A DNA stretch of 28,150 nucleotides from positions 1 through 28,150 of the IMG/VR virus record IMGVR_UViG_3300035698_000926; one strand, written 5' to 3'. Both the position numbers and the translations under genes were made by a program. This document shows, one piece after another, positions 1-28,150 of the stretch. The notes under the pieces were generated by a model. The model ran no database searches. It had not been told where the DNA came from and saw only the letters and a program-made list of their open reading frames with translations. The stretch is from a virus. How positions within the stretch are numbered: the stretch's first letter is position 1; each line of letters starts with the position of its first letter.

Positions 1-126
1 CACGATTTTGAATAGCGCTTCTTTAGAACCTCGCAGCCGCACAATCTCGTCTCTGGCAGCACACAACATATCGTCTACGCAAGCGTTCGTCAGCCGTTCC
101 ACAATGTCGGCGGGTTGGTCAGTCAT
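1..126 (-). CDS. Unknown small protein, 3' part beyond left edge
   Basis: Leftward reading frame starting at ATG 126 and running off the window edge with 42 codons visible and no stop. It begins MTDQPADIVERLTNAC and continues as a Cys-containing helical segment. The start overlaps the stop of the upstream gene by 8 nt (ATGACTGA), the same arrangement seen at 21686-21693, so it is probably translated by coupling. I recognise no family. The frame is supported by the tight overlap and by phage-like amphipathic helix composition; the opposite-strand frame here is a shadow. Confidence 0.6.
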   Translation of the reverse strand, partial: MTDQPADIVERLTNACVDDMLCAARDEIVRLRGSKEALFKIV

Positions 127-295
127 CGGACAGGGCCGCCTTGGCGATATTGATCGCTCGGGGGCAATCCATCCCAGAGCCTGCACCGTAGGCAATTCGA
201 TGCAAGGCGGTTCGCAGCCTGTCGATCTCGCCAGCACAGCGCTTACAAGGCACACCGATGCGTATTCCATGATCGCACATTCGTCTAGTAATCAT
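119..295 (-). CDS. Small Cys-rich protein (58 aa), possible zinc finger
   Basis: 58-residue leftward frame. The N-terminal part has a C-D-H-G ... C-K-R-C arrangement (Cys 7, His 9, Cys 17, Cys 20) typical of the short treble-clef-like or zinc-knuckle proteins common in actinophages, and a further Cys lies near residue 44. The rest is a predicted helix. Start ATG 295 overlaps the stop of the upstream gene as ATGA, and its own stop overlaps the next gene by 8 nt, so the three genes form a compact translationally coupled unit driven from the promoter at 548-576. Function unknown; metal binding is inferred from the Cys/His spacing only. Confidence 0.65.
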   Translation of the reverse strand: MITRRMCDHGIRIGVPCKRCAGEIDRLRTALHRIAYGAGSGMDCPRAINIAKAALSDD

Positions 296-540
296 ATGAT
301 AGTTTCTACGGCATGATCGTCAGTTAATTCGATCCGGATGCGCTTCCGTGCTGCACGAATAGCGCCACGTAGCGTGTAAGCGTCGCCATCCCATTGGGAC
401 CTACCCCTACCCAGTATCGTCGGACCAGTAACAACCCAGCCCCAACGAAGCACGTCAGAATAGCCATTAAAGCCAGTATGTCGCTGCCACTTGTGGCGCT
501 CTTGAAGTTTGATCGTATAATCGTCAGTGGTTGTAGTCAT
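292..540 (-). CDS. Unknown 82-aa protein, first gene of a leaderless operon
   Basis: Leftward gene starting MTTTTDDYTIKLQ and ending ELTDDHAVETII. The middle has several Trp and Gly residues (WGWVVTGP) followed by a basic helix (RGAIRAARKRIRIE). The overall pattern suggests a small alpha/beta fold, but I do not recognise it. ATG 540 is chosen because a consensus promoter (548-576) ends 7 nt upstream, so transcription would start at or next to this ATG; no Shine-Dalgarno is visible. The frame is open upstream to a GTG at 636, which would lie upstream of that transcription start and is less likely. Confidence 0.6.
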   Translation of the reverse strand: MTTTTDDYTIKLQERHKWQRHTGFNGYSDVLRWGWVVTGPTILGRGRSQWDGDAYTLRGAIRAARKRIRIELTDDHAVETII

Positions 541-547
541 GTTTACG

Positions 548-576
548 ACTCTACCAGACGGGTTCCCACATGTCAA
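548..576 (-). promoter_or_regulatory. Sigma70-type promoter, leaderless start for the 540 gene
   Basis: On the minus strand TTGACA (571-576), a 17-bp spacer, and TAGAGT (548-553). Only 7 nt separate the -10 box from ATG 540, so the predicted transcript starts at the start codon. This is one of a series of promoters of the same design in this window. Confidence 0.75.
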
Positions 577-723
577 ACGGAGGTGAACCCTGCACGGTAT
601 CCGGCTCCCAACCTCACAGGAGTTGTTCCGGTCCACGGTACCGTATTGTGCAGGATTCTAATCTACTCTAGAGCTAACTTTTGGCCATCTTGCCGTGGAT
701 CAGCGTTAGCGGCTGCGCTACAT

Positions 724-752
724 ACTGTAGTAGATCATTCGTACCCTGTCAA
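724..752 (-). promoter_or_regulatory. Sigma70-type promoter inside the 3' end of a gene
   Basis: Minus-strand TTGACA (747-752), 17-bp spacer, TACAGT (724-729). It overlaps the end of the 735-974 gene. Transcription would start near 717 and run into the 541-716 interval, which contains no recognised gene, and then into the 540 gene, which has its own promoter. Its purpose is unclear: a second promoter for the same operon, or one for a short RNA. Confidence 0.55.
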
Positions 753-974
753 GTACTTTTCGACCGCTGCCAAATCAACGTCATCCCTAATAGACATAGT
801 GCCGTGCTTGACGGTCCTTGGTTGTCCGGCTGCTGCCTCAGCGTAGCGACGTTCAAAGTCGGCGTGACATCTGCGGCACACGAGACCTCTTCGGGCCTTG
901 ACCTTCTCCGTCCCCGACAGGCACTTGCCTGTGTGGATGCGGATACAAAGTCCCTTGGTATTCGGCTTACTCAT
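735..974 (-). CDS. Small Cys-rich protein (79 aa), possible zinc finger
   Basis: Starts MSKPNTKGLC and contains Cys 10 and Cys 18, then a C-R-R-C-H cluster around residues 33-37, a pattern fitting a small zinc-binding domain followed by a helical C-terminus (VDLAAVEKYLTGYE). The start ATG 974 overlaps the stop of the upstream gene (ATGA), indicating coupling. A longer in-frame version beginning at 1046 would overlap the upstream gene and is rejected. Function is unknown; actinophages carry many such proteins. Confidence 0.65.
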   Translation of the reverse strand: MSKPNTKGLCIRIHTGKCLSGTEKVKARRGLVCRRCHADFERRYAEAAAGQPRTVKHGTMSIRDDVDLAAVEKYLTGYE

Positions 975-1189
975 GCGTCTATCTTCGCCTTGTTCCAGTG
1001 TTGCGATGAGGACAGATGCCAACCATCGCACTCTGGTTCGTTGCAAGCGTATGGTGTGAAGCTTACGCGTTCTCCCTGATTCTGCCGTCTGGCTAGGCTG
1101 ATGAGATATGCTGCACGGTGAGCATTGTCTTCGCTGCCGTATCGCTTCTTCTCAACACCTAATGGGTTGTAGTGCGCTCGGTTTTTCAT
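971..1189 (-). CDS. Small protein with C-x4-C-x2-WHLS motif (72 aa)
   Basis: Leftward 72-residue protein. The C-terminal part has YACNEPECDGWHLSS: two Cys followed by Trp-His-Leu-Ser. This matches the zinc-ribbon-like Y-x-C-x(n)-C-x2-WH-(L/V)-(T/S) signature of short proteins widespread in actinophages and cyanophages, of unknown biochemical role. The N-terminal half is basic and helical (KKRYGSEDNAHRAAYLISLARRQ). Its ATG lies 6 nt after the encoded CCA of tRNA-Phe and there is no Shine-Dalgarno, so maturation of the tRNA 3' end would itself produce a nearly leaderless mRNA. It is followed by an ATGA overlap to the next gene. Confidence 0.75.
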   Translation of the reverse strand: MKNRAHYNPLGVEKKRYGSEDNAHRAAYLISLARRQNQGERVSFTPYACNEPECDGWHLSSSQHWNKAKIDA

Positions 1190-1195
1190 AGAGAG

Positions 1196-1271
1196 TGGTG
1201 GTACCGCGGGGCGTCGATCCCCGGACCTTCCGCTTTTCAGGCGGACGCTCTGCCAACTGAGCTACGGTACC
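1196..1271 (-). tRNA. tRNA-Phe (GAA), CCA encoded
   Basis: Folds as a complete cloverleaf on the minus strand: a perfect 7-bp acceptor (GGTACCG with CGGTACC), D arm GCTC/GAGC, anticodon stem TCCGC/GCGGA with loop CTGAAAA (anticodon GAA), T stem CGGGG/CCCCG with loop ATCGACG. Discriminator A is followed by genomically encoded CCA. It lies between two protein genes in one leftward operon. Confidence 0.93.
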
Positions 1272-1299
1272 TAGTGTGACTTAGTGTAGCACACGATCG

Positions 1300-2079
1300 T
1301 CACCGCATCCAGTAAGGCTTAGGCCCGCCGCTGTAGAGAACACATTCGCGGGCACGCTCAGCAATCTCGTCGTAGCCCTGGATAGCGTTGGTCCAGTATT
1401 CGACTTCACGCTCGTCGTACTTGGCACGGCGAACTCCGTCAACTTCTTCGAATCCGTAGAAGCAGTGTTCGATCTGAATCTTACGGACCCATCCTTCCAC
1501 AGGGCGACGGGAGGACATGCCGGACATTTCGACGTGTACCTGCTTCGCCTGTCCTTTGAGCCAGAGATCCTGCCAGTGGTTGATGAGATCGAAGATTTCG
1601 TCTTCGTCTTTCTCGTTGCGTGCTTTGAGACGCTCAGCGCGACCCTCAACAGTCCACGTGGATCTCCAGTATGGAGGATTGACATCGAACCCTTCCACGT
1701 CCTCAACGTGAGTCATAGCGTGGTCACCCATGTAGCTGTGTCCGACAACTTCACGCGCTTTGGCGTACAGTTCGTCAGGCTCAGCGTTGGGATTGCGCTT
1801 TGCGAGCTTCTCAGCCCATCGCATAATGGGAGCAACCTTATCTGCGTTGCGCCTATCCATCACAACCTCGCGGGTGCGGTGCATGAAGTCAACGTTGGGA
1901 TCTGCGGAGGAGTCATCCCATCCGTGGATCTCGATATCGTGCAGAAGTTCTCGTTCTGCGTTGCGTACGCAGTGGCGTACATTTCGTTTGTCGATCTTTG
2001 CTCCCTTGCGGGCGCTGGACGGTAGTATTCCTCGTCGCAGATCGCGTGCCTTATTCTTCCTCATGGCCAGGCCGTCCAT
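1300..2079 (-). CDS. Unknown protein (259 aa) between two tRNA-Phe genes
   Basis: Leftward gene, charged and largely helical. A basic N-terminus (MRKNKARDLRRG if the second ATG at 2064 is used) is followed by alternating acidic and basic segments and Trp/Tyr-rich stretches near the C-terminus (EYWTNAIQGYDEIAERAREC). No transmembrane segment, signal peptide or known catalytic motif is evident, and I do not recognise the family. It is flanked by tRNA-Phe genes 19 nt upstream and 28 nt downstream, so all are probably processed from one transcript that starts at the 2430-2459 promoter. Neither start has a strong ribosome-binding site. A long opposite-strand frame across it is a codon-bias shadow. 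Confidence 0.75.
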   Translation of the reverse strand: MDGLAMRKNKARDLRRGILPSSARKGAKIDKRNVRHCVRNAERELLHDIEIHGWDDSSADPNVDFMHRTREVVMDRRNADKVAPIMRWAEKLAKRNPNAEPDELYAKAREVVGHSYMGDHAMTHVEDVEGFDVNPPYWRSTWTVEGRAERLKARNEKDEDEIFDLINHWQDLWLKGQAKQVHVEMSGMSSRRPVEGWVRKIQIEHCFYGFEEVDGVRRAKYDEREVEYWTNAIQGYDEIAERARECVLYSGGPKPYWMR

Positions 2080-2098
2080 GCAGTGGTTTCATATGTGT

Positions 2099-2174
2099 TG
2101 GTGGTCAAGGTGGGAGTCGAACCCACTCATCTGGTACTTCACACCAGCGCTAAATCCACATCAGCTACTTAACC
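2099..2174 (-). tRNA. tRNA-Phe (GAA), second copy, CCA encoded
   Basis: Minus-strand cloverleaf: acceptor GGTTAAG/CTTGACC (one G-U), D stem GCT/AGC with a long D loop containing GG, anticodon stem CTGGT/ACCAG with loop GTGAAGT (anticodon GAA), T arm GTGGG-TTCGACT-CCCAC, discriminator A and encoded CCA. Position 37 is G and 38 is T, unlike the usual A-rich 3' side of a tRNA-Phe anticodon loop and unlike the copy at 1196-1271, so the amino acid identity is less certain than the fold. Confidence 0.85.
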
Positions 2175-2327
2175 GCAGTGGCCTTCCCATCCAGGATACA
2201 ATCCCTTAGAGTTCGACCCTGTTTGGTGACTATGCTCGCAGATCTGCAAGCCACCCGAACAAGCTTACCGGCTCATCCACACTACTGCGCTAATGTTCAC
2301 CTTGTCCCCGGTAAGAGCTTCGGTTAG
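2175..2327 (-). other. 153-nt spacer with tRNA-sized structured stretch
   Basis: No gene and no canonical tRNA. On the minus strand, 2301 down to 2225 (77 nt) is bounded by GGTGA/TCACC, contains a D-arm-like segment (TTAGCGCAGT...GAGC), a CCGG/TCGG hairpin and a near-perfect hairpin centred on CAGATCTG in the T-arm position. It lacks the TTCRA T-loop and U33 of a real tRNA. It may be a decayed tRNA or another structured RNA co-transcribed with its neighbours. Confidence 0.3.
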
Positions 2328-2399
2328 TGCATCGTGAGGGATTTGAACCCCCGACTTCAACCGTGTCATGGTTGCACTCTACCCCTGAGTTAACGATGC
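2328..2399 (-). tRNA. tRNA-Val (GAC)
   Basis: Minus-strand cloverleaf with a perfect acceptor GCATCGT/ACGATGC, D arm ACTC/GAGT, anticodon stem CAACC/GGTTG with loop ATGACAC (anticodon GAC), T arm GGGGG-TTCAAAT-CCCTC and discriminator A. CCA is not encoded. It is the first gene after the promoter at 2430-2459. Confidence 0.92.
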
Positions 2400-2429
2400 T
2401 TAGCTGAACGAGTCCAGCTTAGCGATAAT

Positions 2430-2459
2430 AGTGTAACACACATCTTGCGATCGTGTCAA
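2430..2459 (-). promoter_or_regulatory. Promoter of the tRNA-Val/Phe operon
   Basis: Minus-strand TTGACA (2454-2459), 18-bp spacer, TACACT (2430-2435). It sits just downstream of a terminator and 30 nt before tRNA-Val(GAC), as expected for a stable-RNA promoter. Confidence 0.65.
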
Positions 2460-2470
2460 CCTACAATCAC

Positions 2471-2498
2471 AAAAAGACCCCGCACCGTAGTGGGGGCC
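2471..2498 (-). terminator. Rho-independent terminator
   Basis: On the minus strand GGCCCC-CAC, tetraloop TACG, then GTG-C-GGGGTC (about nine GC-rich pairs with one bulged C) followed directly by TTTTT. It lies about 45 nt beyond the stop of the 2543-2914 gene and upstream of the next promoter, so it closes the 3441-2543 transcription unit. Confidence 0.85.
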
Positions 2499-2542
2499 TC
2501 GCTGTGAATCGCGTGTTTAACCTGTGTGCGCTCTAAGCGCTA

Positions 2543-2914
2543 TCAGGCACCCTGTAGCTGGATGGTGACGCTGAGGTCAGAACCAGCGGTACCGGATCCA
2601 ACCTGATCAACGTCGATTTCTAGGACAGAGCCAGCTTCGATGACTGGAAGGTCAGTTGCGCCGAACGTCGTAGCGGTAGCAGTGGTAGCTGCATCCGTGA
2701 TCGTTGGACGGTTGGCCTGCACAGTGTAGATGGTGGTACCATCGTCGTGGATGTCATAAATAAGGTCAGCGCCCGCAGGAGCGGTGCCAACATGAGAGGT
2801 CACACCAATAATGCGTGCACGCTGTGGTAGCACAAACGAAGTCGTGCTACCCGTGGAGATCGCACCGTCGATGGTGAGAACAACTAGTGTGTCGAGAAGT
2901 GTACCGGTAGACAT
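2543..2914 (-). CDS. Beta-rich putative virion or decoration protein (123 aa)
   Basis: Leftward gene rich in Thr, Val, Ile, Gly and Asp with short alternating hydrophobic strands (LLDTLVVLTID, FVLPQRARIIGVT, LIYDIHDDGTTIYTV, VLEIDVDQVGSG, LSVTIQLQGA) and no Cys, Trp or Lys-rich segment. This composition resembles small beta-sandwich phage structural or decoration proteins, but I cannot name a family and the virion role is an inference. Start ATG 2914 has AGGAC about 8 nt upstream. It is co-transcribed behind five tRNAs and ended by a strong terminator, an odd place for a structural gene since the capsid block lies at the other end of the window. Confidence 0.75.
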   Translation of the reverse strand: MSTGTLLDTLVVLTIDGAISTGSTTSFVLPQRARIIGVTSHVGTAPAGADLIYDIHDDGTTIYTVQANRPTITDAATTATATTFGATDLPVIEAGSVLEIDVDQVGSGTAGSDLSVTIQLQGA

Positions 2915-3041
2915 TAAGGGTCCTGCCTTTGTTTCTGCTAGGCCACGCGTATCACAGCCTACGTGTTCAATATAGTAGCTCTAAGTGTGGCACGTTGATC
3001 GAAACAATGCGGCACTTGTGCTTACGGAGAACAAGGATTAG
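2915..3041. other. 127-nt spacer without recognised gene
   Basis: Lies between tRNA-Val(UAC) and the 2914 start. It holds an imperfect inverted repeat (AAGTGTGGCA and TGCGGCACTT, about 15 nt apart) and no convincing promoter. It could be an RNA-processing site or 5' leader structure of the downstream gene. Confidence 0.3.
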
Positions 3042-3113
3042 TGCATCTAGAGAGAATCGAACTCCCGACGAACTGGGTGTAAACCAGCCACTCTACCACT
3101 GAGTTATAGATGC
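3042..3113 (-). tRNA. tRNA-Val (UAC)
   Basis: Minus-strand cloverleaf: acceptor GCATCTA/TAGATGC (perfect), D arm ACTC/GAGT, anticodon stem GCTGG/CCAGT with loop TTTACAC (anticodon TAC), T arm GGGAG-TTCGATT-CTCTC, discriminator A, no CCA encoded. Its acceptor and D arm closely resemble tRNA-Val(GAC) at 2328-2399, suggesting duplication followed by anticodon change. Confidence 0.92.
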
Positions 3114-3131
3114 TTGTGTTGTATATTGTAG

Positions 3132-3204
3132 TCGGCCCCCAGGGAATTGAACCCTGTGTTTCTGAGATATAAGCTCAGCGTCTCAACCAGTTGACTTGAG
3201 GCCA
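3132..3204 (-). tRNA. tRNA-Ile (UAU)
   Basis: Minus-strand cloverleaf: acceptor TGGCCTC/GGGGCCG (with U-G pairs), short D stem GTC/GAC, anticodon stem CTGAG/CTCAG with loop CTTATAT (anticodon TAT, reads AUA), T arm CAGGG-TTCAATT-CCCTG, discriminator A, no CCA. Most bacteria read AUA with a lysidine-modified tRNA-Ile(CAU), so a direct UAU anticodon is unusual. Confidence 0.85.
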
Positions 3205-3210
3205 TTGTAG

Positions 3211-3281
3211 TCACGATAGGTAGAATCGAACTACCGTTCCAACGTTATGAGCGTCGCGTTCTGCCATTAAACTATATCGCG
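3211..3281 (-). tRNA. tRNA-Met (CAU)
   Basis: Minus-strand cloverleaf: acceptor CGCGATA/TATCGTG, D arm around GTTTAATGGCAGAAC, anticodon stem CGACG/CGTTG with loop CTCATAA (anticodon CAT), T arm GGTAG-TTCGATT-CTACC, discriminator A, no CCA. The paired C1-G72 argues against an initiator tRNA. Elongator Met is likely, but lysidine-modified Ile(CAU) cannot be excluded from sequence. Confidence 0.87.
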
Positions 3282-3288
3282 TTATTTG

Positions 3289-3363
3289 TCGATGTTCAGA
3301 GAATCGAACTCTGCTCTTCCTGCGTTATCAGCACAGTCCCAACCACCAGCTAGAGCAACATCG
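3289..3363 (-). tRNA. tRNA-Ile (GAU)
   Basis: Minus-strand cloverleaf: perfect acceptor CGATGTT/AACATCG, enlarged D arm, anticodon stem CTGTG/CGCAG with loop CTGATAA (anticodon GAT), T arm CAGAG-TTCGATT-CTCTG, discriminator A, no CCA encoded. Confidence 0.9.
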
Positions 3364-3371
3364 TGATTTAG

Positions 3372-3441
3372 CAGGGTGACTGGGTATCGAACCCAGCTAG
3401 TCCGGTTTTGGAGACCAGACCCCGCAGCCAGCGGCCACCCT
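3372..3441 (-). tRNA. tRNA-Trp (CCA anticodon)
   Basis: Minus-strand cloverleaf: acceptor AGGGTGG/TCACCCT, anticodon stem CTGGT/ACCGG with loop CTCCAAA (anticodon CCA), T arm CTGGG-TTCGATA-CCCAG, and discriminator G as in bacterial tRNA-Trp. The D-arm region is about 3 nt shorter than standard (CCGC-TGGCT-GCGG hairpin). 3' CCA is not encoded. It is the first tRNA after the 3490-3519 promoter. Confidence 0.87.
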
Positions 3442-3489
3442 AAGCGACTACCGGTCCGGAATGCCTTCGCGGGTTTACGTCGTGTTTCT

Positions 3490-3519
3490 ACTCTATCACA
3501 CCCTCACGGGTGTGGTCAA
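3490..3519 (-). promoter_or_regulatory. tRNA-cluster promoter with palindrome in spacer
   Basis: Minus-strand TTGACC (3514-3519), 18-bp spacer, TAGAGT (3490-3495), 48 nt upstream of tRNA-Trp. The spacer is filled by a perfect inverted repeat CACACCC-GTGA-GGGTGTG (3497-3514), which is either an operator positioned under RNA polymerase or the 3' hairpin of the upstream gene. Confidence 0.5.
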
Positions 3520-3527
3520 GAACAATC

Positions 3528-3791
3528 TTAGTGATGTGCCCACTCCCACGTCTTTTTGACGAAATTATAGCGGGCACACCCCAAATCGCTGTCTTCCGGC
3601 CCGACGATAGGCACCTTGGTGAAGCTCACGGAGGCTCCAACGTTCAAGAAGTCGATCTGGATCTTAATGATTGCTTCGAAGTCGTATTTCGGGGGAGCCT
3701 TCCTGAACGCTTCCGCCATGATGACATCGTATTGTTCTTGCGTGACAGGGGGTCCGTCGTCAGGACCGAGTAGCGCTGCTAGATCTGACAA
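3528..3791 (-). CDS. Unknown protein (87 aa)
   Basis: Leftward frame starting at TTG 3791 (LSDLAALLGPDDGPPV...), with a mixed alpha/beta pattern and no recognised motif. A GGAG lies 14 nt before the TTG. An in-frame stop precedes it, so TTG is the first possible start; ATG codon 25 (MAEAFRK) is an alternative. It overlaps the upstream gene by 32 nt in a different frame. It is probably the last protein gene of the unit headed by the Rnl1-like ligase. The opposite-strand frames covering it are shadows. Confidence 0.5.
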   Translation of the reverse strand: MSDLAALLGPDDGPPVTQEQYDVIMAEAFRKAPPKYDFEAIIKIQIDFLNVGASVSFTKVPIVGPEDSDLGCARYNFVKKTWEWAHH

Positions 3792-4002
3792 GGTTATTGT
3801 CCATTTCTCCGATTAATTTTCTGATTACTTTAAAACCCGAATAATCGTCATACTCGTAAACATGATCACACGGATCAAGGTGCTCGCGATCGTGGTGAGC
3901 TACAGCCTCAGCTTCCGAAATGATCGGACTGATCGCACAGTCATGCTCAGACATGAGATGCATAACCAGCACTTCTCTTGGTGTCGCTGGCTCTATCCAC
4001 AT
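3760..4002 (-). CDS. Unknown acidic His-rich protein (80 aa)
   Basis: Leftward gene beginning MWIEPATPREVLVMHL, with a His/Asp/Glu-rich middle (EAEAVAHHDREHLDPCDH). The cluster of His, Asp and one Cys could bind metal, but no known family is evident. Start ATG 4002 is preferred because GGGAG lies 11 nt upstream; a GTG at 4014 would begin inside that ribosome-binding site. It follows the kinase gene after a 139-nt gap that holds no clear gene or promoter. Confidence 0.55.
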   Translation of the reverse strand: MWIEPATPREVLVMHLMSEHDCAISPIISEAEAVAHHDREHLDPCDHVYEYDDYSGFKVIRKLIGEMDNNLVRSSSATRS

Positions 4003-4141
4003 TGGAATCTGCACTCCCTAGCAATCGAAGCGACAACAGCATTGTCCGCTTGTACTACCTTACAACACGCTAGTGTGTATGGAAACCAAAATCGCAGCTA
4101 TCTGTAAACTCCCTGGTCAGTTCAGATCAAAGTTGTGTAGT

Positions 4142-4678
4142 TCACGAATGGCACCGGGCGGTATCCGTATCAATAGGAATTTGAAACGCTGGACCGGTAA
4201 GAATATCATCGACCGCTATAGCCCAATCCATCTTCTCAGATTCCCAACGCTCACTCATGCGCTTAATGACATCGTACGGAACCTGCTCGGCAGGTGGACG
4301 GCCTACCTGCCGCCTCTGACACTCTCCCACGCTAACGTGGAACTGAACCAAGGAAACGCCGACTTCAAGATCCCAAGCCAATTGCTTCCAAGGATCGAAG
4401 TGACCGTAGTTCAGATTGGTGTCATCGATAATGACAGACATGCCGGTTAGAAGCATACGCTCCACCATGTCACGCTGAATCTCCGTGACAAGCCTCTCCG
4501 TCTTCTTCGAGAATCGGTAACCCATAGGGGAAGAACCGTCTGGGATACACAAACGACGAATGTCGTCACGGTTGGCGCGACCAATAAGACCCGTGGTGCC
4601 AAGCATTTGGTCCTTGGCCCACGTGGTCTTACCGGACCCAGGGAGACCCTGAGTCATGTACAGTCGTTGTTCCATCAT
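4142..4678 (-). CDS. Polynucleotide 5'-kinase (P-loop, kinase domain only)
   Basis: 178-residue P-loop kinase of the T4 Pnk N-terminal family, which transfers ATP gamma-phosphate to 5'-OH RNA or DNA ends. Visible motifs: Walker A GLPGSGKTT (11-19), NRDDIRR (37-42) matching the acceptor-site Asp/Arg of T4 Pnk, DDTNLN (85-90), and an Arg-rich lid QRRQVGRPP (121-129). The C-terminal 3'-phosphatase domain of T4 Pnk (about 300 aa in total) is missing, so ends carrying 2',3'-cyclic phosphate would need another enzyme. Its start overlaps the stop of the RNA ligase gene (GGATGATGG), so kinase and ligase are co-translated and probably act together in RNA or tRNA repair. Confidence 0.87.
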   Translation of the reverse strand: MMEQRLYMTQGLPGSGKTTWAKDQMLGTTGLIGRANRDDIRRLCIPDGSSPMGYRFSKKTERLVTEIQRDMVERMLLTGMSVIIDDTNLNYGHFDPWKQLAWDLEVGVSLVQFHVSVGECQRRQVGRPPAEQVPYDVIKRMSERWESEKMDWAIAVDDILTGPAFQIPIDTDTARCHS

Positions 4679-5814
4679 CCTACTTCTTCCGGATTACCAA
4701 ACGGCACCTCATGTGCCGGGTAAAGTTCCTTCCACACTAGCTCACTGATGTCCTTGTTGTCAAGGAGACGGAAGAAGAAGTTTTTGTCCTTCATCTTGTT
4801 GACGAAGTGCGCAAACTCGCGACGATCAACAGTGCGCCCGTTGTTCTTCATAACCTTAGGGTTCGTGGAATGGCGCTGGAATTCCTTCACGACGCCACGA
4901 ACGCGCTTGGCGTACGATGTCTCAAAGTAGTCTGCCTTTGCACGTACCCACGTGTAGAACTCTTCGGGTACACCGGCAGCCATGATGGCTTCGATGTCTT
5001 CGCCGGTCTTCACAAGTTCCCAGACGCGTCGCGCATTCATGCCCGTAACGAGACGGTGCATGGTCACGTAGTCGGCACGCTTGACCTTGAGGCGATGTGA
5101 CTCGCCACCGGGCGTGTACCAAACCATGACTACGCCTTCGGTGTCATCATGCCCAGCCGAATTGACTGTGTGCGTGATGTCCTGAATGCCCATCTGCGGA
5201 AACTGTTCTGTGATGGAGCCTTCCCACCATTCGACTATTTCGCCGGGGTAAAGGTCGGAACCGTCCTCATGTCGAATTGCTCCGAGCATGATGAGATCCT
5301 CTTGGCCCTTGTAGTCCACAACGATGCGGTTCTCGGGGTAGATGATCTCAACCAGAGGCGTAACGCCTTCTGGCCAGAATCGGCTAAGGGCCGTCAGGAA
5401 CGGAGCAAATTGCTCTTGCAGGTATGTGGTTGCCCACACGGCCTGCTCAGAATCGAACGAGCCTCGCGTGGCTACGCCAACGTGGCCTTCGTACTCGTAC
5501 AAGATGCCCAACGAGCCGTCAAGCTTATCGAAGATCTGTGCCGGGTAGTCAGACACAACGATCTGTGGCTGCGCGTGATCGCCCAGGTTGAAGAACTTCT
5601 TGAACGGACGAGCAACGATGTTGTAGTCCGCGTCAAGGATGAGTCCACGACAAGCACGTGTCGCAGAGTTCCACAGGTCGGCGTGAATGACTTCCTGCGT
5701 GTAGTTGTAGATCGTCAAAGGCAGAGTTGGATGAGTCTGGGTTCGAATGAACCCTTCCTCAATCATACGCTCAAGCAAATCGATCTTGAAGATGGCACTT
5801 ACGTGTGTAGACAT
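4675..5814 (-). CDS. T4 Rnl1-family RNA ligase
   Basis: 379-residue ATP-dependent RNA ligase resembling T4 RNA ligase 1, which joins 3'-OH and 5'-phosphate RNA ends such as cleaved anticodon loops. Motif I is KLDG with lysine 97 as the AMP-accepting residue. Upstream is the family-typical CRGLILDADYNIVARPFKKF (55-74). Also present are RGSF (117-120, motif Ia), the VEIIYPENRIV strand (155-165, motif IV) and EGVVMVW...KVKR (226-246, motif V). Length is close to T4 Rnl1 (374 aa). ATG 5814 lies 7 nt from the -10 box of promoter 5822-5850, so the mRNA is probably leaderless. It heads an operon with the kinase at 4142-4678. Confidence 0.9.
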   Translation of the reverse strand: MSTHVSAIFKIDLLERMIEEGFIRTQTHPTLPLTIYNYTQEVIHADLWNSATRACRGLILDADYNIVARPFKKFFNLGDHAQPQIVVSDYPAQIFDKLDGSLGILYEYEGHVGVATRGSFDSEQAVWATTYLQEQFAPFLTALSRFWPEGVTPLVEIIYPENRIVVDYKGQEDLIMLGAIRHEDGSDLYPGEIVEWWEGSITEQFPQMGIQDITHTVNSAGHDDTEGVVMVWYTPGGESHRLKVKRADYVTMHRLVTGMNARRVWELVKTGEDIEAIMAAGVPEEFYTWVRAKADYFETSYAKRVRGVVKEFQRHSTNPKVMKNNGRTVDRREFAHFVNKMKDKNFFFRLLDNKDISELVWKELYPAHEVPFGNPEEVG

Positions 5815-5821
5815 ACTTGCC

Positions 5822-5850
5822 AGCTTAGCAGCAGATTAGGCGCTTGTCAA
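5822..5850 (-). promoter_or_regulatory. Promoter of the RNA ligase-kinase operon (leaderless)
   Basis: Minus-strand TTGACA (5845-5850), 17-bp spacer, TAAGCT (5822-5827), then 7 nt to ATG 5814. The -35 box lies within the 3' end of the preceding gene (5836-6015). Confidence 0.75.
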
Positions 5851-6015
5851 CGCTCCGTGTGCCTCATTGTCGCAGAACCCATCGTGGCGTGCCTTGCGGT
5901 CACACAGTTGCGGCGTTTCGACTTTGCTCACGTATCGGAATCCTACGACGTAGTTACACGTCGGCCATGTCGGCGTTTGTGGAATCCGTTCCTTCTTGAC
6001 TGGTTTGGCTGCCAT
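5836..6015 (-). CDS. Small basic Cys protein (59 aa)
   Basis: Starts [15 protein letters not shown]. The C-terminal half has three Cys and a His (CNYVV...LCDRKARHDGFCDNEAHG), suggestive of a small metal-binding fold of unknown function. ATG 6015 is chosen because GGAG lies 8 nt upstream. The gene overlaps the end of the 5954-6397 gene by 62 nt in a different frame, unusually long but common for compact phage operons. It is the last gene of the recA unit. Confidence 0.55.
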   Translation of the reverse strand: MAAKPVKKERIPQTPTWPTCNYVVGFRYVSKVETPQLCDRKARHDGFCDNEAHGALTSA

Positions 6016-6397
6016 CGTCTTGTCTCCTGAACTTGTAGTTGAATTCTTGGTCACTCAAGAATAGTGGCTTGTCCGCTTCCTGAACAACAATCCATGAACC
6101 TAGCGCAAGAGAATGCTCCTGTCCATCATATTCGAATATTACGGAAGGTCCGGGTCCCTTCAGATGGTTAACGTCGAGTCTGTATTCTATGCGAGCGTTT
6201 CCGCCTAACAGGGACAACGCATTGCTAATCTGTCCGGTGAGATCTTCCGGGAAAGTGAACCCATGTCGCACCAACGTGAACGTGGATAGCTGAAGTGCCC
6301 AGAATCGGGGCGGATTCTGGACATACTCTGGAACCTTAACAGTGCCGCCGCCTCGCTCGGTATCGAAGTCCCACACTTCTGGCGCTCTATCTCTCAT
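5954..6397 (-). CDS. Unknown protein (147 aa) downstream of recA
   Basis: Leftward gene starting [18 protein letters not shown]. The middle has alternating hydrophobic strands and aromatic residues ([35 protein letters not shown]), suggesting a beta-rich fold; the last 25 residues are polar Ser/Thr/Gln/Asp. No family recognised. Its ATG overlaps the recA stop as ATGA, and GGGGAG 8 nt upstream, inside recA, serves as ribosome-binding site, so it is coupled to recA. Confidence 0.6.
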
Positions 6398-7389
6398 TCT
6401 CGTATCTCCCCATCATTTAAGGCAGCCCATACTTCTTTGTATAGGACATCCAAATCTTCTTCTGATTCCTGTAGATGCTTCTTGACCGCATCGCGTCCGT
6501 TGATCTTCCAGCCGCCGTACTCGTGCCAGCCGCCAGACTTACTCACGATGCCCAATTCGACACCCACGTCCAGAACCTCAAGGGCGAAACAGATGCCCTC
6601 ACCGAACACGATCTCAAACTCGGCCTCCTTGAACGGAGCCGCAACCTTGTTCTTCACAACCTTAACTCGGGTCAAGTTAGAAACGGCTTCGCCGTCGCTC
6701 TTCTTCGTTTCCTTGCGACGCACATCTAGACGCACCGAAGAATAGAACTTCAAAGCGCGACCGCCAGGGGTAGTTTCCGGAGAACCAAACATGACACCGA
6801 TCTTCTCGCGGATCTGGTTGATGAAGATCAAAGACGTGCCGTTCTTAGCGGCATCTCCCACGACCATTCTCAACGTCTGAGACATCAATCGGGCCAGTCG
6901 CCCAACGTGAGCGTCGCCAATCTCACCTTCTAGTTCAGCCCTAGGCACTAGGGCCGCAACCGAGTCGATCACAATACACCCGACCTCACCGGACTGTATG
7001 AGACGGCGCATGATCTCCATCGCCTCTTCAGCGTGTTCCGGCTGCGACATCAGCAGAGCGTCTACGTCAACGCCAAGAGCCGCTGCGTACAGCGGATCAA
7101 CGGCATGTTCAGTGTCGATATAGGCGCAAATCTTTCCGGACTTCTGCGCTGAAGCTATGACGTGCGTAGCTAGCGTAGTTTTGCCGGATGACTCTGGGCC
7201 AAATATCTCAGTGACACGACCTAGCGGGAGACCGCCGACTCCAAGCGCTAGATCGAGTTTTAGAGAGCCTGTAGAGAAAGTCTCTACGTCCATTTGAGTG
7301 TTCTCACCCAAACGCATGATAGCGCCTTTGCCAAAGTCTTTTCGGATTGAAGCAAGTGCTTCATCTAGTGATGGCAAAAGGGCCTCCAT
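6394..7389 (-). CDS. recA: RecA recombinase
   Basis: 331-residue RecA, the ATP-dependent strand-exchange protein for homologous recombination. Visible features: N-terminal helix, Walker [10 protein letters not shown] (64-72), [10 protein letters not shown] (the family AEHALDP segment with a Thr), Walker B strand [19 protein letters not shown], and the L2 region [22 protein letters not shown]. It is slightly shorter than E. coli RecA (353 aa) with a short acidic tail. A phage-encoded full-length RecA implies replication or repair independent of host RecA. ATG 7389 follows promoter 7405-7433 by 15 nt, leaving a leader of only about 8 nt and no clear Shine-Dalgarno. Downstream gene coupled by ATGA. 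Confidence 0.96.
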
Positions 7390-7404
7390 AGCTCGTATAG
7401 AGAT

Positions 7405-7433
7405 AGTCTAGTTGGCCCTTATAGGCGTGTCAA
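7405..7433 (-). promoter_or_regulatory. recA promoter
   Basis: Minus-strand TTGACA (7428-7433), 17-bp spacer, TAGACT (7405-7410). The -35 box abuts the stop codon of the upstream transglycosylase gene. Predicted leader before recA is about 8 nt. No SOS-box-like palindrome is obvious. Confidence 0.75.
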
Positions 7434-8093
7434 TTAATACCAACCACGGTTTTTGCTGTGAGACCAAGCACCCTGTGGGCTGCCGTAGCGTTGCTCAATG
7501 TAACGTGCCATAGCTTCGATCTGCAATGCCGGATCGGTTGTCTTAGCGATGCCGGTGCCTGCCCACGTCGAGTTCAAGAACTGACCTATGCCGAACGTTG
7601 TGGAGGATCGGTTCTGCGCAGTTTCACAGCCGCCTGATTCCTTTGACGTTAACAACATCCAGGCGTTCCAGTCATGCCCTGTCCAGTCACGTTCCTGAGC
7701 TACGTCCCACATCAACCACCAGTTGGCTGCGTGAACGATACCGCACGTGGGGCCGTAAGGTCCGGAGACGGGGTAGGCCCATGTGTCGGGAAGGGGAGGT
7801 AGTGTTGTTGAACGAATTTGTTCAATGTCTTCGATCTGCGCAATGGGGAACATCTCATCGGGGGCGAAGGCGTACTCACGTTCAGGGAGACCCAACTCGC
7901 GCTCTCGCATGTAGATGCCTCGCTCACCGTCTAGGTTGGTTGTTCCGTCGTCAGTTGTCCATTCGGCAATGACCACGGAGTCTTCTTCGCTGATGTCGAA
8001 TCCGAATAGGCTGTAGTAGTGCGTGGCCTGGTTTGGGGTGCAAGCCGAAGCGAGCATGATGAGGCCAACGGCCGAGATTAGTAGTCTTCGCAT
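7434..8093 (-). CDS. Lipoprotein with lytic transglycosylase (SLT-like) domain
   Basis: 219-residue protein. The N-terminus MRRLLISAVGLIMLASAC is a lipoprotein signal peptide with lipobox LASA-Cys18, so it should be anchored on the outer face of the membrane. The C-terminal domain (about 125-219) fits the lysozyme-like/transglycosylase fold seen in actinobacterial proteins: TSKESGG with candidate catalytic Glu 152, FGIGQF, STWAGTG, and the terminal GAWSHSKNRGWY. It would cleave peptidoglycan. ATG 8093 has GGAG 7 nt upstream; an earlier in-frame ATG at 8156 would hide the signal peptide. A phage lysin tethered as a lipoprotein is odd: it may aid DNA entry, superinfection exclusion or late lysis. 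Confidence 0.8.
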   Translation of the reverse strand: MRRLLISAVGLIMLASACTPNQATHYYSLFGFDISEEDSVVIAEWTTDDGTTNLDGERGIYMRERELGLPEREYAFAPDEMFPIAQIEDIEQIRSTTLPPLPDTWAYPVSGPYGPTCGIVHAANWWLMWDVAQERDWTGHDWNAWMLLTSKESGGCETAQNRSSTTFGIGQFLNSTWAGTGIAKTTDPALQIEAMARYIEQRYGSPQGAWSHSKNRGWY

Positions 8094-8105
8094 GGTGTTC
8101 TCCAC

Positions 8106-8134
8106 TTGATTGTAGGCCATAAGGCCACTAGAAT
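8106..8134 (+). promoter_or_regulatory. Rightward promoter at the divergence point
   Basis: TTGATT (8106-8111), 17-bp spacer, TAGAAT (8129-8134). It lies in the 81-bp region between leftward and rightward genes and would start transcription near 8141. The spacer carries GGCC-ATAA-GGCC, a small inverted repeat. On the opposite strand a TACAAT lies upstream of the 8093 gene but without a recognisable -35. Confidence 0.65.
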
Positions 8135-8174
8135 ACGTATTGAGGTAGCCTATCACATGACGGAGCGTAACACA

Positions 8175-8579
8175 ATGGTAACGTTGGAATCTTTAACCGA
8201 AAATGAGAGAGAAGATCTCCAAACAGCATGCAGGGCTTGGCAAAACAGGGATAGTGTGACACCTGTCGCAACTCCTGCCGTCGTCGCCTATATGATCTGG
8301 GATTACGAAATGTCTCTACCTGACGCTGGGGCATTACCTGCCCCAGTGAATGTCGTTGCCGTAGACGCGTTCATTACCGTCCAGCACCACATGTGGGAGC
8401 TGCTAAAGCCGCTATATCAGACCCTAATGGAATTGGACGCCGAATACATGTCCGGTGATACCAACCAACTTGCTCACTGGCGCTTTGAGCCGTGGGCTGA
8501 ACCGTTGATGAACATGTGGGCACGTGATCTAGATGAGTCCATGACCCAAGCCTACGAGTGGCTAGCGATTCATGGATAA
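8175..8579 (+). CDS. Unknown protein (134 aa)
   Basis: First rightward gene. Acidic, helical, Trp/Met-rich protein (MVTLESLTENEREDLQT ... LAHWRFEPWAEPLMNMWARDL). No known motif or membrane segment. ATG 8175 has GGAG 9 nt upstream; ATG 8157, six codons earlier (MTERNT), with GAGG 11 nt upstream, is an alternative. Its end overlaps the next gene by 8 nt. Confidence 0.65.
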   Translation: MVTLESLTENEREDLQTACRAWQNRDSVTPVATPAVVAYMIWDYEMSLPDAGALPAPVNVVAVDAFITVQHHMWELLKPLYQTLMELDAEYMSGDTNQLAHWRFEPWAEPLMNMWARDLDESMTQAYEWLAIHG

Positions 8580-8889
8580 GCGAGGGCCTTACCAGAAAGT
8601 GATTCGGGCCGAACGTGTCGGAGACATGGGCAGAGGCGTCCAATACTTGGTTGAACTAGAGTGTGAACACATCTTGAAGCTAACAAGGAAACCCCCGAGA
8701 GACCGGGTGTGCTGTGTCGAATGCACCAAGATCGTTGTTGTTGAAGAACCAGTGATCGACATGGATCCGCTCCGTGACGCCGCCCACCTCGCTTACAAGC
8801 TGAACATCGAACCGTCCCAGGTTGATGTCTACCCCGGTGGCGCACATATCACGTTGGATGTCTTCCAGCTTAAGCGCTTGCTCTCGTAA
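8572..8889 (+). CDS. Unknown protein with one CxxC pair (105 aa)
   Basis: Starts MDKRGPYQKVIRAERVG, with a CCVEC cluster near residues 47-51 preceded by CEH (about 30-32), which could make a small zinc site. The C-terminal half is amphipathic (AAHLAYKLNIEPSQVDVYPGG). No family recognised. It overlaps the preceding gene by 8 nt, so it is probably coupled to it. Nothing rightward follows for about 700 nt. Confidence 0.65.
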   Translation: MDKRGPYQKVIRAERVGDMGRGVQYLVELECEHILKLTRKPPRDRVCCVECTKIVVVEEPVIDMDPLRDAAHLAYKLNIEPSQVDVYPGGAHITLDVFQLKRLLS

Positions 8890-9019
8890 ACCGGTGCGCG
8901 GTCCTCTCTGATTCCAAATCGCTCCCCGACATGCGTAACCGTTCGTAGCGATCGTCTTTTGATTTGCGAGTGTTACCGCAGTTCGTGCATTCTGTTCCCA
9001 GTGGGATTTTGTAGCTCAT
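8870..9019 (-). CDS. Possible small CxxC protein on minus strand (49 aa)
   Basis: Short leftward frame inside the gene-poor interval, starting MSYKIPLGTECTNCGNTRKS with a CxxCG knuckle and a charged helical tail. AAGG lies 7 nt before the ATG. Its start overlaps the stop of another short leftward frame (9016-9156) as ATGA, and its end overlaps the 3' end of the rightward 8572-8889 gene by 20 nt. The knuckle and Shine-Dalgarno favour a real gene, but it is isolated within a rightward region and no promoter is visible. Confidence 0.35.
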   Translation of the reverse strand: MSYKIPLGTECTNCGNTRKSKDDRYERLRMSGSDLESERTAHRFTRASA

Positions 9020-9156
9020 ATGCTAACCTTATCAAACGTATGGGTTCTGGGGCAGCATTCCTCACCCATTGCGTCTGACATGGAGTTATCCGACTGCAAT
9101 GAAACCCGGTATCCGGTGTTTCTAATTTGGTGTCCTACGAAGACGCTTTCCAACAT
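9016..9156 (-). CDS. Possible short leftward frame (46 aa)
   Basis: Leftward frame starting MLESVFVGHQIRNTGYRVSL, with two adjacent Cys near the end, overlapping the 9019 start as ATGA. It lacks its own clear ribosome-binding site. A 13-codon frame with a good GGGGAG starts 20 nt upstream at ATG 9176 and overlaps it. Either a small coupled gene or a fragment of a decayed one. Confidence 0.22.
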   Translation of the reverse strand: MLESVFVGHQIRNTGYRVSLQSDNSMSDAMGEECCPRTHTFDKVSI

Positions 9157-9541
9157 GAGCTTATGGTTTCACTCATGCCACGCTCCCCAGCTTTATAGGC
9201 GCTGGAATCCTGTCTGTTGAATCCGCTTGGGTTCTTGCTAGATTCAAATCCGCGGTTCAAGCACTAGTGGCTCGCGTGCAGTGTCCGGGGGTTCTCCAAC
9301 CCTGGGTCCGGAAATATCGTGCGCTTCATACCGTCGCTCTTCACCACGAACACTACCCGAGTATCGTTACGTGTTGGTAAGTTGTGCCTTGTAAGGCGTC
9401 ATTTACGCTCGCGTGTTCCCTCATTGGTCATTCGTAGGCTGTGTATGTCATCGACCCTTGGCCGGATTTCTCTATTTTGGCGGTCTCCTATGTTGCGGTT
9501 TGTCTGGTAGGTTAGTGATCCTCATTGTGGGAGTCAAGGGG
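9020..9541. other. Gene-poor interval, no convincing gene
   Basis: About 520 nt without a recognised long gene or tRNA. On the minus strand it contains several micro-frames of 7-29 codons, several joined by stop-start overlaps (for example near 9429, 9400 and 9175). On the plus strand only frames with unnatural composition are present. A GC-rich hairpin (GGGTT-CTCC-AACCC, about 9289-9302) lies near the middle. It may be a decayed gene, a regulatory region or a replication element. Confidence 0.4.
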
Positions 9542-9570
9542 TTGACGTAGGTGTCTATGTGGAATAGAAT
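9542..9570 (+). promoter_or_regulatory. whiB promoter
   Basis: TTGACG (9542-9547), 17-bp spacer, TAGAAT (9565-9570). Transcription should begin near 9577, giving a leader with GGGGAG at about 9585-9590, then two ATGs at 9597 and 9600 opening a six-codon frame that ends at 9617, overlapping the WhiB GTG at 9614. Confidence 0.75.
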
Positions 9571-9613
9571 TTCAATAAACGACAGGGGAGAGCGGCATGA
9601 TGAGGTTACTGGT

Positions 9614-9835
9614 GTGAGCGTATTCGGGTTACCAGACTGGTTCTCCCAGGCACCGTGTAAGGAAGAATCAGATCTGTTCTTCTCCTCTAAGCCATCTGAG
9701 CAACGCAAGGCTGTCGCTATTTGTGATACCTGCGAGTTGCTCGACGAGTGCGACAAATGGCTCGCTCACTTCCCCCAAGAGTACGGCGTCTGGGCAGGTA
9801 AAACGCCTGCGGAGATACGTCGTCTATACGCTTGA
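9614..9835 (+). CDS. whiB: WhiB-family Fe-S transcription factor
   Basis: 73-residue WhiB-like protein, a family restricted to actinobacteria and their phages. It binds a [4Fe-4S] cluster and partners with the principal sigma factor. The four cluster Cys are C15, C37, C40 and C46 (C-x21-C-x2-C-x5-C), followed by GVWAGKTPAEIRR, the conserved G-V/I-W-G/A-G turn and basic helix. GTG 9614 (GAGG 8 nt upstream) is preferred because the promoter at 9542-9570 would start RNA near 9577, downstream of the longer in-frame starts at 9551 and 9557. A six-codon frame starting at 9597 with the stronger GGGGAG ends across the GTG, so WhiB translation may be coupled to it. Phage WhiB proteins can interfere with host WhiB regulation and with septation or superinfection. 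Confidence 0.92.
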   Translation: MSVFGLPDWFSQAPCKEESDLFFSSKPSEQRKAVAICDTCELLDECDKWLAHFPQEYGVWAGKTPAEIRRLYA

Positions 9836-9860
9836 CGTAAGATGAATTCGGCATTAGGAT
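9832..9860 (+). promoter_or_regulatory. Leaderless promoter for the 9867 gene
   Basis: TTGACG (9832-9837), 17-bp spacer, TAGGAT (9855-9860), then 6 nt to ATG 9867. The TGA stop of whiB (9833-9835) is embedded in the -35 hexamer. Confidence 0.78.
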
Positions 9861-9866
9861 AACGGT

Positions 9867-10376
9867 ATGGATGTAAAAGAACTGGCCAAACGCCTAGACT
9901 CCGTGACCGCCTTGCTGTACGAACTCGTTGAGGATATCGATGAGAACGGCCTTGTGGGCGGCAACGAAGAACTGGCGCTCGCCGCTGCGCTATTCCACGG
10001 TTTCTTGGATCACGCTAAAGAAGCAAAAAGCTACGTTGACACTGAAGCTATTAACCGTATCGAGTACACACCGGTTCCCATCGAAACTGATGCAGGAACG
10101 GTCGAAGTGCAGGGCGGTAACAAGCGTAAGGGATGGGACCACGATCGTCTAGCGGGCATCGTGATTAAGCGCATCCTTGAGTCATCTATTGATTTGGATA
10201 CGGGTGAGCGTCTGTTGTCTCCTGAGGAGATGATTCAGGAGTTCCGAAAGTACGTGGGTGTTGGCTATTGGCGCGTTGGAGCGTTGAAAGACATTGGCCT
10301 TACCGCTGCTAATTATTGCGATGAGACGGTTGGCCCTAAGAAGGTCACTGTTACTAACAAGGAAGAGAAACTATGA
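9867..10376 (+). CDS. Unknown protein (169 aa), leads recombination operon
   Basis: Starts MDVKELAKRLDSVTALLYELVEDIDE, with a helical acidic N-terminal half, then a Gly/Lys-rich stretch (GGNKRKGWDHDRLAG) and a mixed C-terminal part. No enzyme motif seen. It directly precedes the Rad52-like gene with an ATGA overlap and is first in the operon, so a role accessory to single-strand annealing or as a nuclease cofactor is plausible but unproven. No Shine-Dalgarno; the predicted leaderless mRNA starts at its ATG. Confidence 0.7.
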   Translation: MDVKELAKRLDSVTALLYELVEDIDENGLVGGNEELALAAALFHGFLDHAKEAKSYVDTEAINRIEYTPVPIETDAGTVEVQGGNKRKGWDHDRLAGIVIKRILESSIDLDTGERLLSPEEMIQEFRKYVGVGYWRVGALKDIGLTAANYCDETVGPKKVTVTNKEEKL

Positions 10377-11038
10377 CGACACTAACACAGGCAGACCTAT
10401 TGAATGAAGAATTCCCCGAGGGAGTGCTTGGTTCTTTGCCGAAGGGCGGCAAGAAGTTGTCGTTCGTTCCGGTTGCGGAGGTTATCCAGCGTCTGAACAA
10501 CGTGTTGGGAGCGGGCAACTGGTCTTACACAGTTGTTGAGCAGTGGCGCGAGGATGACATCAAGGGCAATCCGTGGATTCTTGCTCACGTCTCGTTGTCG
10601 GCCACGATCCTTACGAATGGTGTGGAATCCCGCACAACCCGTTCTGGCATTGGCGGCTACGATCATAGCAACAAGGGTATGGATCTCGCTGACGCTTACA
10701 AGTCGGCTGTGTCTGAGGCTTTGAAGAAGGCTGCCCAGACGTTGGGCGTTGGCTTGCATTTGAGCCGCAAGGAAGAGGCTATTGCTATTGAGGCTATGGC
10801 CGCTGAGTCGGATCGCCCACGTGCGGATGTTGCTGCGGTTGAGGCATTCAAGGCTGAGATGGCCGATCTTTCCGATTACGTGAAGGGTGAGGTTAAGGTG
10901 AAGGCTCGCGAGATTAGCGCTAGCTGGACTGATATGACTGAGGCTGACTTTGGTACACTTATCGGTGTCCGTGAGAAGGCAATCGAGAGCGAGCAGCAGT
11001 CTGAGTTCAACGGTGGAGATTACGAAGAGACCGCTTAA
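10373..11038 (+). CDS. Rad52-like single-strand annealing protein
   Basis: 221-residue protein with the Rad52/Rad22 N-terminal pattern: a start with hydrophobic strands around VPVAEVIQRLNNVLGAGNWSY, a central beta-sheet (WILAHVSLSATIL), then GGYDHSNKGMDLADAYKSAV and SEALKKAAQTLGVGLHL, the helix-turn typical of Rad52 domains. The family anneals complementary ssDNA and forms rings. The acidic, helical C-terminus likely recruits SSB or nuclease. It lies immediately upstream of a Cas4/RecB-type exonuclease (TAATG junction), the usual phage annealase-exonuclease pairing. Assignment rests on motif pattern, not alignment. Confidence 0.78.
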   Translation: MTTLTQADLLNEEFPEGVLGSLPKGGKKLSFVPVAEVIQRLNNVLGAGNWSYTVVEQWREDDIKGNPWILAHVSLSATILTNGVESRTTRSGIGGYDHSNKGMDLADAYKSAVSEALKKAAQTLGVGLHLSRKEEAIAIEAMAAESDRPRADVAAVEAFKAEMADLSDYVKGEVKVKAREISASWTDMTEADFGTLIGVREKAIESEQQSEFNGGDYEETA

Positions 11039-11799
11039 TGGCGTACGACGTACCAGCGTACTTCTCCCCATCTTCGTTGTCCTCATTTCTTCAGTGCCCG
11101 CAGCGGTTCTACTACGAGAAGATTGAGGGCCGAAGAGGGGCGGATACGGAAGCAACCATCCGAGGTAACTTTGTTCACGAGGTGCTTGAAGTTCTTCTAG
11201 AGCTTGACCCTGACAAACGTACCTTGGATGCTGCGCGTTCGCTGACTCGTTCGTTGTGGGAGAGCACGTGGGCTGAGTCTACGGCACAGCTTAGCATGAG
11301 CGATGAAGACCTACGCAAGTTCCGGTGGAGCGCGTGGTGGTGCGTTGAGAACTACTTTGAGATGGAGAACCCTGAAGAGATCATTCCGCAGGGCCTTGAG
11401 GTTGAGGTTCAGGGTTTGATTGAGGGCGTGCCGCTGTTCGGTATCGTTGACCGTTGGGTATTCGATGAGGACGGCAAGATTGTCGTTCAGGATTACAAGA
11501 CGGGCAAGGTTCCTAAGTCGCAATACTCTGGCGAGAAGAAGCTCCAGATTATGATTTACGCTGATCTGCTAGAGAAGCAGACTGGGTTGGAAGCTTCGCG
11601 CATGGATCTCCTCTACGTCAAGGACGCTAAGGTCGTGTCGTACGAACCCACGGCAGAGCTTCGCGAGCACACACAGGTTACGATTGCTAACGCTTGGGAT
11701 GAGATGACTTTGGCTTGTGAGTCAGAGACGTTTCATACGAGAACTGGTCCGCTGTGTAACTGGTGCGACTTCAAGCCTGAATGTCCGGCGTTCGCATGA
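11038..11799 (+). CDS. Cas4/RecB-type PD-(D/E)XK exonuclease with Fe-S cluster
   Basis: 253-residue nuclease. Motifs: SPSSLSSFLQCPQRFYYEK with cluster Cys 20, GNFVHEVLE with His 47, GIVDRW with Asp 138, and VVQDYKTGK with Asp 152 and Lys 154 (the PD-ExK core), then the C-terminal CNWCDFKPEC giving Cys 240, 243 and 249 for a [4Fe-4S] cluster. This Cys arrangement is that of Cas4 and AddB-like exonucleases. No CRISPR array or cas1 is present, so a recombination role beside the Rad52-like protein is likely: resecting DNA ends to expose ssDNA. The start overlaps the upstream stop (TAATG). Confidence 0.88.
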   Translation: MAYDVPAYFSPSSLSSFLQCPQRFYYEKIEGRRGADTEATIRGNFVHEVLEVLLELDPDKRTLDAARSLTRSLWESTWAESTAQLSMSDEDLRKFRWSAWWCVENYFEMENPEEIIPQGLEVEVQGLIEGVPLFGIVDRWVFDEDGKIVVQDYKTGKVPKSQYSGEKKLQIMIYADLLEKQTGLEASRMDLLYVKDAKVVSYEPTAELREHTQVTIANAWDEMTLACESETFHTRTGPLCNWCDFKPECPAFA

Positions 11800-12254
11800 A
11801 CGAGTACATGGATGCTGCGGCTGCGCAGGTATTAGGAGAGGCTAATTTGGTGCAGATTCAGTTGCTGCACGATTATCCTCTTCAGTGGCAGGCCGCTTTG
11901 GAGATTCTGATTGATGAACTTCGTGGAGCTATAGTTGGGTACGATGCTAAGCTTGCTGGTATTCCGGAGACGGCTACCATTGAAGAGCTGCGCAACGTTC
12001 CCGCTGATCGCCATCGTAGAGAAGCGAACAACCGATTGTGGTTGGCTGAGAAGGATTTGGCTGTCGTTAATAGGCTTGTTGAAATTGAGGGAGGCCGTGC
12101 CGATAGTAGGGTGTACACTTTGCTGTTGAACGCTATTAAGCGTCACCAGTCTTTGGTAGATGCTCCATCGACGGCGGACCTGGCGCTGTACGAATCTCTA
12201 AATGGGCGTTGGGGCTTCGAAGGCATTCTAGAGGAACTAGGGGAGACGTTATGA
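11796..12254 (+). CDS. Unknown helical protein (152 aa)
   Basis: Starts MNEYMDAAAAQVLGEANLVQ and is almost wholly helical with charged heptad-like segments (RREANNRLWLAEKDLAVVNRLVEIE), no Cys. ATG 11796 overlaps the exonuclease stop (ATGA), and its own stop overlaps the next start, so it is tightly coupled on both sides. No recognised family; coiled-coil adaptor or replication accessory roles are possible. Confidence 0.7.
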   Translation: MNEYMDAAAAQVLGEANLVQIQLLHDYPLQWQAALEILIDELRGAIVGYDAKLAGIPETATIEELRNVPADRHRREANNRLWLAEKDLAVVNRLVEIEGGRADSRVYTLLLNAIKRHQSLVDAPSTADLALYESLNGRWGFEGILEELGETL

Positions 12255-13360
12255 AGGTAGGGTTCGCAACCGTAGACTGGTCACGCACCATGCAGGACGC
12301 TAACGGTGTCCCTGTAATGGGAGGCTCTGGACACATCCGCATCGGTCAGTACCTTCCTCATTTAACGATGGATCATGTGGTTGGTGCTCCAGCGTTCGAT
12401 TGGGACAAGGGGGTGTTTGGTGTTCACTTGTTAACGAACACTGAACAGTTCACCGACCCGAGCGATCTGCTTGTCACTGATACGACTGATGACGACTTCG
12501 TGTGGGACTGCGACATCATTTACCTTCAGCGCAACATGCATATCAGCATGCCTGACGCTATCATTGAGGCGCGCAGTAACGGCCAGATCGTCGTCAACGA
12601 CGTGGACGACTGGTACTGGGGCTTACACAAAGACAACCAGGCGTACTGGACTACAGATCCTGAACTGAACTGGGAGTACAATCGAGCACATTACAAGAAG
12701 GCACTTGAGGTTTCCAGCGCTGTGGTCGTGTCTACCCCGTTTTTGAGGGACCGGATCTCACAATGGAATCCCCGCACGTATACGCTAGAAAACCATATTG
12801 ACATTGAGAAGTTTAACGGTCAGCGCAGATTTACCGATGGCTCTACTGAGGAATTCGGCCGGGTAGGGTGGACTGGTTCTACTGCTCATCGTTCCGGCGA
12901 CCTTCGGGTGCTGCGGCCGTTCGCCCGACAGTTCGAATGGACTCACTTAGGACACCACGAAGATCATCCTTTCTTCACAGGAGTAGTAGGCATAGAGGAA
13001 GCGCATACGTTAGGTATGGCTGAGTACTCCGAGTATGCTAAGCGATTTGAGTTCGATATCGGGGTTGTGCCGTTGTCTAAGAACCCGTTCAATGATGCTA
13101 AGTCTGCTATCAAGGGCATGGAGTACGCTGCGGCCGGGGTGCCGTTTGTGGCTTCTGAAACCGATCAGTACAACCGTCTGAGAGATTTCTACCGTGTCGG
13201 CCTTACGGCACGCGGTACGCCTGATTGGATTCGCCGTTTGAAGCGATTGTCTGCGTCTCCATATTTGAGGGCTGAAGTGGCTGAAGAGAATTGGCACAAC
13301 TTGCAGCGACTAGACGTGTCCATTGGCGCTATCAAACTTAAGGATCTTCTGACTCCATGA
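12251..13360 (+). CDS. Glycosyltransferase, GT4/GT-B-like
   Basis: 369-residue protein starting MKVGFATVDWSRTMQDANG, with the GT-B arrangement: an N-terminal domain with a Gly-rich turn (GGSGHIRIGQYLP), VVSTPFLRDRISQW in the middle, RVGWTGSTAHRSGDL opening the second Rossmann domain, and KSAIKGMEYAAAGVPFVASET, the donor-binding C-terminal signature of GT4-type enzymes. It would transfer an activated sugar. Target unknown: modified phage DNA, virion protein or host surface. GGGAG lies 6 nt upstream of ATG 12251; a 14-codon longer start lacks support. ATGA overlaps at both ends place it inside the recombination operon. Confidence 0.78.
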   Translation: MKVGFATVDWSRTMQDANGVPVMGGSGHIRIGQYLPHLTMDHVVGAPAFDWDKGVFGVHLLTNTEQFTDPSDLLVTDTTDDDFVWDCDIIYLQRNMHISMPDAIIEARSNGQIVVNDVDDWYWGLHKDNQAYWTTDPELNWEYNRAHYKKALEVSSAVVVSTPFLRDRISQWNPRTYTLENHIDIEKFNGQRRFTDGSTEEFGRVGWTGSTAHRSGDLRVLRPFARQFEWTHLGHHEDHPFFTGVVGIEEAHTLGMAEYSEYAKRFEFDIGVVPLSKNPFNDAKSAIKGMEYAAAGVPFVASETDQYNRLRDFYRVGLTARGTPDWIRRLKRLSASPYLRAEVAEENWHNLQRLDVSIGAIKLKDLLTP

Positions 13361-13842
13361 AACGCACACCTCTTACCCGTAAGACTCCGATGAAGCGGAG
13401 CGACAAAGGTCTCAAGAAGACTGAATTGAAACGCGGCGGTCGGCTACGTCCGCGGTCCAAGAAGGCTGCTGCTAAGCACGTGGACCGCAAGAAGCTTGTG
13501 GCTGACCTGATGGATACGCACTCCACGTGTCAGGCGTGTGCTGCGTGGGCTACTTGGGACGGGGTGCCGTCTGGGCACCGGCCCCCTGTGGATGCCCACG
13601 AGATGGTGTTGCGGTCACAGGGAGGAGACATTCTGGATGAGAGAATCATTCTGTGCGTCTGCCGTCCGTGTCATTCGCGCATTGATGACACCCCGATTGA
13701 TGCGGAGCTACTAGGATTGTATTTGCGGAGCTACCATTACAAGGAAGAGCATATTGCGGAGGCGCATCGTGTTCGTGAGTCGTGGGCTAACGGTCAGCCT
13801 GACGAGCCGTTCTATTTCACAAAGGGGCCTGACGATGAGTGA
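13357..13842 (+). CDS. HNH endonuclease-like protein
   Basis: 161-residue protein. A long Lys/Arg-rich N-terminus (1-48; MKRTPLTRKTPMKR) probably binds DNA. The HNH-like zinc domain has C58-x2-C61 (CQAC), D79-A-H81 in VDAHEMVLRSQGG, and CVCRPCHSRI with Cys 102, Cys 105 and His 106. The central Asn of canonical HNH is replaced by Arg-Ile (LDERIILC). This layout matches basic HNH proteins common in phage recombination regions and placed next to RuvC-like resolvases. No intron or intein context is seen, so it is probably a genome-processing nuclease rather than a free-standing homing enzyme. Confidence 0.75.
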   Translation: MKRTPLTRKTPMKRSDKGLKKTELKRGGRLRPRSKKAAAKHVDRKKLVADLMDTHSTCQACAAWATWDGVPSGHRPPVDAHEMVLRSQGGDILDERIILCVCRPCHSRIDDTPIDAELLGLYLRSYHYKEEHIAEAHRVRESWANGQPDEPFYFTKGPDDE

Positions 13843-14368
13843 GAAACGCACGCAGCTTGTTGGGCTAGACATCAGCCTTACGTCCACGGGCATTGCTACG
13901 GAGGATGGTGAGTTCAATGTGTTCACTGTTCCGGCGAAGTTCAATCACCCTCAAGCTAGGTACGATTACATTTTAGGTGAGATCTTTAACCACGTGTGTA
14001 GTGAGTCCGTTGTGGCCATTGAGGGTTACGCTTTCGCTAAGCAATCCTCTCATGCTCACGCTCAAGGCGAACTGGGTGGAATTGTTCGTCGCTATCTGTG
14101 GCAGAACCAAATCCCATTTGTGGAAATTCCCCCTACCAGTTTGAAGAAGTTTGTTACTGGTAAGGGCAATTCTAACAAGACTGACATGGTGTCTTCGGTG
14201 ACTTTGCGCACGGGTCGCGAGTGGACCGGTAAGGGCGCTGACGATCGTGTAGATGCGTGGGGCCTGCGGCAGATGCTTATGGTGGCGTATCACGGTAGAG
14301 GTGATTATGATTGGCATGCAAAGAATCTTGAAGCCCTGGACAAACTAGACTTCACAGTATTAGGATAA
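13835..14368 (+). CDS. RuvC-like Holliday junction resolvase
   Basis: 177-residue RNase H-fold nuclease. Acidic catalytic positions are visible: Asp 12 in GLDISLTSTGIA, Glu 63 in VVAIEGYAF, and Asp 136/137 with Asp 140 in GADDRVDAWGL, in the order expected for RuvC. QGELGGIVRRYLW and GKGNSNKTDM fit the family's helix and DNA-binding loop. It would cleave four-way junctions formed by RecA/Rad52-type recombination or during replication before packaging. ATG 13835 overlaps the HNH gene by 8 nt. A longer start inside the HNH gene is rejected because it adds an unnatural Ser/Arg-rich leader. Confidence 0.87.
   Translation: MSEKRTQLVGLDISLTSTGIATEDGEFNVFTVPAKFNHPQARYDYILGEIFNHVCSESVVAIEGYAFAKQSSHAHAQGELGGIVRRYLWQNQIPFVEIPPTSLKKFVTGKGNSNKTDMVSSVTLRTGREWTGKGADDRVDAWGLRQMLMVAYHGRGDYDWHAKNLEALDKLDFTVLG
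14337..14366 (+). promoter_or_regulatory. Probable leaderless promoter for the 14373 gene
   Basis: TGGACA (14337-14342), 18-bp spacer, TAGGAT (14361-14366), then 6 nt (AAGGGT) to ATG 14373. The AAGGG is too close to the ATG for a ribosome-binding site. Slightly weaker -35 than its relatives. Confidence 0.55.
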
Positions 14369-14372
14369 GGGT

Positions 14373-14759
14373 ATGAACAGTAGAAGAGAAGGTTGGGACG
14401 AGTGGCAGCCAAATGAGAACCGGACTCGAAACGCGCCTATCACTCAGACTGATGTTGAAGCAAACATTCTGGCTCTGACAAAGCAGTTGGATGAAGAGAC
14501 TACGGCGTACGAGACGCTTACGGTTGATCATGCCGAGAAGGAAGCTGACTACAAGAAGGCATGGTTCACAGAGTACTTGAGCGCCCAGGGTGCTGTTAAG
14601 GAACGTGAGTCTATGGCTGGCTACAAGAACGCCGACCTGTATCGTGAGGCTCAGATTGCTGAGGCTTTGATGAAGGCTAAGCGGGAACGTTTGCGCGCTA
14701 TCTGCACATCTCTTGATTCTTTACGCACTATTGCAGCTAACGTGAGGGCACAGACATAA
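14373..14759 (+). CDS. Unknown coiled-coil-like protein (128 aa)
   Basis: Starts MNSRREGWDEWQPNENR. Residues 27-120 are strongly helical and charged with heptad-like spacing (TDVEANILALTKQLDEETT, LMKAKRERLRAICTSLDSL), suggesting a helical hairpin or coiled coil. No catalytic motif. Its stop overlaps the next start (TAATG). Not recognised beyond resemblance to short helical proteins near phage replication genes. Confidence 0.68.
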   Translation: MNSRREGWDEWQPNENRTRNAPITQTDVEANILALTKQLDEETTAYETLTVDHAEKEADYKKAWFTEYLSAQGAVKERESMAGYKNADLYREAQIAEALMKAKRERLRAICTSLDSLRTIAANVRAQT

Positions 14760-15064
14760 TGGGAATCTACCGTAAACTGCCAGTCGAGATTGAAGCATAT
14801 CGGCTTCCTCCTGGCATGAATGACGACTGTGCGCATCAGGCATTTGTGCTCTCGTGGATGATGGGTCACGATTCGTCTATTATCCCCGGTGAGACCATCA
14901 CTGTAGGAGAAGAGGGCTGGGACATCACGACGCTTGAAGGCGTCATGCGTGCCGACTATGGCGATTGGATTATTAAGGAACCGTTCCCGACTGGCGATCG
15001 GACGTTCTACCCATGCAAGACTGGCATTTTCGAAGCGACCTACGAAGAGGTTTTAATCAGATGA
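14759..15064 (+). CDS. Conserved phage protein with GDWII...YPCK...F...TYE signature
   Basis: 101-residue protein. It begins YRKLPVEIEAYRL and ends GDWIIKEPFPTGDRTFYPC then KTGIFEATYEEV. Small phage proteins with the pattern YRKkPv.IeA ... T.eG ... GD(Y/W)II.G..GE.YPCKPDIF..TYE are widespread in phages of many hosts and have no established biochemical function. The central ITVGEEGWDITTLEGVM fits the beta-strand before the GDWI turn. It is coupled to both neighbours by overlaps. Confidence 0.75.
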   Translation: MGIYRKLPVEIEAYRLPPGMNDDCAHQAFVLSWMMGHDSSIIPGETITVGEEGWDITTLEGVMRADYGDWIIKEPFPTGDRTFYPCKTGIFEATYEEVLIR

Positions 15065-15219
15065 GTCAGACGTATCCGCCCGGATCTCATATCCCAGGTA
15101 AGGAATCAAAGTGCTCGTGGACCAAGGTGCTGAACCAAGGCAACGAGTGGGTCTGTAACCACGGTTGGACGAGTCTCGGCCACCCCAATGGGTACTGTGA
15201 CCAAGGGTGTTGCCGATGA
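15061..15219 (+). CDS. Small Cys-rich protein (52 aa)
   Basis: Starts MSQTYPPGSHIPGKESKCSW and has five Cys (including terminal C-x3-CC) plus two His, spaced as in a possible zinc-binding microdomain. ATGA overlaps with both neighbours show it is translated as part of the chain. Function unknown. Confidence 0.6.
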   Translation: MSQTYPPGSHIPGKESKCSWTKVLNQGNEWVCNHGWTSLGHPNGYCDQGCCR

Positions 15220-16016
15220 GTGAGCACCAGATTGCTGAAGCTCTTATAGAGCTTGCTGTGCCTGTGGAAGCGTTGACGCATCTACCCGGCAACCCGCGAC
15301 GTTCCGACATCGACGCTATCGCAGAATCGTTTATCGAGTTCGGTCAGCTAGACGCCATCATTTGCGTGCGCGACGGAGACGACATAGTTGTGCTATCAGG
15401 CAACCATCAACTCAAGGCAGCGCGCGACGTTCTCAAGTGGACACACATAGCGGCAGCGGTCCACGATCATTTAACCCCCGAACAAGCTATGGCTTTTGCT
15501 GCGCTTGATAACAACTGGCACAACGTAGGCGATATTGACGAGACTCTTCAGTATGAACTGATTGAGGCGGCTGGAGATAGTGCCCACACTACGTTCGATG
15601 CTGTGGGTTGGGATGACTTCGCTATTGCTGCTATGGAGAATTCTGCGGTCCTTGACGCTATCCAAGAGTCGGTGGATCACAATTCGAATTCGGGATGGAA
15701 CGCTCCCGTCATGGCTCCACTAATCGATCCGGATGCACCGCCCAGGAACATTCCGGATGATGCTACGCCCGAAGAGGCAGCCGTTGGGTTTGAGCCGCAG
15801 GTAGATACGAACACGATTGTAACGCAGGGATCTCCTTCCACGTCTAGGTCGGGTTCGTCTAACGCTGTGATGCAGTACACGTTGGCATTCGATGGCCCTG
15901 AACAGCAGACCACATGGTACGCTTTCTTGCGGTTCATCAAGGAGTCTGCGGTGTATGAGGGCGCTACGACGGCCGAGCAGTTGATTGCGTTTATTGAGGC
16001 GCATTCTGAGGTTTGA
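15216..16016 (+). CDS. ParB/sulfiredoxin-like domain protein
   Basis: 266-residue protein. The N-terminal ParB-like domain (about 14-105) has VPVEALTHLPGNPRRSD, FGQLDAIICVRDGD and SGNHQLKAARDV, the latter corresponding to the GxHRxxAA signature of the ParB/Srx fold. The following AFAALDNNWHNVGDID resembles ParB-like phage proteins linked to DNA methylation or nuclease functions. The C-terminal half is a Pro/Ser/Asp-rich linker (about 155-215) and a small helical domain. No HTH centromere-binding domain, so it is not a partition ParB; NTP binding or nuclease activity are the plausible roles. One of two ParB-fold proteins in the window. Confidence 0.75.
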   Translation: MSEHQIAEALIELAVPVEALTHLPGNPRRSDIDAIAESFIEFGQLDAIICVRDGDDIVVLSGNHQLKAARDVLKWTHIAAAVHDHLTPEQAMAFAALDNNWHNVGDIDETLQYELIEAAGDSAHTTFDAVGWDDFAIAAMENSAVLDAIQESVDHNSNSGWNAPVMAPLIDPDAPPRNIPDDATPEEAAVGFEPQVDTNTIVTQGSPSTSRSGSSNAVMQYTLAFDGPEQQTTWYAFLRFIKESAVYEGATTAEQLIAFIEAHSEV

Positions 16017-16041
16017 CATAGGCGCTGACTCGTGCTAGAGT
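16013..16041 (+). promoter_or_regulatory. Leaderless promoter of the Rnl5-type ligase
   Basis: TTGACA (16013-16018), 17-bp spacer, TAGAGT (16036-16041), then 7 nt to ATG 16049. The TGA stop of the upstream gene forms part of the -35 box. Confidence 0.8.
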
Positions 16042-16048
16042 TTCTAGT

Positions 16049-17146
16049 ATGAGAGCACTTGTTTCTGTCCGTACTGTAGATTCTGTCCATCCCATTGAGG
16101 GGGCCGACGCTATTGAGCGCGCCCGTGTGGGCGGCTGGGACGTGGTGGTTAAGAAGGAAGAGAATTACAAGCCCGGCGATTTGACTATCTTCTTCGAAAT
16201 CGATGCTGCCCTTCCGTTGGATGGGTTCTTCGGGTTCTTGGCTAACCGGTCTCCGAAGCGTAACGTGAATGACAAGACTTGCCATGTGGTTCGTACTGCG
16301 AAGCTGCGGGGGGTTGTGTCGCAGGGTCTCATGGTGCTGCCCAAGGATCTGTTCCCGTACCGCCTTGAAACCGACGACGATGAACCTTGGCTTGTAGAGG
16401 GCAAGGATCTCACAGCGCTGATGTTTGAGCAGTACGGCGTCACCAAGTACGAGGCTCCCCTTCCTGGGCAAGCTGGCGGCACCACGCCTAAGGGTAACTT
16501 CCCGAATGAGCTTGTTCGTAAGACTGACTCCGAGCGAGTTCAGAATCTCGGCAACCCTTGGGGTAAGGTTCCTTCCCACGAGGTTAAGGAAGGGGACAGA
16601 GAACGGGTCCGAGAAATGTATAGTGTGTGGGACGAAATACAGAAGCACAAATGGATTGCTTCCGAGAAGATTGACGGAACGTCCGTTACGTTCATTAACA
16701 CCATCGACGGGCTGATTGTTTGCTCGCGCAACTGGATGCTTAACGACGGCGAAAATCTGTACTGGAACATGGCTCGCGAGCACGAGCTAGCGGACTTTAT
16801 GCCCATCGACACGTACGTGCAGGGTGAGATCTATGGCGAGGGAATCCAGAAGAACCGCCTGGGAGTCAAGGGTGTCCATCTGGGCGTCTTTGCCAGCGGC
16901 TTCGTGCACGGTAAGGACGGCGATTGGGTCGATCTAACTTTGCCGTGGGTTCCTGCCTATGACCTAGTTCTTCCTGCCACGATTGATGAGGCAGTGGAGC
17001 AGGCTAACGGTATCAAGTCCAAGATTTCTAAGGACCGTCTCGCTGAGGGCATTGTGTGGTGGACTACTTCTCCTATCATTGGTCTTGGGGATCGTCCGAA
17101 CTTTAAGGCTATTAGCAACAAGTATCTGTTGAAGGAGAAGGATTGA
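16049..17146 (+). CDS. DraRnl/Rnl5-type RNA ligase
   Basis: 365-residue ATP-dependent RNA ligase of the Deinococcus DraRnl (Rnl5) type. It carries an N-terminal OB-like module (1-130; GGWDVVVKKEENYKPGDL) ahead of the nucleotidyltransferase domain, as in DraRnl. Motif I is SEKIDGTS with Lys 207 as adenylated residue. SRNW (226-229), VQGEIYGEGI (257-266), EGIVWW and FKAISNKYLLK supply motifs III, IV and V. DraRnl seals 3'-OH/5'-phosphate RNA nicks in duplexes. This is a second RNA ligase of a different family from the Rnl1-like enzyme at 4675-5814, under its own leaderless promoter and away from the kinase. Confidence 0.87.
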   Translation: MRALVSVRTVDSVHPIEGADAIERARVGGWDVVVKKEENYKPGDLTIFFEIDAALPLDGFFGFLANRSPKRNVNDKTCHVVRTAKLRGVVSQGLMVLPKDLFPYRLETDDDEPWLVEGKDLTALMFEQYGVTKYEAPLPGQAGGTTPKGNFPNELVRKTDSERVQNLGNPWGKVPSHEVKEGDRERVREMYSVWDEIQKHKWIASEKIDGTSVTFINTIDGLIVCSRNWMLNDGENLYWNMAREHELADFMPIDTYVQGEIYGEGIQKNRLGVKGVHLGVFASGFVHGKDGDWVDLTLPWVPAYDLVLPATIDEAVEQANGIKSKISKDRLAEGIVWWTTSPIIGLGDRPNFKAISNKYLLKEKD

Positions 17147-17394
17147 TGAGCGAATGGTCTGGTACTACTGAGTACAGTAGGGTTCAGTTTGATGACGGCA
17201 TGGTGTTGTGGTCTGTGAAGTTCATTCCCGTGAATACGGATCCGATGTGGAGTCAGGTGAATGGTCCTGGGTCGGGTGCTGATCCGGCTGGATGGGAGCG
17301 GCATGTTGCTCTGGAGGCAGCGCACGTGAAGTGTGCGGCTGCGTACGGTCCAGTCATCGTAGAGGGGTTTGTTGAGGAACGAGATGGGGTTTAG
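17146..17394 (+). CDS. Unknown protein (82 aa)
   Basis: Starts MSEWSGTTEYSRVQF, acidic with several Trp and alternating strands (GMVLWSVKFIPVN). No recognised family. ATG 17146 shares a base with the ligase stop (TGATG), and GGAGAAGG lies just upstream inside the ligase gene. Confidence 0.6.
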   Translation: MSEWSGTTEYSRVQFDDGMVLWSVKFIPVNTDPMWSQVNGPGSGADPAGWERHVALEAAHVKCAAAYGPVIVEGFVEERDGV

Positions 17395-17746
17395 CGCTAG
17401 TGGGAACGTCGGGTACGGCGTGCTCCTTCCAGAAGAGTGGAGCGATAATGATTCTGTCTTCGATCCGTTCGGCCCAGGCATGGAAGAGGAGCTTGAGGAA
17501 TTAGGCGTCGAGTGGGATTTCACGGGCGACTGTACCCGTCGCAGCTCGTATACCTGTGGACTTCTCCTTGTCACAGATAGCCTCGTTGATCCCATTACGG
17601 TGTATGCGGGCCATGCTCCAAAGGTTGATATCACTTCAATGGCTGCGCGCGAGTTCAACTATCACGACACTATTCGTGCGGCGTTGAAGATCGTTCCACA
17701 TTTCGATGCTGAGCCGGGATGGCTCATGTACGTAAAGTACGGGTAA
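17384..17746 (+). CDS. Unknown acidic protein (120 aa)
   Basis: Starts MGFSASGNVGYGVLLPEEW. Acidic centre (MEEELEELGVEWDF), two Cys and a mixed alpha/beta C-terminus. ATG 17384 is chosen because GAGG lies 6 nt upstream; a TTG at 17369 is less likely. It overlaps the preceding gene by 11 nt. Not recognised. Confidence 0.6.
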   Translation: MGFSASGNVGYGVLLPEEWSDNDSVFDPFGPGMEEELEELGVEWDFTGDCTRRSSYTCGLLLVTDSLVDPITVYAGHAPKVDITSMAAREFNYHDTIRAALKIVPHFDAEPGWLMYVKYG

Positions 17747-17783
17747 GGGGCCAAACACCCACTCGTGTGGATAGCAGAACAGT

Positions 17784-17812
17784 TTGACTAGGAAGCGTAT
17801 CCGCACTAGGAT
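17784..17812 (+). promoter_or_regulatory. Promoter of the PAPS-reductase-like/ParB-like pair
   Basis: TTGACT (17784-17789), 17-bp spacer, TAGGAT (17807-17812). Unlike its relatives it leaves a leader of about 38 nt containing GGAGAAGG directly before ATG 17857, so this operon uses ordinary Shine-Dalgarno initiation. Confidence 0.75.
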
Positions 17813-17856
17813 TATAGAAGGACTAGTGAAAGGATAGTAAAATCGCCCGGAGAAGG

Positions 17857-18996
17857 ATGTTCCTTGACATTGATGTCGTGGAAGCCGCTCGTCAACGAAT
17901 CCGCCACGTGTACGACACGTTCGATACTGTGTGTGTTCAGTTCTCTGGCGGTAAAGACTCAACAGCGTGCCTGTATCTCGCTAAAGAGGTACACGAGGAG
18001 CGCGGGCTTGGGCCTGTCAAAGTCATCTTCCGAGACGAAGAGATGCTGTCCCCATCCGTGCTTGAGTACGTCACCGAGGTTTCCAATTACGATTGGGTAG
18101 ACATGGAATGGTACTGTCTTCCTCAAGGACAAGAGATTTGGGTTCTGGGCCGTCGCGAGTACACGATGCTGTGGTCTAAGCAACGCGAATCCGAGGGCCG
18201 GTTGTTCCGCCCCATTCCCGAAGGCGCTATCACGGCCGAATCGTTCGGCATTGATCCCACGAAGCCTATCCCACAGCCCATCGACTACTACACAATGCAA
18301 GGCAAGGAAGGCATGACGGCGTTCATTACGGGCGTGCGTGCAGCCGAATCTATGATCCGTCATCGCACTGTGGTGCAGAAGTTGTCTGAGAATTACATAA
18401 ACCGACCGTATCGTCTTTCTAAGAAGATCCCGATGCGGTTTGCGAAGATCATCTACGATTGGAACGTGAACGATGTCTACAAATTCATTTCGGAAGAGCA
18501 TGGCGCTTCTTACTGTGCATTCTATGACTATGCTGCGATGGGTGGAGCTAATCAGCGCGTCGGCATCCCGCTTCATTCAGTTGCATCTAGGCGAATTGGC
18601 GATGTGGTTCGTACAGAGCCTGAATTCTACGATCGTCTAGTTGAGTGCTTCCCTCAGATTGAGGCGCAGCGTCGTTTGTGGCCCGAGTTTGATATTGAGG
18701 CTCTGATTCAGTCGTATGCAGCGGACGGCTGGGATGGAGTCCGTGATTGTGTTGATGACAACATGTTGACGGATGGGATCCACCGCGAGGCGATGGCGTT
18801 CGTTGATAAGTGGCGTAAGAAGTATGTGCTTGATAAGCACAGTTACCCCATTGACAACTTGATCCGAACATTGATTCTAAATGAGTTCCATCACACAGCA
18901 CCTACCCCTGTTGGTGGTAAGACCAGAGCACACACTGTTCGCATGCAGGCTCTTGCCGATGCTGACAGCCTAGACATACAGGATGACACCAGATGA
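17857..18996 (+). CDS. PAPS reductase-like PP-loop protein (IbrA-like)
   Basis: 379-residue protein of the adenine-nucleotide alpha-hydrolase fold. The PP-loop SGGKDST (30-36) binds ATP or PAPS pyrophosphate. The next strand gives VKVIFRDEEMLSP. Further on are FITGVRAAESMIRHR, matching the G-x-R-x-x-E-S segment of PAPS reductase relatives, then IIYDWNVNDVYKFI. It is longer than classical CysH and lacks the C-terminal ECG(L)H Cys. Length and pairing with a ParB-fold gene resemble IbrA, and DndC belongs to the same superfamily. The chemistry in phages is unknown; sulfur or nucleotide transfer and DNA modification are possibilities. ATGA overlap with the next gene. Confidence 0.82.
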   Translation: MFLDIDVVEAARQRIRHVYDTFDTVCVQFSGGKDSTACLYLAKEVHEERGLGPVKVIFRDEEMLSPSVLEYVTEVSNYDWVDMEWYCLPQGQEIWVLGRREYTMLWSKQRESEGRLFRPIPEGAITAESFGIDPTKPIPQPIDYYTMQGKEGMTAFITGVRAAESMIRHRTVVQKLSENYINRPYRLSKKIPMRFAKIIYDWNVNDVYKFISEEHGASYCAFYDYAAMGGANQRVGIPLHSVASRRIGDVVRTEPEFYDRLVECFPQIEAQRRLWPEFDIEALIQSYAADGWDGVRDCVDDNMLTDGIHREAMAFVDKWRKKYVLDKHSYPIDNLIRTLILNEFHHTAPTPVGGKTRAHTVRMQALADADSLDIQDDTR

Positions 18997-19526
18997 CAAG
19001 ATCCACGTACGAAGCAGTAATAGCGACTATTGTTCCATCACCGTGGAGCAGCACGTACACCCTCAAGCCTGACATTCGTCAGATTGAGGCGTCGATTAAG
19101 CAACATGGTGTGATGGCTCCTGTCGTTCTCCGTGGTGACGATCTTACTATCATTGATGGGCATACTCGTGTCAACATTGCGCACAAGTTGGGGTGGGATA
19201 CGATCTGGGCTGTGCACGCTGACGTGGACGAGATTGATGCCATGATCCTTCATCTTAGAATGAACCGTAACCGCGGCGATGCCGTGGCGCGCCGCGTGTC
19301 AGTGATTCTGCGTCGTATTTTGGCAGCTAACCGTTTCGATCCTAACGAGTTACGTTTGTCTCTTGGCATGACTAAGGACGAGTTCGATGTGCTGGCGGAT
19401 GGCACGATTTTGAAGCACCGCAAGATTGCTACCGCTGAGTATTCGGCGGCGTGGGTGCCTTTCGAAACGGATACGGGCGAGGATATTCGTATCGAGCGAC
19501 CCACGGGCAAGAAGGAACAAGTCTAA
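18993..19526 (+). CDS. ParB-like domain protein (IbrB-like)
   Basis: 177-residue ParB/Srx-fold protein: KPDIRQIEASIKQHGVMAPV, then TIIDGHTRVNIAHKLGWDTI, where DGHTR (55-59) is the conserved nucleotide-binding signature also related to the DGQHR motif of DndB-like proteins. The C-terminal half is basic and helical (RRVSVILRRILAANRFDPNELR). It directly follows the PP-loop gene with an ATGA overlap, the same order as IbrA-IbrB. A functional pair is therefore inferred. What the pair does is not established; in E. coli IbrA/IbrB are reported as regulators of eib immunoglobulin-binding genes. Confidence 0.78.
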   Translation: MTRSTYEAVIATIVPSPWSSTYTLKPDIRQIEASIKQHGVMAPVVLRGDDLTIIDGHTRVNIAHKLGWDTIWAVHADVDEIDAMILHLRMNRNRGDAVARRVSVILRRILAANRFDPNELRLSLGMTKDEFDVLADGTILKHRKIATAEYSAAWVPFETDTGEDIRIERPTGKKEQV

Positions 19527-19527
19527 G

Positions 19528-19556
19528 TTGACTAGGATGTGGGACTGTGCTATAGT
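19528..19556 (+). promoter_or_regulatory. Leaderless promoter for the 19563 gene
   Basis: TTGACT (19528-19533), 17-bp spacer, TATAGT (19551-19556), then 6 nt to ATG 19563. Confidence 0.78.
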
Positions 19557-19562
19557 TCCGAC

Positions 19563-19898
19563 ATGATCGATAACACTTGGAAGTCCGAAGATAGAGGCGA
19601 GCGCACACCGTGGGGCACTGTTACTCACGACGATCACGAGATGGATCTTGTTCTTGTGCATCACCCGTCAAGCGCGTGTGAGGGCAATCATTGCAGTCTC
19701 CACAATCCTTCCGATCATCACATGGTCGATTGGGCGCTGAACTGGCGTGGTGACCGTGGCCTGATGGAACGTATCTGTCCACACGGCATAGGTCATCCGG
19801 ACCCTGACGACATTGCATACAAGGAACGAAACGATCTTCCAGATAGCGAAGGCATCCACGGATGCGATGGCTGTTGTGCACGATGGGATGGAGAGTAA
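19563..19898 (+). CDS. Cys/His-rich phage protein (111 aa)
   Basis: Starts MIDNTWKSEDRGERTPWG. Contains HHPSSACEGNHCSLHNPSDHH, WALNWRGDRGLMERICPHGIGHPDPDD and GCDGCCARW, with seven Cys and numerous His, which strongly suggests one or two metal sites. The combination NPSDHHM-x-DW and ERICPHGIGHPDPD looks like a conserved actinophage signature, but no function is known to me. The ATG is placed at the predicted transcription start, with no ribosome-binding site. Its stop shares a base with the next start (TAATG). Confidence 0.72.
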   Translation: MIDNTWKSEDRGERTPWGTVTHDDHEMDLVLVHHPSSACEGNHCSLHNPSDHHMVDWALNWRGDRGLMERICPHGIGHPDPDDIAYKERNDLPDSEGIHGCDGCCARWDGE

Positions 19899-20014
19899 TG
19901 ACTATCTTGAACACTGCAATCAGGCTGGCGTTGGAATCGCACGCTGGCGATCGAAACAAGCACGACGGTGAGTTGTACTCCAAAGGCATGGCTACGCTGG
20001 GCGAGACCGCTTAA
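19898..20014 (+). CDS. 38-aa protein resembling the N-terminus of SpoT-type HD enzymes
   Basis: Short coupled gene starting MTILNTAIRLALESHAGDRN and then KHDGELYSKGMATLGETA. The pattern AI.LA.ESH.G...K.DG..Y matches the opening of RelA/SpoT-type HD hydrolases (A..LA...H.GQ...DG.PY..HP), but the sequence stops just where the catalytic His-Pro and HD motifs should begin, and downstream DNA does not continue it in any frame. It is either a stub left after deletion or a small independent peptide. Confidence 0.5.
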   Translation: MTILNTAIRLALESHAGDRNKHDGELYSKGMATLGETA

Positions 20015-20034
20015 CACATAGTTCATTCCTACCT

Positions 20035-20080
20035 CACGTTAATTAGTGTAGTGTACTGATTGTACAAACTAACTAACGTG
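20035..20080 (+). repeat. Nested inverted repeat before the DUF932 gene
   Basis: Outer arms CACGTTAATTAG (20035-20046) and CTAACTAACGTG (20069-20080) match at 11 of 12 positions. Inside lies a second inverted repeat TGTAC-TGATT-GTACA (20052-20066). The structure ends 4 nt before ATG 20085, so it could be an operator for a dimeric repressor or an mRNA hairpin masking the GGGG ribosome-binding site. No U-tract follows, so it is not a terminator. Confidence 0.75.
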
Positions 20081-20084
20081 GGGT

Positions 20085-21104
20085 ATGATGAGTCACGCAC
20101 TAGAGATGAACCAAGATGGCAGCGCTAACTTTGCTTACCGAATAGGAGGCGGCGCTCCATGGCACGGCCTAGGTCACGCCATTGATGGCCACATGACTGC
20201 CCCTGATATTCTTGAGATCTGCCAAGCCGACTACGAGGTCCAGCTCGTACCTGTCTATGCTAAGAACCCCGTTACGGGCGAGTTCGTGGAAGTGCCGGAG
20301 CGATTCGCTACTGGCCGACAGGATCCTCATACCGACGAGTTTCATCCGTGGGAGACCGTGAAGGGACGATACGCTGTCGTGCAGAACAGCGTAGTCCTAG
20401 ATAAAGCTCTGGCTGTCGTTGGTGCCTCTCACGGCGATGCTGTGATGGAGACTGCTGGCGTTCTCAATGATGGTCGCGAGTTCTTCGCTACTATCGATCT
20501 AGGCACTGTAGTTATCGATCCTAATGGCGCAGCCGACTCTATCGGACGCTACCTGCTGATCCATACGAGCCACGATGGTACTGCTCCTATCACGTACGCC
20601 TGCACTGACATTCGCGCCGTGTGCGCTAATACGGTACGGTTCGGGAAGTCCGTAGCTAAGTCCACGTATACCGCACGTCACACGACAAACGTAGAGGGAC
20701 GTTTGGATGAGGCCGGTGAGGTGCTTGGAATGTTCTCTGATTGGGCTGTAGCATTCAAGGCTGAGGCTGAGCGCATGCTTGGCGCTAACGTGCCTAAGGG
20801 ATCTGGTAAGGTGGATGATGTTCTTGACGCTGTTTGGCCTGAGGTTGCCGCCGATACGGATCGCAAGCTACGTAATCGCAATGCTGTGGTGACTTCGGTC
20901 CGCAATAGGTTGGGTAATGCTCGCAATGCTGGCGGGTACGGATATAACGCATGGAGTCTGTTGCAGGCGATTACTGAGCACGTCGATCATGGTCGCGATG
21001 TTGACAGCGCTACTGCGGCGCAGCAGTCTATGAGCCTATCTGGTGCGGCTACTCTGGCTAAGGTCCGAGCGCACGGTGCCATCCACGATCTGGTATTGTC
21101 TTAA
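20085..21104 (+). CDS. DUF932 (phage/plasmid-like) protein
   Basis: 339-residue protein of the DUF932 / phage-plasmid TIGR03299 type. Signature parts: FAYRIGGGAPWHGLG near the N-terminus, RYAVVQNSVVLDKALAVVG, GREFFATIDLG, YLLIHTSHDGTAPITY, RAVCANTV and NAWSLLQAITEHVDHGRDVD near the end. The family occurs on plasmids and phages with no firm function; links to replication or recombination are suggested only by context. ATG 20085 is followed by a second ATG; the N-terminal MSHALE matches the usual family start. A nested inverted repeat directly upstream suggests dedicated control of expression. Confidence 0.88.
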   Translation: MMSHALEMNQDGSANFAYRIGGGAPWHGLGHAIDGHMTAPDILEICQADYEVQLVPVYAKNPVTGEFVEVPERFATGRQDPHTDEFHPWETVKGRYAVVQNSVVLDKALAVVGASHGDAVMETAGVLNDGREFFATIDLGTVVIDPNGAADSIGRYLLIHTSHDGTAPITYACTDIRAVCANTVRFGKSVAKSTYTARHTTNVEGRLDEAGEVLGMFSDWAVAFKAEAERMLGANVPKGSGKVDDVLDAVWPEVAADTDRKLRNRNAVVTSVRNRLGNARNAGGYGYNAWSLLQAITEHVDHGRDVDSATAAQQSMSLSGAATLAKVRAHGAIHDLVLS

Positions 21105-21206
21105 ACAGCTCTAGTGGGCCACTTGGGCAATAAGCTAAAAAGTCGGTGTGCCGCGTAGTTCTTAGAATGTATACTTGTAGTGAGACGTAAATCGAGAGAG
21201 GCCATC

Positions 21207-21608
21207 GTGACCACATGCAAGTTTTGCGGAGAGCCTCTGAATACCAAGGAATTGGGCGTTTATCGACAAGTAACCGGGTGGTCTCAGATCAGGGCAACGG
21301 GCGGAAGCAACAGCCTTACGCTAACCAGCATACCGCTGGCGTGGTCATGCGCTCCGTGTATCCAGAAGGAGAAGCTAATCAAGAGCGGCCAGTATGTTCA
21401 GACCGAAGCTCTGTTCTTATTAGTACCTGTAGATGTTAGCACACGTAACGATACTTCTGACGAAGATCGGCATCATCAGTTGGGTTTCAACGGTTGGTGT
21501 CATTTTGGCGTTATCAGATACTATCAATGGCGCTATACTAGGAATACTGGTCGCCGTTCTTCTCGCGTTTCTGGCGTCATTGAAGAAGCTGGCGTTGTTG
21601 CTGATTAG
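21207..21608 (+). CDS. Zinc-ribbon-like protein with unusual C-terminal extension
   Basis: GTG 21207 has GAGAGG 5 nt upstream. Residues 1-72 look like a small actinophage zinc protein: CKFCGEPLNTKELGVYRQVTGW, a Gly/Ser turn and CAPCIQKEKL, giving two CxxC pairs. I would expect such a protein to end near residue 72 (QTEALF). Here the frame continues to 21608 through low-complexity, Arg/Ser/Gly-rich sequence that overlaps the next gene by 176 nt. A stop (TAG 21421-21423) lies in the +1 frame exactly where the ending is expected, so a one-base indel relative to relatives is likely. Confidence 0.6.
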   Translation: MTTCKFCGEPLNTKELGVYRQVTGWSQIRATGGSNSLTLTSIPLAWSCAPCIQKEKLIKSGQYVQTEALFLLVPVDVSTRNDTSDEDRHHQLGFNGWCHFGVIRYYQWRYTRNTGRRSSRVSGVIEEAGVVAD

Positions 21609-21693
21609 GTTTGGTGAGGCTGTAGCTAGGAACAAAATTGAGTCATGGGCTGAAAGTCATGGCGTGGATCCGGAGGAAATTCTAGATGACTGA
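21433..21693 (+). CDS. Small membrane protein, holin-like topology (86 aa)
   Basis: Starts MLAHVTILLTKIGIISWV. Two hydrophobic segments (about 8-28 and 33-60, ILGILVAVLLAFLASLKKLALLL) followed by a charged cytoplasm-like tail (FGEAVARNKIESWAESHGVDPEEILDD). Size and two-helix topology fit a holin or an accessory membrane protein, but no endolysin is adjacent, so the holin role is a guess. No strong ribosome-binding site; translation may be coupled to the upstream zinc-ribbon frame. It overlaps the next gene by 8 nt (ATGACTGA). Confidence 0.65.
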   Translation: MLAHVTILLTKIGIISWVSTVGVILALSDTINGAILGILVAVLLAFLASLKKLALLLIRFGEAVARNKIESWAESHGVDPEEILDD

Positions 21694-22006
21694 CACCCCT
21701 AAGGCTAAGAAGCCGCCATCGATCATGCGCCAAGCGTGGGCTTTGGTAGCCATGATTGGCATCGTTATGGGTGGTAGCCTTTGGGCCAATTTCTCTGTGT
21801 ACCAGCAGAATCAGGACATTCAGGAGATCTTGTCCGCTGTGGTGTTGCCGAATCTGGTAGATAGTTGGGACATCAGTGTGGACGGTGATGACAACGTATT
21901 TGAGATTGGTGAGATTATCACACTCAAGGGTGCCTTTGTGTGTGTTCTAACAGAGCGATTCTTGAAGATCCTCTTGTGCAGTTCAACTCATCTATCCGCC
22001 CTGTAG
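21686..22006 (+). CDS. Single-pass membrane protein, N-terminal part before a frameshift
   Basis: Starts MTDTPKAKKPPSIMRQAW. One transmembrane helix (about 17-37, ALVAMIGIVMGGSLWANF) with a basic cytoplasmic side, then an exposed domain (DSWDISVDGDDNVFEIGEI). At 21936-21946 the DNA reads TTTGTGTGTGT; after it this frame turns into unrelated sequence and stops at 22006, whereas the -1 frame continues the same beta-rich domain to 22281. Removing one GT would restore a single protein of about 198 residues. Confidence 0.65.
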   Translation: MTDTPKAKKPPSIMRQAWALVAMIGIVMGGSLWANFSVYQQNQDIQEILSAVVLPNLVDSWDISVDGDDNVFEIGEIITLKGAFVCVLTERFLKILLCSSTHLSAL

Positions 22007-22281
22007 ATACAGGCGGCATTGAGATTCCCCGCCAGCAGTTTCCTGCGCGTACCATTTCTGCATCTTGCGGACAGACTACCCCAGCGGGTCCGCTGTTTAC
22101 CGAGTTCGGTGTGGCATGGACTGATGGTATGATTCGTGTTGCTACTGAGTCGATCACAGAGCCTACCGAAATGATCCTCCGTATCGACGTGTCGGCTCAG
22201 GGGTGGAAGACTGATGTAGCAGACTCTGACATCTTCATCGTAGTTGTGCCGTCAGACGATGATCTCAATCTTCCTTCGTAG
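21940..22281 (+). CDS. C-terminal part of the frameshifted membrane protein
   Basis: Frame continuing from 21940 (CSNRAILEDPLVQFNSSIRP ... WTDGMIRVATESITEPTEMIL ... FIVVVPSDDDLNLPS). It has natural composition and beta-strand periodicity but no ribosome-binding site or credible start of its own, so it is best read as the rest of the 21686 gene, reached by a -1 shift or a GT-repeat change. The last 30 nt overlap the convergent terminase gene. Confidence 0.55.
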   Translation: MCSNRAILEDPLVQFNSSIRPVDTGGIEIPRQQFPARTISASCGQTTPAGPLFTEFGVAWTDGMIRVATESITEPTEMILRIDVSAQGWKTDVADSDIFIVVVPSDDDLNLPS

Positions 22282-23586
22282 TCCGCCGCCTAGGCCAGCT
22301 ACGTAGTTGAAAGCGTGAACCGACGAGTCAACCTGATCGTCGTGGACTTCTCCCTCAGGGAATGAAGACATCTCATCGATGTAATCTGTGTTCCATGCTG
22401 CTCTTAGTAGCTTTACGTTGCCGTTAGCGACCGCAGAGGCCATAGGACGCGCACGAGTTTCCTTGTCTCCGGTAGCCTTCATGCCTTGGAAATCGAATCC
22501 GGCGAGCACATAACGAGCGTACTGGTCTACAAGGTTCTTACCGGCAGAACCCGGCTCCTCTTCCATACGGATCGGAATATCGATGCCGTCACGGATAGCT
22601 GTAGCCTGGATCAGCTTCTCCACGCCTTCACCGCTCTTGCGGCAACGCTGGATGTCCATGATGTATGCCTGTCCTTCGTGGAAGGCGGCTAGAGTGCCCA
22701 CTGTCCAGTCAGGGTCAGGGTAGGACGGGTTTGGTTCAGTACCGGCGAGGTCCCAGAAACGTACCCAGACGGTGTTGGCGTTGAACTGAGGGAAGCTGTC
22801 TTCTTCTTCGTAGCCGACCGTGACGAAATCTTCACGCTTGAAGAGGCTACCGAGACTGGTTGCCCACCAGTCACCGAATTCTAGACGCTTACGCTCAATA
22901 GGATCAAGCTCTGCAAGCATCTCTCGGTACGATTCGTGATCGATACCAGGGTTGTCATACATGGTGGAGGGGATGAAAATGCGACCCTTTTCCTTGCCTT
23001 CAACGATGAATCGCTGACGGACCCAGTTGGGTGCGGGGTTGGTGGTTGCGCGCATCCTCAATGGAACCTTGGATAGCGGTCCGGTGCCCGGACGACGCAG
23101 ACGAGAGAACAGGTAGGAGTAGTCAGACTGGCGGATCTCGGTAACTTCGTCCATCCCCACGAATTGGTACTCTGCACCCTTGTAACGTAGATAGTCGTTG
23201 ACGTTGTTAAGGTAACCGAAGGAAACACGCGCTCCGCTGGGGAATGTGGCCATGTAGGTGTTGTTGTTCCAACGGACTTCGGGGAAGTCGCTCATCCAGT
23301 CCTTGAAACGGTCCATTAGGGCACCGGTTAGGTTGAGGTCAGCGAATGTGCGTCGGAAGAGAATGGCTGAGTAGCCGGGGACATCTACGAACTGGAGGGC
23401 TGCCATCAGGAGAGCGCTGGACTTGCCTCCACCGGCTGCACCACCGAATAGCACTTCTTTGTCTTGGGAGCGCAGAAAGAGCTTCTGTTTCATGGAAGGC
23501 TCTTCTACCCAGTATTCGGACGAGATGGGCTGTAGCCAGTCGTGAATGGCTTGCCAGTCTTGTTCTGAATTCTGTGTATCTGTCAT
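22252..23586 (-). CDS. terL: Terminase large subunit
   Basis: 444-residue packaging motor. ATPase domain: FGGAAGGGKSSALL with Walker A (48-56), AILFRRTFADL, and YQFVGMDEVTEI with Walker B Asp 146/Glu 147. RATTNPAP is the coupling segment. Nuclease domain: WVRFWDLAGT with Asp 279, RMEEEPGSAGK, and HDDQVDS with Asp 416/417/420, in the order of the RNase H-like terminase nuclease. It is leftward, whereas portal and capsid genes are rightward and start 64 nt away, an uncommon arrangement. No small terminase is recognised next to it. No clear promoter or ribosome-binding site is visible upstream. Confidence 0.93.
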   Translation of the reverse strand: MTDTQNSEQDWQAIHDWLQPISSEYWVEEPSMKQKLFLRSQDKEVLFGGAAGGGKSSALLMAALQFVDVPGYSAILFRRTFADLNLTGALMDRFKDWMSDFPEVRWNNNTYMATFPSGARVSFGYLNNVNDYLRYKGAEYQFVGMDEVTEIRQSDYSYLFSRLRRPGTGPLSKVPLRMRATTNPAPNWVRQRFIVEGKEKGRIFIPSTMYDNPGIDHESYREMLAELDPIERKRLEFGDWWATSLGSLFKREDFVTVGYEEEDSFPQFNANTVWVRFWDLAGTEPNPSYPDPDWTVGTLAAFHEGQAYIMDIQRCRKSGEGVEKLIQATAIRDGIDIPIRMEEEPGSAGKNLVDQYARYVLAGFDFQGMKATGDKETRARPMASAVANGNVKLLRAAWNTDYIDEMSSFPEGEVHDDQVDSSVHAFNYVAGLGGGLRRKIEIIV

Positions 23587-23613
23587 TTCTCAGCTACAAT
23601 CTATAGGGGACAC

Positions 23614-23642
23614 TTGTTTCTGTCCGAGAATTGCACTATGGT
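23614..23642 (+). promoter_or_regulatory. Leaderless promoter of the capsid block
   Basis: TTGTTT (23614-23619), 17-bp spacer, TATGGT (23637-23642), then 7 nt to ATG 23650. The -35 is weaker than in related promoters of this window but spacing and placement are identical. Confidence 0.5.
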
Positions 23643-23649
23643 ATACAGC

Positions 23650-23826
23650 ATGACACGTTCAACTATGACCGATAAGATCAATTCGCCTTCAGCGCCGTAC
23701 TGGCTCGTGCTCGTTGCCCTTATACTAGTAGGTTTAGGTGTGGGTTTCTGGATACACTTCGGTGCCGGTCTCGCTGCGGCAGGTCTTCTAACTGGAGCAT
23801 TTGCAATTTTGCAAGGGAGTGACTGA
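23650..23826 (+). CDS. Small two-helix membrane protein before portal (58 aa)
   Basis: Starts MTRSTMTDKINSPSAPYW, then a long hydrophobic stretch with two possible helices (WLVLVALILVGLGVGFW and AGLAAAGLLTGAFAIL). ATG 23650 is preferred because it follows a promoter by 7 nt; a frame starting at 23614 would begin inside the promoter. Its TGA shares a base with the portal ATG. Role unknown; small membrane proteins at this position are not a standard head gene. Confidence 0.6.
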   Translation: MTRSTMTDKINSPSAPYWLVLVALILVGLGVGFWIHFGAGLAAAGLLTGAFAILQGSD

Positions 23827-25361
23827 TGGCGTGGAATACTGACGGTAAGAGTTTGGCTATTGCCACTAGGGCGCTTGGGACTCTTAGCGAGAAGCGAGTT
23901 CCTGTGGGTGCTCCAGCCGCTATGAACCGCTCTATTACTGACGGAACGCAGGGTTACCGTGATGGTTGGGACCTTGAGAGGGCCTATCGAGACGGCGTAT
24001 CTAAGGTCACTTGGGTGTGGCGCTCCATTGACGCTATTGCGTCTAATCAGGCCAAGTTGCCGATGCAGCTCCGCAAGGACAATCGCGTAGACGGAGAAAT
24101 CGTAAATGAACACGATTTACTTCGCATTCTGAATGATCAGACCAACAACGGTGAGAATTCGTTCATCTTCAGGTACCGCATGTCCGCTCAGCTTCTGATG
24201 AGCACACGTGGCGTGTTTGTCGAGGTTGTCAGGGACAAGTCGGGGAAGCCTATGGCGCTCAATCTGCTGCCTCCGCAGCACACTTCTCCTCTCCCTCACC
24301 CCACGAATTTCGTTAGAGGCTACGAGGTGGCGGTTCCCGGAACCAAGACACTCGTTCTAAAGCCGGAGGAAGTCATTTGGATTCGACGACCACACCCTCT
24401 GGATCCTTATCTCTCTATGACTCCCATGGAGGCTGCTGGCATTGCTATTGAGATTGAGCTTCTCGCTAAGATGTACAACCGGAACTTCTTGCTGAACGAC
24501 GGCCGTCCTGGTGGATTGCTTGTTCTGAACGGCGAGATTGATGAAGACGACAAGATGGAGCTTCAGCAGCGTTTCCGCGGTAACATTTCAGGTACCGGTA
24601 AGATCGGCGTTATCTCGTCTGATGACGGTGCTCAGTTCTTGGATACTGCCGCCAACCCACGCGATGCCGCCTACGTGCAGATGCGTGAGCTTACGAAGGA
24701 AGAGATTCTAACGGCGTTTGGTGTGCCCGAGTCTGTACTTGGTAACGCTTCCGGGCGTACGTTCTCTAACGCTATGGAAGAGGGCAAGGTCTTCTGGATG
24801 GAGACTATGAAGCCTCACCTTGAGCTTCTGGCCCGTCCTCTCAGTCATCTAGATCCTCACCACTATGTGGGCTTCAATGTGAGTGAAGTTCCGATTCTGG
24901 TTCTTGCTGAGCAGGAACAGGCTCGTTTCGCTTTGGAAGAGTTCCGTGCGGGTCTAATTTCTACGAACGAGTACCGCTCGTCTGTTGGCCGTAAGAAGGT
25001 CGAATCCGATTTGGCTGATTCTCTGTTGGCTAACCCGAACCTTACCCCATTGGGTAACACGGAGAAGGCTACCCATCAGAACACTGATGTTGGTAACGGT
25101 ACTCCTCTTGATGTCCAGGCTGGGCAGGCTCAACAGCAGACGGCTACGCAGTTCGATCCGAATACCGGCAACTTCGAAGACGCCGATGGCGAGGTTAACG
25201 AGGTCGGTGGTCGCGGCACGGAAGGAATTGAGCTTCCTGCCATTGAGGCACCTAGCGAGCTTACCGAAGAGGAAGCCGCTGAGGATGACACGGGTGGCCC
25301 TTTAGTAAAGGCCCTTCCAAGGGCCTCTCGGACAATTGGCGAGCTGATTGGGCAAGTTTAG
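23826..25361 (+). CDS. Portal protein (HK97-type), with frameshift site near its end
   Basis: 511-residue portal, forming the dodecameric DNA channel at the capsid vertex. Family features: AYRDGVSKVTWVWRSIDAIA near residue 60, a central LLPPQHTSPL and VIWIRRPHPLDPYLSMTPM, YNRNFLLNDGRPGGLLVL, then LTKEEILTAFGVPESVLGN and RTFSNAMEEGKVFW, all typical of HK97-type portals. GGGAG lies 6 nt upstream and the start overlaps the preceding stop (TGATG). The last 90 residues are acidic and low-complexity. At codons 492-493 a CCCTTTA heptamer plus hairpin would divert some ribosomes into the MuF frame, giving a fusion of about 748 residues. Confidence 0.92.
   Translation: MAWNTDGKSLAIATRALGTLSEKRVPVGAPAAMNRSITDGTQGYRDGWDLERAYRDGVSKVTWVWRSIDAIASNQAKLPMQLRKDNRVDGEIVNEHDLLRILNDQTNNGENSFIFRYRMSAQLLMSTRGVFVEVVRDKSGKPMALNLLPPQHTSPLPHPTNFVRGYEVAVPGTKTLVLKPEEVIWIRRPHPLDPYLSMTPMEAAGIAIEIELLAKMYNRNFLLNDGRPGGLLVLNGEIDEDDKMELQQRFRGNISGTGKIGVISSDDGAQFLDTAANPRDAAYVQMRELTKEEILTAFGVPESVLGNASGRTFSNAMEEGKVFWMETMKPHLELLARPLSHLDPHHYVGFNVSEVPILVLAEQEQARFALEEFRAGLISTNEYRSSVGRKKVESDLADSLLANPNLTPLGNTEKATHQNTDVGNGTPLDVQAGQAQQQTATQFDPNTGNFEDADGEVNEVGGRGTEGIELPAIEAPSELTEEEAAEDDTGGPLVKALPRASRTIGELIGQV
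25298..25325 (+). promoter_or_regulatory. Predicted programmed -1 ribosomal frameshift signal
   Basis: In the portal frame the codons GGC CCT TTA contain the X-XXY-YYZ heptamer C-CCT-TTA (25298-25304). After a 5-nt spacer (GTAAA) comes a perfect hairpin GGCCCT-TCCA-AGGGCC (25310-25325). A -1 slip enters the frame AGT AAA GGC CCT TCC, open all the way into the MuF gene and stopping at 26071; that frame is closed by a TGA just upstream of the heptamer (25286-25288). The geometry matches known -1 signals. Confidence 0.8.
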
Positions 25362-25411
25362 AGGTAAAGGCTGATGCGCCTTACTCATCTTTTGACGGGA
25401 TCACCACTAAG

Positions 25412-26071
25412 GTGTTTGAAGCCTACGTCGATCGGATGGAGAAGCGCACGCTTCGCGCCGTCCAGCAGCGCGAGGGTGATATAGCCCTTGGTGCTTTGTC
25501 GGCTGCTAGCGTGTTCTCGGTGCCGGTTGCTGACATCACGTTTAAGTCTCAGGTGCAGTTTATCATCAAGCGCATGATCAGTGAAGGCGCTAGGTCTGAG
25601 GGACGCACTTTGTCTCCCGAAGAGATTGAGTCGATGTCTGAGGATATTCTGCTTACTGCTGAGAAGGTCAATCAGACTACCTATAGTGATCTCCTGACAG
25701 CGTTCACTACCGCTCGCGAGGACAGTGACGACTTAGATGTGGCTGCTAAGCTCGTGTTGCTGACTTTCTTGATACGCAAGGTATTTGCTAAGCGTCGCAA
25801 GGAAGCTAGAAAGGCAGCGGAAGCTACCATCACCGGAGCTTACAGTTATGGAGCGTACACGGCGGCGACTCTTGAGGGCCGAATTTCGAAGACATGGGTG
25901 TCTCAGAAAGATAGCCGAGTCCGGTCTTCCCATGTAGCGCTTGACGGTAAGAAGGTTCCAATTGATCAGCCGTTCTACGTGAGGGGCGTACCCATCAGAT
26001 TCCCTGGTGACCCGCTTGCTCCTATCGAGTTGATTATTCAGTGCCGCTGTTTCCTAAGATACAGTTTATAG
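25412..26071 (+). CDS. MuF-like head protein, probably made as portal-MuF fusion
   Basis: From GTG 25412 the frame encodes 219 residues; by -1 frameshift at 25304 it would instead extend the portal by 255. The C-terminus has the Mu F-like signature: SKTWVSQKDSRVRSSH, ALDGKKVPIDQPF, IRFPGDPLAP and a terminal QCRCFL. MuF proteins are minor head components found with portals; some are ejected or carry toxin domains. GTG 25412 has no Shine-Dalgarno and would truncate a helix that continues upstream (TTKVFEAYVDRME), and no ATG, GTG or TTG exists between the slip site and it. This supports fusion expression over independent initiation. Confidence 0.82.
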   Translation: MFEAYVDRMEKRTLRAVQQREGDIALGALSAASVFSVPVADITFKSQVQFIIKRMISEGARSEGRTLSPEEIESMSEDILLTAEKVNQTTYSDLLTAFTTAREDSDDLDVAAKLVLLTFLIRKVFAKRRKEARKAAEATITGAYSYGAYTAATLEGRISKTWVSQKDSRVRSSHVALDGKKVPIDQPFYVRGVPIRFPGDPLAPIELIIQCRCFLRYSL

Positions 26072-26087
26072 AAACGGAATATAGAAA

Positions 26088-26115
26088 CTCTCTAGTGGTC
26101 TAACCTCTACGAGAG
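26088..26115 (+). repeat. Hairpin in the protease leader
   Basis: CTCTC-TAG-T-GG / TCTAA / CC-T-CTA-C-GAGAG forms about ten base pairs with one mismatch and one bulge, 31 nt before the protease ATG and followed by no U-tract. Just upstream an ATAGAAAC direct repeat occurs twice (about 26069-26088). A post-transcriptional or processing element is possible. Confidence 0.45.
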
Positions 26116-26146
26116 ATAAGCTACATACAGATTTGAAGGAGCGAAT

Positions 26147-27298
26147 ATGGCTGATACCCTCATACGACTGTCGCACATGACGGGAACCAAGGGTTCCGAG
26201 ATTCTTGACGAAGCCCAAGGCATCGTTGAAGCTATCGTGTCTGGTGCGGGCAACAAGGACAGCGTTGGGGACATCGTTATGCCTGGTGCCTTTACGAAGA
26301 GCCTAGAAGATCTCAAGCCGCGAGTGGTTTGGGGACATGATTGGAACCATCCAATCGGTAAGGTGCTGGAGATCTATGAGATTCCAGGCTCCGATCCGCG
26401 TCTCCCGAAGAAGGCTAAGGGGTTTGTTACCGCTGCTCTCTACGTGAAGGTCCAGTTCAACCTACTTTCTGAAAAGGGCCGTGAGGCTTTCAGTATGGTG
26501 GCGTTCTTCGGTGAAGAGCAGGAATGGTCCATCGGCTACAAGACGACAAAGCAGCAGTACGATCCAATGGTGAAGGCTAACCGTCTCCACGAGGTCAAGT
26601 TGTACGAAGTTTCTCCCGTCCTACACGGAGCCAACAACCTAACGGGCACTGTGTCTGTTAAGGATGCCGAGGCTGATGTGGACATTGGCGAGAAGCAGAC
26701 GAACATGATTCAGCGTCGCGAGACTCTAACTCGTGCTCTCGTGGGCCGTACGAAGTCCCCAGTTTCGCTGGTTGACATCAACGACGACGAATCTAAGATC
26801 GTTTATCAGACCGATGCGTCCGAGACGTTCTCCGCATCCTTTGCCGAGAAGGACGACGGAGAGATCCTATTCGGTAACCCCACGAAAGTCCGGTTGGAAG
26901 TACGTTACGTTCCTGAAGAGGAAGAGAAGAGCTTCGAAGACAACGCTATTGACCATGCTGATCTTGAGGAGAACGCTATCGTGGATATTAAGACTGGCAC
27001 TTGTGAGTGTGGCGGTTCTTGCGGCGGCGGAGCTAAGGCTGAAGAGGAAGTCATTCCTGAAGAGGAAGTCGTGGTCGAAAAGGACGCTCTGGTGATTACC
27101 ATTGAGAGCGAAATTGATCAGGACGAGCTTGAGAAGGCTTTCGCTATGCACCGGGTAACGGTTGATGGTAAGAACCTAATTCTCGATACAGAAGTTGACG
27201 AAGACAGCATGAAGCGAGAGATCGCCGTCTTACTGTCTGACAGAGGCGTAACAGCCATTTCCACTAGTAGACTTTCGTCTACGAATGAACTAGAGTAA
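26147..27298 (+). CDS. HK97-type prohead protease with long acidic C-terminal extension
   Basis: 383-residue protein. Residues 1-175 match the HK97 gp4 / U35 serine protease that cleaves scaffold and capsid delta domains: AIVSGAGNKDSVGDIVMPGAF, WGHDWNHPIGKV with candidate catalytic His 64 or 68, EEQEWSIGY with candidate nucleophile Ser 128, and KLYEVSPVLHGAN. Typical family members are about 170-230 aa. Here residues 200-383 add a beta-rich segment, a C286-E-C288-GGS-C292 cluster and Glu/Val-rich stretches, possibly a built-in scaffold or a metal-binding part. GAAGGAG lies 5 nt before the ATG. Confidence 0.87.
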   Translation: MADTLIRLSHMTGTKGSEILDEAQGIVEAIVSGAGNKDSVGDIVMPGAFTKSLEDLKPRVVWGHDWNHPIGKVLEIYEIPGSDPRLPKKAKGFVTAALYVKVQFNLLSEKGREAFSMVAFFGEEQEWSIGYKTTKQQYDPMVKANRLHEVKLYEVSPVLHGANNLTGTVSVKDAEADVDIGEKQTNMIQRRETLTRALVGRTKSPVSLVDINDDESKIVYQTDASETFSASFAEKDDGEILFGNPTKVRLEVRYVPEEEEKSFEDNAIDHADLEENAIVDIKTGTCECGGSCGGGAKAEEEVIPEEEVVVEKDALVITIESEIDQDELEKAFAMHRVTVDGKNLILDTEVDEDSMKREIAVLLSDRGVTAISTSRLSSTNELE

Positions 27299-27319
27299 GT
27301 CTCAGACTTAGGAGTGACA

Positions 27320-28150
27320 ATGACGAAGAACGTGAATGACGATATTAAGGCCCTTGAGGCACTGTCTGCTCGACTAGCTGAGAAGGCTGCTGAGGCTGAC
27401 ACTGACGCGGACGGGGTGAAGGATGATGACGTTTCCGAGGATTCCGAGGCCGAAGCCAAGGACGAGAGTGAAGCCGAAGGCGAAGACGCCGAGCCTGTTG
27501 AAGGCCCTGAAGAGGCAGCAGATGCCGATGATAGCGACGCCGACAAAGAAAAGGAAGAGGTCGTTGAAGTGACCGTTAAGGCATCTTCTGACGATCTTCT
27601 GTCTCAGATGACTGATGTCGCTGAAGTTGTTCCTGAGATCAAGTCTGAGGACGAGTTCCTCTGTGGCTTCCAGCGCAAGAGCGTTGCACAGGCATGTGAC
27701 TTCTGCCAGGGCGGATGTTCCCCAGATGAGGGCATGCCCGGTCTGAAGGACATTGAGGCTCTTGTGCTTGGACAGAACGAGGGCGCTGAGGTTCTATCTT
27801 CTGGCTACTCCAACGAAGACGACATCTTCATTGTTGATGTCAAGACGGCAGACGGCGATGCCCGCGAGTTCTTCCTTTCCGGTGACGGCAAGGAGCTTGG
27901 TTGGTTCGTAATTGACGAAACTGTAGCTGTCAAGTCTAGCGAGCCTGTTGAGATTATCTCCAGCGATGAGGCTTCCCAGATTGCTGTGAAGTCCATTGAG
28001 GGCGGCGGTCAGGTTATGGGCGTTGAGGCTGGATACTACGAAGACGAAGACGTTTACGTGGTCGAGATTGACGGCCCGGACGGCAAGTCGTATGACGTGT
28101 ACGTTTCCACGGATGGCGATGCTTTGGCCTATGACGAGTTCTCGCCTACG
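27320..28150 (+). CDS. Acidic Cys-rich protein with tandem PepSY-like repeats (partial)
   Basis: 277 codons without a stop to the window edge; GGAG lies 5 nt before ATG 27320. Residues 1-80 are a highly acidic, helical, Ala/Glu/Asp-rich segment like a scaffold or capsid delta domain. Residues 112-141 hold a Cys cluster (C115, C126, C129, C133) in LCGFQRKSVAQACDFCQGGC. Two consecutive segments (about 142-200 and 216-275) share a helix followed by three strands (GAEVLSSGYSNEDDIFIV, GQVMGVEAGYYEDEDVYVV), resembling PepSY-type domains. Placement after the protease suggests scaffold or major capsid precursor; neither can be confirmed without the C-terminus. Confidence 0.75.
   Translation, partial: MTKNVNDDIKALEALSARLAEKAAEADTDADGVKDDDVSEDSEAEAKDESEAEGEDAEPVEGPEEAADADDSDADKEKEEVVEVTVKASSDDLLSQMTDVAEVVPEIKSEDEFLCGFQRKSVAQACDFCQGGCSPDEGMPGLKDIEALVLGQNEGAEVLSSGYSNEDDIFIVDVKTADGDAREFFLSGDGKELGWFVIDETVAVKSSEPVEIISSDEASQIAVKSIEGGGQVMGVEAGYYEDEDVYVVEIDGPDGKSYDVYVSTDGDALAYDEFSPT

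Follow-up and report, generated by a model that had tools for sequence, protein, structure and literature searches.

A PP-loop/ParB gene pair related to IbrA-IbrB: candidate core of a phage DNA-modification module

What is the role of two overlapping phage genes, one coding for a PP-loop protein of the PAPS-reductase fold and the other for a ParB-fold protein? The PHROG and GenBank names annotate the pair as sulfate-assimilation 'cysH' or as 'partition protein', labels that the sequence evidence described below contradicts; the literature we searched assigned no function to the phage pair. We analyzed one such pair, coding for proteins P0001 (PP-loop) and P0002 (ParB-B), in an entire IMG/VR virus record of 28,150 bases (the window). 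We argue that the pair probably forms the central part of a module that modifies phage DNA by adding a chemical mark, a module usually used together with a second ParB-fold protein, ParB-A.

The gene pair in the window

The window codes for a terminase, a portal protein, a Mu-F-like protein, a prohead protease and a WhiB regulator, as well as for RecA (read from the sequence); this gene content suggests a tailed phage with an actinobacterium as putative host. A reading made from the sequence alone (the sequence-only reading) had reported the two ORFs (Table 1), their 4-base ATGA overlap (...CCAGATGACAAG...) and the SGGKDST and DGHTR motifs; translation, together with Pfam and PHROG matches far beyond chance, confirmed all of these. 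In the window ParB-A lies upstream of the pair and is separated from it by an RNA ligase gene and by two small ORFs; the terminase is situated 2.7 kb from the pair on the opposite strand. With an RNA ligase inside it and a distant terminase on the other strand, the locus is looser than those of the cluster B3 mycobacteriophages described below, which counts against a DNA-modification module; so does the failure to recognize a base-modifying oxygenase, a methylase or a base-exchange enzyme beside the pair in the window.

A nearby glycosyltransferase had been raised as a possible part of a modification pathway. The gene is real, but relatives found in 44 related loci occupy varying positions with no systematic tie to the ParB/PP-loop unit, and this part of the proposal is not supported.

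The minus strand at 1196-3441 carries eight tRNA genes, two each for Phe, Val and Ile and one each for Met and Trp; the two tRNA-Phe(GAA) genes are ~800 bases apart. At 4142-5814, also on the minus strand, a polynucleotide kinase gene adjoins that of a T4 Rnl1-like RNA ligase; the second RNA ligase, of PHA02142 type, is the one listed in Table 1. The kinase and the two ligases form an RNA/tRNA repair set that possibly acts against anticodon nucleases.

Table 1. Features of the window discussed in the text
Feature	Coordinates	Strand	Remarks
Glycosyltransferase	12209-13360	+	PHROG 7162, E 5.4e-33
ParB-A, second ParB-fold protein, 269 aa	15207..16016	+	PHROG 723, E 1.6e-25
RNA ligase (PHA02142 / RNA_ligase), between ParB-A and PP-loop gene	16049..17146	+	Outside conserved unit
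PP-loop ATP-pyrophosphatase / PAPS-reductase-fold protein (P0001; PHROG 2302; IbrA/YbdN-like without DUF3440)	17857..18996	+	379 aa, ATG start
SGGKDST PP-loop motif, residues 30-36 of P0001	17944..17964	+	From translation; SGGKDS invariant in alignment
GVRAAESMIR, residues 159-168 of P0001	18331..18360	+	G159, R161, E164, R168 invariant; S165 nearly so
IYDW motif, residues 199-202 of P0001	18451..18462	+	Common to FAD synthase (LLDW) and CysD
ParB-B (P0002; IbrB/YbdM-like): ParB N-terminal fold, one HTH-like segment, conserved C-terminal tail	18993..19526	+	177 aa, ATG start
DGHTR, residues 55-59 of ParB-B, at position of ParB GExR nucleotide-binding box	19155..19169	+	D55, G56, R59 invariant (alignment A3)
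YSAAWVP tail motif, residues 150-156 of ParB-B	19440..19460	+	Y, S, A, W and P each 93-99% conserved

A three-gene unit and the genes that share its location

By tblastn, PP-loop relatives were present in 123 records of cultivated phages at E 1e-5 and in 215 at 1e-3, the best relatives being those of cluster B3 mycobacteriophages (38% identity) and Arthrobacter Laroyevirus (42%). A scan of IMG/VR with one query found at least 599 relatives, of which 80 loci, 66-74% identical, were kept; further scans added 31 viral loci and five phage-like contigs in MAGs. The viral-contig search seeded with Bac022 gave no relatives, and the one seeded with YbdN gave one. All loci were gathered by PP-loop similarity only, and gene calls in the IMG/VR loci were mechanical ORFs.

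In 121 of 130 loci ParB-B was directly downstream of the PP-loop gene. The nine others included two ORF-start artefacts with ParB-B present, two loci with ParB-B upstream of the PP-loop gene (Flavobacterium FCV-1 and Microcystis Mwe-JY13), four cut by sequence ends and one without ParB-B; the two genes were thus adjacent in 125 of 126 assessable loci. Of ten other gene families of these phages, none adjoined ParB-B. The Spearman mirror-tree correlation between PP-loop and ParB-B distances was 0.75, no better than that of unrelated phage genes (0.57-0.86); it is thus uninformative and lends the module no support.

In 94 of 130 loci a ParB-A gene with the same orientation preceded the pair by no more than 4 kb and was usually directly adjacent; as some loci are near duplicates, we also give the dereplicated count, 37 of 46 loci with enough sequence. 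The real unit is therefore often ParB-A / PP-loop / ParB-B, and the 'other ParB-like gene' that the sequence-only reading had seen nearby turned out to be a recurrent third partner. This triad was present in phages of Mycobacterium, Arthrobacter, Bacillus, Rhizobium and Faecalibacterium; in most loci ParB-A and the PP-loop gene had no RNA ligase between them. An IbrA/IbrB-like pair with no ParB-A is present in E. coli and in Streptococcus, Flavobacterium and Nebkiss phages, which again speaks against the module.

A PHROG 11826 methyltransferase was encoded within the unit or next to it in Arthrobacter, Bacillus and Mycobacterium phages: Salgado gp8 (L005:5536-6114), Bacillus 022DV001 gp80 (L088:5070-5621) and prophi79-1 gp98 (L003:7971-8576); it is a possible fourth component. 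A GNAT protein followed ParB-B in Kovu and in locus L107. Both observations are what one would predict if accessory enzymes varied.

In Microbacterium phage Leaf (gp154-159, locus L089), a PP-loop homologue of 471 aa is the last gene of a cluster whose other products include two glycosyltransferases together with an acetyltransferase and a methyltransferase; we consider this cluster a candidate hypermodification cluster without a recognized ParB.

What occupies the place between ParB-A and the terminase in Bclasvirinae mycobacteriophages and their relatives when the pair is absent? We compared a modest, hand-picked set of ParB-A matches from one large actinophage group; ten ParB-A proteins of other phages matched the ParB-A HMM at about E 1e-38 to 1e-67. 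LizLemon, which belongs to the species Rosebushvirus rosebush, and CRB2 had the order ParB-A, DpdA, QueC, QueD, QueE, FolE, terminase, and in Typha it was ParB-A, DpdA, QueD, QueE, FolE, terminase. LizLemon served here as a same-species stand-in for Rosebush, a B2 type phage with dPreQ0 at ~28% of G in its virion DNA (PMC6884629); the same DpdA-Que genes of CRB2 were described earlier (PMC6392294). In JAMaL, LittleMunchkin and Tonitrus, ParB-A was followed by genes for an oxygenase of TET/JBP-like type and for an amino-acid:DNA transferase (ADDT), and two of these phages had a nucleotide kinase too; Baee had ParB-A, a TET/JBP-like oxygenase, a TAGT glycosyltransferase and a deacetylase, all four TET/JBP scores being under Pfam's cut-off. 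In Shambre1 and prophiT48-1, ParB-A was fused to an N6/N4 DNA methylase and the terminase followed. GNAT-containing and formyltransferase-like proteins with no assigned role came after ParB-A in Mariokart and NHagos.

The gp2 proteins of the Mycobacterium phages JAMaL (L135:785-1759) and Baee (L136:819-1697) are annotated as 'queuine tRNA-ribosyltransferase' (PHROG 6059). With a weak Tet_JBP match, no match to CRB2 DpdA, and an adjacent ADDT or TAGT gene, they look like TET/JBP oxygenases, and the label is probably wrong.

The pair itself, with ParB-A, occupied the pre-terminase slot in Phlyer, Kovu, Salgado, prophi79-1 and Taranis, and only loosely so in the window; in Phlyer the order was ParB-A, two small ORFs, PP-loop, ParB-B, TerL, RuvC, portal. 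None of the 20 PP-loop carriers searched had ADDT, and four of the carriers (Phlyer, prophi79-1, Kovu and Salgado) had no DpdA; conversely, all 10 phages in which the slot was filled otherwise were without the PP-loop gene. Given this exchange and mutual exclusion, the simplest reading is that the PP-loop and ParB-B genes make up a further DNA-modification module that can be exchanged for the others. Since the slot in related phages holds DNA-modification enzymes, the pair is almost certainly neither a sulfur-metabolism enzyme nor a partition-like protein. An independent example of ParB beside adenylation-based DNA hypermodification is provided by phage CmoX cytosine carboxymethyltransferases, which ParB-domain genes accompany along with AMP-forming ligases (PMC12783734).

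Predicted folds and alternative readings

P0001 matched PF01507 (E 8.8e-11) and PHROG 2302 (E 3.4e-71). Residues R14, SGGKDS, D60, E62, W106, R118, G159, R161, E164, R168, I199, D201, W202, D206, Y223, R234 and P255 were invariant in an alignment of 45 sequences (A2), and the PP-loop site of the family is intact. The GVRAAESMIR region with its basic residues we take to be the equivalent of the CysH oxyanion/phosphate-binding site. A PDB search with the single P0001 sequence gave no significant match; the family profile did better, matching FAD synthase (E 1.9e-5) and CysD (E 1.2e-3), both ahead of CysH. Foldseek with the AlphaFold2 model (pLDDT 87.4, with a low-pLDDT loop from residue 165) placed FAD synthase and CysH on top. 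In the reactions of FAD synthase and CysD, both adenylyltransferases, the acceptor of AMP is a phosphate or sulfate.

In loci L124, L125 and L126 the PP-loop gene carries an in-frame intein of ~310 residues with a LAGLIDADG domain, inserted after WY(86), at C87, in an ORF of 700 aa (L124:3759-5861); the Pfam matches were Intein_splicing at 1.1e-6 (below cut-off) and LAGLIDADG_3 at 3.2e-8. Inteins are usually inserted in important nucleic-acid enzymes.

ParB-B matched PF02195 (E 2.3e-6), PHROG 2159 (E 3.4e-17) and several other ParB PHROGs, and its profile matched ParB structures at E 1e-10. In Foldseek its AlphaFold2 model (pLDDT 84) corresponded to the N-domain plus HTH of the ParB/Noc/KorB clamps (E 1.7e-8), a DNA-binding architecture; the C-terminal dimerisation domain of these proteins is absent, and the HTH is followed by a 40-residue low-confidence tail. 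Box residues G56, R59, N91 and R92 were invariant among ParB-B proteins. The YSxAWxP tail, present in E. coli YbdM too, was 93-99% conserved yet predicted to be disordered in isolation, which suggests a candidate docking motif, perhaps for the PP-loop protein.

The DGHTR motif also raised the idea of a SerK/sulfiredoxin-like kinase; in the fold search ParB/Noc/KorB ranked well above SerK and Srx, and we do not favor this candidate.

Could the pair act as a gene-expression switch, with ParB-B as a ParB/VirB-like nucleotide-gated DNA clamp, able to activate phage late genes or relieve their silencing, and the PP-loop protein making or sensing the nucleotide signal? The fold of ParB-B, with its match to ParB/Noc/KorB, is suited to such a role, as is homology to YbdN/YbdM and IbrAB: IbrAB are on record for activating the eib genes of prophages (Sandt 2002, as cited in PMC7649339), and VirB is a ParB-type anti-silencer (PMC10770331). 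We still regard a switch as unlikely; it would leave unexplained both the slot shared with DNA-modification enzymes and why the ATP-pyrophosphatase site is so strictly conserved. In addition, the dimerisation domain is missing from ParB-B, and eib activation could itself follow from DNA modification.

Modification or repair of RNA, tied to the phage tRNAs, RNA ligases and polynucleotide kinase, is appreciably less probable than a switch. Many PP-loop enzymes act on tRNA, and the window has the tRNA genes, ligases and kinase listed above. On the other hand, 22 of the 28 carrier records scanned had no tRNA gene, and the ParB-B fold and genome slot point to DNA; RNA_lig_T4_1 matched none of the 28 carriers, in a search that ran without a positive control and so carries no weight. 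The sequence-only reading had left DNA and RNA modification side by side: nucleic-acid modification is now the best-supported role, through slot-exchange evidence that such a reading could not have had, and a tRNA target is not supported by the carrier genomes.

We give even less weight to insertion of sulfur into DNA, phosphorothioate-type or other, in the manner of DndC/SspD, at which the sequence-only reading had hinted. The PP-loop superfamily is common to both, P0001 has a weak DndC profile match (PADLOC E 2.5e-6) and DndB has a ParB fold. No cysteine, however, is conserved across the whole P0001 family (C220 occurs only in the PHROG-2302 clade, C87 mostly among the nearest relatives), the CysH ECG(L)H catalytic motif or CxxC occurred in none of 130 members, and the Fe-S triad was not found in the family. 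An aminotransferase-V (PF00266) desulfurase was found in none of 28 carriers, with 14 of 14 controls positive; a host desulfurase could substitute. With these absences, DndC-type insertion and sulfate reduction are both unlikely chemistries for the pair. Assimilatory sulfate reduction by a cysH auxiliary metabolic gene, as the PHROG and GenBank names imply and as virome papers count such genes, is scarcely credible with all 130 members lacking the catalytic Cys motif (as the sequence-only reading had rightly seen for the window), a near-obligatory ParB partner and a locus between ParB-A and terminase.

From the fold kinship with FAD synthase and CysD and the lack of conserved cysteines, we infer that the phage PP-loop enzyme probably adenylylates an oxyanion-bearing acceptor.

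Proposed role and closest known systems

Under the DNA-modification reading, ParB-B (and ParB-A) would bind DNA under the control of a nucleotide and, as subunits, recruit the enzyme to DNA or choose the site, possibly in a complex of ParB-B with the PP-loop protein. The latter would bind ATP, free pyrophosphate and transfer or use AMP, which would activate an oxyanion-bearing acceptor: a base substituent, a phosphate or a small donor. The modification would be put on, or completed on, phage DNA before packaging and, most plausibly, would block host nucleases. We consider this reading the probable one on the gene context of a modest number of annotated genomes. One could speculate further, at less than even odds, that the unit may represent a previously unrecognized and widespread class of DNA modification, with an adenylyl-transferring PP-loop enzyme working without sulfur, to which many viral 'cysH/PAPS reductase' AMGs would belong.

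The pair is abundant (>590 IMG/VR matches to one query), with isolates infecting Mycobacterium, Arthrobacter, Bacillus, Rhizobium and Faecalibacterium. If it modifies DNA, new chemistry would be added to the phage counter-restriction repertoire, and IbrAB/YbdNM, unexplained since 2002, would gain a biochemical role open to testing. Environmental surveys may then have to revise some of their counts of viral cysH. Cultivated mycobacteriophages allow a direct test beside their relative Rosebush, whose modification is already known.

Several known systems can be set beside the pair. DndBCDE and SspABCD, treated with related systems in PMC10853773 and PMC12839542 (DndB/DndC), also have a PP-loop enzyme and, in Dnd, a ParB-superfamily protein; unlike them, the phage pair showed no conserved Cys/Fe-S, desulfurase, DndD/DndE or SspC partner. 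A 2025 survey of ParB-fold proteins, including phage ones, shows binding of CTP, ATP or GTP (PMC12704722); neither PAPS nor Ibr turned up in text searches of it.

By profile, the closest solved relatives of P0001 are FAD synthase (FMN adenylyltransferase) and CysD, which have in common with it the GGKDxTxLxxL and DWxxxDxxxFL...YCxxYD motifs and use no catalytic Cys in this role; they are metabolic enzymes without ParB partners, and overall identity is about 15%. The DpdA/QueCDE 7-deazaguanine system of Rosebush type occupies the same ParB-A-to-terminase slot and has its own PP-loop enzyme, QueC, of a family different from P0001; no DpdA homologue was seen in the carriers searched. The same triad is found in Phlyer (Pipefishvirus, cluster B3) as gp1-gp4-gp5, annotated as ParB, PAPS reductase-like and 'IBrB, ParB-like nuclease', and its PP-loop and ParB-B proteins are 38% and 31% identical to those of the window; the Phlyer unit, unlike that of the window, is directly upstream of the terminase with no RNA ligase inside.

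The resemblance to IbrA-IbrB proposed in the sequence-only reading proved to be true homology (P0001 versus YbdN, E 3e-13; P0002 versus YbdM, E 2e-7). YbdN/YbdM, which in E. coli K-12 correspond to IbrA/IbrB of the ECOR-9 genetic island, have the same two folds, gene order and gene overlap as the phage pair, along with the invariant PP-loop residues and the YSxAW tail (YbdM tail aligned). ParB-B shows the features of the IbrB/YbdM family: ParB fold, DGxxR, HTH-like segment, YSxAW tail and an IbrA-like neighbor. P0001 has PF01507 and the homology expected of the IbrA/YbdN family but lacks, at E 0.1, the C-terminal DUF3440 of YbdN (PF11922, E 2.6e-32); its clade has YCxxYD in place of the YbdN CNPLYN, and ParB-A is usually upstream in the phage version. 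Being homologous to YbdN/YbdM but without DUF3440, the window pair belongs to a phage clade sister to IbrA/IbrB, and P0001 is not a strict member of the IbrA/YbdN family.
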